Below are positions 1 to 64,000 of a stretch of 64,000 nucleotides of DNA, in pieces. Under the pieces are notes generated by a model. It had not been told where the DNA came from. It saw only the letters and a list, made by a program, of their open reading frames with translations, and searched no databases. The position numbers and the translations under genes were made by a program. This stretch comes from Pseudomonadota bacterium. GTDB lineage: Bacteria; Pseudomonadota; Gammaproteobacteria; CALCKW01. Position 1 is the first letter of the stretch; each line of letters opens with the position of its first letter. The stretch covers positions 1-64,000 of the forward strand of contig JBCCUP010000001.1 of assembly GCA_039196715.1 (NCBI GenBank), read 5' to 3'.

Positions 1-245
<245 letters not shown>

Positions 246-294
246 ACGCGTTCGCTTGCTGCTGCCCTCGCTGCCGACGCCGAGAACCGAAAAC

Positions 295-368
295 TGGAGC
301 GGGTGATGGGAATCGAACCCACATCATCAGCTTGGAAGGCTGAGGTTCTACCGTTGAACTACACCCGC
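295..368 (-). tRNA. tRNA-Gly (anticodon TCC)
   Basis: A 74-base minus-strand cloverleaf starting GCGGGTGTAGTTCAACGGTA. The anticodon loop CTTCCAAG gives TCC, the T-arm contains GGTTCGATTCC, and the CCA end is encoded at 297-295. It is equivalent to E. coli glyT, between tRNA-Tyr and tRNA-Thr. Confidence 0.96.
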
Positions 369-406
369 CCTGCCTCGCGTCCCAGCCATCAGCCGGTGAG
401 GAGCAA

Positions 407-490
407 TGGTGGAGGGGGGAGGATTCGAACCTCCGAAGCTTTCGCAGCAGATTTACAGTCTGCCCCCTTTGGCCGCTCGGGAACCCCTCC
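407..490 (-). tRNA. tRNA-Tyr (anticodon GTA)
   Basis: An 84-base minus-strand tRNA with the long variable arm of tRNA-Tyr. The acceptor GGAGGGG pairs with CCCCTCC, the anticodon loop CTGTAAAT gives GTA, the T-arm contains GGTTCGAATCC, and CCA is encoded (409-407). It is the first tRNA of the unit here, directly behind a good promoter. In E. coli it would be preceded by tRNA-Thr(TGT), which in this window is 18 kb away. Confidence 0.96.
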
Positions 491-505
491 GAATGCAAGC
501 CGACG

Positions 506-534
506 ATTTTGGATCAGGGCTGACGCTTTGTCAA
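506..534 (-). promoter_or_regulatory. Sigma-70 promoter of the tRNA-Tyr/Gly/Thr-tuf unit
   Basis: On the minus strand a perfect -35 box TTGACA (534-529) is followed after 17 bases by CAAAAT (511-506), a 4/6 match to the -10 consensus. The -10 box ends 16 bases before the tRNA-Tyr 5' end. This is the best sigma-70 match noticed in the window and fits a strongly expressed tRNA operon. Confidence 0.8.
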
Positions 535-572
535 TCGAATCGCCACACCCACAGTCGTAGGCGTGCGATCAA

Positions 573-2276
573 TCAGCTCAGCAGGCGGTCGAGCATCGGC
601 ATGAGGTACACGTCCAGGCGCACGAGGTCCAGCCCGCGCCAGGCGATGATCAGGAGCGCGAGGCCCGATGCCTTGCCCAACCAGTCCGATCGCTGCTTGC
701 GTTCGACCATCAGCAGCTCGATGCCGTAGAGCATGACCACCAGCGCGACGATGAAAATCGGCACACTGAACTGGCCGATCGGCAGGAAGTCGGCGAAGAA
801 GATGCTGCAGAGCACGACGAACAACAGCAGGTAGTCCAGGCTGGTGACCCGGAATTCCTCCTTGCGGCGCCGCGGGGAGAAGCGGATGGCGATGGCGACG
901 GCCAGCGCGACAGCGACGTAGTAGCCCATCTCGAACACCGGCGCCCAGTCCCGCTGCCAACCGCTGCGGTCCCAGGCACACAGGTAGACCACGAAAACGG
1001 TGACCGTGTACACGGCGAGTCGGCGCGGGGTTGCCCCGAGGCTGCGGCGCATGAACGACTGCAAGGTCACAGGCACCAACAGAAACAGCGCGACCAACCC
1101 GTAGTCGCGGTCGACATCATCGATCAGGAGCGAGACGGCGACCAGGTAAATCGGAATCAGGAACTCCAGCACCCGCCGCGGGAACACCACGAGCAGCGTC
1201 TTTCTGAGGGTCCTGTCGATGTCTCCGGACATGTCGATGAGTTGTCCGAACTGCCAGCCGGTGTCGCGCGCGTGCCAGTTCTTGCGCTCGGCCGAGGTCA
1301 GCAGCATCAGAAACACGCCGCAGATGCCGGCGTAGGCGGCGAGGATGACGAGGTCGTGCGCGTTGCGCAGCAGCAGGCCGGAGAGCACCATCGCCGCGTG
1401 CAGCACGTAGATGATCGTGACCGTCTCCTTGTGCACGAAGCCACGGTCGAGCAGGCGGTGGTGGATGTGGTGCTTGGACGCCTTGAAGATCGGCTGCTTG
1501 TTGCGCAGCCGCACGTACAGGACAAGAAAGAAGTCGAACACCGGCAGGCCAAGCAACGGCAGCATGGCGGCCGGGCTGAGGTCGGTGTCGGCGTACTGGG
1601 TCAGCCAGATCGCCAGAAAGCCGACGACAAACCCGAGGAACTGTGCCCCGCTGTCGCCCATGAAGACACGCGCCGGGTGCGTGTTGTACCGCAGGAAGCC
1701 CAACACCCCGCCGATCGCCGCCATCGCGACAATCAAGAGGACCGCCGCGTCTGCGAGGTACGCGAGCAGCGCGATGCCCGCCAGTGTCAGCAGCGATTCC
1801 CCGCCGGCCAGGCCATCGAGCCCGTCGGATTGGTTGGTTGCGTTGATCATCGCGACAAGGCAAACGATCGTGATGCCCATCGATATCGCCGCTGGCGGCA
1901 TCCAATCAGAAAAAATGGGGTATTGCGTAATGAAGAAGTCGCCGAACACCACCAGCGGTATGGCGGCGAGGAACTGGCCGATGAACTTCGCTTTCGGCCC
2001 CATCTCGTAGCGGTCGTCGAGCGCCCCGAACAACAAGAGCACCAGACTGCCGTAGATGAAGATGCCGAGCAGCGGCGTCATCGTCGTCATTGCAAACAGC
2101 GGGATGAGTGTGCCGAACACGATGCCCCAGCCGCCGACCCGCGGAATCGGTTCTTCGTGGACCCGACGGCCACTCGGGTGATCGACCATGCCGAGCCGCT
2201 CGGCGTGGCTCATCATGAAGGGCACGAGCACCAGAGAGATGATCGTCGCAGCGGCGATGACGTAGAGATACTGCAT
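573..2276 (-). CDS. WecA/MraY-family polyprenyl-phosphate sugar-1-phosphate transferase with a long C-terminal membrane extension
   Basis: This 567-aa polytopic inner-membrane protein belongs to the family that moves a sugar-1-phosphate from a nucleotide sugar to undecaprenyl phosphate, the first membrane step in O-antigen or exopolysaccharide synthesis. Family motifs are visible in order: the Asp pair in FGALDDRYEMGPK near residue 87, NATNQSDGLDGLAGG near 147, RVFMGDSGAQFLGF near 205, and the cytosolic HIHHR loop near 270. Typical WecA proteins have about 350-370 residues. Here about 200 further residues follow, with several hydrophobic segments and no motif I recognise. It is the last gene of the rfbF operon, 39 bases after the SAF-domain gene. 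The donor sugar is unknown. The gene ends only 39 bases before the tRNA promoter. Confidence 0.9.
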   Translation of the reverse strand: MQYLYVIAAATIISLVLVPFMMSHAERLGMVDHPSGRRVHEEPIPRVGGWGIVFGTLIPLFAMTTMTPLLGIFIYGSLVLLLFGALDDRYEMGPKAKFIGQFLAAIPLVVFGDFFITQYPIFSDWMPPAAISMGITIVCLVAMINATNQSDGLDGLAGGESLLTLAGIALLAYLADAAVLLIVAMAAIGGVLGFLRYNTHPARVFMGDSGAQFLGFVVGFLAIWLTQYADTDLSPAAMLPLLGLPVFDFFLVLYVRLRNKQPIFKASKHHIHHRLLDRGFVHKETVTIIYVLHAAMVLSGLLLRNAHDLVILAAYAGICGVFLMLLTSAERKNWHARDTGWQFGQLIDMSGDIDRTLRKTLLVVFPRRVLEFLIPIYLVAVSLLIDDVDRDYGLVALFLLVPVTLQSFMRRSLGATPRRLAVYTVTVFVVYLCAWDRSGWQRDWAPVFEMGYYVAVALAVAIAIRFSPRRRKEEFRVTSLDYLLLFVVLCSIFFADFLPIGQFSVPIFIVALVVMLYGIELLMVERKQRSDWLGKASGLALLIIAWRGLDLVRLDVYLMPMLDRLLS

Positions 2277-2315
2277 TGATCAGTGGGCGGTTGTGTCAGT
2301 TGTCAACATGGTCAC

Positions 2316-3596
2316 TCAGTCGAACGCGCCGATCTGCTCCTGTCGCAGGCGATCCACCGCGCGCCCCTCGGGCACGGTCACGTCGGCATAGGTGATGACC
2401 GTGTCCTTGGCGATGTCGCGCGTCAGCACACAGCCCTCGCTCAAACTCATGGGTAACGCGTTCAGCTCCACGCTGGTGGCGTAGTTGTCGATGCTGCCGA
2501 AGCAGTGGAACCCGCCGATGCCGTCGAGGGTGTCGCCAGCGCGCAGGTCCGTTTTGGCCACGGTCAGCACGTCGGCGACCGGCCCGGCCAAGGGTGTTGC
2601 CGCGGCATCTTCGAACAACACGGCACGCGCAACAGTTAAGGGCGTCTCAAGATGGGGCAAGTGGTACGGCACATAGAACGTATAAAGTGGACCGTCTCCC
2701 ATTTTGAGGTAGCTCGCGTACTGTTGCAGGATCGGGTTCTCGTTGTAACCCAGCACGAAAACGCCCGGTCCCGGCTCCGCGCCCAGGATGTAGTCCACCA
2801 ACCCACCCTGTCGCAGCTCGTCGAGATCGAACAGGCCCGGCGCCTCGGTGACGTGGCTGCACGTCGGCCCGTACATGCCGCGCGTGCCCACGCGGAAACC
2901 CGTCGCATTGGCGACGACCGCCATCTCCATGGAGATTTTCGTGCCGTCGGCAAAGGACGTGATCATCTTCGGCTTCTGCTTGACGCGGTCGGCGAAGGCC
3001 TTCTGCGTGGCCGGTGTGCGGTAGTTGTCCTGCAGCCCCTTGATGTTGCCGCACATCAGCGGGTCGTAGCCGATGCTCTTGACCCAGCGGTGAAGGTTCA
3101 TCACCACACCCGGCTGGTCACCATCGCAGTTGGTGATGGTCACGCCCTGGCGATCGGCGTACTGCTTGAGCACCGGCCCGACCACAGCGTCCAGCTCGGC
3201 GTTGAGCAACACCACGTGCTTGCCGTACTCGATCGCCCTGAGCGTGACCTGTGCGCCGAATTCGACTTCCCCGGTCGACTCGACGATGCAATCGATGTTG
3301 CCGGCCTCACAGATCAGCATCGGGTCGTCGGTGATCACCGGTCGACCGGCGTCGATGCACGCCTCGACCTCCGCCACCGACGTGGCCTGTTCGGGTGCAT
3401 CGATTCCGGCCTGCTCGTAGGCTGTCGCCGCGGTCGCCAGGGTCCGGTTGTACACGGCACTGGCCACCATGCCGGTGATGGACTGCACGATCGTGATCAC
3501 CAGGCCGCGGCCCATGTAACCGGCGCCGATGACGCCCACACGGATTGGCCTCCCCTCGGCTTCGCGTTTGGCCAGTGCGGTATCAACGATAATCAT
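2316..3596 (-). CDS. NAD(P)-dependent dehydrogenase, homoserine-dehydrogenase-like with C-terminal SAF domain
   Basis: This 426-aa cytoplasmic protein has an N-terminal Rossmann fold (GVIGAGYMGRG, residues 21-31) and a homoserine-dehydrogenase-like core. A C-terminal SAF-type segment (about residues 380-420) includes LSEGCVLTRDIAKDTVITYA. The combination matches the family annotated as predicted homoserine dehydrogenase with SAF domain. The start at 3596 has AGGAA 8 bases upstream; an open extension to 3836 overlaps rfbC and is rejected. It lies 16 bases after the rfbC-like gene in a nucleotide-sugar operon, so an amino-acid role is less likely than reduction or rearrangement of a sugar intermediate. 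The exact reaction is unknown; the pathway role is inferred from context only. Confidence 0.8.
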   Translation of the reverse strand: MIIVDTALAKREAEGRPIRVGVIGAGYMGRGLVITIVQSITGMVASAVYNRTLATAATAYEQAGIDAPEQATSVAEVEACIDAGRPVITDDPMLICEAGNIDCIVESTGEVEFGAQVTLRAIEYGKHVVLLNAELDAVVGPVLKQYADRQGVTITNCDGDQPGVVMNLHRWVKSIGYDPLMCGNIKGLQDNYRTPATQKAFADRVKQKPKMITSFADGTKISMEMAVVANATGFRVGTRGMYGPTCSHVTEAPGLFDLDELRQGGLVDYILGAEPGPGVFVLGYNENPILQQYASYLKMGDGPLYTFYVPYHLPHLETPLTVARAVLFEDAAATPLAGPVADVLTVAKTDLRAGDTLDGIGGFHCFGSIDNYATSVELNALPMSLSEGCVLTRDIAKDTVITYADVTVPEGRAVDRLRQEQIGAFD

Positions 3597-3612
3597 GCAA
3601 GCGTGTTCCTGT

Positions 3613-4146
3613 TCAGGACGTGTAGTCGGCCCACTGTCGATCCTTGTCCGATAACACAAGGCCCTCGGTGACCGGCCAGTCGATCGCGAACGCCGGGTCG
3701 TCCCAACGGAATCCGCGCTCGGCAGCCGGCGCGTAGGCGGCACTGACCATGTAATGCATCTCGGTGAGGTCCTCGAGCGTGAGGTAGCCGTGCGCGAAGC
3801 CCTTGGGCACGTAGAGCATGTTGCCCGCCTCGGCACTCAGGGTGACCCCGACCCACTCACCCCGGGTGGTTGACTCGGGCCGCAGATCGACCGCCACATC
3901 AAAGGCGCTCCCGCGCGTGCAGCGCACCAGCTTGTCCTCGGCATCGTTGCCCACCTGCAGGTGCAGACCGCGCAAGGTGCCTCGGTCGCGTGACGCAGCC
4001 GCGTTCGCCTGCACGAAATCCGTGCTGAGCCCGTGGGCGGCAAATTCGTCAACACAAAAGACGCGCGCGAAGAAGCCGCGGTCGTCGCCGCGGCGCTCCT
4101 GCTCGATCTCGAAACAGCCCGCCAGCCGCGTCTCGGTGAACTTCAT
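3613..4146 (-). CDS. dTDP-4-dehydrorhamnose 3,5-epimerase-like cupin
   Basis: This 177-aa protein is of RfbC type: a cupin that epimerises C3 and/or C5 of a 4-keto nucleotide sugar. The family pattern is clear: DDRGFFARVFC, the catalytic-His region LRGLHLQ, the VPKGFAHGYLTL strand, and the late FRWDDPAFAIDWP motif. Length equals the usual 175-185. No rfbA, rfbB or rfbD is nearby, so it need not make rhamnose; a 3- or 5-epimerase for the sugar built by this operon is more likely. It begins 4 bases after the UDP-glucose dehydrogenase gene and precedes the SAF gene by 16 bases. Confidence 0.88.
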   Translation of the reverse strand: MKFTETRLAGCFEIEQERRGDDRGFFARVFCVDEFAAHGLSTDFVQANAAASRDRGTLRGLHLQVGNDAEDKLVRCTRGSAFDVAVDLRPESTTRGEWVGVTLSAEAGNMLYVPKGFAHGYLTLEDLTEMHYMVSAAYAPAAERGFRWDDPAFAIDWPVTEGLVLSDKDRQWADYTS

Positions 4147-4150
4147 GGTG

Positions 4151-5488
4151 TCAGAGCCCTATGCCTTCGTACCGTGGCACGTCATCCTTGTCGAGCATCC
4201 GCCGACCGTCGATCACGACCGGACTCGGTTCCAGCGTGTGCACGATCTCCGGCAAGGCCTCGAACTCGTCCCATCGCGTCATCAGCAACACCGCCTCGGC
4301 GTCCGCCACGGCGGCCGCCATGCTGTCTGCGTAGTTGATGTCGATATCGGCGAAGGTATGGCGCGCCTCGTCGGCCGCGATCGGATCGTAGGCGTGGATT
4401 ACCGCGCCCTCGGCCGCCAGGGCCCGAATCACGGGAATCGACGGCGATTCACGCATGTCGTCGGTGCCGGGCTTGAAAGCCAAGCCCAATACAGCAATGT
4501 GAACACCCTTGCGGTTGGCAATGTGCCCGTCGAGCATCTCGAGCATCTTCTGCGGCTGAGCCGCGTTGACCGCGATCACGGCGTCGAGCAGTGACATGGT
4601 CTGACCGTGCCGCTGGCCATGCGCAATCAGTGCCTTGACGTCCTTCGGAAAGCAGCTGCCACCAAACCCGCAGCCCGCCTCGAGGTAGGTGTTCGAGCTC
4701 GGAAAGATCCGCGACCCGTCCGCCAGGATCGGCGAGAAGCGTTTGTCGAGATGCACACCGCGCATCACATCCATCGCGTCGATGTCGCCGATGCCGGCAC
4801 ACAGGTTGCCGATTTCGTTCGAGAAGGAAATCAGGGTTGCCAAAAGCGAATTCGCTGCGTACTTGATCATCTCGGCGGTCTTGGGGTTCGTTCGCACGAT
4901 CTCCACGCCTTCGAAAGGCGCGTAAACAGACGCAAGCATGTCCCTCGCTTTGTCGTCATTGCCGCCGACAACGATGCGGTCAGGGTTCATGAAGTCCGAA
5001 ATCGCATCGCCTTCGCGCAGGAACTCCGGATTCATGCCGACGCCGAAATGCACGCCGGCTTTCTTGTTCGACTCCCGCTCGAGAATCGGCAGGACCACGT
5101 CGTCCGTCGTGCCAGGCACCACCGTGCTCTTGACCACGACCATGTGGTAGTCGCTGCGCTCGCGCAGCGCCACGCCGATCTCTCGCGCCACCTGGCGGAT
5201 GAAGCTGACGTCGATTGCGCTGCCGTCAAAGGGCGTGCCGACCGCAATCAGCGAGAGGTCGCTCTCGATCACGGCCGCCTTGAGATCGGTCGAGGCTCGC
5301 AACCGGGTGCCCAGTGTTTGCTCGAGCAGTTCGGCCAGACCGACTTCGTAAATGGGCGGCTCGCCGCGGTTGATCTTGTCGACTTTGGTTTCGTCGACGT
5401 CGACACAGACGACGTCGTGTCCCTTGGCCGCCAGGCACACACCGGACACCAGTCCGACGTAGCCGGTTCCGGCAACGGCAATCTTCAT
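4151..5488 (-). CDS. UDP-glucose 6-dehydrogenase
   Basis: This 445-aa protein oxidises UDP-glucose to UDP-glucuronate with two NAD+. It has the N-terminal dinucleotide-binding motif GTGYVGLV (residues 8-15), the NPEFLREG segment near 153-160, and the active-site signature GFGGSCFPKD with the nucleophile Cys279. The C-terminal domain contains LGLAFKPGTDDMRESPS. The start is set at the ATG at 5488, which overlaps the stop of the preceding gene as TGATG. A GDP-mannose dehydrogenase is the main alternative, but SCFPKD and DFMNPDRIVVGG favour UDP-glucose. Its product would feed the SDR encoded just upstream. Confidence 0.92.
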   Translation of the reverse strand: MKIAVAGTGYVGLVSGVCLAAKGHDVVCVDVDETKVDKINRGEPPIYEVGLAELLEQTLGTRLRASTDLKAAVIESDLSLIAVGTPFDGSAIDVSFIRQVAREIGVALRERSDYHMVVVKSTVVPGTTDDVVLPILERESNKKAGVHFGVGMNPEFLREGDAISDFMNPDRIVVGGNDDKARDMLASVYAPFEGVEIVRTNPKTAEMIKYAANSLLATLISFSNEIGNLCAGIGDIDAMDVMRGVHLDKRFSPILADGSRIFPSSNTYLEAGCGFGGSCFPKDVKALIAHGQRHGQTMSLLDAVIAVNAAQPQKMLEMLDGHIANRKGVHIAVLGLAFKPGTDDMRESPSIPVIRALAAEGAVIHAYDPIAADEARHTFADIDINYADSMAAAVADAEAVLLMTRWDEFEALPEIVHTLEPSPVVIDGRRMLDKDDVPRYEGIGL

Positions 5489-6612
5489 CAGGCGTCCTCC
5501 GCCTCGCGGTTTTCGCTGTACCACACCAGCGCGCGACGCAGGCCATCGTCGATGCCGATACCGGGTTCGTAGCGAAGGTGCTCGCGCGCCTTGTCGATGA
5601 TCGGGCAGCGACGGTTGGGGTTGTCGGTCAGGTAGTCGGCGTCGTCACTCTGCCCGAGCTTCAGCGCACCCTGATACCCCCAGAGCGCCTGCGCCTGGTC
5701 GATCACGCGCTCGGCGAGCTCGCGCATCGAGATTTCGGGGGTGTCGATGCCGATGTTGTACGACTCGCCGTTCTGGCCGACGAGCAGGATCTTGTAGTAG
5801 CCCACAATCGCATCGGCGATGTAGCAGAAGGTTCGCGTGGGCGCGCCATCGGACAGCATCACGATGTCCTCGCCGTTCAGCACGTTGCGCGCAAAGTCGG
5901 GCAACACGCGGCGGTCGGAAATCTTCAGGCCCGGCCCGTAGTTGTTGAACGGGCGCGCGATTCGCACCGGCACGCCGTGCTGTTCAGCAAAGTTTACGCA
6001 GAGTGTTTCGCCGTAGCGCTTCGATTCGTCGTAGCAGGCGCGCGGCCCGGTACACGAGACATTGCCCCGGTAGATCTCGGGCGTCGGAATGTTGTCCGCG
6101 GTCGGGTCACCGTAGATTTCGCTGGTCGAGTAGTAGAGGAAGCCCTGCAAGGCCCTGCCCGCATCTGCCCGCTCGCGGGCGTAGTCGAGGAGGTGGCGCA
6201 AGCCATTCACGTTGGCGTCCATCGTCTCGATGGGGTACTTGCGGTAGTAGATCGGTGAGGCAATGCTCGCCGCGTGGATGATCCAGTCCACGTCGCCGAG
6301 GTTCGCTGGCAGCGGCTCGACCACGTCGTATTTCTGCACCGTGAGGTGTGGATCCGATTCCAGCGCCGTCAGCCAGGCCGGCACGCCGCGGATGAAGTTG
6401 TCGTACACCAGTACGTCGACCGGCGCGGCGGCGCGGGTGGCATTCCAGTGCAACGCCGCCTGGACCAGGTAGTAGCCGAGGAACCCGGCCCCGCCGGTGA
6501 TCAGCAGCCGCGTGCCGTCGAGTTTCGGGAACTCGGCCGCCAGTTGCTCGCAGATGTAGTTCAGGTCGGCGTCGATCACGTCCTGCGCGGTGTTCAGCGT
6601 CTCGTCAGTCAT
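5488..6612 (-). CDS. Extended SDR, UDP-glucuronate decarboxylase (UDP-xylose/apiose synthase)-like
   Basis: This 374-aa NAD-dependent epimerase/dehydratase-family protein has the cofactor motif GGAGFLG (40-46), the active-site stretch YSTSEIYGDP (161-170) and the YxxxK pair Tyr194/Lys198 in CYDESKR. The context TSEIYGDP...GPRACYDESKR...RPFNNYGPG resembles UDP-glucuronate decarboxylases. About 35 residues precede the Rossmann fold, an unusual N-terminal addition. It lies next to UDP-glucose dehydrogenase, so conversion of UDP-glucuronate to a pentose such as xylose, or a branched pentose such as apiose, is plausible. Because rfbF comes directly before it with a 3-base gap, a CDP-sugar 4,6-dehydratase role is the alternative. 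Confidence 0.8.
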   Translation of the reverse strand: MTDETLNTAQDVIDADLNYICEQLAAEFPKLDGTRLLITGGAGFLGYYLVQAALHWNATRAAAPVDVLVYDNFIRGVPAWLTALESDPHLTVQKYDVVEPLPANLGDVDWIIHAASIASPIYYRKYPIETMDANVNGLRHLLDYARERADAGRALQGFLYYSTSEIYGDPTADNIPTPEIYRGNVSCTGPRACYDESKRYGETLCVNFAEQHGVPVRIARPFNNYGPGLKISDRRVLPDFARNVLNGEDIVMLSDGAPTRTFCYIADAIVGYYKILLVGQNGESYNIGIDTPEISMRELAERVIDQAQALWGYQGALKLGQSDDADYLTDNPNRRCPIIDKAREHLRYEPGIGIDDGLRRALVWYSENREAEDA

Positions 6613-6615
6613 CGT

Positions 6616-7392
6616 TCAGCTCCACACTTTCCAGGGTGCCGAGCCGCTGGCCCAGAGGTCTTCGAGTTGCATCTTGTCACGCAGCGTGTCCATGGGTTGC
6701 CAGAAACCGTCGTGTCGAAAGGCCGAGAGCTGACCCTCCTGCGCAAGGCGCTCCATGGGCTCGCGCTCCCAGGTGGTGTGATCCCCTTCGATGTAGTCGA
6801 TGACACCGGGCTCGAGCACGAAGTACCCGCCGTTGATGTAGGCACTGCCACCGCTCGGTTTCTCGCGAAAGCTGCCGACCACCGTCTCGCCGTCACCCAG
6901 GCTGAACGCGCCGAACCGACCGGGTGGTTGCACAGCGGTCATCGACGCCTGGGTGCCCTGTTCCCGGTGGAACGCCAACAGGGCGGTGATGTCGATGTCG
7001 CCCACGCCGTCACCGTAGGTGAAACAGAAGGTCTCGTCGCCGATGTAGTCCTTCACGCGGCGCAGCCGTCCACCGGTCAGTGACCCCTCACCCGTGTCGA
7101 CACAGCTCACCTGCCACGGCTCGGCGTTGCTGTGGTGCACCGACATGGTGTTCTCCTTGAGGTTGAAGGTCATGTCCGAGTGGTAGAGGAAGTAGTTGGA
7201 GAAGTACTCCTTGATCACATTCCCCTTGTAGCCGCAGCAGATGATGAACTCGTGAACGCCGTGCGCCGAGTAGGTCTTCATGATGTGCCAGAGAATCGGC
7301 ATGCCACCCACTTCCACCATGGGCTTGGGCCGAATCGCGGTCTCCTCTGACAGCCTGGTCCCCAACCCACCGGCCAGTATCACGGCCTTCAT
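6616..7392 (-). CDS. rfbF: Glucose-1-phosphate cytidylyltransferase
   Basis: This 258-aa enzyme makes CDP-glucose from CTP and glucose-1-phosphate. The nucleotidyltransferase signature [20 protein letters not shown] is at residues 8-27. The family pattern is kept to the end: [41 protein letters not shown] and [14 protein letters not shown]. Length equals the usual 256-258. It is the first gene of a six-gene operon ending with the WecA-like gene. The usual partner, CDP-glucose 4,6-dehydratase, is not clearly present; the next gene looks more like a UDP-glucuronate decarboxylase. Confidence 0.93.
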
Positions 7393-7532
7393 GCATCACT
7401 CCTTTTTCGGAACGCCGCGCCACCAACTGGCACACCAGCTGGCAGCGGATTCTCATCGCGTTTGTCCAATCCCCGTTGAAGCAAGGCATACGCCAAGCCC
7501 CCTGACGGGTGGTCTACCGCGGTTTGCGACCG

Positions 7533-8786
7533 CTATTCGCCGCCTTGCAGCGGCTGCCGGTAGGTCACGCCGAGGAAGATCGCCTGGCTGATGCCGGGGT
7601 TGGCGATGTTGTCACGCTTCTCCCGACGGTACTGCAGCCCCGCGTCGAGTACCCACCAGCGCTTGAAACGCCAATTGACTGACGGCTCGAGCTTGAGGAA
7701 GCGCCGGTCGGCGTTGTCGTTGTCACGCAGCGCGCGGTTCTGAAACAGCTTGTTTCGCCATGTCAGGGTCACGAGCTCGGAGTACTGGTGCACCACGTTG
7801 AAGATCAATTCGTCCGCCAACACCACGTCGCCGGAGCCACTGGGGAAGAGGTTCCGCCCCAGACGCCCGGTGTAGCGGGTGCGCCCCGTGGTGCGGCTGG
7901 TGCTCACCTGCGCCAGGAACCCGTCTTCCGAGCCGTCTTCGGCCGTCGATTTGAAATCGGTGTTCTGGTACGCCCCGCGAAAGCTGATGTCGGCGGTCTC
8001 GGAAAACCGGTGCTTGAAGCCGGCACCGAGGATCTGCGATTGGAAGCCGAACTCGGCGTCGTCCGAGTCGTAGTCCTGGACCTCGATGTCGGTCGACCAG
8101 CTGTTGATCGGGTCGAGGTCGCGCTCGTACTCGCCGCGCAAACGCGTGCTGACGAAGTCCACGAGACTGGTCGAGACGGTGAAGCTGCCCTGCTGGAAGG
8201 TGACGTTGTCGTGCTCCACAGCGCTGATGTCACCTGCGAGGCGCATGCGCGAGACCGGGCTCAGGCGGTAGAGGAACTGCGGGCTCACAGCGACGCGCTG
8301 GCGTCGCACGTCCTGGCGGCTCAGCCCGTTCTCGACGTCTTCGGGCAACACCAGGCTGCCCGCGTCCAGACTCGGCTCCTGAAGCAGCGAATCGGTCAGA
8401 AACGACACGCCGAAACGGAACTCCGACCGCGGCTGGATCCGCTGGGTGTCGTAGCGCAACGTGGCGTCGACGCGGTTTTCGAGCTCGTCGAGGTTGTCGT
8501 CGAAGGCGTAGGCGTTCAGCCGAATCGAAGCCGCCGAACGTGCTGCCGGTGAGCGGTTGATGGCCGAGAGACCGAGCAACGCGCGCACCGTGGTGACCTC
8601 GAGCTGGTCCTGCTCCTCGTTGTTCAGTCGGAAGTTGTCGTCAAACGACAGCTCCGCGCCGTACGTCGCCTCCATACGCCAGACCTCAGCCGACGCTGTC
8701 GGGGCGATCAGACCCGAGACCAGACACACCGCTGCGGCGGCAAGCGACCCGTTGAACGCGCGCGAGCGCGCCGTGAAAATTGCCAT
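7533..8786 (-). CDS. Outer-membrane beta-barrel protein of the exopolysaccharide region
   Basis: This 417-aa exported protein has a signal peptide (residues 1 to about 33, ending TASAEVW) followed by alternating hydrophobic/polar strands, many Tyr/Trp/Phe girdle residues, and a last strand FLGVTYRQPLQG typical of an outer-membrane barrel. It resembles the large outer-membrane beta-barrel proteins found in exopolysaccharide clusters; I cannot assign a finer family. The start at 8786 has GGAG 8 bases upstream; an upstream open stretch overlaps a terminator and is rejected. It sits between the polysaccharide export gene and rfbF. A role in polymer passage across the outer membrane is inferred. 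Confidence 0.8.
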   Translation of the reverse strand: MAIFTARSRAFNGSLAAAAVCLVSGLIAPTASAEVWRMEATYGAELSFDDNFRLNNEEQDQLEVTTVRALLGLSAINRSPAARSAASIRLNAYAFDDNLDELENRVDATLRYDTQRIQPRSEFRFGVSFLTDSLLQEPSLDAGSLVLPEDVENGLSRQDVRRQRVAVSPQFLYRLSPVSRMRLAGDISAVEHDNVTFQQGSFTVSTSLVDFVSTRLRGEYERDLDPINSWSTDIEVQDYDSDDAEFGFQSQILGAGFKHRFSETADISFRGAYQNTDFKSTAEDGSEDGFLAQVSTSRTTGRTRYTGRLGRNLFPSGSGDVVLADELIFNVVHQYSELVTLTWRNKLFQNRALRDNDNADRRFLKLEPSVNWRFKRWWVLDAGLQYRREKRDNIANPGISQAIFLGVTYRQPLQGGE

Positions 8787-8836
8787 ACCAAGGCTCCGTG
8801 AAATCCACCCTCTGACCCGAATTCTAGAGCGCGGAC

Positions 8837-8870
8837 AAAAAAAAACCGCCCTGCTCGGCCGAGAGGGCGG
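8837..8870 (-). terminator. Rho-independent terminator after the polysaccharide export gene
   Basis: On the minus strand CCGCCCT (8870-8864) pairs with AGGGCGG (8852-8846), enclosing the palindrome CTCGGCCGAG with a single bulged G, and is followed by nine T (8845-8837). It lies 19 bases after the export-gene stop at 8890 and 50 bases before the barrel start, so it separates or attenuates the two genes. Confidence 0.88.
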
Positions 8871-8889
8871 CTGCGCAGGCCAGGGCGTA

Positions 8890-9480
8890 TCAGGGTACGA
8901 CGACCACGTCGCCACTGTGTAACACAATGTTCTGATCGAGCCCGCGCCCGCGCTTCACATCGCTGAAGTCGAATCGGTAGACCGTCTGCTCCTGGGTCAG
9001 CGGGTTGCGCCGCTGGATCTGGATGCGGCTTTCAACTGCGTAGGGGGTCATTCCGCCGGCGAGGGTCAGCGCCTGCATGACATCCACGTAACGTCCGAGC
9101 GTGAACTGACCGGGGTTCTGCACCTGGCCGATCACGAACACGGTGTAGCCGGATACCGTCGTGACCGACACCGTCACCACCGCCTCCGGGATGTAGCGTT
9201 CGACGCGGCGACGGATTTCCTCCTGGACCTGCTTGGGCGTCTTCCCCGCGACCGTCAGGTCGCCGGCGAGCGGGAAGGAAATGCCGCCGTCCGGGCGCAC
9301 CAGCACTTCTTTGTCGAGGTCTTCCTCCTTCCAAACCGAGATCTGCAGGACGTCCTCGGGACCGATGCGGTACGCCGGGTTGTTGTCTGTCGCGCCCTCT
9401 GCACGGAGCGACACCGGCGCCAGCCAGACGGCGATGCCGATCAGGAGGGGAAGGAACACGCGAAAAGATTTGTAAACCAT
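8890..9480 (-). CDS. Periplasmic/outer-membrane polysaccharide export protein (Wza-like, single SLBB)
   Basis: This 196-aa protein has a signal peptide (residues 1 to about 28, ending SLRAEG) followed by a Poly_export domain starting YRIGPEDVLQISVWKEEDL, containing VRPDGGISFPLAGDLTVAGK, and an SLBB-like segment VFVIGQVQNPGQFTLG near residue 115. This is the short form of the Wza family that lines the periplasmic and outer-membrane part of an export channel. There is no lipobox Cys at the cleavage site, so it is not obviously a lipoprotein. It stands upstream of the barrel and sugar-nucleotide genes on the same strand, which supports an exopolysaccharide or capsule export role. Confidence 0.9.
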   Translation of the reverse strand: MVYKSFRVFLPLLIGIAVWLAPVSLRAEGATDNNPAYRIGPEDVLQISVWKEEDLDKEVLVRPDGGISFPLAGDLTVAGKTPKQVQEEIRRRVERYIPEAVVTVSVTTVSGYTVFVIGQVQNPGQFTLGRYVDVMQALTLAGGMTPYAVESRIQIQRRNPLTQEQTVYRFDFSDVKRGRGLDQNIVLHSGDVVVVP

Positions 9481-9673
9481 TGACTCTCTTAGCCTTTATC
9501 CATTGTCCGGCCCGTTGGTGGTCCACGTCGGAGGGTGGACAACCCCGCCCTGGCACCCGCGGGCTTCGCCGCCGTTTGCCGAGCTGCCTAGATCATAGAC
9601 CCTCGGGGCACACTCGACGCCGATCAGCGCTTACGTGCTGCTGCGTAGTCAGACCGCCGACCCCGGCTGAAAT
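9481..9673. other. Leader of the polysaccharide export gene with a possible -10 box
   Basis: No gene is seen in this stretch. On the minus strand TATGAT (9597-9592) is a 5/6 match to a sigma-70 -10 box about 112 bases before the export-gene start, giving a long leader. No good -35 box lies 16-18 bases upstream, so the promoter call is weak. Together with the small open frame (9674-9940) and 9941-10062, this is the longest gene-poor part of the polysaccharide region. Confidence 0.35.
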
Positions 9674-9940
9674 TCACTTTGCCCGGTCGGACTCGGCCGG
9701 GCGCACGGGCCGCCGCATGATCGCCACAGCCGCGAGCGCCGCCACAATGACCACGATCAGCATGCTGAACCCGAGGCCGGGTGACGACGCGTCCGCCGCT
9801 ACCGCGCCGTGCGCGCCATCGACCTGCACCAGCGCCTCGGTGGCGGGCACCTCGACATCGCGCAGCTCGGCCACCCGAGCGACCTGAGCGGGCGAGTCAG
9901 GCGTCTCGGAACGGTGTAGTCGTTCTGTTTCCACATCCAT
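9674..9940 (-). CDS. Possible 88-aa single-pass membrane protein
   Basis: A short open frame with an acidic N-terminal part and one strong hydrophobic segment (GFSMLIVVIVAALAAVAIM, residues 57-75) followed by RRPVRP. The layout resembles a tail-anchored or C-terminally sorted protein, but no sorting motif I know is present. It lies between the Ig-repeat lipoprotein and the polysaccharide export gene on the same strand. Translation-start support is weak: GGAG is only one base from the ATG. It could be a real small gene or chance. Confidence 0.35.
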   Translation of the reverse strand: MDVETERLHRSETPDSPAQVARVAELRDVEVPATEALVQVDGAHGAVAADASSPGLGFSMLIVVIVAALAAVAIMRRPVRPAESDRAK

Positions 9941-9992
9941 ACTCCAGCCGACGACCCACGAACTGTCTTTTCACGGGCTGTGTGAACCGTTA

Positions 9993-10027
9993 TCGGCGAT
10001 CAGCGCGTCGCGCTGAACCGTCGCCGA
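9993..10027 (-). other. Long imperfect hairpin after the Ig-repeat lipoprotein gene
   Basis: TCGGCGA (9993-9999) pairs with TCGCCGA (10021-10027) and encloses CAGCG...CGCTG, giving a two-part stem 36 bases after the lipoprotein stop. No T-run follows on the minus strand (TAACGG), so it is not a standard intrinsic terminator. It may protect the 3' end of the message. Confidence 0.4.
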
Positions 10028-10062
10028 AGCCGACCCGGTCTGATCCGGCGCCTCGCGGCCGG

Positions 10063-12177
10063 TCAGTCGCCGGCGTCGTCACCGCCGCCACCATCACCAC
10101 CATCACCATCACCACCGTCGCCGTCGCCGCCGTCACCGTCATTGACTGGCGCCGTGACCGTGACCGTGACCAGCCCCGTCGCGGTGGCCTGCCCGTCGGA
10201 GACCACGAAGCTCAACTCGCGCACGCCGGGCGCACCCGGCGTGTAGACAATGTCACTGCCGTCGCTCGAGAGGCTACCGGCCGGGTCCTCCGACCCGACC
10301 GCGAAGGCGACGCTGTCGAGCGTCAGGGTGTCGCCCACGTCGGCATCGCTCGCCGATCCCTCGAGCACCACATCAAAACGCAACTCGGTGCCGACCACCG
10401 CAGACGCCACCCCGAGGTCATTGGCCACCGGCGGCGTGTTGGGCAGGGTGACCTCCACGGTCACCGTGCTGGACGCGGCGGCGTCCCCGTCGCTGACGGT
10501 GTAGTCGATCACGTGCATCCCCGCCACACCGGGGGTGTAGACGAGCTGCGTACCACCGGGCAAGTCGACGGTACCCGTGGTGTCCAGGCTGCTCGGTACC
10601 AGCGCAGCACTTGTGAGCGTCACCGCGTCACCGTCCGGATCGGAGACCGCACCGGCTGATGCAAGATCGATGTCCAGGGCCGAACCGAGCACGACGGTCG
10701 CGGTCAGCGGCGCGGCCGCAGGCGGCGCGTTGGGCGCGGCAACACTGACATCCAGCGTGGCCCGGCCGGTGAGGTCGCCGTCGCCGGCGAGAATCCGCAC
10801 GTCGGTCTGACCGGGCCCATCAGCCGTGATGTCGACCTGCACGTTGCCGGGCAGGCCCGCTGCCGTCGTCAGGGTGACCGTCGCGGATGCCACCCCGGCG
10901 GTGGTTGAGCGCGTGTCGAGCACCAAATCCGCCAACGGCGTTTCGACGTCGGACACGTTGACGTACACCGTTGTGTTGTCACCCGGCGCGGCGAAATCGA
11001 CCTCACTGCTGCCCACCAGATCGACACTGGGCCGGTCGTTGACCGAATCGACCGTCACCACGACGGTACCCGCCACGGTGGCACCTGCGATATCGCGCAC
11101 CACATAGCTGAACCGGTCTTCTCCGAAAAAGTGCGTGTCGGGGGTGTAGCGTACGAAGCCGGTCTCGAAAAACAGCGTGCCATTGCTCGGGGCTTCGGCC
11201 TGCCCGACCGTGTGCATCTCGAGCGCGTCTCCGTCGGCGTCGCTCGCAAGATCCGATACCGGCAACTGCAGTGCCGTGTCTTCCGGTGTATTCGGCTCGG
11301 GGTTGAGCGCAACCGGTGCCTGGTTGCTGCCCTGCTGAACAATGTTCAACGAGACTGTGGTGACCCCACTCGTGTTGATGCCGTCGTTCAGTCGGTAACT
11401 GAAAGTGTCCTGCATGCCGGCCACAGCTACAGCCACCGGGTCATAGCGAAAGCCGCCGTCGTCAGCGAGGACGAAGTTGCCGTTGTGCAACACCGGCGCC
11501 GAAACGAGCTCGGCGACAAGGCAGCCGTTGGCGGCGAGCCCTGCCTCGAGAATGTCGAAGTCGTCCTGGTCGTTCTGCATGACACCGTCACGCACGGCCG
11601 CGGTGCAGTCGTCGTTGAACACGGTGCCTGACACCACACGCTCGGTACGATACTCGACATTGAAGGTATCGGCCTGCGCTACCGGTGCGTCACTGATCGA
11701 GCGCAGGCACAGGGTGAAGTCCTCGGTCGCCGATGCCGCGTCGGTGTCGGACAGGGTAAGGCGGTACCGGTACGCGGTCGGTTTTTGCAATGCCGGCACC
11801 GTCACGCTGTAGTTCATGCTACCGGCCGCCGACTCGGTGAAGCCGACGGCGCAGTCCGTGACGCCCGCGGCACAGGCACCCTCGATGTCTTCGGCGTAGT
11901 CTGTCGGCCCAAACGCCGCCATCTCGGAAAACGCGCTCGCGCAGCTCTCGGCGAGCGCGGCTCCGGTTTCCAGCACGGCGAAATCGACAAACACCAGATT
12001 GCCGTCACTGTCAGCGCTCGACAAATCGATTGAGAACGTGGCCCGCTCGTCGATGACACGCGACTCGAGCAACACCCGTGGCGCCGAATTGGTCTGTCGC
12101 CCGGTGGAATCCACCCAGCCGCAGCCCGCAACCAGCGCAGCCAGCACACCCACCACAACCCTTTGCACACCGCCCAT
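10063..12177 (-). CDS. Large surface lipoprotein with tandem Ig/cadherin-like repeats and an Asp-Gly tail
   Basis: This 704-aa protein begins with a lipoprotein signal (LAALVAGC, lipidated Cys19). After a first domain it carries at least three to four repeats of about 100 residues. Each starts NxxPxA (NQAPVALN, NAPPAAAP, NTPPVAND), has a central DxDGD or DADVGD motif and ends in a YTPG...VSDG strand, a pattern of bacterial Ig-like/cadherin-like folds that often bind Ca2+. The C-terminus is a low-complexity tail of about 25 residues, almost only Gly and Asp. Start 12177 has AGAGG 9 bases upstream. It lies upstream of the polysaccharide export gene on the same strand. Adhesion or matrix binding is inferred; no catalytic motif is seen. 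Confidence 0.82.
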   Translation of the reverse strand: MGGVQRVVVGVLAALVAGCGWVDSTGRQTNSAPRVLLESRVIDERATFSIDLSSADSDGNLVFVDFAVLETGAALAESCASAFSEMAAFGPTDYAEDIEGACAAGVTDCAVGFTESAAGSMNYSVTVPALQKPTAYRYRLTLSDTDAASATEDFTLCLRSISDAPVAQADTFNVEYRTERVVSGTVFNDDCTAAVRDGVMQNDQDDFDILEAGLAANGCLVAELVSAPVLHNGNFVLADDGGFRYDPVAVAVAGMQDTFSYRLNDGINTSGVTTVSLNIVQQGSNQAPVALNPEPNTPEDTALQLPVSDLASDADGDALEMHTVGQAEAPSNGTLFFETGFVRYTPDTHFFGEDRFSYVVRDIAGATVAGTVVVTVDSVNDRPSVDLVGSSEVDFAAPGDNTTVYVNVSDVETPLADLVLDTRSTTAGVASATVTLTTAAGLPGNVQVDITADGPGQTDVRILAGDGDLTGRATLDVSVAAPNAPPAAAPLTATVVLGSALDIDLASAGAVSDPDGDAVTLTSAALVPSSLDTTGTVDLPGGTQLVYTPGVAGMHVIDYTVSDGDAAASSTVTVEVTLPNTPPVANDLGVASAVVGTELRFDVVLEGSASDADVGDTLTLDSVAFAVGSEDPAGSLSSDGSDIVYTPGAPGVRELSFVVSDGQATATGLVTVTVTAPVNDGDGGDGDGGDGDGGDGGGGDDAGD

Positions 12178-12611
12178 CGAGCTGACCTCTGATACAGACA
12201 CACTCCGCAGCACGGGTGTGCCAAAACACCCCGTCAACCACGGTTTCTCATGCGGTTATCGGTCGTTCGGTGAAAAAGTGTTGCCTGCAGTAGCGATTCG
12301 GTCGATTCCCCTTCGCTCGGCACGCCGACCCTGAACGCGGCCAACGGTCTCGGGCCAGTGTTGCAGCGCACCCAACGCCACATTGCAAGGTGGTCAGGCG
12401 CGCCACGCATCGGCGCTGCAGTGCACAAAAAACGGGCAGCGCACAACGGCACTGCACCGCAGATGGGCAGGCCTTGCGCCGTTGCGCGCTGCGGTCTCCC
12501 GCCCGCTGGTATTTCACGCACTGAATCAGTAGGGTGGTGTGAGGCGCGGGCGTCCAGACAGGGCCTCCTCTCTCACCCACGCGCCAGTAAAACCACCTAG
12601 GAGATATTGGA
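12178..12611. promoter_or_regulatory. Divergent intergenic region between the Ig lipoprotein and proX-like genes
   Basis: No gene is seen in these 434 bases. The direct repeat GCAGCGCAC occurs at 12363-12371 and 12436-12444, and an inverted pair GCAGTGC (12418-12424)/GCACTGC (12449-12455) lies between and beside them; these are candidate regulator sites. Closer to proX, GTGAG/CTCAC (12539-12543/12572-12576) and GGCGCG/CGCGCC (12543-12548/12580-12585) can form alternative leader stems. AGGAG (12599-12603) is a good ribosome site for proX. No confident -35/-10 pair or known riboswitch was found. Confidence 0.4.
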
Positions 12612-13568
12612 ATGCGATCGAAGACCCTTCTTGCGATCAGTTGCGCGACAGCCATGTCGGGTTTCACCACGGTAGCGAATGCGGCAGACGTCGTCATTGG
12701 CGTGCCCAACTGGCCGTCGGTGCTCGCCACCGCCCACGTGCTCAAGGTTGCCATGGAAAACAACCTCGGACTCGAAGTCGAGTTGCAGAACGGCACCAAC
12801 CCGGTCGTGTTCGAAGCCATGGATTCAGGCTCCATGCACGTGCACCCGGAAGTGTGGTTGCCGAACCAGACCAACCTGAACAACACCTACGTTCAGGAAA
12901 AGAAAACCGTGCTGATGAACCCGAACGGGGTTGCAGGCGATCAGGCCATGTGCGTAACCAAGGGCACCGCCGAGCGCACCGGCATCGAAAACCTCAGCGA
13001 CCTCAGCGACCCGGAGATGGCGAAGAACTTCGACACCGACGGCGACGGCATGGGAGAGATCTGGATCGGCGCTGCCGGCTGGGCCTCGACCAACGTCGAG
13101 AAGATCCGCGCAAAGTCCTACGGCTACGACGCGACCATGACGCTGAAGGAAATGGACGAGACCCTCGCGCTGGCCGAAGTGGATGCCGCCGTTGCACAGG
13201 ACGAAAACATCGTCTTCTTCTGCTACACACCGCACCACATGTTCGCGCTCCACGAGTTGCAAATCTTGAAGGAGCCGGCCTACGAGGATTCGAAATGGAC
13301 GGTCGTTCAGCCGACCGATGACCCCGAGTGGCTTGAGAAATCGGACGCGGCCGTCGCCTGGAACACCGCGTACCTGCACATCCACTACGCTGCTTCGCTC
13401 GAGAGTGATCAGCCGGAAGCCGCGGCCATGCTGGCCAACGTCTCGTTGGACACCGACGTGGTGTCGAGCATGACCTACGCGCTGGTGGTCGAAAAGCAGG
13501 ACCCGGCCGAGTTCGCAGCCAAGTGGGTTGAGGACAACGCTGAGCTCGTCGACAGCTGGCTGCAGTAA
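12612..13568 (+). CDS. ABC transporter substrate-binding protein, ProX/OpuAC family
   Basis: This 318-aa periplasmic protein binds a small cation such as a betaine and delivers it to the membrane permease encoded downstream. A signal peptide (residues 1-24, ending VANA) precedes the OpuAC domain, starting DVVIGVPNWPSVLATAHVLK. Family features include HVHPEVWLPNQ, GAAGWASTN and several Trp/Tyr that may form an aromatic cage. A DTDGDGMGE loop (about residue 142) resembles a Ca2+ loop. The start has AGGAG 8 bases upstream. It heads an importer cluster with ATPase, permease and an amidinohydrolase-fold enzyme. The ligand is not certain: betaine is the family default, but the last gene hints at a guanidino compound. 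Confidence 0.9.
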   Translation: MRSKTLLAISCATAMSGFTTVANAADVVIGVPNWPSVLATAHVLKVAMENNLGLEVELQNGTNPVVFEAMDSGSMHVHPEVWLPNQTNLNNTYVQEKKTVLMNPNGVAGDQAMCVTKGTAERTGIENLSDLSDPEMAKNFDTDGDGMGEIWIGAAGWASTNVEKIRAKSYGYDATMTLKEMDETLALAEVDAAVAQDENIVFFCYTPHHMFALHELQILKEPAYEDSKWTVVQPTDDPEWLEKSDAAVAWNTAYLHIHYAASLESDQPEAAAMLANVSLDTDVVSSMTYALVVEKQDPAEFAAKWVEDNAELVDSWLQ

Positions 13569-13593
13569 CGCCCTCGACGCATTGACGTCACTC

Positions 13594-13625
13594 GGACACC
13601 GGCCGCCGTCTCGCGGTCGGTGTCC
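13594..13625 (+). other. Intercistronic hairpin between the binding-protein and ATPase genes
   Basis: GGACACCG (13594-13601) pairs with CGGTGTCC (13618-13625) and an inner CCGC/GCGG extends the stem. No T-run follows. Hairpins in this position commonly protect the upstream binding-protein message from 3' decay, so that more binding protein than ATPase is made. That role is inferred. Confidence 0.55.
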
Positions 13626-13661
13626 CCTCCCCCCTTCCCGCAAGCCAACGGTGGTTTCGTT

Positions 13662-14711
13662 ATGAGCGATGACGTCATCGTTCTCGAGAACGTCTGGAAG
13701 ATTTTCGGCGAACGCGCCGACGAGGCGCTCAAGGCAATCGAATCGCGCGGCCTCGGCAAGCCCGAGGTGCTCGAGGAATTCGCGTGTGTGGTCGGCATTG
13801 CCGATTGCTCCTTTTCTGTCAAACGTGGCGAGATCTTCTGCGTCATGGGCTTGTCCGGGTCCGGCAAGTCCACCATGGTGCGGCACCTCAACCGCTTGAT
13901 CGAACCGACGGCGGGCAAGATCACCATGCTCGGCAAGGACGTGCTTGCAATGGGCTCGAGCGAGTTGCGCGAGTTGCGCGCGAAGCACATCGGGATGGTG
14001 TTTCAACACATGGCACTGCTCCCGCACCGCACCGTCCGCGACAACGTCGCCTTTCCGCTGCAAGTGCGCGGCGAGCCAAAGTCTCGCCGTTGGCAAGTGT
14101 CGCAAGACTGCTTGAACCGCGTGAACCTCGACGGCTATGAGGACCGTTTCCCGAGCGAACTGTCGGGTGGCATGCAGCAGCGTGTGGGCCTGGCGAGGGC
14201 ACTCGCCTCCGACCCCGAAGTGCTGCTGATGGACGAGCCTTTTTCGGCACTCGATCCACTCATCCGACGGCAATTGCAGGACCAGTTCATGGCGTTGTCT
14301 GCGGAGATGAACAAGACCACCGTGTTCATCACGCACGACCTCGACGAGGCGATCCGCATCGGCAACCGCATTGCGATCATGAAAGACGGCCGCATCGTGC
14401 AGATCGGCACGCCGGAGGAAATCGTCACCCAGCCCGCTGACCAGTACGTCAAGGACTTCGTCGAGGGTATCTCCAGGCTCAAGCTGGTGTTCGCGCACAC
14501 GATCATGGAGCCGATCGCGGACTTCACACCCGGTCCGACCGACAACCTGTCGGAGAGCCCGAGGGCGCACCACGGTACCGACCTCGATCACCTCATCGAC
14601 ATTTCCATCACCACCGAGCAACCGATCATCATCGTCGACGACGACGACGCGGATGTCGGCGTGATTACGCGCGCGACACTGCTCAGGGGCATTCAGGGAG
14701 GCAAGGCATGA
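13662..14711 (+). CDS. ABC transporter ATPase, ProV/OpuAA family
   Basis: This 349-aa cytoplasmic ATPase energises the importer. Walker A GLSGSGKST is at residues 63-71, the Q-loop at VFQHMALLPHRTV, the signature LSGGMQQRVGLARAL near 166, and Walker B LLMDEPFSALDPL follows. Between residues 15 and 45 is the extra helix (EALKAIESRGL...VLEEF) typical of the ProV subgroup, before CSFSVKRGEIF. The C-terminus has only a short, divergent regulatory region and ends with a VDDDDADVGVI segment. The start at 13662 is chosen because the open stretch upstream lacks domain content. It overlaps the permease gene as ATGA. Confidence 0.92.
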   Translation: MSDDVIVLENVWKIFGERADEALKAIESRGLGKPEVLEEFACVVGIADCSFSVKRGEIFCVMGLSGSGKSTMVRHLNRLIEPTAGKITMLGKDVLAMGSSELRELRAKHIGMVFQHMALLPHRTVRDNVAFPLQVRGEPKSRRWQVSQDCLNRVNLDGYEDRFPSELSGGMQQRVGLARALASDPEVLLMDEPFSALDPLIRRQLQDQFMALSAEMNKTTVFITHDLDEAIRIGNRIAIMKDGRIVQIGTPEEIVTQPADQYVKDFVEGISRLKLVFAHTIMEPIADFTPGPTDNLSESPRAHHGTDLDHLIDISITTEQPIIIVDDDDADVGVITRATLLRGIQGGKA

Positions 14712-16285
14712 GCACCGACACGGGTCTGGAAGCCGGACCACGCTCGCTTGACGCGTCGGTCGACGAATTCGTCCAGGAGAACGTGCCCTACTACACCGCG
14801 GCTTTCGCCAAAATACAAGGCGCAACCGGGCTGGTGTTCTCCTGGAATCTCCACGCGGCCTTGCTCGGCCCGATCTGGGCCGCATTTCGCGGTATCTGGG
14901 GCTTTTTCTGGACCTTTCTCGTGCTCGAGCTGTTTGCCCTGGTGCAGATGGGCCGCGGCCTCTGGGGCGAGCTCGGGTCGGATCAACTGGCGCGGGTCGA
15001 AAAACTCACCGCCAACATTGCCAAGCGCGAACAACAGGCCGCCGAGTTGCTTGCGGCGGGCGACGCGGCCGGAGCAGCCGCCAAACAGAAAATCGCCGAC
15101 AACCTGAAGCGCGTGGCCGAGGGCGCCATCGAGAAAGCCGAACTTGCCAGCGCCGAAGCCACCTCGATCTTTCTGACCGGCCTCGCGCTGATCGTCGTCG
15201 TCAAGTTGCTAGAGGGCTTCTACGCCAACATCGCCTACGAGAAGCAATACCTGACCTGGCGCGCCAAACCCGACAGCGTGCAGAAGGGCACCAGCCGCAA
15301 CAGCCTCTGGTTCGGCGGCCTGATGCTGCTGGCAATCTGGCCGCTGACCCTCTTTCGCTTCACGGTCTCGGACGCCGACGGCAAACTAGCCGCGCTCACC
15401 GGCGGCTTTCTCGGTGAGAAAATTCCCCTGACCGAATTCCCGGTTGGCCGCGAGTACCTCGCCGCCCTCGCCAAAAAGGGCGACGCCGGCTTCGACTGGC
15501 TGGCCTTGCATTTCAGCGACGTGTTCGATGGCATCACCGCGGGCATCCGCGCGGTGCTCGACGGGCTGGAGATCATCCTCATCGAAACCCCCTGGCCGGT
15601 CGTGATGATCGTGATCGTGGTGATGGCCTTTCGCCTCGCCGGGCCACGCGTTGCGATTTTCACAGCCGCCTCGCTCGCCTACCTTGCGTTCATGGGGCTC
15701 TGGGAGATCTCGATGATCACGGTTGCCCTCATTGGTGCCGGTGCTGCGTTGTGTATCGTGATCGGTATTCCGCTCGGAATCTGGTTCGGCAAATCGCGCC
15801 GCGCCTATGCCCTCGCCGAGCCGGTGCTGGATTTCATGCAGACCATGCCGGCCTTTGTCTACCTGATCCCGATCATCGCGTTCTTCGGCACCGGCAAACC
15901 ACCCGGGGTGCTCGCCACCCTGATCTTCGCGATGCCGCCGGTCATCCGCTTGACCGCGCTCGGCATGCGTGGGGTACCCGAGACCACCAAGGAAGCCGCC
16001 GTCGCGTTCGGGTGCTCGAAGTGGCAACTGCTGCGCAACGTCGAACTGCCGCTGGCGCTGCCCTCGATCATGACCGGCGTGAACCAGACCATCCTCATGT
16101 CGTTGAGCATGGTCGTGATTGCCTCCCTGATTGGTGCCGAGGGCCTCGGCGCGTTGATCCTCGAGGCGCTACAGTACGCAGCCAAGGGCCAGGGCCTGCT
16201 TGGCGGCCTTGCCATCCTGTTGTGCGCCATGGTCATCGACCGCATCGCACAGGGCATGTACCGCCGCAAGGTCGGTGGCCACTGA
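14708..16285 (+). CDS. ABC transporter permease, ProW family, with a DUF2628-like N-terminal half
   Basis: This 525-aa inner-membrane protein has its permease part in the last 270 residues (TWPVV-type start, then GIPLGIWFGKSRRAY, MQTMPAFVYLIPI and the EAA loop TKEAAVAFGCSKWQLLRNVELP). The first 230 residues are unusual for ProW: FSWNLHAALLGPIWAAFRG and EGFYANIAYEKQYLTWR resemble the two ends of a DUF2628-like membrane domain. They flank an Ala/Glu/Lys-rich stretch (residues 92-153) likely to be a coiled coil. The start overlaps the ATPase stop as ATGA. The importer probably serves a betaine-like or guanidino-containing solute. The N-terminal part may sense osmotic state or assemble the complex; no evidence decides this. 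Confidence 0.88.
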   Translation: MSTDTGLEAGPRSLDASVDEFVQENVPYYTAAFAKIQGATGLVFSWNLHAALLGPIWAAFRGIWGFFWTFLVLELFALVQMGRGLWGELGSDQLARVEKLTANIAKREQQAAELLAAGDAAGAAAKQKIADNLKRVAEGAIEKAELASAEATSIFLTGLALIVVVKLLEGFYANIAYEKQYLTWRAKPDSVQKGTSRNSLWFGGLMLLAIWPLTLFRFTVSDADGKLAALTGGFLGEKIPLTEFPVGREYLAALAKKGDAGFDWLALHFSDVFDGITAGIRAVLDGLEIILIETPWPVVMIVIVVMAFRLAGPRVAIFTAASLAYLAFMGLWEISMITVALIGAGAALCIVIGIPLGIWFGKSRRAYALAEPVLDFMQTMPAFVYLIPIIAFFGTGKPPGVLATLIFAMPPVIRLTALGMRGVPETTKEAAVAFGCSKWQLLRNVELPLALPSIMTGVNQTILMSLSMVVIASLIGAEGLGALILEALQYAAKGQGLLGGLAILLCAMVIDRIAQGMYRRKVGGH

Positions 16286-16333
16286 GCACGCCGACCACCG
16301 TGACACGATCGCATCGGATCTGATAGCGCAGCC

Positions 16334-17209
16334 ATGACGCAGAAATGGGGAATCAACAACGACTACGCGCCGCTGCGCGACGTGTTGCTGGGCGTGCCGG
16401 AGTACTACCAGTGGGTCGAGGCCGGCCCGTTGATCGCACGCACCCTGCAGAACGCGCACAAGACCGGCGTGCGCTTCGACCTGCAACGGGCGATGGCGCA
16501 ACACGCCGAGATGGTGCGCATCTACGAAGACAACGGCGTGCGCTGCCACTTTCTCGACAGTGACCCGGTGCTGCACCGCAACTTCTTTGCGCGGGACAGT
16601 TCGGCGATGACGCCCTGGGGCGCCCTGATCTGCCACATGCAGCTGAAGGTGCGCCGCGCCGACTACGTCACCGCGATTCGGTTCTACCAGCAGAACAACA
16701 TTCCGATCTGGCAGTACGCCACCGCAGGCCACTTCGAGGGCGGCGACTTCGTCATCCTCGAACCCGGCAAGGTCCTGATCGGCTACTGCGGCGAGCGCTC
16801 CGAGCAAGCGGGCTCCGAACAGGTCGCCGACTTCGTCCGCCAAGAGGGTTGGGAGGCCGTGACGGCTCCGATCAGCCGCGAGTTCGTGCACATGGACGGT
16901 ATGGTGGTGCCGCTCGCGGAAAAGCTGCTGGTCGCCTGCGTCGACGCGATGGAGCCCTGGCTGGTCCAGCAGCTGCGCGACTGGGGCTTCGATTTTGTCG
17001 AGGTGCCCTACGTCGAGGCGAAGAACCTTGGCGTGAACCTCGTCGCGCTCGGCAACCACACGGTGCTGTCGATGGCGGGCGCCACGCAACTCAACGCCAA
17101 GATGCGCGCACTGGGCTTCACGGTGCACGAACCCGACATGTCGATGTTCACGCTGGGCGGCGGCGGCGTGCACTGCCTGGCGCAGGCCCTCTGCCGCGAC
17201 GACGCCTGA
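16334..17209 (+). CDS. Amidinotransferase/arginine-deiminase-superfamily hydrolase (DDAH-like)
   Basis: This 291-aa protein has the guanidino-modifying enzyme fold. Expected catalytic residues are visible: Arg87-Asp88 in FFARDSS, Glu135 in GHFEGGD, His186 and Asp188 in FVHMDGM, and the nucleophile Cys281 in GGGGVHC near the C-terminus. Such enzymes hydrolyse or transfer the amidino group of arginine, methylarginines or related compounds through a thiouronium intermediate. It starts 48 bases after the permease stop and is the last gene of the importer cluster. I infer that it acts on the imported solute or on a metabolite of it. Whether it is a hydrolase or an amidinotransferase cannot be told from sequence. 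Confidence 0.85.
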   Translation: MTQKWGINNDYAPLRDVLLGVPEYYQWVEAGPLIARTLQNAHKTGVRFDLQRAMAQHAEMVRIYEDNGVRCHFLDSDPVLHRNFFARDSSAMTPWGALICHMQLKVRRADYVTAIRFYQQNNIPIWQYATAGHFEGGDFVILEPGKVLIGYCGERSEQAGSEQVADFVRQEGWEAVTAPISREFVHMDGMVVPLAEKLLVACVDAMEPWLVQQLRDWGFDFVEVPYVEAKNLGVNLVALGNHTVLSMAGATQLNAKMRALGFTVHEPDMSMFTLGGGGVHCLAQALCRDDA

Positions 17210-17227
17210 GCCGACCGACTCAGACGG

Positions 17228-17668
17228 CTAACCCAATCGCACCATCCAGGCGCCGAGGAGTGCCAGGCCCGCCCCGAGCACCTTGACCGGGCTGATCGAC
17301 CGCACAGCGAGCCCGAACGCGCCGAGGTGGTCGAGTGCCAACGAGCCGATCAGTTGACCGGCGATCAGGCAGACGAAAAACACCGACACGCCCGTGACCG
17401 GCGCAATCGCCGCGCCGCCCGCGACGATCAGCACGCCGATCAGGCCGCCGAGCACGACCCACCAGGGCAGGGCCGTCACAGCCGCAAAGGGCGCGCGCCC
17501 GCCGAGCACCGGCAACAACACCAGCGCCGACAGCAACGTGATCGCGATCGAGAGGCACGCAGCCGCCACGGGCGACCCCAGAATCTTGGCAGCGGCACCG
17601 TTGATCGCGGGTTGTGCAGAGAAGGCGGCGCCGATGGCGATCGCCGCAATCATGTAGAGGAGGCTCAT
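17228..17668 (-). CDS. YdcZ/DUF606-family small membrane transporter
   Basis: This 146-aa inner-membrane protein has four to five hydrophobic segments, starting MSLLYMIAAIAIGAAFSAQP and containing NGAAAK, PWWVVLGGLIGVLIV and FFVCLIAGQLIGSLALDHLG, all hallmarks of the YdcZ (DUF606) family of the drug/metabolite transporter superfamily. Length equals the family norm of 140-150. The start at 17668 is preferred because the longer open frame upstream is basic and without similarity. It is convergent with the amidino-enzyme gene, 18 bases apart. Substrate unknown. Confidence 0.85.
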   Translation of the reverse strand: MSLLYMIAAIAIGAAFSAQPAINGAAAKILGSPVAAACLSIAITLLSALVLLPVLGGRAPFAAVTALPWWVVLGGLIGVLIVAGGAAIAPVTGVSVFFVCLIAGQLIGSLALDHLGAFGLAVRSISPVKVLGAGLALLGAWMVRLG

Positions 17669-17835
17669 GCGTGAGGGGTTCGCGCGTTTCGGGGAGCGCC
17701 ATCCTACCGTGTCGCACCGCGCCAACCGAGCACAGTGCGCGTCAAAGAGTCGGAATCCAATGGGGGTGCTGGCGAACCGACCCGAGAAATTAGACCCCGC
17801 GGTTGGCCGCCGTGATGCTGCGCGACCCGACCCGG

Positions 17836-18225
17836 CTACGCGGCGGACCGGCGTGCGGCGCGCGGTGCCGTCACCGCAGGCGGATCGACCTGCACGGGCT
17901 CCCATTCGATGAGTGGCACATCGTCCGAGCAACTCCAGTCATAGGTCGATTTCTCGGTCGACCACATCCGGGTGACATGCCGTTTGAACTGGTGCTGGCC
18001 ATCCGACGGCTGCTCGCGCTCGACGTAGACAAACCGACACCGCGCACGCAGGGCGTCGATGTCCCCGGCGTGCCGAATTCGAAAGGGCCGGCGCGGCAAG
18101 CCCCCCTCGCCCCAGCGCCGGTCGAGCGCCACCACCCGCATGCCCGCCGTGAGGCCGATGATCGGCATCCAGTCGGCCTCGGACCCGTCAGCGTTCAGCG
18201 TTGCGGCGCACAGTCGACCTTGCAT
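17836..18225 (-). CDS. Stand-alone DUF3391-like protein
   Basis: This 129-aa protein shows the pattern of the DUF3391 domain that normally precedes HD-GYP cyclic-di-GMP phosphodiesterases: GLTAGMRVVALDRRWGEGG, PFRIRHAGDIDAL and CRFVYVERE (about residues 24-72). No HD-GYP part follows; the remaining 57 residues are polar and unrecognised. Two starts are possible, 18225 or 18168; the former leaves the paired palindromes (18243-18292) just upstream. It may be a remnant of a longer signalling protein or an independent adaptor. The call rests on motif resemblance only. Confidence 0.55.
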   Translation of the reverse strand: MQGRLCAATLNADGSEADWMPIIGLTAGMRVVALDRRWGEGGLPRRPFRIRHAGDIDALRARCRFVYVEREQPSDGQHQFKRHVTRMWSTEKSTYDWSCSDDVPLIEWEPVQVDPPAVTAPRAARRSAA

Positions 18226-18242
18226 GTGGCTTTGCCCCCGTG

Positions 18243-18292
18243 TGTGTGGCACACAGCATTGCGTTTCAGCGCCGACGCGTGTGTGACACACA
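18243..18292 (-). promoter_or_regulatory. Two matching palindromes TGTGTG-N-CACACA upstream of the DUF3391-like gene
   Basis: TGTGTGGCACACA (18243-18255) and TGTGTGACACACA (18280-18292) are perfect 6+6 inverted repeats with a one-base centre, spaced 37 bases centre to centre, 18 to 67 bases before the proposed start. Two copies of the same short palindrome at a promoter suggest operators for a dimeric regulator. The regulator is not identified. They could instead be chance low-complexity GT/CA sequence. Confidence 0.5.
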
Positions 18293-18478
18293 CACCATCT
18301 CGGGCGCTGGCCGGCAGCACGGCACGCAAGACACGCCGAAAATGCGACGGCCGTCGCGTCTCAAATGCCGAGATGCGCTGCCAAACGTCAGGGCAGCCCG
18401 CCAAACCGGGCCCGCTGCGCCCGCCAGAGGAGGCCGTTGCCGGCGGGGCGCCTGCGGTCATCTACAGGGTGGGCTAAC

Positions 18479-18510
18479 AAAAAAGGCCCGGCCACAGCAG
18501 GCCAAGCCTT
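18479..18510 (-). terminator. Rho-independent terminator of tRNA-Thr(TGT)
   Basis: On the minus strand AAGGCTTGGCC (18510-18500) pairs with GGCCGGGCCTT (18493-18483), an 11-bp stem with two G-U pairs and a 6-base loop, followed by a T-run (TTTTTT, 18484-18479). It begins 9 bases after the CCA end and makes this tRNA a single-gene transcription unit. Confidence 0.85.
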
Positions 18511-18518
18511 GTTTTGAA

Positions 18519-18594
<76 letters not shown>

Positions 18595-18623
18595 ACACCA
18601 ACGGCCTTGACCGTATCCGTTCT

Positions 18624-18652
18624 AGTGTACGACACCGCCCGGTCTGCCGCAA
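18624..18652 (-). promoter_or_regulatory. Likely promoter of tRNA-Thr(TGT)
   Basis: On the minus strand TTGCGG (18652-18647, 3/6 match to -35) and TACACT (18629-18624, 4/6 match to -10) are separated by 17 bases, 29 bases before the mature 5' end. It overlaps the end of coaX by only the last few bases of the intergenic space. Confidence 0.5.
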
Positions 18653-18653
18653 T

Positions 18654-19412
18654 TCACGCGCCGGCCGCCGACCAGGTGGCCAGCATGCCGTCCATGACGA
18701 GTGTCGGCACGTGTGTCGCGTCGCGTTGCATGAGGGCAGCGACGCCCTCGGCGCTGCCGCCGGTGAGGTAACGCGCGACGGGGCGGCCGAGGGTGGCCTC
18801 CGCCTCGGCAATCATGCGGTCGACGGCGCCGGCCACGGCGAACCGCGCACCGGCGGCGATCGCGTCCAGGGTGTTGTCGGCAAAGGCGCGGTCCGCCTGG
18901 TGGTCAGACGCGGGCAACGCTGCGGTGCCCGCGGCGAGTGCGCGGCGCTGGGTCTCGACACCGGCGAAAATGCAGCCGCCGCGGTGCAGGCCGTCGGCGT
19001 CCACGAGATCGGCCGTGCCCGCGGTACCGAGGTCGACCACAACCGCCGCGCCCCGCTCCCGGCACCAGGCACCGAGCAGCGCAAACCACCGGTCGAGGCC
19101 AAGCTGGCTGCGCTCGCGGTACCCGCAGCGCAGGCCGTGCAGGTCGCGCGGGTTCCCGAGCGTCACCGGCGCCGCACGCCCGAGCTCGGCCAACGCATCG
19201 CACAACAGTCCGAGCGGCGTACTCCCACCCACGTTCGAAACCAACACCGGCGCGTTCGGCAGCGCCTCGAGGGCGGACAGGAGCGCCGCGCGCGGCCCGA
19301 GCTCACCGGTTGCCGCAGCGCGCCAGGCGACCGCGTCGACCAGGTGGGTGACCCCGTCGGCGTGGTGACCAAGCTTGATGCGCGTGTTGCCGATGTCGAC
19401 CAGCACACTCAC
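18654..19412 (-). CDS. coaX: Type III pantothenate kinase
   Basis: This 252-aa enzyme phosphorylates pantothenate, the first step of coenzyme A synthesis. It starts at GTG with SVLVDIGNTRIK, the family's N-terminal phosphate motif, and has VVVDLGTAGTADLVDADG near residue 119 and YLTGGSAEG near 220. The GTG at 19412 overlaps the birA stop as GTGA, which decides the start; the longer open frame into birA is rejected. birA-coaX coupling is common in gammaproteobacteria that lack coaA. It is followed by tRNA-Thr(TGT). Confidence 0.93.
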   Translation of the reverse strand: MSVLVDIGNTRIKLGHHADGVTHLVDAVAWRAAATGELGPRAALLSALEALPNAPVLVSNVGGSTPLGLLCDALAELGRAAPVTLGNPRDLHGLRCGYRERSQLGLDRWFALLGAWCRERGAAVVVDLGTAGTADLVDADGLHRGGCIFAGVETQRRALAAGTAALPASDHQADRAFADNTLDAIAAGARFAVAGAVDRMIAEAEATLGRPVARYLTGGSAEGVAALMQRDATHVPTLVMDGMLATWSAAGA

Positions 19413-20209
19413 CGCGCGCGCACCGACACTTCGCCCGCACTCACGGCCCGTTCGCCGTCGCCGCTGTCGACGCGCAGCGTGCCATCCGCGTTGACTCCCC
19501 TTGCCGTGCCGTGCCACCGAGCTTCGCCTTGTAGCACGGTCACCGGCAACCCGGCCAGCACATCGCGCGCGCGCCAGTCGTCCCGGAAGCCCGGAAAGCC
19601 GCGCCGCTCGAAGCGGTCGCGGCAGGCGCGCAGCGCGGTCCAGATCCGGTAGGCGATTTCGTCGATCGGCGGCACCACAGTCGGCACCGTCTCACGCACC
19701 GAGGTGGTCGGTTGGCCGGTGTCGCTCTCGACCGGCTCGACGTTGAGGCCGATGCCGACCACGACGCGCTGCGATCCGGTTGCGGGGTTCGCGTGCGCGC
19801 TCAGCTCCAGCAGGATACCGGCGATTTTCCGCCCGTCGACCTGCACGTCGTTGGGCCACTTGAGCCCGATCGGTGACACGCCAAGGTCTTCGAGGACCCC
19901 GGCGAGTGCGGTTGCCGCCGCGAGGCTGAAGGGCCCGATCGCGGCGGGTTCGCCGCGCACCGTCAGCGAGGCGGAACCGTGGAAATTGCCAACAGGCGAC
20001 AGCCAGTCCTTACCGCGCCGGCCACGGCCCGCGGTTTGCCGCAGCGCGAGGCAGAACGCGTCGCCGACCGCGGACTCGGCGCGATCGAGCAACCACTGGT
20101 TGGTCGACCCGACCTCGGCCAGCACCGTCACCGCGCAGTCCGGCAGCCCGGCGCGGAGCGTCGCCTGCAGGGCCGCGGCGTCAGACACGGCCGTACAACC
20201 ACTGGTCAC
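19409..20209 (-). CDS. birA: Biotin-[acetyl-CoA-carboxylase] ligase without DNA-binding domain
   Basis: This 266-aa enzyme activates biotin and attaches it to the biotin carboxyl carrier protein. The signature TAGRGRRGKDW (about residues 59-69) and the KWPNDVQVDGRKIAGILLE stretch are clear. There is no N-terminal winged helix, so unlike E. coli BirA it should not repress biotin genes. The start is uncertain: GTG at 20209 has GAGG 6 bases upstream and overlaps the peptidase gene by 29 bases; GTG at 20188 is an alternative. The stop overlaps coaX. Confidence 0.92.
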   Translation of the reverse strand: MTSGCTAVSDAAALQATLRAGLPDCAVTVLAEVGSTNQWLLDRAESAVGDAFCLALRQTAGRGRRGKDWLSPVGNFHGSASLTVRGEPAAIGPFSLAAATALAGVLEDLGVSPIGLKWPNDVQVDGRKIAGILLELSAHANPATGSQRVVVGIGLNVEPVESDTGQPTTSVRETVPTVVPPIDEIAYRIWTALRACRDRFERRGFPGFRDDWRARDVLAGLPVTVLQGEARWHGTARGVNADGTLRVDSGDGERAVSAGEVSVRAR

Positions 20210-21914
20210 GGCAAGCCTCGAAGCCCGGCTTGCTCTCGAGCACGCAGACCGAGCGCGCCGGCGCTGCCGGCTGGACGCTGAGCCGGATCAGCTCGTCGCC
20301 GCGAAAGACATCGAGGTCAACGGCCTCCCCCACCGTCGCTGTGCACCTGAGCGCGGTCTCGTCTTCGGCGCGGAACCGCACCCCCTGCCAGGCGACCAGC
20401 TCGTCACCCGGCGTCAGGCCGCCGCGTTGCGCCGGACTGTCTTCGTGCACCACGGCCACGTCCGTTGTCCCCGGCCTGAAGGTGCAGCCCAACCACGCCG
20501 GCGCGCGCTCGGCCGGTTGCCATTTCATCGAGACGCCCTGCGCGGCGAGGTAGATGTCGAGCGGCACGTCGTCACAACCGCGCACGGCCTGATCGAAGAA
20601 CGCACCCATGTCCTCGTTGACCAGCTCGCTGACCAGCGTCTCGAACCCGTCTTCGGCGACGGTCTCGCCGAGTTGGTGCCGTTGCCAGAAGGCCCGCATC
20701 ACGGCGTCGAGGCTCAGGGCACCGTCGCTGCGCTGCCGCAGGCTGAGGTCGAGCGCCAGTGCGACCAGGGCGCCTTTGGCGTAGTAACTGACAATCGCGT
20801 TGGCCGCGTTTTCGTCCTGCTTGTAGAAGCGGGTCCAGGCGTCGAAACTCGCGTCCGAGAGACTCTGCCGCAACCGTCCGACACCCCGCTGCACGCGCGA
20901 GACCGTGGTCGCAAGGCGCGACAGGTACTCCGCCGGCCCGATCAGGCCGGCGCGCAACAGCGCCAGCTCGTCGTAGTAGGAGGTGATGCCCTCGAACACC
21001 CACAAGGTACGGGTGTACGCCTCGCGGTCGAGAGGCGCGCCGGCCAACGCCGCGGGTCGGATGCGTTTGACCAACCAGGCGTGGAAATACTCGTGGCTGG
21101 CGAGGCTCAGAAAATCGGCGTAGTCGCTGCGCGCCGCGCCACGTACGAGGTGGCGGCGCGGCACCGCGAGCACGGTGCAGTCGCGGTGCTCGAGTCCACC
21201 CAGGCGGTCACCGCCGAGGCGCACGAGAAACCGGTAGTGCGGCATCGGTGGAGGCTCGCCGAAACAGCGCACGTGTGTCTCGCAGATGGCCGCCAGATCC
21301 GCGGCCAGACGCGCGGGATCGCAGTCACACCGGCCCGCGATCACCAGGCTGTGTGGCACACCAAACACGTCGAAGTCGACCTGTCGCACCTCGCCCGCCA
21401 TCAGTGGGTGGTCGATCAGGCTGGCGTAGGCATCAGCCCGGAAGGCCCGATCCGGCGCGCCGTCCGCGGATGCAACGGGCAGGCTGGTCTCGAGCGACCA
21501 ACCGGGCCGAAGCGCCTCCGCCGCCACGCTCACCCGGTGCTCGGCGGCCGCTGCCTCGTGACAGCGCAGGAACACGCACACGCCCTGGCAGAACCAGCCG
21601 CGCGTGTCGAGGTAGGCCCCGCGCACAGAGGGGTCGAGCGCATACACCGCGTAGTGCACTGACACTGCCCCCTTTGCCGGGGAGAGCTGCCAGCGGCTCT
21701 TGCTGCATTTGCGCAGCGTGGCCGGGTGACCGTCGACCGTGGCCTCGATGTGCACGATGTGGCGCGCGTAGTCGCGGATCATGTAGCTGCCCGGCACCCA
21801 GTCCGGCAGGCTGAAGGTCAACGTGTCGTGCGTGCTGTCGAGCGACAGGCAGACATCGAACAGGTGGCGTTCCGGGTGCGGGGTCGAGAGGCGGTAGTGG
21901 ACGGGGGCGGACAT
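20181..21914 (-). CDS. M61 family metallopeptidase with PDZ domain
   Basis: This 577-aa protein has the peptidase M61 architecture: an N-terminal beta domain (about 1-170), the zinc site HEYFHAW (HExxH) in SLASHEYFHAWLVKRIRP near residue 270, and a C-terminal PDZ domain with GLTPGDELVAWQGV near 530. No signal peptide is evident, so it is probably cytoplasmic like glycyl aminopeptidase relatives. The start at 21914 is the first ATG of the domain. Its end overlaps birA. Confidence 0.9.
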   Translation of the reverse strand: MSAPVHYRLSTPHPERHLFDVCLSLDSTHDTLTFSLPDWVPGSYMIRDYARHIVHIEATVDGHPATLRKCSKSRWQLSPAKGAVSVHYAVYALDPSVRGAYLDTRGWFCQGVCVFLRCHEAAAAEHRVSVAAEALRPGWSLETSLPVASADGAPDRAFRADAYASLIDHPLMAGEVRQVDFDVFGVPHSLVIAGRCDCDPARLAADLAAICETHVRCFGEPPPMPHYRFLVRLGGDRLGGLEHRDCTVLAVPRRHLVRGAARSDYADFLSLASHEYFHAWLVKRIRPAALAGAPLDREAYTRTLWVFEGITSYYDELALLRAGLIGPAEYLSRLATTVSRVQRGVGRLRQSLSDASFDAWTRFYKQDENAANAIVSYYAKGALVALALDLSLRQRSDGALSLDAVMRAFWQRHQLGETVAEDGFETLVSELVNEDMGAFFDQAVRGCDDVPLDIYLAAQGVSMKWQPAERAPAWLGCTFRPGTTDVAVVHEDSPAQRGGLTPGDELVAWQGVRFRAEDETALRCTATVGEAVDLDVFRGDELIRLSVQPAAPARSVCVLESKPGFEACRDQWLYGRV

Positions 21915-22078
21915 GGGTCTGGTTCGATCGGGGCAGTGCGGTGCGCCGCGACACATCACCCGGCACACACCGCTTTAGTTGTAGCACGCCGACCCGACAC
22001 GCGACGGCCCAACCCGAACACCGCGGGTTAGCACAAAGCTTGCTTCGGGCTACCCAGGTTCTCTCGGTCTCTCCGTCC

Positions 22079-22750
22079 ATGGTGCGCGCTGTCAGTCAGC
22101 TGTTCCTCTCCTTTGCCCTGCTGGGCCTCGCGACCACGGTGGTTGCGTCACCCACCTACCTCTACCGGCAGGCCGACGGCACCGTGCTGCACACGGACCG
22201 GCCGCCGCACCGCACGCAGCAGGCCGATCTCACCTTGCTCAAGGTGATCCGGCCGGCCAGCCCGGTGCGCGCGCAACGCACGCAGGTCGCACAACCGCGG
22301 GTCAACTACGCCCAGTGCACCGGTGTGCGCAGCAAGACCATGCGAGAGCGCGCCAGCGCCTACGAGGCGACCATCGAAGCCCTGGCCGAGCGCTTCAAAG
22401 TGAGCAAACACCTGGTCATGGCTGTGGTGGCGGCGGAATCCTGTTTCGACCAGTACGCTGTCTCGCGTGCCGGCGCCGCCGGTCTCATGCAGTTGATGCC
22501 CGCCACCGCGCGCTCACTCGGTGTGATCGACCCGTTCAACACCGAGCAGAACCTCCGCGCCGGCATCCAGTACCTGAGCCAGCTCGCCGAGGAGTTCGAT
22601 TACAACCACAAGCTGGTGCTCGCGGCCTACAACGCCGGACCCGGCAACGTGCGGAAATACAAGGGCATCCCGCCCTTCGCCGAGACGCGAACCTACGTGA
22701 CACGGGTGATGGCGAACTACCTCAGCTACCTGCAAATGCCGGCCGAGTAG
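22079..22750 (+). CDS. Periplasmic lytic transglycosylase (SLT domain) with DUF4124-like N-terminus
   Basis: This 223-aa exported protein has a signal peptide (1-23, ending TTVVAS), a short TYLYRQADGTVLHTDRPP segment typical of DUF4124, and a C-terminal SLT domain. The catalytic Glu is in VVAAESCFDQYAVSRAGAAG, followed by LMQLMPATA and the AYNAGPGNV motif. It cleaves peptidoglycan glycan strands. The long open frame upstream of 22079 lacks a signal and is rejected as the start. Confidence 0.92.
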   Translation: MVRAVSQLFLSFALLGLATTVVASPTYLYRQADGTVLHTDRPPHRTQQADLTLLKVIRPASPVRAQRTQVAQPRVNYAQCTGVRSKTMRERASAYEATIEALAERFKVSKHLVMAVVAAESCFDQYAVSRAGAAGLMQLMPATARSLGVIDPFNTEQNLRAGIQYLSQLAEEFDYNHKLVLAAYNAGPGNVRKYKGIPPFAETRTYVTRVMANYLSYLQMPAE

Positions 22751-22913
22751 GCTCGACAGTCCACGGCGTCCAACGCTCGAGCCTCCCGGCAACCGACCAC
22801 CTGGCCGACGACACTGAGGCGCGTTGCCACAGCCCTCCGCGCAAGCGCGCACCGAAGCACTGCTCGCCGTATACTTCCTCGCTTGACCGCCACACGACCC
22901 ACCGCAGGCCACC

Positions 22914-24572
22914 ATGAGCGACCCAGACGTCACGCCGACCAACCACTTCATTCGGCAGAAAGTGCGCGATGACCTCTCGGCAGGGCGCGTGCCCAACGTG
23001 GTGCGCACACGTTTCCCGCCCGAACCGAACGGCTATCTGCACATCGGGCACGCGAAATCGATCTGCCTGAACTTCGGCATTGCCGGCGAGTTCGGGGGTG
23101 AGTGCAACCTGCGCTACGACGACACCAACCCGGAGAAGGAAAACACCGAATTCGTCGAGGCGATTGCCGCCGATGTCGCCTGGCTCGGCTTCGAGTGGGC
23201 CAGGACCTGCTTCGCATCGGACTACTTCGAAGAGCTCTACGGCTTTGCCCTCACCCTGATCGACAAGGGTCTGGCCTACGTCGACGACCAGGACGGCGAG
23301 ACCATTCGCGCGACGCGCGGCACCTTGACCGAACCCGGACAGAACAGTCCCTGGCGCGACCGCACACCGGCGGAAAACCGCAGTCTGTTCGAAGCCATGC
23401 GCGCCGGCGCCTTCGCCGACGGTGAGAAAGTGCTGCGCGCGAAGATCGACATGGCGGCGCCCAACATCAACCTGCGCGACCCGCTGCTCTACCGGATCCG
23501 GCGGGTGCACCACCACCGCACCGGTGACGGCTGGTGCCTGTACCCGCTCTACGACTTCACACACGGCCTCTCGGACGCGCTCGAGGGCGTGACACACTCC
23601 CTGTGCACGCTGGAGTTTGCCGACCACCGCCCGCTCTACGACTGGCTGATCGAGCACGCCGACGCGCCGAGCACCCCCGAGCAGACCGAGTTCGCCCGCC
23701 TGCAGCTCGAACACACCGTGGTCAGCAAACGCAAGCTGGCGGCGTTGGTGGACCAGGGCAGGGTCAGTGGCTGGGACGACCCGCGCATGCCGACCTTGCG
23801 CGGCCTGCGGCGACGGGGCTACCCGCCGGAGGCCATTCGCACCTTTTGCGAACGGATCGGTGTCACCCGCAACGACGCGTGGATCGATTTCGAGCAGTTC
23901 GAAGTGTGTGCACGCGACCACCTGAACGTGCACGCAGAGCGGCGCATGGCAGTGCTCGAGCCGCTGAAAGTCAGCCTGACAAACCTGCCGCCCGAGGGGC
24001 CTGACCGCATCGAATTGCCCAACCACCCGCAGGACCCGTCGCGCGGTGTACGCCACGCGGCGATCGGCCACACCCTGTGGATCGAACAGGACGATTTCAG
24101 CGACGACCCACCGCCCAAGTGGAAGCGTCTGATGCCCGGCGGCGAAGTGCGGCTGCGCGGTGCGTGGGTGATCCGCTGCGACGAGGTCATCCGCAACGAC
24201 TCCGGTGCGGTCATCGAGCTGAAATGCAGCCTCGACCCCGACACACTCGGCAAGAAACCCGAGGGGCGCAAAGTGAAGGGTGTCATCCACTGGGTCGACG
24301 CCGCGACCGCCCTGGACGCCGAGGTGCGGGTGTACGACCGGCTCTTCACGGTGCCGAACCCCGCGGCCGAAGACGACATGATGGCGGTGTTGAACCCGAC
24401 GTCGCTGACGGTACACGCGGGTGCGAAGCTTGAAGCCGACCTCGCGGACGCGGCCCACGAGTCGGTCTACCAGTTCGAACGGCTCGGGTATTTCAGTGTC
24501 GACCCCGACAGCGACGGCGGGCGCCGCGTGTTCAACCGCACGGTGGCCTTGCGCGACACCTGGTCTTCCTAG
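22914..24572 (+). CDS. glnS: Glutaminyl-tRNA synthetase
   Basis: This 552-aa class I synthetase charges tRNA-Gln. It shows FPPEPNGYLHIGHAKSI with the HIGH motif (about residues 42-45), YDDTNPEKENTEFVEAI, GLSDALEGVTHSLCTLEF and the KMSKS-type VVSKRKL near 270, then a C-terminal beta-barrel anticodon-binding part. Length matches the E. coli enzyme (554). A TATACT -10-like box is at 22871-22876 without a good -35. Confidence 0.97.
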   Translation: MSDPDVTPTNHFIRQKVRDDLSAGRVPNVVRTRFPPEPNGYLHIGHAKSICLNFGIAGEFGGECNLRYDDTNPEKENTEFVEAIAADVAWLGFEWARTCFASDYFEELYGFALTLIDKGLAYVDDQDGETIRATRGTLTEPGQNSPWRDRTPAENRSLFEAMRAGAFADGEKVLRAKIDMAAPNINLRDPLLYRIRRVHHHRTGDGWCLYPLYDFTHGLSDALEGVTHSLCTLEFADHRPLYDWLIEHADAPSTPEQTEFARLQLEHTVVSKRKLAALVDQGRVSGWDDPRMPTLRGLRRRGYPPEAIRTFCERIGVTRNDAWIDFEQFEVCARDHLNVHAERRMAVLEPLKVSLTNLPPEGPDRIELPNHPQDPSRGVRHAAIGHTLWIEQDDFSDDPPPKWKRLMPGGEVRLRGAWVIRCDEVIRNDSGAVIELKCSLDPDTLGKKPEGRKVKGVIHWVDAATALDAEVRVYDRLFTVPNPAAEDDMMAVLNPTSLTVHAGAKLEADLADAAHESVYQFERLGYFSVDPDSDGGRRVFNRTVALRDTWSS

Positions 24573-24585
24573 GAATCCACGCCAT

Positions 24586-24606
24586 GGCTGCGCCTTGAAC
24601 GCAGCC
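24586..24606 (+). other. Hairpin after glnS
   Basis: GGCTGCG (24586-24592) and CGCAGCC (24600-24606) form a perfect 7-bp stem 13 bases after the glnS stop. No T-run follows. It may shield the 3' end of the glnS message. Nothing else is seen in the 238 bases up to the OmpA-like gene. Confidence 0.4.
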
Positions 24607-24810
24607 ACACGGTGGCAGGTGGCGCCTTGATGCTGTCGTCACGAGTCGAAGAATCAAGCGAAAACGGCGCCGGCGTGGAACGATTTGCGAGACCCGCAGC
24701 GCAGTGTACGTTTTGGTACACGAGCAGCGGAAGCGCAGCAATGCGTGCGACGCCCGACGTACGACGCCCACGTTGTTTGCAGCCGATTATCCGGCTTGTG
24801 ACGACAGCTT

Positions 24811-25836
24811 CTAGCGCAGTGACACGATCCGGAACTGCACACGCCGGTTGAGCGCGGTGCCGCCGTTGCTCGCCACCGGTCGGCTGTCCGCGTAGCCCGC
24901 GAGTTGCAGGCGGGCGCGGTCTACACCGCGTTGCGCGAGCCCGGTGGCCACCCGCCGTGCGCGCTCGGCCGACAGGCCCAGTGCCGAACCGCCCCACTCC
25001 GCGCCGTCGCTGTGGCCCTGCAACTCGACAACCATCGTCGGGTAGGCCGCGAGCAGTCGCGCCAGCCGGTCGATCTGGGCCACTGCCGCGTCGGTCAGGA
25101 AGGTCGAATCGGGGTTGAAGAGGATGTCGGGCAGTTGCCCCGTGCCCGCGCTGGCGGCGCGTGTCGGCTCAGCTGGTGTGGGCGCGGTCGCGTCCTCGGT
25201 CACCGCCGGGTTTGTTGGCGTCGCCGTCACCGGCGCGAGCACCGGTTGCACCGACGGCGCGGTCCGTTCGCAGTGCGTGATGTCGCCCAGGTGCATGACC
25301 AGCGATACCGTGGTCAGTTGCGTGTCGCTGTCGAAGTAGTCGTAGTCGGCGCGCAGCGCCACCTCGTCGCCCAGTTGCATGCTCGCACTCAGTCCGCCGA
25401 TCAGTGCGGCCGAGGCGTCTTGTCGGGCGGCCACACCCTCGTAGCGCGACCGCACGTGGCCCACACCGAGGGACGCCGAGAGGTCGTAGGCCCGTGTCGC
25501 GTCGCACACGCTGCCGAGGAGTTGTTTGCGACCGACTACGCCTGTCACACGTCGCTCCAGTACACCGTCGGGGTCCAGATACAAATCGCCGAAGTGCGCC
25601 AGCAACACCTCGACTGACAGTGGCTCGGCCGTGTGGCCAACCACCAGTTTCCACGGCAGATCGTCATTGGACCGGATGAAGCCATCGCTGCCACGCACGA
25701 CCGTGGGTGGCGTGGTGTCCGAATCCACGTTGGCGTCGCCCGTCCCCACGCCGAGATACCACTGGGCCTGGGCCGTCGGTGGTGCAATCAGCCCCACGAG
25801 GGCTGCCGCAATCACAGATCGGGAAAGGTGGTTCAT
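24811..25836 (-). CDS. OmpA-family outer-membrane protein
   Basis: This 341-aa protein has a signal peptide (1-24, ending TAQAQW), an N-terminal eight-strand-type barrel starting WYLGVGTGDANVDSD (about 25-190), a Pro/Ala/Thr-rich linker, and a C-terminal OmpA peptidoglycan-binding domain (about 225-341) with [22 protein letters not shown] and YADSRPVASNGGTALNRRVQF. It ties the outer membrane to the cell wall. Start 25836 is chosen for its signal peptide. Confidence 0.9.
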   Translation of the reverse strand: MNHLSRSVIAAALVGLIAPPTAQAQWYLGVGTGDANVDSDTTPPTVVRGSDGFIRSNDDLPWKLVVGHTAEPLSVEVLLAHFGDLYLDPDGVLERRVTGVVGRKQLLGSVCDATRAYDLSASLGVGHVRSRYEGVAARQDASAALIGGLSASMQLGDEVALRADYDYFDSDTQLTTVSLVMHLGDITHCERTAPSVQPVLAPVTATPTNPAVTEDATAPTPAEPTRAASAGTGQLPDILFNPDSTFLTDAAVAQIDRLARLLAAYPTMVVELQGHSDGAEWGGSALGLSAERARRVATGLAQRGVDRARLQLAGYADSRPVASNGGTALNRRVQFRIVSLR

Positions 25837-25943
25837 GTCACTGTCCTGTGAAACGAATTGAACATGCGACGACCCAGGGTTGTTGACCGCGCACGGCGCG
25901 GTCCGGTCACACACGGATTTGCCGGACCGCGAATGGTCAACCG

Positions 25944-25973
25944 TTTACCGACTCTGACGCAAGCGGCTACACT
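25944..25973 (+). promoter_or_regulatory. Likely promoter of the small EF-hand-like lipoprotein gene
   Basis: TTTACC (25944-25949, 4/6 match to -35) is followed after 18 bases by TACACT (25968-25973, 4/6 match to -10), 35 bases before the ATG. The site lies in the 172-base divergent space with the OmpA-like gene. Confidence 0.45.
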
Positions 25974-26008
25974 GACGCCCCCATTGTATTCCCCATGGAG
26001 CTCCGTGC

Positions 26009-26356
26009 ATGCGTAACAGCATGGGTACACTTTTCCTCTCGCTGTCGATTGTGGTGCTGTCCGCGTGCACGCAGGAGACGCAGAACAAGCTCGGGCGGGC
26101 CATGCAGAACTGGACCGGCACCAACGGCGTCCTGGAAATCTACAGCGGCGGCGTACTGGTGAGGCGCTTCATGCGCATCGACAAGATGACCACCGGCACC
26201 GGCACTGACACCGGCGTGCCGCGCGCCTACCGCTTCGGCTACGGCCACCTCGACGCCAACCTCAACGGCGTGATCGACGGTGACGAAAACACCAAGGTGT
26301 ACTTCGAGGTCTCGGATTACTCGACCCAGTACGTCTTCTACGAAAACCCCAACTGA
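26009..26356 (+). CDS. Small lipoprotein with an EF-hand-like loop
   Basis: This 115-aa protein has a lipoprotein signal (SIVVLSAC, lipidated Cys about residue 20). The mature part is unrecognised apart from DANLNGVIDGDE (about residues 82-93), which matches the 12-residue EF-hand loop D-x-N-x-N-G-x-I-D-x-x-E at every canonical position. It may bind Ca2+ in the periplasm. It lies 38 bases before the BolA gene on the same strand. No function can be assigned. Confidence 0.75.
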   Translation: MRNSMGTLFLSLSIVVLSACTQETQNKLGRAMQNWTGTNGVLEIYSGGVLVRRFMRIDKMTTGTGTDTGVPRAYRFGYGHLDANLNGVIDGDENTKVYFEVSDYSTQYVFYENPN

Positions 26357-26394
26357 TCACACGGCGCCGCGCCGCGTGATGCCAGGGACACTGC

Positions 26395-26631
26395 ATGCAA
26401 TTTGAAGCGATGAATCAGGCGCTCACTGACGCCTTCCCGAACGACACCGCACGCCTGGAGGGCGACGGCTACAAGTTCGAAGCCACGGTCATCAGTGCGC
26501 AGTTCGTCGGCAAACGCACCCTGGCCCGCCACAAGCTGGTCTACGCGGCGCTGGAAGCCTTTATCAAATCCGGCGAGCTGCACGCCTTGACCATTGTCGC
26601 AAAGACCCCCGAGGAAGCTGGCGACGCCTGA
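26395..26631 (+). CDS. BolA/IbaG family protein
   Basis: This 78-aa protein has the BolA fold pattern: a variable N-terminus, FEATVISAQFVGKRTLARHKLVYAAL split over residues 28-53 and the late SGELHALTIVAKTPEE. The RxxRHxLVY helix and the HALTI strand are family marks. BolA proteins work with monothiol glutaredoxins in iron-sulfur handling. The short form resembles IbaG rather than BolA. Confidence 0.9.
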   Translation: MQFEAMNQALTDAFPNDTARLEGDGYKFEATVISAQFVGKRTLARHKLVYAALEAFIKSGELHALTIVAKTPEEAGDA

Positions 26632-26651
26632 CCCGCATAGCGCCCCCCACG

Positions 26652-27749
26652 TCACCCGAGCTCGGCCGCAATCGCCTCGAGGGCAGCGAGCGACTGCGCC
26701 GGCAGGAGTTTGTCGATGTGTGGCCGGGCTTGCACGATGCAGGGATCGAGCGCCGGGCCGTTTTCGCGCTCGAGCAGGGGGTGCAACCACAACACCCGTT
26801 TGACCTGGCGCCTCAGTGCGGCCATCTGCTCAGCAAGGTGCGACGGCGGTGCCGTGTCAAAGCCATCGCTGAGAATCAGCACTGTCGAGCGCCGCTTGAG
26901 TGCGGTGCGTGCGTGGCAGCGCAGGAAGGTGTCAATCGCATGGGCGATGCGGGTGCCTCCCCGCCAGACCGGCGCGTCCTGCAACGCCCGATCGAGTCGA
27001 CCGTGCGAGCGCGCAACGTCCCCGAGCGGCATGAGTTCGGTGTCGAAGCCGTACACTTCGCACTGCTCGAACGCCCCCGCCAGCCCCTTTGCAAAGCGCA
27101 GGAAGAAATGGGCGTAGGCCGACATCGACTGCGAGACGTCGACGAACACGACCAGGTGTGGCAACTGCCGACGACGACCCGTGGTCGCGAGCCGTACCGG
27201 TTCACCGCCCGTAGCGTGCGCGCGCCGCAGGGTGCGTGGAAAGTGCAGTCGGCCGTGCGCGCTCGGCCGGCGTCGCCGTGCCAGCCGCCGCCGGATCCGA
27301 CGCGTGAGTTGGTCGATCCAGCGCTCGATATCCGCCATCTCCCGGGGGTCGAAGACCGCAGCGAAGTCGAGGTGTTGTGGCACGCCATCCGACTCCGACG
27401 CGCCAGCCTGCGCCGCGGCGTCGTCGAGTGGGCGTGCGGTCGACTGCGTGGGGGCGACATCCGGCGCAGCCACACCTTGCAACTCCGGATCTGCGCCGTC
27501 GAGATGCACGCGCTCGCGCTCGAACCAGCGGTCAAAGAAGGCGTCGAAGCGGCGCCATTCCTCCCGTGTGCCACAGACCACGCTGCGCATCTGCGCCCGA
27601 AACCGGGCGCGGTGCACAGCCGCCCCCCGATGGGCGACCGAGACGGCGGTCACCGCATCGCCGACCCCGCCGCTGAAACCCGCCGTGCGGGCCGCTGCCA
27701 GGAAAGCCAGGACGCGAGCTTCGATGCGCCAGGCGTCGATGTCAGCCAC
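26652..27749 (-). CDS. VWA-domain protein, CoxE-like
   Basis: This 365-aa protein has a basic N-terminal half and a C-terminal von Willebrand A domain with the MIDAS motif DVSQSMSAY (DxSxS, about residue 200) and later SDGFDTAPP. It is the partner of the MoxR ATPase encoded 3 bases upstream; such pairs act as chaperones in cofactor insertion or enzyme activation. No target gene is next to it. It is third in a tyrS-moxR-VWA operon. Confidence 0.88.
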   Translation of the reverse strand: MADIDAWRIEARVLAFLAAARTAGFSGGVGDAVTAVSVAHRGAAVHRARFRAQMRSVVCGTREEWRRFDAFFDRWFERERVHLDGADPELQGVAAPDVAPTQSTARPLDDAAAQAGASESDGVPQHLDFAAVFDPREMADIERWIDQLTRRIRRRLARRRRPSAHGRLHFPRTLRRAHATGGEPVRLATTGRRRQLPHLVVFVDVSQSMSAYAHFFLRFAKGLAGAFEQCEVYGFDTELMPLGDVARSHGRLDRALQDAPVWRGGTRIAHAIDTFLRCHARTALKRRSTVLILSDGFDTAPPSHLAEQMAALRRQVKRVLWLHPLLERENGPALDPCIVQARPHIDKLLPAQSLAALEAIAAELG

Positions 27750-27752
27750 GGG

Positions 27753-28634
27753 TCACGTCGAGGCGGACGCGTCGAGCAACTCGGCGAGGCGCTGGTCGGT
27801 CAACACCGATTGATCGGCCCGCGTCTTGAGCAAGCAGACGAAGCTCTGCCGCACCCGGTCACGATCGCCTTCAAGTGACACCACACCGAGCCCGAGCAAC
27901 GCCGCACACCAGTCCACTGTCTCGGCGACACCCGGCACCTTGACGAGGTCGTCGCCGCGCAGGGACTGGACCAGCGCAACAGCCTGTTTGGCAAGGTTGT
28001 CACCGATGGATGGCAGCCGAGCCTTGACGATGTCGAGCTCGAGTGCCGCGTCGGGGTAGTCGATGAAGTAGTACAGGCACCGACGGCGCAGCGCGTCGGA
28101 CAGCTCACGCGTGCCGTTCGAGGTCAGGATGACCCGCGGATGGGAGTGCGCGCGCAGCGTGCCGAGCTCGGGCACGGTGACCTGGAAGTCTGACAGCAAC
28201 TCGAGCAGAAAGGCCTCGAATTCCTCGTCCGCGCGGTCGATCTCGTCGATCAACAACACGCAAGGCTCACGCTGGCGAATGGCACGCAACAGCGGTCGCT
28301 CGAGCAGGTAGGCTTCACTGAACAGCCCGCTCTCGTTAGCCTCGAGCGCTGCCGCTTCGCTCTGCTGGCGCGCCGCGAGCAACTGGCGCGGGTAGTTCCA
28401 GTCGTAGAGTGCGGCGCTCGCATCGAGCCCCTCGAAGCACTGCAAGCGTACCAATTCGGTGTCCATCGACTGCGCCAGCGCCTGCGCAAGGCCGGTCTTG
28501 CCAACCCCGGCCTCGCCTTCGAGCAACACCGGCTTGTTCAGCGCCTGGGCGAGCTCGATGCACGCAGAGAGCTCTGCATCCGCGATGTAGCCGACGTGCG
28601 CGAGCGCCGCCTGCGTCTTGTCGAAACCGGTCAT
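27753..28634 (-). CDS. MoxR-family AAA+ ATPase
   Basis: This 293-aa ATPase has Walker A LEGEAGVGKTGLA (about residues 33-45), Walker B VLLIDEIDRADEEFE near 112, and sensor 1 ILTSNGTRELSDALRRRC. It is of the CoxD-like MoxR type. The start at 28634 is fixed by the ATGA overlap with tyrS; a longer open frame inside tyrS is rejected. It works with the VWA protein encoded next. Confidence 0.9.
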   Translation of the reverse strand: MTGFDKTQAALAHVGYIADAELSACIELAQALNKPVLLEGEAGVGKTGLAQALAQSMDTELVRLQCFEGLDASAALYDWNYPRQLLAARQQSEAAALEANESGLFSEAYLLERPLLRAIRQREPCVLLIDEIDRADEEFEAFLLELLSDFQVTVPELGTLRAHSHPRVILTSNGTRELSDALRRRCLYYFIDYPDAALELDIVKARLPSIGDNLAKQAVALVQSLRGDDLVKVPGVAETVDWCAALLGLGVVSLEGDRDRVRQSFVCLLKTRADQSVLTDQRLAELLDASAST

Positions 28635-29920
28635 GACCAACGCAGCGCGTGCCAGTTCTTCTTGCCGCGGCGGATCAGAACCGTCCGGCCGTGCAAGAGA
28701 TGCTCTGCCGACAGAATGCACTCGGCGTCGACCTTGTCGCCGTTCACGGCAACCGCGCCATTGTGCAGGAACTCACGCGCCTGCCGCCGCGAGCTGGCCA
28801 GCGAGGTCTGCGGCAGCAGCTCGACCAGCGCCGCCGCCTCGCCGCCGAGGTCGCTCAGCGCATGGTCGCTGTGCGGCACGTCTGCGAACACGTCGTCCAG
28901 CATGGCACTGTCCAGTGCGCGAAGGTCCCCCCCGAACAGCGCCTGGTTGGCGTTCTCCACCGCAGCCAGCTGCGCCTCGCCGTGCAGCATGCGGGTCATC
29001 TCGCTGGCGAGCCGACGCTGCGCGGTGCGCAGGTGCGGCGCAACAGCGTGCTCCGCTTCGACCGCGTCAACCGTGTCACGGTCCAGGAAGGTGAACCAGC
29101 GCAGAAACTTGATCACGTCGGCGTCGACGACGTTGAACCAGTACTGGTAGAAGGCGTAAGGCGACGTGCGGTCGGCCGACAACCACACCGCGTTGCCGGC
29201 GGACTTGCCGACCTTGGTTCCGTCACTGAGGGTGAGCAGCTTGTTGGTCACACCAAAGGCTGCGCCGTCGTCGCCCTCGCCGCGATGGCGACGGATGAGG
29301 TCCATACCGCCGACAATGTTGCCGTACTGATCCGACCCTGCGAGTTGCACTGTGCAGCCGTGGGTGCGGTTGAGGTGCAGGAAGTCGTAGGCCTGCAACA
29401 ACATGTAGCTGAACTCGGTGTAGCTGATGCCTTGTTCCCGGTTGTTCAGGCGTTCGGCGACCGAGTCTTTCTTGATCATCGCGTTGACCGAGAAGTGCTT
29501 GCCGACGTCGCGCAGCATCTCGATGTAGCCGAGCTGTCCCAACCAATCGTGGTTGTTGACGATGACCGCGGCATGGGGGTTGGCCGGGTCGAAGTCCAGC
29601 AAGCGCTCCAGCACGAGGCGCTGCCGGGCGATGTTGCTCTCGATGGTGGCCTCGTCGAGCAGCTGTCGCTCGCTGTCGCGCCCGGAGGGGTCACCGATGC
29701 GGCCGGTACCGCCACCCATGACGACAATCGGCCTGTGCCCGGCGCGCTGCCAGGTCATCAGCAGCTTGATCGCGATGAAGTTGCCCACCGTCAGGCTGTC
29801 GGCCGTCGGGTCAAAACCGCAGTAGGCCACACGGCCCGGAGTCTCGAGGTGGGTTTCCACCCCCGGGCCGGCAGTCTGGTGCATCATGTCGCGCCAGGTC
29901 AGTTCGTCTAGAAAGTTCAT
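28631..29920 (-). CDS. tyrS: Tyrosyl-tRNA synthetase with an atypical HIGH motif
   Basis: This 429-aa class I synthetase charges tRNA-Tyr. The frame is complete: CGFDPTADSLTVGNFIA, VMGGGTGRIGDPSG, TEFSYMLLQAYDF, AGSDQYGNI, the KMSKS-type KVGKSAGNAVWL, and a C-terminal S4 domain with REFLHNGAVAVNGDKV. At the HIGH position (residues 44-47) it reads TVGN, so both histidines are replaced. I take it as a clade variant, because every other motif is intact. It is the only tyrS in the window and starts a tyrS-moxR-VWA operon. Confidence 0.93.
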   Translation of the reverse strand: MNFLDELTWRDMMHQTAGPGVETHLETPGRVAYCGFDPTADSLTVGNFIAIKLLMTWQRAGHRPIVVMGGGTGRIGDPSGRDSERQLLDEATIESNIARQRLVLERLLDFDPANPHAAVIVNNHDWLGQLGYIEMLRDVGKHFSVNAMIKKDSVAERLNNREQGISYTEFSYMLLQAYDFLHLNRTHGCTVQLAGSDQYGNIVGGMDLIRRHRGEGDDGAAFGVTNKLLTLSDGTKVGKSAGNAVWLSADRTSPYAFYQYWFNVVDADVIKFLRWFTFLDRDTVDAVEAEHAVAPHLRTAQRRLASEMTRMLHGEAQLAAVENANQALFGGDLRALDSAMLDDVFADVPHSDHALSDLGGEAAALVELLPQTSLASSRRQAREFLHNGAVAVNGDKVDAECILSAEHLLHGRTVLIRRGKKNWHALRWS

Positions 29921-29996
29921 GGGTCCGGTGCCTTGGGCAAACTCCCCGCATGCTACTGAGCCGTTCTGGCTCGGGCAACCGTCTGCGCGATCGGAT

Positions 29997-31787
29997 TCAG
30001 AAGGCGGACGGCGCCACCTTCAACACTTCCTCGACCGTCGTCAGGCCCTCGGCCACCTTGGCCGCACCGCCAACCCGCATCGGTCGCATGCCGTTGGCGT
30101 AGGCGCGCTTGCGCAGTGTGTCGACATCCGCGCCGTCGCGCACCAGGGCACGCAGCGCGTCATCGAGCACGAGCATCTCATGGATACCGACGCGCCCGGT
30201 GAACCCGGTGTTTCGGCACTCGAGGCAACCGGCGGGCCGGTGCGCCCGGGTTGGCAGCTTGGCTTTCCAGGGGTCGAGGAGCCCCGTCCACACGTCGGGC
30301 TCGACCGACGACGGCGTCTTGCAGTGCGGGCACAACGTGCGCACGAGGCGCTGTGCCATGACGCCTACCAGCGTCGCGTTGATCAGGTAGTGCGGGATGC
30401 CGAATTCCGCCAGGCGAACCACCGCGGACGGCGCGTCGTTGGTGTGCAGTGTCGAGAGCACCAGGTGCCCGGTGAGCGCGGCCTGCACCGCCATCATCGC
30501 CGTCTCGGCGTCGCGGATTTCGCCCACCATGATCACGTCGGGGTCCTGCCTGAGCAGCGTCCGCACGCCGGCGGCGAAGTCCACGCCAATGCTGGGTTGC
30601 ACCTGCATCTGGTTGAACGCCGGCTCCACCAGCTCGATCGGGTCCTCCACGGTACAGACGTTGACGTCCGGCGTGGCGAGCAGCTTCAAGCTGGTGTACA
30701 GGGTGCTGGTCTTGCCGCTGCCGGTCGGCCCGGTAACCAGGACGATGCCGTGCGGTCGCTCGAGCATGGACCGCCAGGCGGCACTCTCCTCGCGCGACAT
30801 GCCAAGCGCCGAGAGGTCGCGCGAGACCACCTCGGGGTTGAACACCCGCATGACCAGTTTCTCGCCGAACACCGTCGGCATGGTCGACAGGCGCAGCTCG
30901 ATCTCTTTCTCGGCGGCGTCGCGGGTCTTGATTCGGCCGTCTTGCGGTTTGCGCTTCTCGGACACGTCCATGCGACCGAGGATCTTCAAGCGGCTTGTCA
31001 CCGCGAGTCCGACCGTGTCGGGCATGTCGTAGACCGAGTGCAGCACGCCGTCGATCCGAAACCGCACGCTCAGGTTGTCGCGCCGAGGCTCCATGTGGAT
31101 GTCGCTGGCGCGCTGGTCAAAGGCGTACTGCAACAGCCAGTCGACAATGCTGACGACGTGCCGGTCGTTGGCGTCCAGGTTGCCCTTGCGGCCGAGCTCC
31201 ATCAGTTGCTCGAGGTTGTGGACACTCGGCGCGGCATCGCGTTTTTCCTGGCGCGCGCCCTTGACCGATTTGGCCAGGCTGTAAAACTCCAGGGCGAAGC
31301 GTTTGAGCTCGCTCGGCGCGAGCAACACCCGCTCGATGTCGCGTTGCAGCAGCCGGGCGAGTTCCTCGACCCAGCCGGTTTCAAAGGGCTCGGAGGTCGC
31401 GAAGGTCACGCGCGCGTTGGTCACCGCCACCGCGAGGATGCCGTGCCGCTCGGCGTAGCTGTAGGACACCATTTCGGTCACGGCGGCCACGTCGACCTTC
31501 AGCGGGTCGACGGTGTGTACCGGCAAGCCGCAGTAGTCCGAGAGCCAGCGCAGCAGCGCTGCGGTGTCGAGCACGGTGCCGTCCCCGGGCTGCTCGAAGC
31601 GCTGTGCCGCGACGAAGTCCACCGGGTGCTGGCGGCTGTTTGCCCGGATCGGCGCGAGCTTGATCAAGGTGTTGCGCTGTTCGCTGTTGATCAGCCCGTC
31701 GGCGGCGAGTGCCTCGGTGAGCTGCTCCAGGCGCAGCGGCCCGGGCGGAAAACGCGCTGGCGCGGTCGGGCTCGTTGAGTTCTCCAT
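29997..31787 (-). CDS. GspE/PilB-type secretion ATPase (orphan)
   Basis: This 596-aa hexameric ATPase family member drives type II secretion or type IV pilus assembly. It has a GSPII_E N-terminal domain (about 90-190), Walker A GPTGSGKTSTLY near residue 360, the Asp and His boxes with MVGEIRDAETAMMAVQAALT and STLHTNDA, and the zinc site CPHCKTPS...CLECRNTG near 500. Start 31787 is the ATG with an overall family-like length. No other secretion or pilus gene is nearby. The substrate system must be elsewhere, or it has a separate function. Confidence 0.9.
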   Translation of the reverse strand: MENSTSPTAPARFPPGPLRLEQLTEALAADGLINSEQRNTLIKLAPIRANSRQHPVDFVAAQRFEQPGDGTVLDTAALLRWLSDYCGLPVHTVDPLKVDVAAVTEMVSYSYAERHGILAVAVTNARVTFATSEPFETGWVEELARLLQRDIERVLLAPSELKRFALEFYSLAKSVKGARQEKRDAAPSVHNLEQLMELGRKGNLDANDRHVVSIVDWLLQYAFDQRASDIHMEPRRDNLSVRFRIDGVLHSVYDMPDTVGLAVTSRLKILGRMDVSEKRKPQDGRIKTRDAAEKEIELRLSTMPTVFGEKLVMRVFNPEVVSRDLSALGMSREESAAWRSMLERPHGIVLVTGPTGSGKTSTLYTSLKLLATPDVNVCTVEDPIELVEPAFNQMQVQPSIGVDFAAGVRTLLRQDPDVIMVGEIRDAETAMMAVQAALTGHLVLSTLHTNDAPSAVVRLAEFGIPHYLINATLVGVMAQRLVRTLCPHCKTPSSVEPDVWTGLLDPWKAKLPTRAHRPAGCLECRNTGFTGRVGIHEMLVLDDALRALVRDGADVDTLRKRAYANGMRPMRVGGAAKVAEGLTTVEEVLKVAPSAF

Positions 31788-31911
31788 CGGGGGTCCGGCG
31801 GGCTGCGCTAGGGTCGAGTTTCGAGTGTAGTGCCTACAGGGCGAGGCGGGACTGGCCGGTGTCGCGCGTGCGCGAGCGCCGTTGGCCCGCTGCGATACAC
31901 TGGCGTTTTGA

Positions 31912-32891
<980 letters not shown>

Positions 32892-32903
32892 GTCACCGGC
32901 CGC

Positions 32904-33608
32904 TCACGCCGTAACCCGCGCCACCATCGGGATCGACACACGGCGCTTTTCCGCGAGCGACTGCCTGTGCAAGGCCTCGGCCAACGCCTCGAGGTACGCC
33001 GCGTCCCGCGGACACCGGCGGGCGACGTACTCGACCACGTCGTCCGGAATCTGCAGACCGTAGCGGTCGGCGTGTGCGCGAAAATGCAGACGCAGCGCCT
33101 CGTCGCTCAGCGGGTCTATTCGCAGCACCGGCCCCCACATCAGACGTGACTGCAGGTCGGCCAGCACGAAGGAGACCGCCGCCGGCGGCCGGGCCGCGGA
33201 CACCACCAGCTGCGCACCGCGCGTGCGCAGGGTTTCAAAGGCATCGAGCAGGTTGCGCTCGCCCTCCAGGTCGCCGGCGACCCCGTCCACGTCGTCCACA
33301 CAGAGGAGCGACACGCCGTCCAATGCGACACCCCGCACCACCTCATCGGTGCCGATACAGCGCGCCGACCGCCCGTGGGCGCGGGCGCAGTGGACGCTGC
33401 TCAGCAAGAGGTGCGATTTGCCTGCGCCCGCCGTGCCCCAGAGGAACACGACGGTTTCACGCGCCGCCGATGACGCCGCCTCCGCGTAGCCTAGCGCATG
33501 GGCACGCAGCAGGGGCACGACCGGGTCGGTGGCCGCCGTCCAGTAGTTCTCGAAGCGTGGCGGCCGCTCGACCTGCAGGTCGAGCGGCAACTGCGGGGTG
33601 CCGGTCAC
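32904..33608 (-). CDS. hda: DnaA regulatory inactivator Hda
   Basis: This 234-aa AAA+ protein, with the sliding clamp, stimulates hydrolysis of DnaA-bound ATP and so limits replication starts. It has the N-terminal clamp-binding motif QLPLDL (residues 6-11), Walker A LWGTAGAGKSHLLL near 56, and a Walker B LLCVDDVDGVAGD. The start is GTG at 33608, 7 bases after the DUF2066 stop. Length equals E. coli Hda (233). Confidence 0.9.
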   Translation of the reverse strand: MTGTPQLPLDLQVERPPRFENYWTAATDPVVPLLRAHALGYAEAASSAARETVVFLWGTAGAGKSHLLLSSVHCARAHGRSARCIGTDEVVRGVALDGVSLLCVDDVDGVAGDLEGERNLLDAFETLRTRGAQLVVSAARPPAAVSFVLADLQSRLMWGPVLRIDPLSDEALRLHFRAHADRYGLQIPDDVVEYVARRCPRDAAYLEALAEALHRQSLAEKRRVSIPMVARVTA

Positions 33609-33615
33609 AGGGGTC

Positions 33616-34674
33616 TCAGCGCACGAGCAGGTAGCTGAGGTCCGCGGCGCGTTGGCCGGCGACCGCCTCCGACTGCGAGGGCAGGATCACCTGGAGCTGT
33701 GGGATGGTTGCCAGCGTCTGCGCCACACTCGGCACATCGCCGGCCTCGCGCAAGACGAACAACAACTGGCCGCCGGACACCGCCGCAATCCGGACCTGAC
33801 CGGTGCGAAACCGCTCGCGCAGCTCGATCAAAACCCAAGCGTAGTCGGTCGCGCGCACGGCGCCGCCGATCGCCAGCGTGACGTCGCCGGCGCTCGACCC
33901 GAAACCGCCCGCCGCTTGTGCCGCCGCGGCCAGGGCCGCCGCCCGACCCTGGTAGGCGGTCAGGCCGATCTGCAGCATGTCGCTGAGCGAGCCCGCGCTG
34001 GACCAGCGTTCACTTGCGCCAAGCAGCGTCCAGTCACCCCGCCACTGGTCACCATCAGCGGTCATGCGCAGCACCACCACCTGGCTTGCCGGGTAGGATT
34101 GCGACGCCGGCAGCAGCCGCGACTCGTCGGCGTTGCGGATATCCCGCGTGGAGAGACCGGCCTGTTGCAAGGCGTCGTCACGCGGGTACAACAGGGGTTG
34201 TCCGATGGCGTTCGCGATTTGATCGAGGGTGTCGGGCAACACCCCCTGGGCGCCTTCGGTGAGCACCAGGTCTTCGGTGTCCTGCGCCACCACCAACCAG
34301 AGCAGCGCGGCCTCGACCCCGGGCACGTCGGTCGGCTCGCCGACCAGCGACGACACCCGCGCACGAATCGCGGTTTCGTCGAACTGCAAGCGCAACACTA
34401 TCTGGCCCGCGTCGTCGGTCAGGTAGCCGTAACGCTGCACGAAATCGTTGGCCTCGCCGGCGATTTCGCGGCGCTCGCTCGCCGTCATCGGGTGATCCGA
34501 CGGGTAGAGCTCGCCGAGCACGTTGAACAGCGCCCGAATCGCCCCGGCAGCACGCTCCGAATCGCCGCGACTCGGGACGGTGATCCGCGATTCCAGGCTG
34601 GCCGCGTGGGCCAGCGGCGCTGCCGTGCCCGCAACCACCGAGGCGAAAACCAGTAAGAAGCCGAGTGAGCGCAT
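33616..34674 (-). CDS. Exported DUF2066 protein
   Basis: This 352-aa protein has a signal peptide (1-24, ending APLAHAAS). The mature part starts LESRITVPSRGDSERAAGAI and continues with the VQRYGYLTDDAGQIVLRLQF pattern of DUF2066. Function unknown; probably periplasmic. It is divergent from purM and followed by hda, an order common in gammaproteobacteria. Confidence 0.85.
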   Translation of the reverse strand: MRSLGFLLVFASVVAGTAAPLAHAASLESRITVPSRGDSERAAGAIRALFNVLGELYPSDHPMTASERREIAGEANDFVQRYGYLTDDAGQIVLRLQFDETAIRARVSSLVGEPTDVPGVEAALLWLVVAQDTEDLVLTEGAQGVLPDTLDQIANAIGQPLLYPRDDALQQAGLSTRDIRNADESRLLPASQSYPASQVVVLRMTADGDQWRGDWTLLGASERWSSAGSLSDMLQIGLTAYQGRAAALAAAAQAAGGFGSSAGDVTLAIGGAVRATDYAWVLIELRERFRTGQVRIAAVSGGQLLFVLREAGDVPSVAQTLATIPQLQVILPSQSEAVAGQRAADLSYLLVR

Positions 34675-34762
34675 CGTTGAGCACCAAGCAGGGGATCGGG
34701 GGCCGAGACCGTGGACGCACAGTGTAGAATAGCCGGTTGACCTGCTCCAAACGGGAACGCCC

Positions 34763-35803
34763 ATGAACGACACGCGGCGCAACGCATTGAGTTACCGCGA
34801 CGCCGGTGTGGACATCGACGCCGGCAACACACTGGTAGAGCGAATAAAACCGGCGGTGCGTCGCACGCACCGCGACGGCGTGCTCGGCGGGCTCGGCGGC
34901 TTCGGTGGTTTGTTCGAGTTGCCCACCGGCTACACCCGCCCGGTGCTGGTCTCCGGTGCCGACGGCGTCGGCACCAAGCTCAAACTTGCGATTGACGCCG
35001 GCGACCACAGCGGTATCGGCACCGACCTCGTGGCCATGTGCGTCAACGACGTTCTGGTCACCGGCGCCGAACCGCTCTACTTCCTGGACTACTACGCCAC
35101 CGGCGCGCTCGACGTCGACACCGCGACCACGGTGATCGAGGGCATCGCGCACGGCTGCGAACTGGCGGGGTGTGCCTTGCTCGGCGGCGAGACTGCCGAG
35201 ATGCCAGGCTTGTATCAAGAGGGCGACTACGACCTGGCCGGCTTCTGTGTGGGTGTGGTGGAGCACGACGCGATCGTCAACACGGCGCGCGTCGCACCGG
35301 GTGATCGCATCGTTGCGCTGCCCTCCTCCGGCCCGCACAGCAACGGCTTCTCCCTGATTCGCAAGGTGCTCGAACAGAGCGGCGACACGCTGAACACCCA
35401 ACTCGACGGCGAGACACTGCGCGACCTGCTGCTCGCGCCCACGCGCATCTACGTGCGCAGCGTGCTGGCCGCGCTCAAGGCGCACCCGGTGCACGCCATG
35501 GCCCACATCACCGGCGGCGGTTTGACGGAGAACATCCCGCGGGTCTTGCCCGAGGGCACAGCGGCGCGCATCGATCTCGGCCGTTGGCGGCAACCGAGCG
35601 TGTTCGACTGGCTGTCCGAGCGTGGCGGTATCGAGGACACCGAGATGCGACGCACCTTCAACTGCGGCATCGGCTTCACCCTGATCGTGCCCGAGGCGGC
35701 GGTCGACGGGCTGTGCGCCACGCTCGAGGACCACGGTGAGGCGCCGTTCGTGGTCGGCGACATCGACGCCCGTGGCGATGGCGAGCCGATCCGCTTTGTC
35801 TGA
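34763..35803 (+). CDS. purM: Phosphoribosylformylglycinamidine cyclo-ligase
   Basis: This 346-aa enzyme makes aminoimidazole ribotide in purine synthesis. Family motifs are clear: [34 protein letters not shown] (about residues 62-76), [24 protein letters not shown] and [12 protein letters not shown]. Length matches E. coli PurM (345). The promoter region shows TAGAAT (34733-34738) as a -10 candidate. It overlaps purN. Confidence 0.97.
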
Positions 35804-36440
35804 GCCCGCACGCCGGCTCGCGGTGCTCATCTCCGGCCGGGGATCGAACATGCTGCGCGTGCTCGACGCGATCGAAGCCGGCCAGCTGCCCGCCCTGCCG
35901 GTGTTGGTGCTGGCGGACACGCCCGAGGCGGCCGGGTTGGCGCTGGCCGCGCAACGCGGGGTCGGGACTGCGGTCTGTGCCCCACGCGATCACGCGGACC
36001 GCGACACCTGGGCGCGCGCCCTGACGACGCAACTCGAGGCCGTCGGCGCCGAGCTGGTCGCCCTCGCCGGGTTCATGCGCGTGCTGCCGGCGGCCTTTTG
36101 CGACCGCTGGCACGGCCGCCTGCTGAACATCCACCCCTCCCTGTTGCCGCGGCACAAGGGCCTCGACACCCACCAGCGCGCACTCGATGCCGGTGACCGC
36201 GAGGCTGGCTGCTCGGTGCACTTCGTGACCGCCGAACTCGACGGGGGTCCGCTGATAGCGCAGTCGCGTGTGGCCATCCGGGCCGGCGAAACCGCGGATT
36301 CCCTCGCCGAGCGGGTGCTCAAGCGCGAGCATGTCCTCTATCCTCAGGTGCTGACCTGGTGCGCCACGGGCCAAGTCACCCTCCGGCATGGCCACGTGCA
36401 TCGGGGCGACACGAAACTGGCAGCACCGCTCGAGGTCTGA
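35778..36440 (+). CDS. purN: Phosphoribosylglycinamide formyltransferase
   Basis: This protein of about 220 aa adds the formyl group from 10-formyl-THF to glycinamide ribotide. It starts its core with [19 protein letters not shown] and has the catalytic set Asn-His-Asp in [20 protein letters not shown] and LDGGPLIAQ. The start is uncertain: ATG 35778 overlaps purM by 26 bases, TTG 35796 by 8. Neither has a strong ribosome site, which suggests translational coupling to purM. Confidence 0.94.
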
Positions 36441-36476
36441 GAGAGACCGACACACCCCGCGCACGCAGGCCAACCG

Positions 36477-37208
36477 ATGCCGCCACGCCCAATCCCTTGG
36501 AGATGCTCGCTTGTCGCGGCACTCCTGTGCCTGTTTATGGCACCGGCATGGGCGGCGCGCGACGCCCTCGCCCCATTCGAGGCGACATACCGCGTCTACT
36601 ACAAAGGCAGCAAGGCCGGCGAGGCAAGCCTGTCACTCGCGCAACGCGATGGCCACTGGCAGGTGCAACTGAAGACCCGCGCAACGGGACTGTTCCGGTT
36701 GTTCTCCCGCTACATCAACAGCCAGGAGATCAGCCGATTCCTGGCGGCCGAAGACGGTGCCATCCTGCCCCACCACTACCGCTACGAACGGCCGGGACAA
36801 AAGGAAGGGCGACGCCTGCTGCGCATCGAATTTGTCGACGAGGCACTGGACGTGGTGCGCGATGTCGGTGAACCCATGCGCTACGAGACGCCCGATTCCG
36901 GTGCCTGGGATCGACTCTCGATGCTGTTCAACGTGACCCGACTGGTCGGCGAACGCAGCGAGGGCGACGTGTTGCTCAACGTGGTCAGCCGCCACGGACC
37001 CTCCCAGCGGCGGCTCGAACTGCTGGGCCGGGAGACCGTGTCGACGCCGGCAGGCAACTTCAACACCCTCCGCCTGCGCTACCACTCCGGCAAACGCACC
37101 GTGCAGTACTGGATTGCAACCGCCGATGGCAACATCCCGATTCGCATGATGTACGGCGAGGACGGCGAAGACGGTGGCGTGCTCGAGCTGCAGTCGCTGC
37201 AGCGCTAG
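36477..37208 (+). CDS. Exported DUF3108 protein
   Basis: This 243-aa protein has a signal peptide (1-26, ending APAWAA). The mature part starts FEATYRVYYKGSKAGEASL and has the DRLSMLFNVTRLVGERSEG and WIATADGNIPIRM pattern of DUF3108. It is probably a periplasmic beta protein. It follows purN by 36 bases, an order also known in Pseudomonas. Function unknown. Confidence 0.88.
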   Translation: MPPRPIPWRCSLVAALLCLFMAPAWAARDALAPFEATYRVYYKGSKAGEASLSLAQRDGHWQVQLKTRATGLFRLFSRYINSQEISRFLAAEDGAILPHHYRYERPGQKEGRRLLRIEFVDEALDVVRDVGEPMRYETPDSGAWDRLSMLFNVTRLVGERSEGDVLLNVVSRHGPSQRRLELLGRETVSTPAGNFNTLRLRYHSGKRTVQYWIATADGNIPIRMMYGEDGEDGGVLELQSLQR

Positions 37209-37227
37209 GCGCGCCGACCGCGACGGT

Positions 37228-38577
37228 TCAGTCCGCGCTGGCGACCGTCAGTTCACCGATCAGCATCGAGCCGTTGCGCAGGTTCGCCGTCAGACAGCTG
37301 TCATCGCCCACTGCCACGACGTTGGCGAACACGTCGCGCAGGTTGCCTGCCACAGTCACGCCCTCCACCGGGTGCGCGATCTCGCCGTTCTCGACCCAGA
37401 AACCGGCGGCGCCACGCGAATAATCGCCGGTCACCGGGTTGCCGCCATTGCCCATCATCTCGGTGACCAGCAGGCCACGGCCCAGGGTCTTCAGGAGCGC
37501 GTCGAAGGACTGGGTCTCGCAGTCGAGTGTGAGGTTGCAGACACCGCCCGCGTTGCCGGTGGTTTGCAAACCGAGTTTGCGCGCGCTGTAGCTCGAAAGC
37601 ACCCAACCGGTCAGCACGCCCCGGTCGATCAACTTGCGCGCCTGCCGTGCGACACCCTCGCTGTCCACCGCCGAGCTGCTCAGCGCGCGCGGGATGAACG
37701 GGTCTTCGGATACGCTCAGGAACGCCGGGAACACCGGCTCGCCCAGGGACTCGAGCAGAAAACTCGCCTTGCGGTAGAGTGCACCGCCACTGATTGCCCC
37801 GATGAACGACTGCATCAGGCCGCGCGCCATCGACGGTGCGAACAGCACCGGGTACCGACCGGTCTTGATCGCCCGCGGCCCGAGCCGCGCGACGGTGCGC
37901 CTGGCCGCCTCGCGCCCCACCGCTTCGGCGTCCTGCATATCCTCCGCGGCGCGCGCGGCGGTGTACCAATACTCCCGTTGCATGGCGTCCTTCTCGCCTG
38001 CAACCAGCGAACAACTCACGCTGTGGCGGGTGCCGGCCGTGTGGTGTACAAAGCCGTGGCTGTTCGCATAAACACTCTCTCCGGCGTAGCTCGCCACGGT
38101 GGCGCCGTTGGAGTTGCTGATGCGGGCTTCGGCGCCACGGCCGGCCGCTTCGCACGCGAGCGCAAGATCGATCGCCTGATCCACATCCAATTGCCAGGGG
38201 TGGTACAGATCGAGCGACGGCAACGCGGTCGCCATCAGCTCGACGTCGGCCAGGCCCGCCGCCGGGTCCTCGGAGCCGTGGCGCGCGAACGCGCAGGCTT
38301 GTGCGACCACGGCGTCGACCGCATCGCGCGAAAAATCGGCCGTCGACGCCGAGCCCTTGCGCTGGCCAACGTACACCGTCACATCAAGACTGCGGTCGCG
38401 CTGCTGCTCGAGCGTTTCCACTTCGCCCAGTCGTACCCCCACGTCGCGACCGACACCACGGGACACATCGACGTCCGCGCTGGTGGCGCCGTTTCGCCGG
38501 GCACTGTCGAGAACCTGCTCGGCCACCGCGGTTAGCGCGACGGGACTGTCGTGTTGCAAAATGTCAATCGTTGTCAT
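37228..38577 (-). CDS. pmbA: Metalloprotease-related protein PmbA (TldE)
   Basis: This 449-aa protein is the non-zinc partner of TldD in the heterodimer that degrades or processes peptides such as microcin precursors and CcdA. Family stretches are visible: SADVDVSRGVGRDVGVRLGE, HTAGTRHSVSCSLVAGE, FAPSMARGLMQSFIGAISG, and the end VTGDYSRGAAGFWVENGEI. It lies 47 bases from a divergent lipoprotein gene that separates it from tldD. Confidence 0.93.
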   Translation of the reverse strand: MTTIDILQHDSPVALTAVAEQVLDSARRNGATSADVDVSRGVGRDVGVRLGEVETLEQQRDRSLDVTVYVGQRKGSASTADFSRDAVDAVVAQACAFARHGSEDPAAGLADVELMATALPSLDLYHPWQLDVDQAIDLALACEAAGRGAEARISNSNGATVASYAGESVYANSHGFVHHTAGTRHSVSCSLVAGEKDAMQREYWYTAARAAEDMQDAEAVGREAARRTVARLGPRAIKTGRYPVLFAPSMARGLMQSFIGAISGGALYRKASFLLESLGEPVFPAFLSVSEDPFIPRALSSSAVDSEGVARQARKLIDRGVLTGWVLSSYSARKLGLQTTGNAGGVCNLTLDCETQSFDALLKTLGRGLLVTEMMGNGGNPVTGDYSRGAAGFWVENGEIAHPVEGVTVAGNLRDVFANVVAVGDDSCLTANLRNGSMLIGELTVASAD

Positions 38578-38624
38578 GGTGATTCCGTGTGTGCGGGCGA
38601 GAACCGACCGCCCCGATTGCGTCG

Positions 38625-39524
38625 ATGCTCAGACTGATCCTGTGTGGCCTTGTGCTTTGCTGCCTCGGTGCGCTCACCGCGTGTGCCCGCACGCCGAGCG
38701 TTGCCGCGTTGCGCGATGCGCGCCTGGTCGAAGCCAGCGGCCTCGCCGCCACCCTCGCCGGGCCCAGAGGGTACTGGGCGCTGAACGACGGCGGCAACCG
38801 CGCGGCCCTGTTCCGCTTGAGCGAGGACGGCGCGACGCTGGCCAGGTTGCCCGTGGTTGGCGCACGAAACCGTGACTGGGAAGACCTTGCCAGTTTTCGC
38901 TGGCGCGACAGCAACTGGTTGTTGATCGCCGACACCGGCGACAACCGGGCGCGACGGCAACGGGTCGCGCTGCACCTCGTCGCCGAGCCGGCGCCGGAAG
39001 CGCGCCGCGCGAGGGTGACCGCGACCGTGTCCGTGCGCTACCCCGACGGCCCCCGCGACGCCGAGGCCGTGGCGGTCGACCCGCTCCGCGGGGAGATCCT
39101 GGTGCTGTCCAAACGCGACCGACCCGGCCGACTCTACCGCCTGCCGCTGAGCGCCTTCGACACGCCCACGGCCGTGCACCGTCTCGAGCACGTTGGCGTG
39201 GTTGCACCCGACGGCCCACCGAGTGCACTGGCGCTGCTGCGTCAACCCGAACTGCTCGCCGTGGGCAGCCACGTGACCGCCCTCGACATCAGCGCCGACG
39301 GGCGCCACGCCGTGGTGTTGGGCTACCGTCGCGCGCGCACCGTCACGCGGCGTGACGGCGAGACCTGGCTCACCGCGCTCTCGCGGCTTGACGCGTTGCC
39401 CGATCACCGACTCGCGCAGGCCGAAGCCGTGGCCTTCTCGCGCGACGCCACACACATTGTGATCACCAGCGAAGGCGCGCATGCGCCGCTGCTGCGGCAG
39501 GACTGGCCAACTCCGACACCCTGA
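38625..39524 (+). CDS. Lipoprotein with a predicted beta-propeller (esterase-like phytase type)
   Basis: This 299-aa protein has a lipoprotein signal (LGALTAC, Cys about residue 20). The mature part has EASGLAATLAGPRGYWALND, RDWEDLASFRW, LLIADTGDNRARRQ and DGPRDAEAVAVDPLRGEI. These resemble the repeats of esterase-like-phytase-type propellers, but no catalytic residues can be assigned. The start at 38625 is fixed by the signal. It is on the plus strand between pmbA and tldD, ending 10 bases before the tldD stop. Confidence 0.7.
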   Translation: MLRLILCGLVLCCLGALTACARTPSVAALRDARLVEASGLAATLAGPRGYWALNDGGNRAALFRLSEDGATLARLPVVGARNRDWEDLASFRWRDSNWLLIADTGDNRARRQRVALHLVAEPAPEARRARVTATVSVRYPDGPRDAEAVAVDPLRGEILVLSKRDRPGRLYRLPLSAFDTPTAVHRLEHVGVVAPDGPPSALALLRQPELLAVGSHVTALDISADGRHAVVLGYRRARTVTRRDGETWLTALSRLDALPDHRLAQAEAVAFSRDATHIVITSEGAHAPLLRQDWPTPTP

Positions 39525-39534
39525 TCCCCGGCGA

Positions 39535-40980
39535 TCACGCGGTTGCCGTGCCGCCCACGGTCAGGCCGTCGACACGCAGCGTCGGCTGGCCGACGCAGAC
39601 CGGCACGGACTGCCCCTGCTTGCCGCAGGTGCCGACGCCGCGGTCGAGCGCGAGGTCGTTGCCGACCATGCCGATGCGTGTCATCACGTCCGGCCCGTTG
39701 CCGACCAGGGTCGCGCCCTTGACCGGCGCGCCCAGCTTGCCGTTCTCGACCAGGTAGGCCTCCGAGGCCGAAAACACGAATTTGCCCGAGGTGATGTCGA
39801 CCTGACCGCCGCCGAAGTTCACGGCGTAGAGGCCCTTTTTCACCGAAGCGAGAATCGCTTGCGGATCGTGCTCGCCCGCACGCATGTAGGTGTTGGTCAT
39901 GCGGGGCATGACCGTGTGCGCGTAGCTTTGCCGTCGGCCATTGCCGGTCGGTTCGACCCCGTTGAGCCGCGCGTTGTGTTTGTCCTGCATGAAGCCGACG
40001 AGGACACCGTCCTCGATCAACGTGTTGCACTGACTCGGCACGCCCTCGTCGTCGATGTTGAGCGACCCCCGGTGGCCGTCGAGGGTGCCGTCGTCGACCA
40101 CGGTGACGCCGCGCGAGGCGACCTGCTCGCCGACCCGTCCGGAGAACACCGATGTGCCCTTGCGGCTGAAATCGCCCTCGAGTCCGTGACCGACAGCCTC
40201 GTGCAACAACACACCCGGCCAGCCGTTGCCGAGCACCACGACCATTTCGCCGGCCGGGGCGTCGACAGCGTCGAGATTGACCAGCGCCTGCCGCACCGCC
40301 TCGCGTGCGAGGTGTTCCGGCTCGTTGTCAGCGGCCAGCTGCGCCATGTCGAAGCGCCCGCCAGACCCGGCGTTGGCGGTCTCGCGACGTCCGTTGCTCT
40401 CGACGTACACGGTCACGTTCAACCGCACCATCGGCCGGAGATCGGCGGCGAGCGTGCCGTCGCTGGCGGCAACCAACACGACTTCGTGGCTTGCAGCCAC
40501 ACTTGCAATCACCTGCGTCACGCGCGGGTCCTGTTCGCGCGCCGCGGCGTCTGCACGGCGCAACAACTCCAGTTTGGCCGGCTCATCGAGGGAACCGATC
40601 GGGTTGCCCGAGCCGTACAAATCGCGCGGTACCGGCTTGTGCCAGGCCTGCACTGCGGCCGCTTCACCACCGCGTGCGATCGCGCGCGCACTGGTGGCGG
40701 CTTCGTGGAGTGCCGGCAGCAGAATCTCGTCGGAGTAGGCGAAGCCGGTTTTCTCACCGCTGACCGCGCGCACGCCGACGCCCTGGTCGATTGAGAACCC
40801 CCCCTCTTTCACCAGGCCGTCCTCGAGCACCCAGGATTCGTTCTGCTTGGCCTGGAAGTACAGGTCCGCGGAATCCACGCCACGCGTCATGATCTGGCCA
40901 AGTGCGCTGTGCAAGTCCGATTCGGTGAGCCCCGAAGGCGACAGCAGTCGCTCGGTTGCGAGGTCGAAAGTGTCAGCCAT
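39535..40980 (-). CDS. tldD: Metalloprotease TldD
   Basis: This 481-aa protein is the zinc-binding subunit of the TldD/TldE protease. The motif [20 protein letters not shown] carries the HExxxH zinc site (about residues 262-267). The N-terminal [20 protein letters not shown] and the C-terminal [18 protein letters not shown] stretch are typical. Length equals E. coli TldD (481). It follows yhdP by 37 bases in the conserved maf-rng-yhdP-tldD order. Confidence 0.96.
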
Positions 40981-41017
40981 TCCCTTACCCTTTTGCTGTT
41001 GTCGTGGCGTGGACTGC

Positions 41018-44000
41018 TCAGCGGTCCACGTTTGCGCCGCTGGTGGCCGCGGCAGAGTTCTCGAGCAGGATCTGCGTCAACTCGGGCGCGTCGAAATCCC
41101 CGGTGAGACTGTAATCACGGCGGCCGAACTGGTTTACGTCAACCCCCATGCCCCGCAATACCTTGTCGGCGAGAAACACGCTGGCCGCTGTCAACGGGCC
41201 TCCCACGAAGGCGCCGATCAACGGCAGGCTGCCGCCGACATTGGGCAGCACGACAATACGCTGATCGTAGGACCGGTTGACGAAGTCGATCGGCCCGACC
41301 ACGCTCACCACCCCGACCGGGCCTTCGAGCAACAGCGCCTTGGCAGTGGCCTTGCCGTCTCCGAGTTCGAACTCGCCGCGCACCACCTCGTACCCCAACC
41401 CGTCTCCGAGGTCGGAGAAATCGAGCGCGAGCCGCTGCGGCAGGGTCTGCAACGCCAGCAGCCCGAACACGCGCCCGGCACCTGGGTCGAGGCCGTTGAC
41501 ACGCCCGTCCTTGAGGTCGAAGCGCATCGTCCCGGCCAACGACGCAAGGTCGGGGGCCCAGATGGTGTCATCCCAGGTACCTGACACACTGAGTTGCCCT
41601 TGCCCACCTGACAGCGTCCCGACACTGCCCATGTCGGACACCGCGAGGCCCACGTCGTTCGAATGCGCAAACAACTCCAGGTGGCTGATGTCCTCGCCCG
41701 CATCGCTCTGCACCCAGCGGCCGGCCCCCTGCGCGGTGTAGAGCGGCGAGCGCGCCACCAGTTCCGTGAGTTCGAGGCCGTTTGCTGTCGGTTGGGTTGC
41801 GATGTCGACATCCGTGAACCGCAGGTTGTCCACACGCAACTCCCGCACACCGATGCGCGTGGCCGGGTAGTCGCGCGGGTGACTCGGTGGCGACTCGCTG
41901 ATTTCGAACTCGCCGTCCATCAGCGGCGTGACATCCACACGCGTCAGGTCCGCCTGCAAGTTGGGGCGCGCACCACCGGTATAGCGGAAACGGCCGTCCA
42001 CCACGTCGCCGGCGATCTGGCCTTCGACCGCGTCGGCGACTTCGGCCAACTGCAAGGTGACCTCACCGATCGGCACACCCAACCAGGCTCCGGCATCCAC
42101 GCGGGCGTAGACGTCGATGCTGACCTCGTCCTCGCCCTCGCCTGAGAGGCAGCAGCGGTCGAGAGCGGTGTACCAGCGTTCGAGGTCGGCCCGGGGCCAG
42201 TCGACACGCGCCCGCACACCGCGCTCCGGCAAGGCCGGTGCCGGCGACCCCGCGCCGATCGCCATGGCCTCCAGCGCGCCACGACGCATCGAGAAGGCCA
42301 CCGTGGCGTCCTCCCCGTAGGTCACTTGCCACTGGTCGGTCGCGGCCGAGCCGATGCTGGCTTCAACGCGCAAGGTCCGGCCCACGGCTGCGTCCTTCGC
42401 CACCGGTTCGGGCGCGGTCACCTGCACACCGCGCAGGTCACTGACCGCGTTGAACGCCACCTGCGTGGGGCCACCGGACACCGTCGGTGTGACGTCCACA
42501 ACGACGTCCCAGCGGCTGAGGCCGTCCACCCACTCGGCAATCGGGACACCGCGGTCACTCAGCCAGAGTCCGAGGTCGACATCGGTCAGCGCCTCGGCTC
42601 GCACTGCGCGCTGGTCGTCCGAGGTGGTCACGGCGACCTGGATCGGGTTGCCGAGGAAGGTGCCCTCGAGCTCGTGCCCGAGCAGACCCCGCTGGTTGAA
42701 CGGCACGCGCGCCGACACCCCGTCGAAGACGAGGTCGGGCCCGGTCAATTCGAATCGCGCGTCGCGAAACAGTGCCACACCCTCGATCGTCGCTGGCATG
42801 TTCGGCCGCAGGCCGAAATCGGGTGCAATCTGCAAGGTCACCGGCCCGGCGATCTCGAGATCACGAAAATGCCGACCCACTGCGCTCGCAAGTGGGCCCT
42901 GACGCAACCAGTCGACCAGCGTTTCGCTGTCGCCAGACCACGCCGAGTCGATGCGCATGCGCGCGGCGCGCACGTCGGGAATCCGCGCGTCGACGTTGCG
43001 CGCTGCACCGCCCAGGATCTGCGCCTCGCCGTTGAACCTGACACCGATGCCGTCGAGCCGAAACGCGCCGTTCATGGCCGTCAGCACCGGCCAGAGCGTG
43101 TTGTACTCCATGGCCAGGTCTTCGACGTCGAGTTGGACATCGAGTCGCCCTTCGCTGGCGCGAAACGGGTAGTCGGCCGTGTTGCCGAGCAACAGGAAAT
43201 CGCCGCGCGGCACGCGCCCGCCCTGGAGGCTGCGCTCCAGCCACGCCTGCAACCGCTCGGGCATTGCCCCCTGGGGGTAGTAGGTGCTCAGGTACCGCCC
43301 GTCGAGGTCGCGGATGGAGCCGCGAACGTCGAGGTCAACGCCGCGGTCGCTGGCGGACCGCGCCGCCGACACCTGGGCAAGCATCTGAAAATGCGGCGTG
43401 TCGACAAGCACGTCATCGGTGCTGATCCACCGGCCGGTCGACGACAGCTCGCCGTCGAACTGACCGGCAACCCGATCGAGCAGCAACGGCGTGCGGAACA
43501 GTGCGGGCGCATCGAGCACGCTGCCCTCGCCCTCCACCCGGGCACTGAAGCGGCCGTCACTGACACGGACAGCGGCGTCGACGTTCTCGATCCCGGGCAA
43601 GGCCCCGAACCGGGTGTTTCGCCACCCGGTGACCACACCCTCGAACTGCAAGCCCGCTGGCAGCACAACGGGTGTGTCGACCACAACCGGGTCTGCCTGC
43701 GCAAGCGTGTCCTCCGCATGGGTTGGAGTGGCGGACGGCAATGGCAGAGCCACTTTCCACAGCGCCAACTCGCCACTGGGCAAACTGCCCTCGAGCCAGT
43801 TGGCGACGCCGGCCAGGGCCGGCAGGTGGCGCCAGGGCAGTACCAGATCCCGCACTTCCTCGATGCGCAGCAGCTGGCCGGTGCCCACCAGCACATCACG
43901 CTGTCGGTCAAGGGTGGTCAAACCTGGCCGCCAAGCCACACCGTCCCGCGCCAACACGGTGTCGTCCAGCCAGGTGCGCCAGCCCGCTTCGGTGCGATTC

Positions 44001-44930
44001 CAGCCACCGGTAGCGCTGAAGAAGTCGAGGTACCAGCGCGTCTGCTGTGCACCGTCTTCGAGTGCCACCCGGTCTCCGGAGAGCTGGTACTGCAGGTCGG
44101 CGAAACGCCCGTCTTCGATGCGACTCCAGAGTTGCACATCACGGACCTCGCCCACCGGTACGATATCGCGTGCGTTGAGCAGCGACGACAAGGTGCGCAA
44201 CTCCACCCGGTCAAGACTCGCGTAGGTCCGACCCTGGAAGCCGTTCTCGGCATCCCCCGACACATTGGCCACGGCCCGGATATGGCCACCCACGTCTTCG
44301 GGCAGGTCGGCCTCGACCGAGACGCGCAGCTGCCCGTCTCGGTTGTTGGCAACAATGGCGATGTTGTCGACGTCGTAGGTCTGCTCCGACACCGCGTCAC
44401 GCCACCGCAGCGAGGCTTCGCTGATGTTGATCCAGCCAAACCGGGCGAGCGCCGCAAGCGTGCTCTGCAGGCCGGTGCCGGAAGACTGGCCGCGGTCGAG
44501 CGCCACGGACCAGTCGCCGTTCCCGTCGCGGCCGATCTCGATCGCCAGGCCTTTGAGCGTGACCTCGTCGACGATCAACTTGCGGTACTGGACCAACTGG
44601 CGCAGGTCCAGACTGGCTTCGACCCGGTCGAGGGTCAGCGGCGCCTCCACCCCCGGCAGGTCCACCCGCAGACCGTCCAGGTGCAAGCTCGGCCCCCAGT
44701 GGCTCCAATTCAGCCGCGCGCTGTCGGCGCCGAGTTCGACACCCATGTTGTCGCCGATGCGCTGGACCAGGCTGTGCTGGTTGCGGTCGACCACACTGGG
44801 CAACCACCAGCGCGCCGCGCTGAGCAGCACGGCGACCAGACAAATCGAAAAGAACACGAACCAGAGGAACGCAGACCGGCTCGCCTGCGCTGCGCGCTTG
44901 ACCCCCCGGCCGACCGCGCCGCGTCGGCGC

Positions 44931-44959
<29 letters not shown>
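41018..44959 (-). CDS. yhdP: YhdP family AsmA-like inter-membrane lipid transport protein
   Basis: This protein of about 1313 aa has an N-terminal membrane anchor ([19 protein letters not shown]) and a long beta-rich periplasmic part with DUF3971 and AsmA-like C-terminal domains (for example [19 protein letters not shown] and [15 protein letters not shown]). YhdP, TamB and YdbH move phospholipids to the outer membrane. The start is uncertain: there is no ATG; GTG 44959 and TTG 44944 both overlap the end of rng, and neither has a clear ribosome site. Translation is probably coupled to rng. Length is close to the family norm. Confidence 0.9.
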
Positions 44960-46408
<1,449 letters not shown>

Positions 46409-46412
<4 letters not shown>

Positions 46413-47011
46413 GCGTTCTCATCACCTGTCAGGGGCGGCACCGTCACACCGTGCGCGGCCAGCATCGTCATCAGTTCCACGATCGGCAGGCCGACCACAG
46501 TCGCGTAGTTGCCCTCGATCCGCTCCACAAAAACCGCACCAATCCCCTGAATTGCATAGCCACCAGCCTTGCCGAGCGGTTCGCTGGTGGCCCAGTAGGC
46601 CTCACGCTCGGCGCGCGTGGTCGCGCGCATCCAGACCCGTGTCTCGGCCAGCTTGCACGCGAACGCCCCGTCCACCGGCCCGACCGCAACGGCGCTGAAC
46701 ACGCTGTGCTCGCGCCCGCTCAGCCGGTGCAGCATGCGCTGCGCCTGCTCGCCGTCCTGCGGCTGGCCAAGCACCTCGCCGTCAATGGCCACGACCGTGT
46801 CCGCCGCCATGAGTATGGCAGGCTGACCCGTCAGCCGGGCGTCCACCGCACGCACCTTGCTCAAGGCCATTCGACGCGCGTAGCGACCCGGGGTTTCATG
46901 CTGCAACGGGGTCTCGTCGATTTCGGGCGACACGCTTTCCACCGCCACGCCGACCTGGGCGAGCAGCGCGAGCCGCCGAGGCGAGCTGCTGGCCAGCACC
47001 AGGCGTGTCAC
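46409..47011 (-). CDS. maf: Maf-type nucleoside triphosphate pyrophosphatase
   Basis: This 200-aa enzyme hydrolyses non-canonical or excess nucleoside triphosphates such as dTTP/UTP. It has LASSSPRRLALLAQVGV (residues 5-21), AADTVVAIDGEVLGQP and the VVGLPIVELM end. Its position before rng and after rlmH, with only 3 bases between it and rlmH, is conserved. Confidence 0.93.
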
Positions 47012-47014
47012 TGT

Positions 47015-47488
47015 TCACGCCCCACGGTGGTAAGGGTGGCCGCGCAGCACCGACACCGCGCGGTAGAGCTGCTCGGCCACGATCACGCGCACGAGCGGGT
47101 GCGGCAGGGTCATCGCCGAGAGTGACCAACGGGCATCACAGGCGGCTTCAAAGGTCGGGTCGAGGCCCTCGGGGCCGCCGATGAAAAGCGCGAGCGCGCG
47201 ACCGTCCCGGCCCCAGTCGGCGAGGCACGCAGACAGCGCCTCGGTGCTCAGGGTCCGGCCGGCCACGGCCAGTGCAACGCGACGGGCGTTTGCCGGCGCG
47301 GCCCGATCGAGCCGCTGCGCCTCTTCGCGCAGCACGCGCACCGTCTCGGGGTTCCGCCCGCGCTTGGACGCGGCAACCTCGTGCAGCGACAGCGGATGGT
47401 CACCCCGCAACCGCTGGGCGTAGTCGTTGTAGCCTTCGGTCACCCACGACGGCATGCGCTGGCCGACCGCGACCAGGTGCAGCTGCAC
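47015..47488 (-). CDS. rlmH: 23S rRNA (pseudouridine1915-N3) methyltransferase
   Basis: This 157-aa SPOUT methyltransferase modifies pseudouridine 1915 in helix 69 of 23S rRNA. It shows MQLHLVAVGQRMPSWVTEGY and the AdoMet knot LFIGGPEGLDP (about residues 99-109), ending VLRGHPYHRG. Length equals E. coli RlmH (155). It follows rsfS by 6 bases. Confidence 0.96.
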   Translation of the reverse strand: MQLHLVAVGQRMPSWVTEGYNDYAQRLRGDHPLSLHEVAASKRGRNPETVRVLREEAQRLDRAAPANARRVALAVAGRTLSTEALSACLADWGRDGRALALFIGGPEGLDPTFEAACDARWSLSAMTLPHPLVRVIVAEQLYRAVSVLRGHPYHRGA

Positions 47489-47494
47489 GTCCCC

Positions 47495-47878
47495 CTACTC
47501 GCCTGCAGACGTCTGGGTTCGACCGCCAGCACCGACGCTCCAGAGCTTCTCGAGCGCGTACACGTCGCGGGATTGCGCCTGCATGACGTGCACCAGTACG
47601 TCACCGAGGTCGACCAGCACCCACTCGGCCGCGTCCAGCCCTTCGACGCCGCGCGCGCGCAGCCCGAGCGTCTCGATGCGCTCGATCACGCGTTCGGCGA
47701 GTGCCTGGGCATGGCGCCGAGAGGTGCCGGTCGCCACCACCATGTAATCGGCAACGGAGGTCTTGTCGCGCACGTCCAGCGTCTGGATATCCAGGGCTTT
47801 CATCTCGTCGAGCGTGTCGACCACCGCCGTCGCGACGGCATCCGGCGCAGGCAGGCCTTTCGTCATGGGTTCAGTCAT
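47495..47878 (-). CDS. rsfS: Ribosomal silencing factor RsfS
   Basis: This 127-aa protein binds uL14 and blocks subunit joining in starved cells. The family core DTLDEMKALDIQTLDVRD, VADYMVVATGTSRRHAQALAE split over residues 43-65, and the late DLGDVLVHVMQAQSRDVYALE are seen. A short extra N-terminus and a Gly/Thr-rich tail are present. It is 1 base after nadD. Confidence 0.95.
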   Translation of the reverse strand: MTEPMTKGLPAPDAVATAVVDTLDEMKALDIQTLDVRDKTSVADYMVVATGTSRRHAQALAERVIERIETLGLRARGVEGLDAAEWVLVDLGDVLVHVMQAQSRDVYALEKLWSVGAGGRTQTSAGE

Positions 47879-47879
47879 A

Positions 47880-48536
47880 TCACTCCTGGTATTCCGTTCG
47901 GTTCAGCAAAAATTCTCGCACGCTGTCCGGCACGAGGTATTTCGGGTCGTGCCCCGCCGCGAGCAACGCGCGCAGCGCGGTCGACGAGACATCCAGCGCC
48001 GTCGTGTCGACGGACACAATGCCCCCGCAGGGTCGCCCGCGCGCGGCCTCGGCCGTCAGGCCGTGCTCGGCCAGCAGCGCCGCCGCAAAGGCATTGAGCG
48101 CGTAGCCCGGTCGGCGCATCAGCGCCAGGTGCGCCAGCCCCAGCAGTTCGGACCAGCGGTGCCAGCGGTCCAGGCCATTGAGGCTGTCGACCCCGAGCAG
48201 AAAATAGAGCTCGGCGTCGGGGTGTTCGCCACGCAGCGCACCGAGCGTGTCCACGGTGTAGGACGGCACGTCGCGGCGCATCTCCCGGTCGTCGAGCACG
48301 AAGGCCGCCACGGCATCGACGGCCAGCGTGACCATGTCGGCCCGCAGTGCGCTCGAGCGCTCCGGTTGCGGTCGATGCGGGGTCAGGTGGCAGGGCACAA
48401 ACCGCACCTCGTCGAGCGCGAGCGCGTGGCAGACGTCGAGCGCCGGTCGAAGGTGACCGACGTGGATCGGGTCGAAGGTGCCTCCGAGCACACCGATCCG
48501 TCTCCCGCCAGCCACACCGGCCGGTCGCTGATTCAC
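47880..48536 (-). CDS. nadD: Nicotinate-mononucleotide adenylyltransferase
   Basis: This 218-aa enzyme makes deamido-NAD. It has GVLGGTFDPIHVGHLRPA (residues 15-32) with the HxGH motif, FVPCHLTPHRP, and the ISSTALRALLA-type motif VSSTALRALLAAGHD near 180. Length is usual for the family. It lies between proA and rsfS. Confidence 0.95.
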   Translation of the reverse strand: MNQRPAGVAGGRRIGVLGGTFDPIHVGHLRPALDVCHALALDEVRFVPCHLTPHRPQPERSSALRADMVTLAVDAVAAFVLDDREMRRDVPSYTVDTLGALRGEHPDAELYFLLGVDSLNGLDRWHRWSELLGLAHLALMRRPGYALNAFAAALLAEHGLTAEAARGRPCGGIVSVDTTALDVSSTALRALLAAGHDPKYLVPDSVREFLLNRTEYQE

Positions 48537-48551
48537 GCGGCCCGCACCGCG

Positions 48552-49838
48552 TCAGGCACCGCGTGTCTGGCCGTCGCCGTAGACCACGAATTTCTGCGTG
48601 GTCAGGCCCTCGACACCCACCGGACCGCGCGCGTGCAACTTGCCGGTGCTGATGCCGATCTCGGCGCCCAGCCCGTATTCGAAGCCGTCGGCGAAACAGG
48701 TCGGCGCATTGACCATCACCGACGCGGAGTCGACCTCGCGCACGAAGCGGTCGATCCGCCGCTGGTTGTTGGAGACGATGGCATCGGTGTGCTGTGAGCC
48801 GTACTGCGCAATGTGGTCCATGGCCGCGTCCATGTCATCGACCACGCGCACGGCCAGGATCGGTGCCAGGTATTCCTCGGCCCAGTCGCCTTCGGTCGCC
48901 GCCTCCATCGCGCGGATGATCTCGCAGCTGCGCGGGCAACCGCGCAACACGACGCCCTTGGCAGCGAGTGCACCTGCAATGCCGGGCAAGACGGCCGACG
49001 CGACCGCCTTGTGCACCAGCAGCGTTTCCATCGCGCCGCAGATGCCGTACCGGTAGGTTTTGGCATCCAGCGCCACGCGTTCGGCCATGTCGAGGTCGGC
49101 GTCGGCGTCGATGTAGACGTGGCAGACGCCATCGAGGTGTTTGAGCACCGGGATGCGGGTCTCGCGCGCCACGCGCTCGATCAAGCCCTTGCCACCGCGG
49201 GGAATGATCACGTCGACCAGGGTGTCCTGGGCCAGCAACGCACCGACCGCAGCCCGGTCGGTGGTCTCGACCAGCTGCACGGCCGTGACCGGCAAGCCAG
49301 CCTGATCCAACCCGCCCTGCACCAGTTCGGCAATCGCCGTGTTCGAGTGTCTGGCCTCCGAGCCCCCGCGCAGGATGGTGGCATTACCGGCCTTGAGGCA
49401 CAGCGCAGCCGCGTCCGCCGTGACGTTCGGCCGCGATTCGTAGATGATGCCGATGACCCCGAGCGGAACGCGCATCTGCCCAACACGCAACCCCGACGGC
49501 TGTTCACGCACGGCCGAGATCTCGCCAATCGGGTCGTCGAGTGCCGCGACCTGGCGCACGCCGGCGGCCATGCCGGCGATGCGGGCCGGCGTCAGCGTGA
49601 GCCGGTCGACCAGCGCGTCGGCGAGCTGGCGCGCGCGCGCGGCGTCGAGGTCGCGCGCGTTGGCCGCGACCAGACCGGGCTCGCTCGCCTCGATGGCATC
49701 GGCGATGGCCAGGAGCGCGGCCTTGCGGCGTTGCCCGCCGGCCCTCGCGACGGCTTTGGCGGCGGCGCGCGCGGCGACAGCCTGCGCGTGCACGGCGGCG
49801 GTGATATCGTGGTCGAGTGCCACTGCAGTCTCAGACAT
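48552..49838 (-). CDS. proA: Gamma-glutamyl phosphate reductase
   Basis: This 428-aa NADPH-dependent enzyme makes glutamate semialdehyde in proline synthesis. It has [19 protein letters not shown] (about residues 115-135), [12 protein letters not shown], and the active Cys in [14 protein letters not shown] near 265. Start 49838 is the ATG; a GTG three codons upstream is less likely. Length is that of E. coli ProA (417) plus a few residues. Confidence 0.96.
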
Positions 49839-49955
49839 GGTCCACACGGTTGCGCTCGAATGCGCGTTTGAGATAGCCGCCCATTATGCCCCCGGCTGCG
49901 GCCCGACCCCAAGGCCGGCCGCGCCCACACCCGCCCAGGAGTGCGCCCGAATCCC

Positions 49956-50957
49956 ATGCCCAGATTGACGCTCGACGAGATTGAGACCCTGTGTTTCGAC
50001 GCCCTGCGCCGCGTCGGCGCGAGCGAAACGCAAGCGTCGGCCGCCGCCCTCGAACTGCGCGACGCCGAAGCCGAAGGCATCCGCAATGTCGGGCTCGGCT
50101 ACATACACCTGTATCTCAAGCACCTCGCCTGCGGCAAGGTCAGGGGCGACGCCGTGCCCCGCACCGTACGCACCAGCGCGAGCACGACGGTGGTCGACGC
50201 CGGCCACGGGTTCTGCCACACCGCCTACCTGCACGGCGAGGCGCGTCTGATCGACTGCGCCCGTCGCGAGGGCGTCGGCGTGATGGCGATCAACCGCTCC
50301 TACTCGGCCGGCGTGTTGGGCTGGTTTGTCCGCCGACTCGCGCAGCAGGGCCTGGTTGCGCTGATGTACGCCAACAGCTCCAAGGCGGTCGCAGCCCACG
50401 GCGGCAAGGTGCCCTTCTTCGGCACCAACCCGCTTGCGTTCAGCGCACCGCGCGCGGGCGAAGAACCGGTGGTCGTTGACATGGCAACCGCGTCCACCGC
50501 CCGGGTCAACATCGTGCGCGCCGCGCGAGAAGGAGAGCCCATCGAGCCGGGCCACGCGATCGACGAGCACGGCGAGCCAACCACCGACGCAGCCGCCGCG
50601 CTGCGCGGGGCCCAGCTGCCGCTCGCCGGCCCCAAGGGCTTCGGCCTCGGTCTGATGGTTGACATCCTCGGGGGCGTTCTGACCGGCGGTAACGCGTCTT
50701 TCGATGCCGCGATGTTCTCCAACAACGAGGGCGGCCCGCCGAATGTCGGGCAGGTCATCATCGCACTGGACCCCGCGTTTTTCGCCGACGGGTTCACGCA
50801 GCGTCTCGACAACATGCTCTCGGCGATGACCGAAGGCAACGACGTCAGGGTGCCGGGTGAGCGGCGAGGTCACCTGCGCCGCGAACACACGGCGAACGGC
50901 ATCGAGGTGCCCGAGGCGTTGCTGCAGCAAATCGCCGAGCTCAGCACCGCGTCCTGA
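49956..50957 (+). CDS. Ldh-family (malate/lactate/delta1-piperideine-2-carboxylate type) dehydrogenase
   Basis: This 333-aa NAD(P)-dependent enzyme belongs to the Ldh2/DpkA/YbiC family. It shows HGFCHTAYLHG, FFGTNPLAFSAPRAGE (about residues 150-165), DMATASTARVNI and KGFGLGLMVDILGGVLTGG. Substrates in this family include malate, 2-oxo acids and cyclic imines; the sequence does not decide. It stands alone between proA and holA on the opposite strand. The ATG at 49956 is preferred over GTG 49941, which overlaps the AGGAG. Confidence 0.9.
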   Translation: MPRLTLDEIETLCFDALRRVGASETQASAAALELRDAEAEGIRNVGLGYIHLYLKHLACGKVRGDAVPRTVRTSASTTVVDAGHGFCHTAYLHGEARLIDCARREGVGVMAINRSYSAGVLGWFVRRLAQQGLVALMYANSSKAVAAHGGKVPFFGTNPLAFSAPRAGEEPVVVDMATASTARVNIVRAAREGEPIEPGHAIDEHGEPTTDAAAALRGAQLPLAGPKGFGLGLMVDILGGVLTGGNASFDAAMFSNNEGGPPNVGQVIIALDPAFFADGFTQRLDNMLSAMTEGNDVRVPGERRGHLRREHTANGIEVPEALLQQIAELSTAS

Positions 50958-50969
50958 ACGTCGGCGTGC

Positions 50970-52010
50970 TCAGCCGTGGGCGTCTGCGCGCAGTGAGGGC
51001 GCTCGACCGGCCACCGCGAGCGAGAGGTCGAGCAAGGCATCCCACGCGTCCGAGCGCGCCCGCTTGACCCGCAGGTCCAGCGCCGCGCAGCGGTGGAGGT
51101 AGTGCTGCCACTGTGACGCGGAATGGCGGTGCACGGCCGCCTGCACCTCGCGTTGGCGAAAGGGCGCGACGCCGACCCGCTGCATTGCCTGGGCCTGCCC
51201 GCGGCCGTTGGCCAGCTCCGTGGCGAGGATGGACACGTCCCGCACATCGCGCGTCAACGCCCAGGCAACCGGCACCGGGTCCACGCCCTCGGCCCGCAGG
51301 CCGGTCAGGGTGCGGGCCGCGCGCGCCGCGTCGCCGGCCAGCACGGCGGCAGAAAAATCGAAGACGCTGAACCGCGCGCTGTCGGCGACCGCCCGCATGA
51401 CCGCCCGGGCATCGACCGGCTCATCGCCCACCAGCAGCGCGAGTTTCTGGATTTCCTGGTCGGCCGCGAGCAGATTGCCCTCGGTGCGCTCGGCGATCAG
51501 CTGGGCCGCCGCGGCGTCGGCGTTGACCCCGTGTCGACGCAGTCGGCGTGTCACCCAGGCGACCAGCTCGTGCGCGCGCGGCGGCCAGACAGCGACGCAC
51601 ACGCCCGCCTTGTCCAATGCCTTGAACCAGGCGCTCTTCTGGCTGGCCGCGTCCACCTTGCCCGACACGATCAGCAGAATGGTTTCCTCCGGCGGCCGAC
51701 CGAGGTACGCCCGCAGCGCGTCGCCACCGGCCTTGCCGGGCTTGCCGCTCGGCAGGCGCAACTCGATGATCCGCCGCTCGGCGAACAACGACTGGCTGTC
51801 TGCGGCGGAGGCGAGCGCCTGCCAATCGAAACGCGCGTCGACCTCGAGCAGCTCGCGCGTGGTGTACCCCGCCTCGACCGCACGCGCGCGGACCGACTCG
51901 GCTGCCTCGCCGCGCTGCAACAGCTCGTCGCCGCTGATGCAGTAGACCAAATCGAGGCCGCGTGCGAGAACCTTGGGCAAATTGTCGATCGAACACCGCA
52001 TATGCACCAT
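50970..52010 (-). CDS. holA: DNA polymerase III delta subunit
   Basis: This protein of about 346 aa opens the sliding clamp in the clamp loader. It shows GLDLVYCISGDELLQRGEAAE, ADSQSLFAERRIIELRLP, and LIVSGKVDAASQKSAWFKAL, typical of HolA. The start may be 52010 or 52001. Usually lptE precedes holA; here a divergent gene for a secreted protein is in that place. It is convergent with the Ldh-family gene. Confidence 0.93.
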   Translation of the reverse strand: MVHMRCSIDNLPKVLARGLDLVYCISGDELLQRGEAAESVRARAVEAGYTTRELLEVDARFDWQALASAADSQSLFAERRIIELRLPSGKPGKAGGDALRAYLGRPPEETILLIVSGKVDAASQKSAWFKALDKAGVCVAVWPPRAHELVAWVTRRLRRHGVNADAAAAQLIAERTEGNLLAADQEIQKLALLVGDEPVDARAVMRAVADSARFSVFDFSAAVLAGDAARAARTLTGLRAEGVDPVPVAWALTRDVRDVSILATELANGRGQAQAMQRVGVAPFRQREVQAAVHRHSASQWQHYLHRCAALDLRVKRARSDAWDALLDLSLAVAGRAPSLRADAHG

Positions 52011-52062
52011 CACACCCGGCGCCACTTGCACCGGGGAAGTCACCGACGGAGAATCCTACAGC

Positions 52063-52578
52063 ATGAATTTGCCGCGTACAGTCCTGCTTTTGACCGCCGC
52101 GATGGCACTGACCGGCCCGGTGTGGGGCGACGGTGAGACTGCCTGCCGAAAACAGGTGTTTGGCGACTACTGCCTTGGCGGAGACACCTCGGCGTTGCGC
52201 CTCGACCCCGTGCCCGAGGTCGACAACACCTTCACCGACAGCGCGGGCCCGGGGCACACCCGGCTCGAGGTGGTCGACGACACCCTGGTCGCCGTCGAAC
52301 GTCGCGTGGAGCCCGGTGGCTGGCGGGAGTTCGACCGGTGGCTCAAGCGCCTGGAGCGCGTCTACCGCAGCGGGGAGGACAACAGCACCTTCCCGCGCTA
52401 CGCCGCGTCGCGCAGCTCCAAACTCAACGCGATCCGCTCGGGCCGCGGGTCCGCGCGGGTCGACTGGCCACAGGGCGGGTGGACACTCTCGTTGATCTGG
52501 CGTGAACCGGACGCCATCCACCTGCGCTACGCCGTGTCCGACGCCGACCAGGATCGGTTGTCACTGGACGAGTTGTAG
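52063..52578 (+). CDS. Secreted hypothetical protein
   Basis: This 171-aa protein has a signal peptide (1-24, ending PVWGDG) with the start at 52063, 11 bases after GGAGAA. The mature part includes a Cys pair (ACRKQVFGDYCLGG) that may form a disulfide, then VEPGGWREFDRWLKRLERVY. I recognise no family. It lies between holA (divergent) and pyrD. Confidence 0.75.
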   Translation: MNLPRTVLLLTAAMALTGPVWGDGETACRKQVFGDYCLGGDTSALRLDPVPEVDNTFTDSAGPGHTRLEVVDDTLVAVERRVEPGGWREFDRWLKRLERVYRSGEDNSTFPRYAASRSSKLNAIRSGRGSARVDWPQGGWTLSLIWREPDAIHLRYAVSDADQDRLSLDEL

Positions 52579-52615
52579 CCAGCCCACTCCCCCGTCACCC
52601 AGGGACCTGCAGCCA

Positions 52616-53662
52616 ATGACCTACCGCCTGGTGCGGCCGGCGCTCTTCGCGCTCGACGCAGAACGCAGCCACGACCTCGCGTTTCGCGCGCTCGCGCTGC
52701 CGGGGGTCGTACCGGCCTTGCGCGCGACGCTCGGCGCGGCCATCGACGACCCTGTGGACTGCTGCGGGCTGCGCTTCGCAAACCGTGTGGGCCTGGCCGC
52801 GGGGCTGGACAAGGACGGTCGCGCCGTCGACGCCTTCGGCGCGATGGGTTTCGGGTTCCTCGAAGTCGGCACGGTCACGCCCCGTGCCCAGCCGGGCAAC
52901 CCCAAACCCCGCCTCTTTCGCCTGCCCGCGCGTTCGGCGCTGATCAACCGCTTCGGATTCAACAACGCCGGCGTGGACGCCCTGTGCCGACGCGTGTCCA
53001 CACGCCGTTGGCAGGGCGTGCTCGGTGTCAACATCGGCAAGAACGCCGACACGCCGACGGCCTCGGCGGTGGACGACTACGTCGCGTGCCTGAGAACAGC
53101 GGCGTCCGTCGCGGATTACATCACGATCAACGTGTCGTCACCGAACACCAGGAACCTGCGCGACCTGCAGGCGGCCGAGGCACTTGACACACTGCTTCAG
53201 GCGATCAGCGAGGTGCGCGCCGCCGCCGCCGAGGCGCGCGGCCGGGCGTTGCCGCTGCTGCTCAAGGTGGCGCCGGACCTCGACGACGCCGAACGCGCCG
53301 ACATCGCCAGTGCCGTCGCGCGCCACGGCGTTGACGGTGTCATCGCCAGCAACACCACGACCGACCGCAGCGCCGTGGCCGGCCTCTCGCACGCGGACGA
53401 AGCGGGCGGGTTGTCCGGCGAACCCTTGCGCAAGCGCACCGCCGGCATCGTCGCACACTGGCGGCGCCTGCTCGGGCCGGACACCGGGTTGATCGCCGCC
53501 GGCGGCATCGCCGGCGCGGACGACGCCCACCGCGCGATCAGCGCCGGCGCCGACCTGGTGCAGCTCTATACTGGGTTGATCTACGAGGGTCCGGGCGTGG
53601 TCAGACGCATCGCGGCGACGCTCAGAGACGGGGCCACGAACGGGGACAGCAATGCATTTTGA
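52616..53662 (+). CDS. pyrD: Dihydroorotate dehydrogenase (quinone), class 2
   Basis: This 348-aa membrane-associated flavoprotein makes orotate in pyrimidine synthesis. It starts MTYRLVRPALFALDAERSHD, the class 2 amphipathic N-terminus, and has GLAAGLDKDGRAVDAFGAMG, RFGFNNAG and the active-Ser region INVSSPNTRNLRDLQ. Length matches E. coli PyrD (336). Its end overlaps the DHH gene by 11 bases. Confidence 0.97.
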   Translation: MTYRLVRPALFALDAERSHDLAFRALALPGVVPALRATLGAAIDDPVDCCGLRFANRVGLAAGLDKDGRAVDAFGAMGFGFLEVGTVTPRAQPGNPKPRLFRLPARSALINRFGFNNAGVDALCRRVSTRRWQGVLGVNIGKNADTPTASAVDDYVACLRTAASVADYITINVSSPNTRNLRDLQAAEALDTLLQAISEVRAAAAEARGRALPLLLKVAPDLDDAERADIASAVARHGVDGVIASNTTTDRSAVAGLSHADEAGGLSGEPLRKRTAGIVAHWRRLLGPDTGLIAAGGIAGADDAHRAISAGADLVQLYTGLIYEGPGVVRRIAATLRDGATNGDSNAF

Positions 53663-54602
53663 CGTGTTCAATGGCGACGCGGATGGCCTCTGCGCGCTGC
53701 ACCAGTTGCGCCTGGCCGACCCCGTGGAGAGCACACTCGTCACCGGGGTCAAGCGGGACATCGCGCTGGTTCAACGCGTGCCACTGGACGCCTCGAGCGC
53801 CACGGTGCTCGACGTGTCGTTCGAGAAGAACGTCGACGCGGTGCGCGCCCTGTTGGAGGCGGGTGTGCCGGTGCGGTATTTCGACCACCACTTCCCCGGC
53901 GATATCCCGGCGCACCCCGCGCTCGACTGCCACATCGACACCCGACCCACGGTCTGCACCGGCCTGATTGTCAACGCGGTGCTCGGCGGTGCGCACCTGC
54001 CCTGGGCCGTGACGGCCGCCTTCGGCGACAACCTCATCGAGGCTGCGCGCACCGCCGCGGCGCCGCTCGGGCTCGACGAGACGGCGCTCACGGCCCTCTG
54101 CGAGCTGGGCACCCTGCTGAACTACAACGGCTACGGCGCCGGCCTCGACGACCTGTTGTTCGACCCGGCGATCCTGTACCGCGACCTGAGCGCACACCGC
54201 GAACCCGGCACCTTCATCGCCGAAGACCCGGCTTTTCAGTCCCTGCGTGAGGGCCACGCCAGCGATGTCGACAAGGCTCAGGCGCTCACGCCGCGCATCG
54301 AAGACGACACGGTGTCGGTGACGGTGCTGCCCAACGCCCGCTGGGCGCGGCGCATAAGCGGGGTTCACGCGAACCAGCTGGCCAACGCGCACCCGGAACG
54401 CGCACACGCGCTGCTGACGGAGAAAGACGGGGGCTACCTGGTCAGCGTGCGCGCCCCGCTCACCCGGCGAACCGGCGCCGACGCGGTGTGCCGCCAGTTC
54501 GACACGGGTGGTGGGCGGGCCGCGGCCGCCGGCATCAACACCTTGCCCGAAGCCGATGTGGACCGCTTTGTCGCCACGCTGCGCGACACCTACGCCCGAT
54601 AA
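53652..54602 (+). CDS. DHH-family phosphoesterase
   Basis: This 316-aa protein has the DHH metal motifs: [13 protein letters not shown] (residues 6-18), [18 protein letters not shown] near 77, and the C-terminal DHHA1-like [14 protein letters not shown]. It is similar in design to oligoribonucleases and cyclic-nucleotide phosphodiesterases of the DHH superfamily, but lacks a membrane or sensor domain. It may act on a nucleotide. The overlap with pyrD and the 10-base gap to apt suggest co-transcription with nucleotide genes. Confidence 0.85.
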
Positions 54603-54612
54603 GGATCTCTGC

Positions 54613-55149
54613 ATGACACAGTATTTTCACGACATGCTGGCACCGGCCATCCGCACCGTGCCGGACTGGCCAATCGACGGCGTGCAGTTTCGCGACATCA
54701 CGCCGGTGTTGCAGGACCCTACGCGCTACCGTGTGCTGATCGACACCTTCGTGCACCGCTACATCGGCGAGCAGATTGACGTGGTCGCCGGCATCGACGC
54801 GCGCGGGTTCATTCTCGGCGCGCCTGTCGCCTACGCCCTCAACACCGCGTTCACCCCCATTCGCAAGGCTGGCAAGCTGCCGGCGGACACGCTCTCGGAG
54901 TCCTACTCATTGGAGTACGGCGAGGCGACACTGGAGCTCAACCGCGACGCGTTCGCGCCCGGCAGCCGCGTGTTGCTGGTCGACGACCTGATCGCCACCG
55001 GCGGCACACTCGGCGCCGCGATCACGCTGATACACGCGTTGCAAGGCGAGTTGGTGGAAATCGCGGCACTCGCTAAAATAGACGCCCTCGGCGGCGCCCA
55101 GCGGCTGGAAGAACAGGGCTTGCGTTACTTTACCCTGCTGGATTTTTGA
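54613..55149 (+). CDS. apt: Adenine phosphoribosyltransferase
   Basis: This 178-aa enzyme salvages adenine with PRPP. It has [18 protein letters not shown] near residue 18, [14 protein letters not shown] (about 61-74), [11 protein letters not shown], and the PRPP-binding [13 protein letters not shown]. Length is usual (about 175-183). The start is preceded by AAGGA at 54601-54605, 7 bases upstream. Confidence 0.96.
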
Positions 55150-55211
55150 CACCCTCCACCCAGGCCCGCACCACGCACCTCCTCTGACCCACGCTGCTGC
55201 GCCACTGCGAC

Positions 55212-56153
55212 ATGATCGACGTCTCTTCGCTCTGCAAACGATTTGGCCGGTTCCGAGCGGTGGATAACATCAGCTTCACGGTCGAACCCGGCCAGGTGCT
55301 CGGCTTTCTCGGCCCGAACGGCGCCGGCAAGTCGACGACCATGAAGCTGATCACAGGCTATGACAAGCCGACATCCGGTCGCATCACGGTAAACGGTCGG
55401 GACGTCCAGCGTCATAGAAAGCGGATGCAAGCCGACCTCGGCTACCTGCCCGAAGGCGCGCCGGCGTACGGTGACATGACGGTGGAGCACTACCTCGATT
55501 TCATTGCCCGCGCGCGTGGCCTGGCCTCGCGTGACCGCCAGGGCAAACTGCGCGCCGTGACCGCGCAGCTTGAACTCGACGGCGTGCGCACGCAGCGCAT
55601 CGACACCCTGTCCAAGGGGTTCAAACGGCGCGTGGGCATCGCCCAGGCGCTGGTTCACGACCCGAGTGTGCTGATTCTGGACGAGCCGACCGACGGCCTG
55701 GACCCGAACCAGAAACACCAGGTGCGAGACCTCATCCGTGGCGTCGCGGCCGACAAGACGGTGATTCTCTCGACCCACATCCTCGAGGAAGTCGAAGCGG
55801 TGTGCCACCGAGCGCTGATCATTGCCGAGGGCAAGGTGCTGGTCGATTCCACACCGGACGCGCTGCGCCGGCAATCGCGCTATTGCGGCGCCATCACTCT
55901 CGAGTTGCCCGATGCACGGCGCAGCGCCGCGGCGCTCGAGGCCTTGCCCGAGGCCGACAGCGTGGAATTCAGCCTCGACAACCCCAACCGCTTCACGGTG
56001 ATTCCCAAGCCGAATACCAACCTGTACGTCGCGATCGATCAACAGCTCAAGGCCCGAGGCTGGATTCCCGCGGCCATGGGCGTGGACCCGGGCAGGCTGG
56101 ACGACGTGTTTCGCAAGGTCACCAAACCGGACAGCGTCGAGGTGCAGTTGTGA
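55212..56153 (+). CDS. ABC transporter ATPase, GldA-like
   Basis: This 313-aa ATPase has Walker A GFLGPNGAGKSTTMKL (about residues 35-50), signature LSKGFKRRVGIAQAL, and Walker B VLILDEPTDGLDPNQ. It is nearest to the multidrug-type/GldA group. It is coupled to the permease by a GTGA overlap and to a GldG-like protein next. Such three-gene sets export unknown substrates or act in envelope function. Confidence 0.92.
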   Translation: MIDVSSLCKRFGRFRAVDNISFTVEPGQVLGFLGPNGAGKSTTMKLITGYDKPTSGRITVNGRDVQRHRKRMQADLGYLPEGAPAYGDMTVEHYLDFIARARGLASRDRQGKLRAVTAQLELDGVRTQRIDTLSKGFKRRVGIAQALVHDPSVLILDEPTDGLDPNQKHQVRDLIRGVAADKTVILSTHILEEVEAVCHRALIIAEGKVLVDSTPDALRRQSRYCGAITLELPDARRSAAALEALPEADSVEFSLDNPNRFTVIPKPNTNLYVAIDQQLKARGWIPAAMGVDPGRLDDVFRKVTKPDSVEVQL

Positions 56154-56884
56154 GCGGCACGCGCACGGTGTTCGCGCGGGAGTTCGCCAGCTACTTCGCG
56201 AGCCCGCTGGCTCTGATCTTCATCTTCATCTTCCTTGTGCTGGCCGGGGTCTTCACGTTCTTCATTGGCGGCTTCTACGCGCGCGGCCAGGCGGACCTCG
56301 CAAGCTTCTTTGCGTTCCACCCCTGGCTTTACCTGTTTCTGGTACCGGCATTGTCCATGCGACTCTGGGCAGAGGAGCGCAAGTCCGGCACGATTGAGGT
56401 ACTGCTGACCTTGCCGCTGTCGCTTGCGTCGGTGGTCACCGGCAAGTTCCTCGCCGCCTGGGCCTTCACCGGTCTGGCGTTGAGCCTGACCGCCCCGATC
56501 TGGATCAGCGTCAACTACCTCGGCGCACCGGACAACGGCGTCGTGCTCGCGGGCTACCTCGGAAGCTGGCTGATGGCCGGTGCCTTCATTGCCATCGGCA
56601 GTGTCCTCTCGGCACTCACGGACAACCAGATCATCGCGTTCATTGTCACTGCGGTGGTGTGCTTCGCGCTGGTTGCCGCCGGTTTCCCGCTGGTACTGGA
56701 CGCTTTCCGGGCCTGGGCACCCACGCCGGTGCTCGACACGGTGGCGGGCTTGAGTGTGCTCACCCATTTCGACGCGATCAGCCGTGGCGTACTCGACCTT
56801 CGGGACATCGCCTACTTCGTCATTGTCATCCTCACCGGCCTGCTCGCGACCGGCATCGTGGTCGCCGCGCGGCGGGCGAACTGA
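56150..56884 (+). CDS. ABC transporter permease, GldF-like
   Basis: This 244-aa membrane protein has six hydrophobic segments. The N-terminal FAREFASYFASPLALIFIF and LWAEERKSGTIEVLLTLPLS are typical of ABC-2 permeases with the GldF name. The GTG start overlaps the ATPase stop. It ends 14 bases before the GldG-like gene. Confidence 0.9.
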   Translation: MSGTRTVFAREFASYFASPLALIFIFIFLVLAGVFTFFIGGFYARGQADLASFFAFHPWLYLFLVPALSMRLWAEERKSGTIEVLLTLPLSLASVVTGKFLAAWAFTGLALSLTAPIWISVNYLGAPDNGVVLAGYLGSWLMAGAFIAIGSVLSALTDNQIIAFIVTAVVCFALVAAGFPLVLDAFRAWAPTPVLDTVAGLSVLTHFDAISRGVLDLRDIAYFVIVILTGLLATGIVVAARRAN

Positions 56885-56898
56885 GCGGGGTGCCGAGC

Positions 56899-58755
56899 GT
56901 GCAAAAGACCCTCTCCCGCGTGGCTCTGCTGGTGCTGTTCGCCACCGCCATCGCGGTGATCAGCCTTGTGCAACTCAGCCGGGGGCCGTTCCGGATCGAC
57001 CTCACGGCCGACCGCCTGTTCACCTTGTCGAGCGGCACACTCAGTACCTTGCAGAACCTCGAGCACGACGTGCAGCTCGAGCTCTTCTTCACCGACGAGG
57101 CGACGCGCGACATCCCGGTGTTGCGAAACCACAAGCGGCGCGTGACCGAGTTGCTCGAGGAATACGTGTTGCTGAGCGACGGCAAACTCACCCTGACCGA
57201 GACCGACCCCAAACCGTTCTCCGAGGCCGAGGACCGCGCCGCTCGACTGGGCCTGACCCCGGCGGCACTCGCACCGGGCGCACCGGCCGTGTATTTCGGC
57301 CTGGCGGCCACCGGCGCCCGGGGTCAACCCGAGCGCGTATCCTTTTTCCAGCCGGGCGACGACACCCGACTCGAGCAAACGATCAGCAAGGCGGTGTTTC
57401 TCGCCGGGCGGGCCGCGGCGCCCAAGGTCGCCGTCATCAGCACTCTCGACATCGACGGCGGCTTCGACCCACTCGCCGGCCGCCCGACCGACCCCTGGTT
57501 CTCGATTCAGCAGGTGCGCGACATCGCCGACGTGAGCTGGCTGCCACGCGATGTCACGGCGGTGCCCGAGGACGTGTCGGTGCTGCTGGTGATCCACCCG
57601 AATCAGCTGTCTGATGCCACACGCTACGCCATTGACCAGCACGTGATGCGCGGCGGCAACGTGGCCGTCTTCCTCGACCCGCTCGCCGAGAACCTCAGCG
57701 CGAACGGTGCGCCGGCCGAGGCCGGCACCACAGCGTCGGACCTGCCCGCGTTGCTCGCGGCGTGGGGGGTCGAGCTGGTCGATGGCAAGGTTGTCGGCGA
57801 CGCCCGCTTCGCGGTAGCCATACCCAGCCGACAAGGCAACCAGCCCGTCCGGCACCTGGGGCTGTACCAGCTGCAGCAACCGACCACGGACAAGCCGATC
57901 GTCGGCGGGTTGGAGCTGTTCACTCTGGCAAGTGCCGGCGCGCTGCGCCAGACCGAACACGCGCCCACACAGTTCACGCCGCTGCTGCAGTCCAGTCGCA
58001 ACAGCGCGTTGCTGGACGCCGAGGACCTTGCGTTTCTCTTCGACCCGGCCACCTTGTACGACGGATTTGCGCCCACCGGCGAGCAGTTCACCCTGGCGGC
58101 GTTGTTGCGCGGTCGACCGCCGACTGCGTTTCCTTCGGGTGCGCCCACCGCGCCAGCCGAGGGGGACACCGCACCGCCCCACCGCGATGTCGCCCAACGC
58201 GACGCGCTGATCGTCGTGGTCGCAGACACCGACCTGTTGCTCGATCAGATGTGGGTGCAGGTGCAGGATTTCTTCGGCCAACGCGTGGCCGAACCCTTCG
58301 CCGACAACGGCACTTTTCTGTTGAACACGGTCGACACCTTGCTTGGCAACGCCGACCTGATCGGCCTGCGCGCGCGCGGCCAACACCAACGGCCCTTCCA
58401 CGTCGTGCAACAGCTCGAACGCGAGGCGGATGCCCGATTCCGCGCCAAGGAGCGTGAACTCACCGCGCGGCTCACCGACACGGAGACCCGCCTCGCCGAA
58501 CTCCAGCGCGCCAAAACCGGCGACGATGCGCTGGTGCTCAGCGCGGAACAAAACGCCACAATTGCCGAATTCGAGGCGGAAAAGCTGTCGATTCGCAAGG
58601 CGTTGCGGGCGGTCCAGTTGCAACTCCGCGAGGACATTGACGCGCTCGAAAACCGACTCAAACTGATCAACATCGTGGTCGCGCCCGCGCTGCTCACGCT
58701 GCTGATCTTCGTGTGGGTGCAGGTCCGACGTCGACTGCGACGCGCCCCGTTCTGA
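56899..58755 (+). CDS. GldG-like ABC auxiliary protein
   Basis: This 618-aa protein has an N-terminal membrane segment (about 5-23), an ABC-auxiliary periplasmic domain starting FRIDLTADRLFTLSSGTLST with FFTDEATRDIPVLRNHKRR, LLVIHPNQLSDATRYAIDQ and FLDPLAEN, a predicted coiled coil (about 510-590, KERELTARLTDTETRLAELQ), and a C-terminal membrane segment. The GTG start at 56899 has GGGG 8 bases upstream. It is the third gene of the set. Confidence 0.87.
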   Translation: MQKTLSRVALLVLFATAIAVISLVQLSRGPFRIDLTADRLFTLSSGTLSTLQNLEHDVQLELFFTDEATRDIPVLRNHKRRVTELLEEYVLLSDGKLTLTETDPKPFSEAEDRAARLGLTPAALAPGAPAVYFGLAATGARGQPERVSFFQPGDDTRLEQTISKAVFLAGRAAAPKVAVISTLDIDGGFDPLAGRPTDPWFSIQQVRDIADVSWLPRDVTAVPEDVSVLLVIHPNQLSDATRYAIDQHVMRGGNVAVFLDPLAENLSANGAPAEAGTTASDLPALLAAWGVELVDGKVVGDARFAVAIPSRQGNQPVRHLGLYQLQQPTTDKPIVGGLELFTLASAGALRQTEHAPTQFTPLLQSSRNSALLDAEDLAFLFDPATLYDGFAPTGEQFTLAALLRGRPPTAFPSGAPTAPAEGDTAPPHRDVAQRDALIVVVADTDLLLDQMWVQVQDFFGQRVAEPFADNGTFLLNTVDTLLGNADLIGLRARGQHQRPFHVVQQLEREADARFRAKERELTARLTDTETRLAELQRAKTGDDALVLSAEQNATIAEFEAEKLSIRKALRAVQLQLREDIDALENRLKLINIVVAPALLTLLIFVWVQVRRRLRRAPF

Positions 58756-58843
58756 CACGGTTGCACCGTGGCCGAAAATGACTTGTTCGGTGGCGTCGAC
58801 GCCGCGCATACTGGCGCCCCGCCACCCCCCAGAGCTTTGCCTG

Positions 58844-60052
58844 ATGAGCCACGTTGCACGTTGGCAATCGCCCACGCTGGTGATCGTCGCCGCCTGCCTG
58901 ATCGCCACCATCGGATTCGGCGTGCGTTCGTCTTTCGGGTTGTTCCTGGACCCGATCACGGAGGCCAAGGGCTGGAGCCGGGAAACCTTCGCGCTGGCGA
59001 TGGCCATTCAGAACCTGCTCTGGGGCTTCGGTGTCCCGGTGGCCGGCGCCTTCGCCGACCGCTTCGGGCCGAGTCGCGTGATCTGCCTCGGCGCGGTGCT
59101 CTATGCCATCGGCATCACCGGCCTGGTGTTCGCCGAGAGCCACGCGGCGTTGTACTTCAGCGCTGGCATTCTGACCGGTCTGGGCGTCGCCTTCTCCGCC
59201 TTTTCACTGGCGATGGCCGCCATGGCGAGAGTGGTCGGACCCGAGCGGCGGTCGTTCGTGCTCGGCCTCGGAACGGCGGCAGGCTCGTTCGGACAGGTGG
59301 TGTTCTCGCCGCTGGCGCAGGTCTTCATCACCCAATGGGGATGGGACGATGCCCTGTTCGCGATGGTGTTCTTCACGGCCCTGCTGATGCCGCTCGCGAT
59401 GCTGCTGCCGTCAGGCGTGACGAAGGCGGCGCAGGCCGCGGCCGAGCAGAGCCTCCGCGAGGCCCTGGTGGAGGCGCGCGCCCACCGCGGCTACCTGCTG
59501 CTGACGTGCGGGTTTTTCGTCTGCGGGTTCCACGTTGCATTCATCACCGTGCATTTCCCGGCCTACGTCGCCGACCTCGGCCACCCCGGACAGGTCGGTG
59601 CGTGGTGCCTCGCGCTGATCGGCCTGTTCAACATTCTGGGGTCGTTTGGCGCGGGGTGGCTGGGCCAGCGGTATTCCATGAAGGTGTCGCTGTCGTGGAT
59701 CTACCTGCTGCGCGCGATCACGATCGCGGGCCTGCTCGCGGCACCGAAAACCACCACCACGCTCTACGCCTTCTCGGCCGTCATGGGGGTGTTGTGGTTG
59801 TCCACCGTGCCCTTGACCACCGGCATCGTGGCACGCGTGTTCGGCGTGCAGTACCTTGCAACGCTGTTCGGCATCGTGTTCCTGAGCCACCAGATCGGCA
59901 GTTTCGTCGGCATCTGGTGGGGCGGTTGGCTGGCTGACAACAGCGGCAGCTACGACGGGATGTGGTACGCCGGCATCGTGCTGGGTCTGCTCGCGGCAGT
60001 GGTGCACTGGTTCATCGACGAGGAGCCGTTGCCGCGGCTCGCCACCGCCTGA
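58844..60052 (+). CDS. MFS transporter
   Basis: This 402-aa inner-membrane protein has 12 hydrophobic segments and the MFS loop GAFADRFGPSR (about residues 65-75) between segments 2 and 3. The second half repeats with GAGWLGQRYSMK. It looks like the monocarboxylate/oxalate-formate type MFS. Substrate unknown. The start at 58844 is the first ATG with a cytoplasmic N-terminus. Confidence 0.88.
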   Translation: MSHVARWQSPTLVIVAACLIATIGFGVRSSFGLFLDPITEAKGWSRETFALAMAIQNLLWGFGVPVAGAFADRFGPSRVICLGAVLYAIGITGLVFAESHAALYFSAGILTGLGVAFSAFSLAMAAMARVVGPERRSFVLGLGTAAGSFGQVVFSPLAQVFITQWGWDDALFAMVFFTALLMPLAMLLPSGVTKAAQAAAEQSLREALVEARAHRGYLLLTCGFFVCGFHVAFITVHFPAYVADLGHPGQVGAWCLALIGLFNILGSFGAGWLGQRYSMKVSLSWIYLLRAITIAGLLAAPKTTTTLYAFSAVMGVLWLSTVPLTTGIVARVFGVQYLATLFGIVFLSHQIGSFVGIWWGGWLADNSGSYDGMWYAGIVLGLLAAVVHWFIDEEPLPRLATA

Positions 60053-60062
60053 CGGCCTCGTC

Positions 60063-60416
60063 TCAGGACAGAACGATCAGCACGAGCGCGAGCGCCGCGG
60101 GTGCGGCCTGGATCCAGAGGATGCGGGGCTTCACCGTGAGCGACCCGTAGACACCCGCGACCACCACGCACAACAGGAAGAACACGATCACATCGACCCG
60201 ACCCTGGGTCAGTGACCAGAACAGTCCGGCCGCCAGGAAGCCGTTGTAGAGGCCCATGTTCTGGCCGAGCGCCTTGCTGCGGTCGGCGAATTCCGCGTCG
60301 CCGTTGTGGAACACCTTGAGGCCGATCGGGTGCGTCCAGAGGAACATCTCGAGCACGAGGAAGCCGACGTGCAAGACGGCGACGATCGAAACGACAAGGC
60401 TGGCCAGAACACCCAT
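60063..60416 (-). CDS. DUF1304 membrane protein
   Basis: This 117-aa protein has four hydrophobic segments and the family stretch LEMFLWTHPIGLKVF (about 22-36), NMGLYNGFLAAGLFW near 53, and VAGVYGSLTVKPRILWIQ. Family length is 115-125. It is convergent with the MFS gene. Function unknown. Confidence 0.88.
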   Translation of the reverse strand: MGVLASLVVSIVAVLHVGFLVLEMFLWTHPIGLKVFHNGDAEFADRSKALGQNMGLYNGFLAAGLFWSLTQGRVDVIVFFLLCVVVAGVYGSLTVKPRILWIQAAPAALALVLIVLS

Positions 60417-60511
60417 CGGTATGCACTCCTGCTGCAGGACGCCAGTGTGTCACAGTCGACACCGCTTCGACCTGCCCAATCTGAGTCATTCTCGACACAC
60501 TGTTCGCAGCG

Positions 60512-61786
60512 CTACGCCGCCGCGACCGGCGGTGGCCGCAACCGCAACCAGCGACGCGCCCAGACCATCAGGGCAATGTTCAGCAGGCCAACCACCAGGT
60601 AAGGCGCGCGCAAGGCGGTTTCGCGACCCCAGTGGGGCTCGAGTCCCGCCATGAGAGCACCACCACACACCGCACCGAACGCCATGAAACCCCACCCCGC
60701 GCAGCGGTAGAGGCTGTTGACCCGGCCGAGCAGTTCGGTCGGGATCGACCGTTGACGCCAGGAAACCGTCACCACGTTCCAGAGCATGGCAGCGAAGAGC
60801 TCGATGAACAGGCAGGCCGCCGCCCCGACCACCGAGCGGTTGACCCACAGGGCGATCGGCATGCAAGCGAACAGCGTGAACGCGAGCCACACACTTGGCA
60901 GCGGACCGATGCGGGCGACGATGCGGGGGCTGAGCACACCGCCCGCCACACCACCCACAGCCGCGACGCCCAAGAGGAGACCGTAGCCAGTCGGACCGAG
61001 CAGCAGCAGCTCTCGGCTGTAGAGCACCATCAGGGTCAGCACCACAGTCGACGAGAAGTTGATCATGCCGAGCAGCAGCGCGAGCCGCAGCAGCTCGCCG
61101 TGGCCACGCAACCAGCGCCAGCCCGCCAGGAATGCGGCTTGCCAACCCGACTGTACATCGGGCCGGTGTGCCTCGACCTGAATGACCGCCAACACCAGCG
61201 ACGCCAGCGCGTAGCCGAGGGCACTGACGACGAACGGCGCCACCAGGGCCACCGCGATCAGCGCACCTGCCAGTGGCGGCGCGAGCAGCTGGTTACTCGC
61301 CGTCTCGACACTCCACAGGCGACCGTTGGCCTGCTCCAGCGCCGCACCGGGCACGAGGTCGGGCAACACGGTTTGTGCAGTGTTGTCGCGGACCACCTCG
61401 GCAGCACCGAGCATGAACGCCAAGACCGACACCAACCCGATGGCCATGAAGACGCTGGAGGGGACCGTCGACTCGAAGCCGAACACCGCCACGGCCAGCA
61501 CCGCTGCGAGCAGGGCGCGGGCCCGGTCAGCCCAGCGCAACAACGGCACACGCGCCATGCGGTCGCTCATCAACCCGGCTGGCAGGGTCAGCAGCAACCA
61601 GGGCAAGCGCGTGGCGGCGGTGACCAGGGCAATCAACAGCGGATCGCGCGTGAGCTCACTGGCCAGCCAGGGTAAGGCCACGATCAGCAAGCCATCGGCG
61701 AGGTTGCTCAGTGCACTTGCAACCACGAGGGCGCGGTAGTTTCGCTGTTGTTGCGTCGAGAGCAGCGGAGGGTAGGCAGGCGGCAT
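60512..61786 (-). CDS. MFS transporter of the enterobactin-exporter type
   Basis: This 424-aa inner-membrane protein has 12 hydrophobic segments, with ALSNLADGLLIVALPWLASE near 25 and the loop GLMSDRMARVPLL near 71. It is of the EntS-like type that exports small molecules. Substrate unknown. It is 53 bases upstream of the AttH-like gene on the same strand. Confidence 0.87.
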   Translation of the reverse strand: MPPAYPPLLSTQQQRNYRALVVASALSNLADGLLIVALPWLASELTRDPLLIALVTAATRLPWLLLTLPAGLMSDRMARVPLLRWADRARALLAAVLAVAVFGFESTVPSSVFMAIGLVSVLAFMLGAAEVVRDNTAQTVLPDLVPGAALEQANGRLWSVETASNQLLAPPLAGALIAVALVAPFVVSALGYALASLVLAVIQVEAHRPDVQSGWQAAFLAGWRWLRGHGELLRLALLLGMINFSSTVVLTLMVLYSRELLLLGPTGYGLLLGVAAVGGVAGGVLSPRIVARIGPLPSVWLAFTLFACMPIALWVNRSVVGAAACLFIELFAAMLWNVVTVSWRQRSIPTELLGRVNSLYRCAGWGFMAFGAVCGGALMAGLEPHWGRETALRAPYLVVGLLNIALMVWARRWLRLRPPPVAAA

Positions 61787-61839
61787 GCCTGCAGTCTACC
61801 ACCCGACCGGAAGGCACTCCGGCGGGCAGCTCTGCAGGT

Positions 61840-62952
61840 TCAATAGCCGGTCATTTCAAGGTAGCCCAGGCCCACGCGGCTGCCGCCTCGGTCACGGACC
61901 TCGACGGCCCCTTCCCAGTACACCACCAGGGTGTCCATCCACTGGGCATCGACGCGGGCCACCACCTCGGCATCTATTTTCAGGCTTGGCACACTCACGC
62001 GCCAGGCCACCGGGTACGCACGTCCGTCTGGCGCGCGCCAGTGTCTGAGCGGTTCGAGTTCGAAATCCGACGCCGAGAGATGGCGAGCCTGCCCGTGCGC
62101 GTCGGTCACGGTGCCCGAACTCGCCGGGTGGGCTGTCCCCCCACTCTCGCGCAACTGGTACAACATCAGATCGCTGCCGGAATCGAGTTGCAGCGAAAAC
62201 CAGTCCCAACCCACGGTGCCGTCGGCCAAGGCGCTCGTGCTCCACTCGCGATCCAGCCAGGACGACCCCGTGACAGACACACGCCGGCCGTCGACGGTCA
62301 CGCTGCCAGACGTGCGCAGGCGGGTGGCAGAGTAGTAGTAAGAGGCGTTGCCAACGGCCCCGCCCTTGTGGCTGAGCCCCGCCTCGCCGTTCAACACCAG
62401 GGGTTTGTCCGGTGCCACGGTCACGTCGATCGAGAAGCTGTCACCGGCCGCCCGAAGCCGCCAGGGGAAACCGCCGTCACCGGGGCCGGACACCAGGCTC
62501 CAATCGCCAATTGCGACCGTGAACGGCGCGTCGAATTGCCCTGCCAACCCGGCGGCACCTCGGGAAAAGCGCGTGGCGTGGTGATGTGCGTCCGCATCGA
62601 CGTCGGTCAGCGCCGCGTGGCCCATCCACACCGCGTTGGTGGCAAAGTCGGACCGCGACGCCGGGGGCTCCGGCGCCAACTGGTTGCGAAACCACGTGAT
62701 CTGGTAGCCAAAGGCCTGGCCCTCGGGGTCGACCAGGTTGCCCACGATGTACCACCACTCGTTCTGAAACCCCGGGTGTGCGCGGTGGTCCGCCGGGAAG
62801 CGGAACGCGCGCGACCGGTCGGCGCGAGCGAAGCCCGGTTGCGCCTGACCACCAAGCACCCCCTCGACGGCCAATCCCCCCTCGTCCTCGGCAGGCCGGC
62901 CACACGACACCACGCACACGACAGTCAGGGCGATGAACCACCTCCGCGTCAT
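61840..62952 (-). CDS. AttH/CrtC-like lipocalin-fold lipoprotein
   Basis: This 370-aa protein has a lipoprotein signal (VVCVVSCG, Cys about residue 17) and the paired lipocalin-like domain of AttH and carotenoid hydratases: FPADHRAHPGFQNEWWYIVG (about 50-69), QITWFRNQL, SWLDREWSTSALADGTVGWD and LMLYQLRE. It overlaps the upstream FtsX permease gene as ATGA, so it works with an ABC system of the AttEFGH type. Start 62952 is fixed by that overlap and the signal. Confidence 0.88.
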   Translation of the reverse strand: MTRRWFIALTVVCVVSCGRPAEDEGGLAVEGVLGGQAQPGFARADRSRAFRFPADHRAHPGFQNEWWYIVGNLVDPEGQAFGYQITWFRNQLAPEPPASRSDFATNAVWMGHAALTDVDADAHHHATRFSRGAAGLAGQFDAPFTVAIGDWSLVSGPGDGGFPWRLRAAGDSFSIDVTVAPDKPLVLNGEAGLSHKGGAVGNASYYYSATRLRTSGSVTVDGRRVSVTGSSWLDREWSTSALADGTVGWDWFSLQLDSGSDLMLYQLRESGGTAHPASSGTVTDAHGQARHLSASDFELEPLRHWRAPDGRAYPVAWRVSVPSLKIDAEVVARVDAQWMDTLVVYWEGAVEVRDRGGSRVGLGYLEMTGY

Positions 62953-64000
62953 ACCCGTGTCACCGTGCCGAGCCGTGGCGCTTGGCGCTGCCGGGCCGGC
63001 ATCACGGCCGCGGCGATCGCAGCGAGCGGTCCGAGCAGACCGACAGAGAAAAAGACGCTCGCACGAAAGTGCAGGTCGATACTCCAGCCGAACGCGCGGG
63101 TGTTGATCACGTCGGTCAGGACCCACGCCAATGCCGCCCCCAGCGGCAGGGCGAACAACGCCGCCAGACAGCCGAGCACCGCAGCGAGGCCGAACAGCAA
63201 ACCCTGGAGCTGTCGCGGTGTCAGGCCAACGGCTCGCATGATCGCGAACTCGCCCTGCCGCTCCATCAGGACGGCGGTCAACGCGCCGAACACCCCCAGC
63301 ACGGCGACAACCGTCACCAGCAGAGTGATGACGTCCGTGATCGCGAATGTGCGGTCGAACACAGCCAACGACTGGGTGCGGATGGCCTCGCTGTCGGTGA
63401 CCCTGTACGGCGTCCGGAAGCGGGACGCGAGCGCCTCGGTTGCGGCGAACACCGCCGCCTTGTCGGCACTGTCGGACAACGCGAGGCCCACGCTGTTGAA
63501 CCCGCGCGCGTCGCCCGCGCGCTGCGCCAGGCGGTGCCCCAGGGCCATGACCCCCTGGCTGCTGCTGTAGTCGCGGTAGACGCCAAGCACCCGCGATTCG
63601 GCGTCCCCGTGTGACCAGGTCACGCGCACAGCATCACCCGGGCTCAGGCTCAAGCGGCGGGCCAGCGGCTCCGACACCAACACGCCCTCACCGGCTTCAA
63701 AGGCGTCGAACAGCGTCGACGTTGCCGTCGAGCGCATCGGAAAGCCGCGCACACTGTGCGCACCCGGCTGGATCACCAGCAACTCCGTGTCCAAGGCGTT
63801 GACGCGCGCACGCAGGCGCCGACCCGCGCTGATCGACGCCACGCCGGGCACCGCAGCCAGGGCCGCTTGCTGGTCGGGCCCGACCGGCTGGGCGCCCTCG
63901 TCCCGCACCGGTGTCACATACAAGTCGCTGCTCAGGGTCTGTTCGAGCCAGGTGTCAACACTGGCCCGAAAGGCACCTACCATGCTTGCAATACCCATCA
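62949..64000 (-). CDS. FtsX-like ABC permease, C-terminal part (runs off the window)
   Basis: At least 350 residues of a large permease are present. A periplasmic MacB/PCD-like part (SDLYVTPVRDEGAQPVGPDQ onwards) is followed by the FtsX domain with MERQGEFAIMRAVGLTPRQL and three membrane segments at the end. It exports or extracts lipids or lipoproteins, in AttEFGH/LolCDE style. The N-terminus lies past 64000, and the ATPase is not in view. Confidence 0.88.
   Translation of the reverse strand, partial: MGIASMVGAFRASVDTWLEQTLSSDLYVTPVRDEGAQPVGPDQQAALAAVPGVASISAGRRLRARVNALDTELLVIQPGAHSVRGFPMRSTATSTLFDAFEAGEGVLVSEPLARRLSLSPGDAVRVTWSHGDAESRVLGVYRDYSSSQGVMALGHRLAQRAGDARGFNSVGLALSDSADKAAVFAATEALASRFRTPYRVTDSEAIRTQSLAVFDRTFAITDVITLLVTVVAVLGVFGALTAVLMERQGEFAIMRAVGLTPRQLQGLLFGLAAVLGCLAALFALPLGAALAWVLTDVINTRAFGWSIDLHFRASVFFSVGLLGPLAAIAAAVMPARQRQAPRLGTVTRV

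Follow-up and report, generated by a model that had tools for sequence, protein, structure and literature searches.

According to the accessible text of PMC12943098, DUF3391 has a structure (3TM8), is termed uncharacterised, and occurs in fusions with HD-GYP, T2SSB, SpoIIE, and MCP parts; in some HD-GYP proteins, its removal left enzyme activity unaffected. On the simplest reading, the domain would be a separable interaction module. The same text describes independent DUF3391 proteins, often with HD domains downstream behind frameshifts, and the available part of PMC9239104 mentions a DUF3391 gene beside gspB in Alteromonas. As described, these, like the gene studied here, are not fused to HD-GYP. 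The HD-GYP protein VC2497 of V. cholerae (available part of PMC4212101) shares with our protein a DUF3391 domain above the curated cut-off, and the motif GM-x-V-x-x-L-D-x-x-W, followed by F and I-x-x-L-x-x-x-C-x-x-V, appears in our protein as it does in the DUF3391 of HD-GYP proteins. Unlike VC2497, however, it has no HD-GYP part and carries a short tail instead, and no DUF3391-HD-GYP fusion was found in its order.

With respect to regulation, the closest counterparts are the class II CRP promoters of E. coli, CC(−41.5) and mchA, as presented in the accessible part of PMC12360894. The predicted promoters of the order's DUF3391 genes resemble them in the inverted TGTGA repeats 6 bp apart, in the position of these repeats over the −35 region, and in a weak −10 element at matching distance. 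In contrast to the E. coli promoters, the sites in this order are predicted from sequence, and the copy studied here lacks the left half-site. A CRP-controlled family of stand-alone DUF3391 proteins was not found described in the accessible full-text literature on DUF3391, PF11871, HD-GYP/CRP, and Granulosicoccus with cyclic di-GMP.

The gene lies in a stretch of 64,000 nucleotides, which we call the window, and is surrounded by the following features:

17836–18225, minus strand: stand-alone DUF3391 ORF of 129 amino acids from the preferred ATG (PF11871, C2 paralogue, codons, tree).
18154–18225, minus strand: N-terminal segment (residues 1–24) outside the Pfam match; C2 retains it in the alignment, starting near residue 15 (EADxMPIIGL).
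18243–18255, strand not assigned: proximal palindrome TGTGTG-G-CACACA, TGTGTGGCACACA, spanning about −7 to +5, with the predicted transcription start and the final base of the −10-like hexamer inside it.
18255–18260, minus strand: −10-like hexamer AATGCT of the putative promoter, spaced as in the paralogues.
18280–18292, strand not assigned: distal palindrome TGTGTG-A-CACACA, TGTGTGACACACA (about −44 to −32).
18282–18297, minus strand: CRP slot, where the family has its CRP-like site; it reads TGGTGTGTGTGTCACA here, scoring 7/10 in the site scan with the right half TCACA intact.
18519–18594, minus strand: tRNA-Thr(TGT), upstream of the gene; the order birA-coaX-tRNA-Thr recurs in G001, G002, and G003.

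In the mechanical ORF list, the longest form of the frame comprises 151 amino acids and starts from GTG at 18291. Since this codon falls within the distal palindrome, we prefer the ATG at 18225, which also matches the starts of the paralogues better by alignment and codon comparison. The ORF, which stops at 17836, matches PF11871 with 34.9 bits (E 2.7e-8, residues 25–77) and thus belongs to DUF3391 by the curated Pfam cut-off of 27.8 bits. At 129 amino acids, it is not a DUF3391-HD-GYP phosphodiesterase: an HD_5 profile search yielded no match on the window contig, and the two HD_5 matches of the genome lie on contigs C14 and C9. The sequence-only reading, which had described a DUF3391 without its HD-GYP part, is borne out in this respect. 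The frame, whose lack of conservation was to count against that reading, is also conserved. Contig C2 holds a paralogue with 51% identity over residues 9–113; 18 of the 56 identical residues use different codons, and the differences fall most often on the third codon position (45, 43, and 57 for positions one to three). The two copies are sisters in the tree (support 97/96), and no orthologue of either turned up among the copies from the three other genomes.

The window gene is stand-alone but no lone oddity. A search with a profile of nine members over four genomes of one genus, our sample of the order (the own genome, G000, and G001, G002, and G003), retrieved 13 DUF3391 copies, two to four per genome, every one of them stand-alone in a short frame of 98–195 amino acids. 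Hence the window gene belongs to a family that has DUF3391 as its only domain and several copies per genome. For comparison, we used an even sample of the class comprising 369 genomes, 97 of which have a DUF3391 match at E 1e-6 or better. Among the 150 matches listed across the class, 13 come from this order, while by hand count 133 of the 137 others belong to frames of 400 amino acids or more, taken as HD-GYP protein size. The four short frames among these listed others are G259:C3 and G354:C129, which are alike, G216:C56, and the truncated G317:C361.

Conversely, the seven HD_5 matches of the order's four genomes all lie on contigs other than those of the DUF3391 copies. By eye, their frames read as REC-HD-GYP or membrane HD-GYP proteins without DUF3391, and neither PF11871 nor the family profile matched the order's HD-GYP proteins. 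Because the copies are all short while the HD-GYP proteins of the genus read as lacking the domain, DUF3391 appears, as far as these profiles tell, to be separated from the HD-GYP enzyme in this order. The own genome also has 18 GGDEF matches. Unlike the independent proteins described in the accessible text of PMC12943098, the 13 copies are short, have no HD_5 on their contigs, and include two sets that keep their neighbours between genomes. A frameshifted HD-GYP gene is ruled out, as none of the 13 copies shares a contig with an HD_5 match and what follows the window copy on its own strand is a YdcZ-type gene.

The first of the two sets (C10 of the own genome, G1C272, G3C25, and G2C1; loci L038, L084, L086, and L042) is divergent in all four genomes from nrdJ, the gene of the B12-dependent ribonucleotide reductase; its identity rests on TIGR02504 in the own genome and on like sequence in the others. 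In the second, C16, G1C440, and G3C28 have in common a neighbour of 157 amino acids that looks FKBP-like by eye. GGDEF neighbours occur at two loci, divergent at G3C28 and convergent at the G2C69 pair, and the genes beside these copies on G002 C69 and G003 C28 (L040, L043) read as GGDEF-EAL-like.

Two observations outside the order concern the origin of stand-alone copies. In G216:C56 (L090, about 1128–1615), the 5′ end of a DUF3391-HD-GYP gene is partly repeated in tandem beside the full gene, a possible route by which stand-alone DUF3391 genes might arise. G259 and G354, from another family (L087, L088), hold a conserved stand-alone pair with a different tail, which suggests a second, separate origin.

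What most of the family has in common upstream is a CRP-like site. We scored matches to TGTGA-N6-TCACA out of 10 in the 300 bases that precede each of the 13 copies. Eight copies (C2, C16, G2C69a, G3C28, G3C155, G3C25, G1C440, and G1C272) reach at least 9/10, C10 scores 8/10, the window copy 7/10, and G2C69b, G2C70, and G2C1 6–7/10. Within 160 bp upstream, sites of at least 9/10 occur at 8 of the 13 copies, compared to a mean of 0.1 and a maximum of 2/13 in 300 rounds of shuffling and to at most 1/13 for seven control patterns that differ in spacing or words. Among control ORFs of at least 200 amino acids, only 1 of 129 has such a site upstream (Fisher p 3e-9, which overstates independence because the copies are related and their eight sites are not eight independent events). 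Among the DUF3391 genes of HD-GYP size in other orders, a CRP-like site was found at 2 of the 36 loci examined. In 219,099 bases of genus DNA (the window and 19 fetched loci), 12 sites score at least 9/10, and eight of these are the ones at DUF3391 copies. By these counts, the family as a whole carries CRP-like sites of the kind expected for a class II CRP regulon. CRP itself is encoded in the own genome and in G002 (NF008732, 348.5 and 351.6 bits at a cut-off of 266). The exact pattern TGTKA-N6-TCACA has 10 matches in the own genome, including one upstream of C2, and also matches the G003 C28 and G001 C440 promoters.

The site is apparently no universal rule for DUF3391 genes. The stand-alone copies of G259 and G354 reach at most 8/10, G2C70 and G2C1 have no site, and G2C69b has none of its own but follows G2C69a. 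Independently of the family, two perfect TGTGA-N6-TCACA sites, 23 bases apart from start to start, lie upstream of an unrelated 258-amino acid ORF (L039:808-846).

The sites are embedded in what looks like a promoter frame. The position of the −10 element in a class II promoter centred at −41.5 follows from simple arithmetic, and 21 bases beyond the CRP-like sites we find the hexamers CAGACT, CATTCT, CATGCT, CAAAGT, TAGTCT, TAGTGT, and TATTAT (compared to TATAAT); in C10 the hexamer (TAGTCT) is shifted by one. Over nine genes, offset 37 gives the best −10 match at 2.56 of 6, a value equalled by offset 64 (the average across offsets is 1.49), and it is best alone over eight genes when G2C69a is left out (2.88), whose site lies 150 bp from the start and has no −10 match. 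In G3C155, the frame implies a later ATG, located behind a GGAGG-like sequence.

The window promoter aligns without gaps to those of C2, C16, G3C28, and G1C440, and it has GTCACACACG in common with C2, which establishes the equivalence of position. Its site, however, is degraded. A score of 7/10 is reached by 57% of the shuffles of its own upstream region, so that CRP control of this particular gene is unsupported by its own sequence. In place of the site, we find the two 13-base palindromes that the sequence-only reading had pointed out just upstream of the gene; they differ in the centre base and lie 37 bases apart from start to start, with 24 bases between them. The distal palindrome is offset by 3.5 bases from the middle of the CRP slot, with which it shares the right half TCACA, while the proximal one starts at the last base of AATGCT and covers the predicted transcription start.

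The palindromes had been taken as matched operators for specific regulation. A genome search, suggested at the same time, showed that the 13-mer is not frequent: exact TGTGTG-N-CACACA occurs exactly twice in the 4,954,657 bases of the own genome, both times directly upstream of the window gene, and the 14 sites with one mismatch are at background (17 for the reversed control). One further exact copy was found genus-wide, in G002, inside an ORF that is recN-like by eye. In the fetched loci of the 12 other DUF3391 copies, the pair is absent save for a single one-mismatch site near C10 (G000:C10:8737-8749, L038:5738), between nrdJ and the DUF3391 gene and 264 bases from nrdJ. With two exact sites, one-mismatch sites at background, and none at the paralogue loci apart from this one, the 13-mer was dropped as the signal of a genome-wide regulon. 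It is neither found at several genes nor, apart from that one-mismatch site, in the fetched loci of the other copies, whereas the sites of a dedicated operator system would recur at several genes or be conserved in orthologues. Consequently, the pair is no family operator, and the step from matched sites to specific regulation is not supported in that form: the conserved upstream element of the family is the CRP-like site.

We consider it an about even chance that the window gene is a diverging, species-specific member of a CRP-controlled family of mini-proteins, of roughly 95–135 amino acids with one DUF3391, a short tail, and no HD-GYP, and that its ancestral promoter has been overwritten. 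This ancestral class II promoter would have comprised TGTGA-N6-TCACA centred near −41.5 and a −10 hexamer 21 bases downstream. The window copy would have kept the frame, namely the TCACA half, AATGCT, and the distance to the ATG, while the left CRP half and the start region would have turned into GT/CA runs that by chance make up a matching pair of palindromes. CRP control of this copy would most likely be weakened or lost, and the palindromes would be by-products of the change in sequence, not operators for a dedicated regulator. We favor an overwritten promoter over a family operator because the pair sits in the CRP slot and the start region, has GT/CA arms, and is missing from the other copies. 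The arms are short runs, and the two longest such runs of the window are located here. A weak point is that two matching palindromes are rarer than in shuffles, which selection would also explain: an identical 6+1+6 pair within 60 bp appeared in none of 150 dinucleotide shuffles of the window. If any spacer of 0–8 is allowed, 7 of 150 shuffles contain such a pair, and the after-the-fact significance is therefore modest.

The main rival, doubtful in our view, takes the same rarity at the same spacer (0/150) as the work of selection. Here, CRP control would have been lost and two operators gained for a regulator recognizing TGTGTG-N-CACACA, with one dimer on the −35 region (about −44 to −32) and the other on the start site (about −7 to +5), an arrangement in which binding would repress the gene. 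The placement over both landmarks, the two exact copies found nowhere else in the genome, and the one-mismatch copy between nrdJ and the C10 gene fit this idea. However, a dedicated regulator would have a single genomic target, the 37-base spacing of about 3.5 helical turns would put the dimers on opposite faces, no counterpart of the C10 site turned up at the syntenic loci of G001, G002, and G003, and one-mismatch sites and arm composition speak for background and simple GT/CA runs. No more probable is that CRP still acts on the window copy, where the intact TCACA and a poor left half would be enough at a class II promoter. The right half-site, the −10-like hexamer, and all spacings are kept and the genome has CRP, but the score is no better than that of shuffles. 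A gene decaying after duplication, its promoter lost and its protein drifting without function, is the least probable of these: residues kept in most of the family are missing (DRRW for D-K/R-P-W, RPF for QGF), the copy resembles most other members slightly less than its sister C2 does, and the syntenic place in G002 and G003 has no DUF3391 gene, but the frame is open and the identity to C2 and the codon differences described above argue against it.

As a diverging family member, the protein would most likely act in trans: through its DUF3391 fold, it would serve the c-di-GMP network as a module that binds proteins. An adaptor in cyclic-di-GMP signalling had also been the suggestion of the sequence-only reading, and we infer such a trans-acting module from the domain. 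Structure modelling from the single sequence gave a poor result, with a mean pLDDT of 37.7, and a model from seven sequences reached 65.5, with blocks within residues 21–70 at about 86–93. A search of the structure model against the PDB returned no match (best E 0.83), and 3TM8 was neither among the three chains from the profile search nor among the best 50 of 193 Foldseek matches. An order in which every DUF3391 found is a small protein of its own, in most cases behind a predicted CRP promoter, allows the domain to be studied cleanly without the enzyme, and these promoters hint at a link from cAMP to c-di-GMP. Taken further, in a scenario that we regard as improbable, DUF3391 would have been freed from HD-GYP and multiplied into small proteins under cAMP-CRP, carbon status (cAMP) would set the dose of a trans-acting c-di-GMP partner, and in the window copy CRP would have given way to a repressor that recognizes paired TGTGTG-N-CACACA operators.

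Downstream of birA-coaX-tRNA-Thr, no DUF3391 gene was present in about 4 and 5 kb read beyond the tRNA in G003 and G002, respectively; the G001 contig ends 373 bases past the tRNA. Exact 14-base tRNA fragments, looked for as a sign of island insertion, were absent from the rest of the window. The polysaccharide region next to which the gene had been placed does lie inside the window. “Next to” is loose and the link weak, since the polysaccharide genes are about 0.6–9 kb away, with cadherin-like, glycine betaine-type transporter, arginine deiminase-like, and YdcZ-type genes between. Finally, the REC-HD-GYP proteins of the genus (L091, L092, L094) end in a conserved LQPGM..A.NI..NGMLLLGAGQ.L, which by eye recalls the DUF3391 core.
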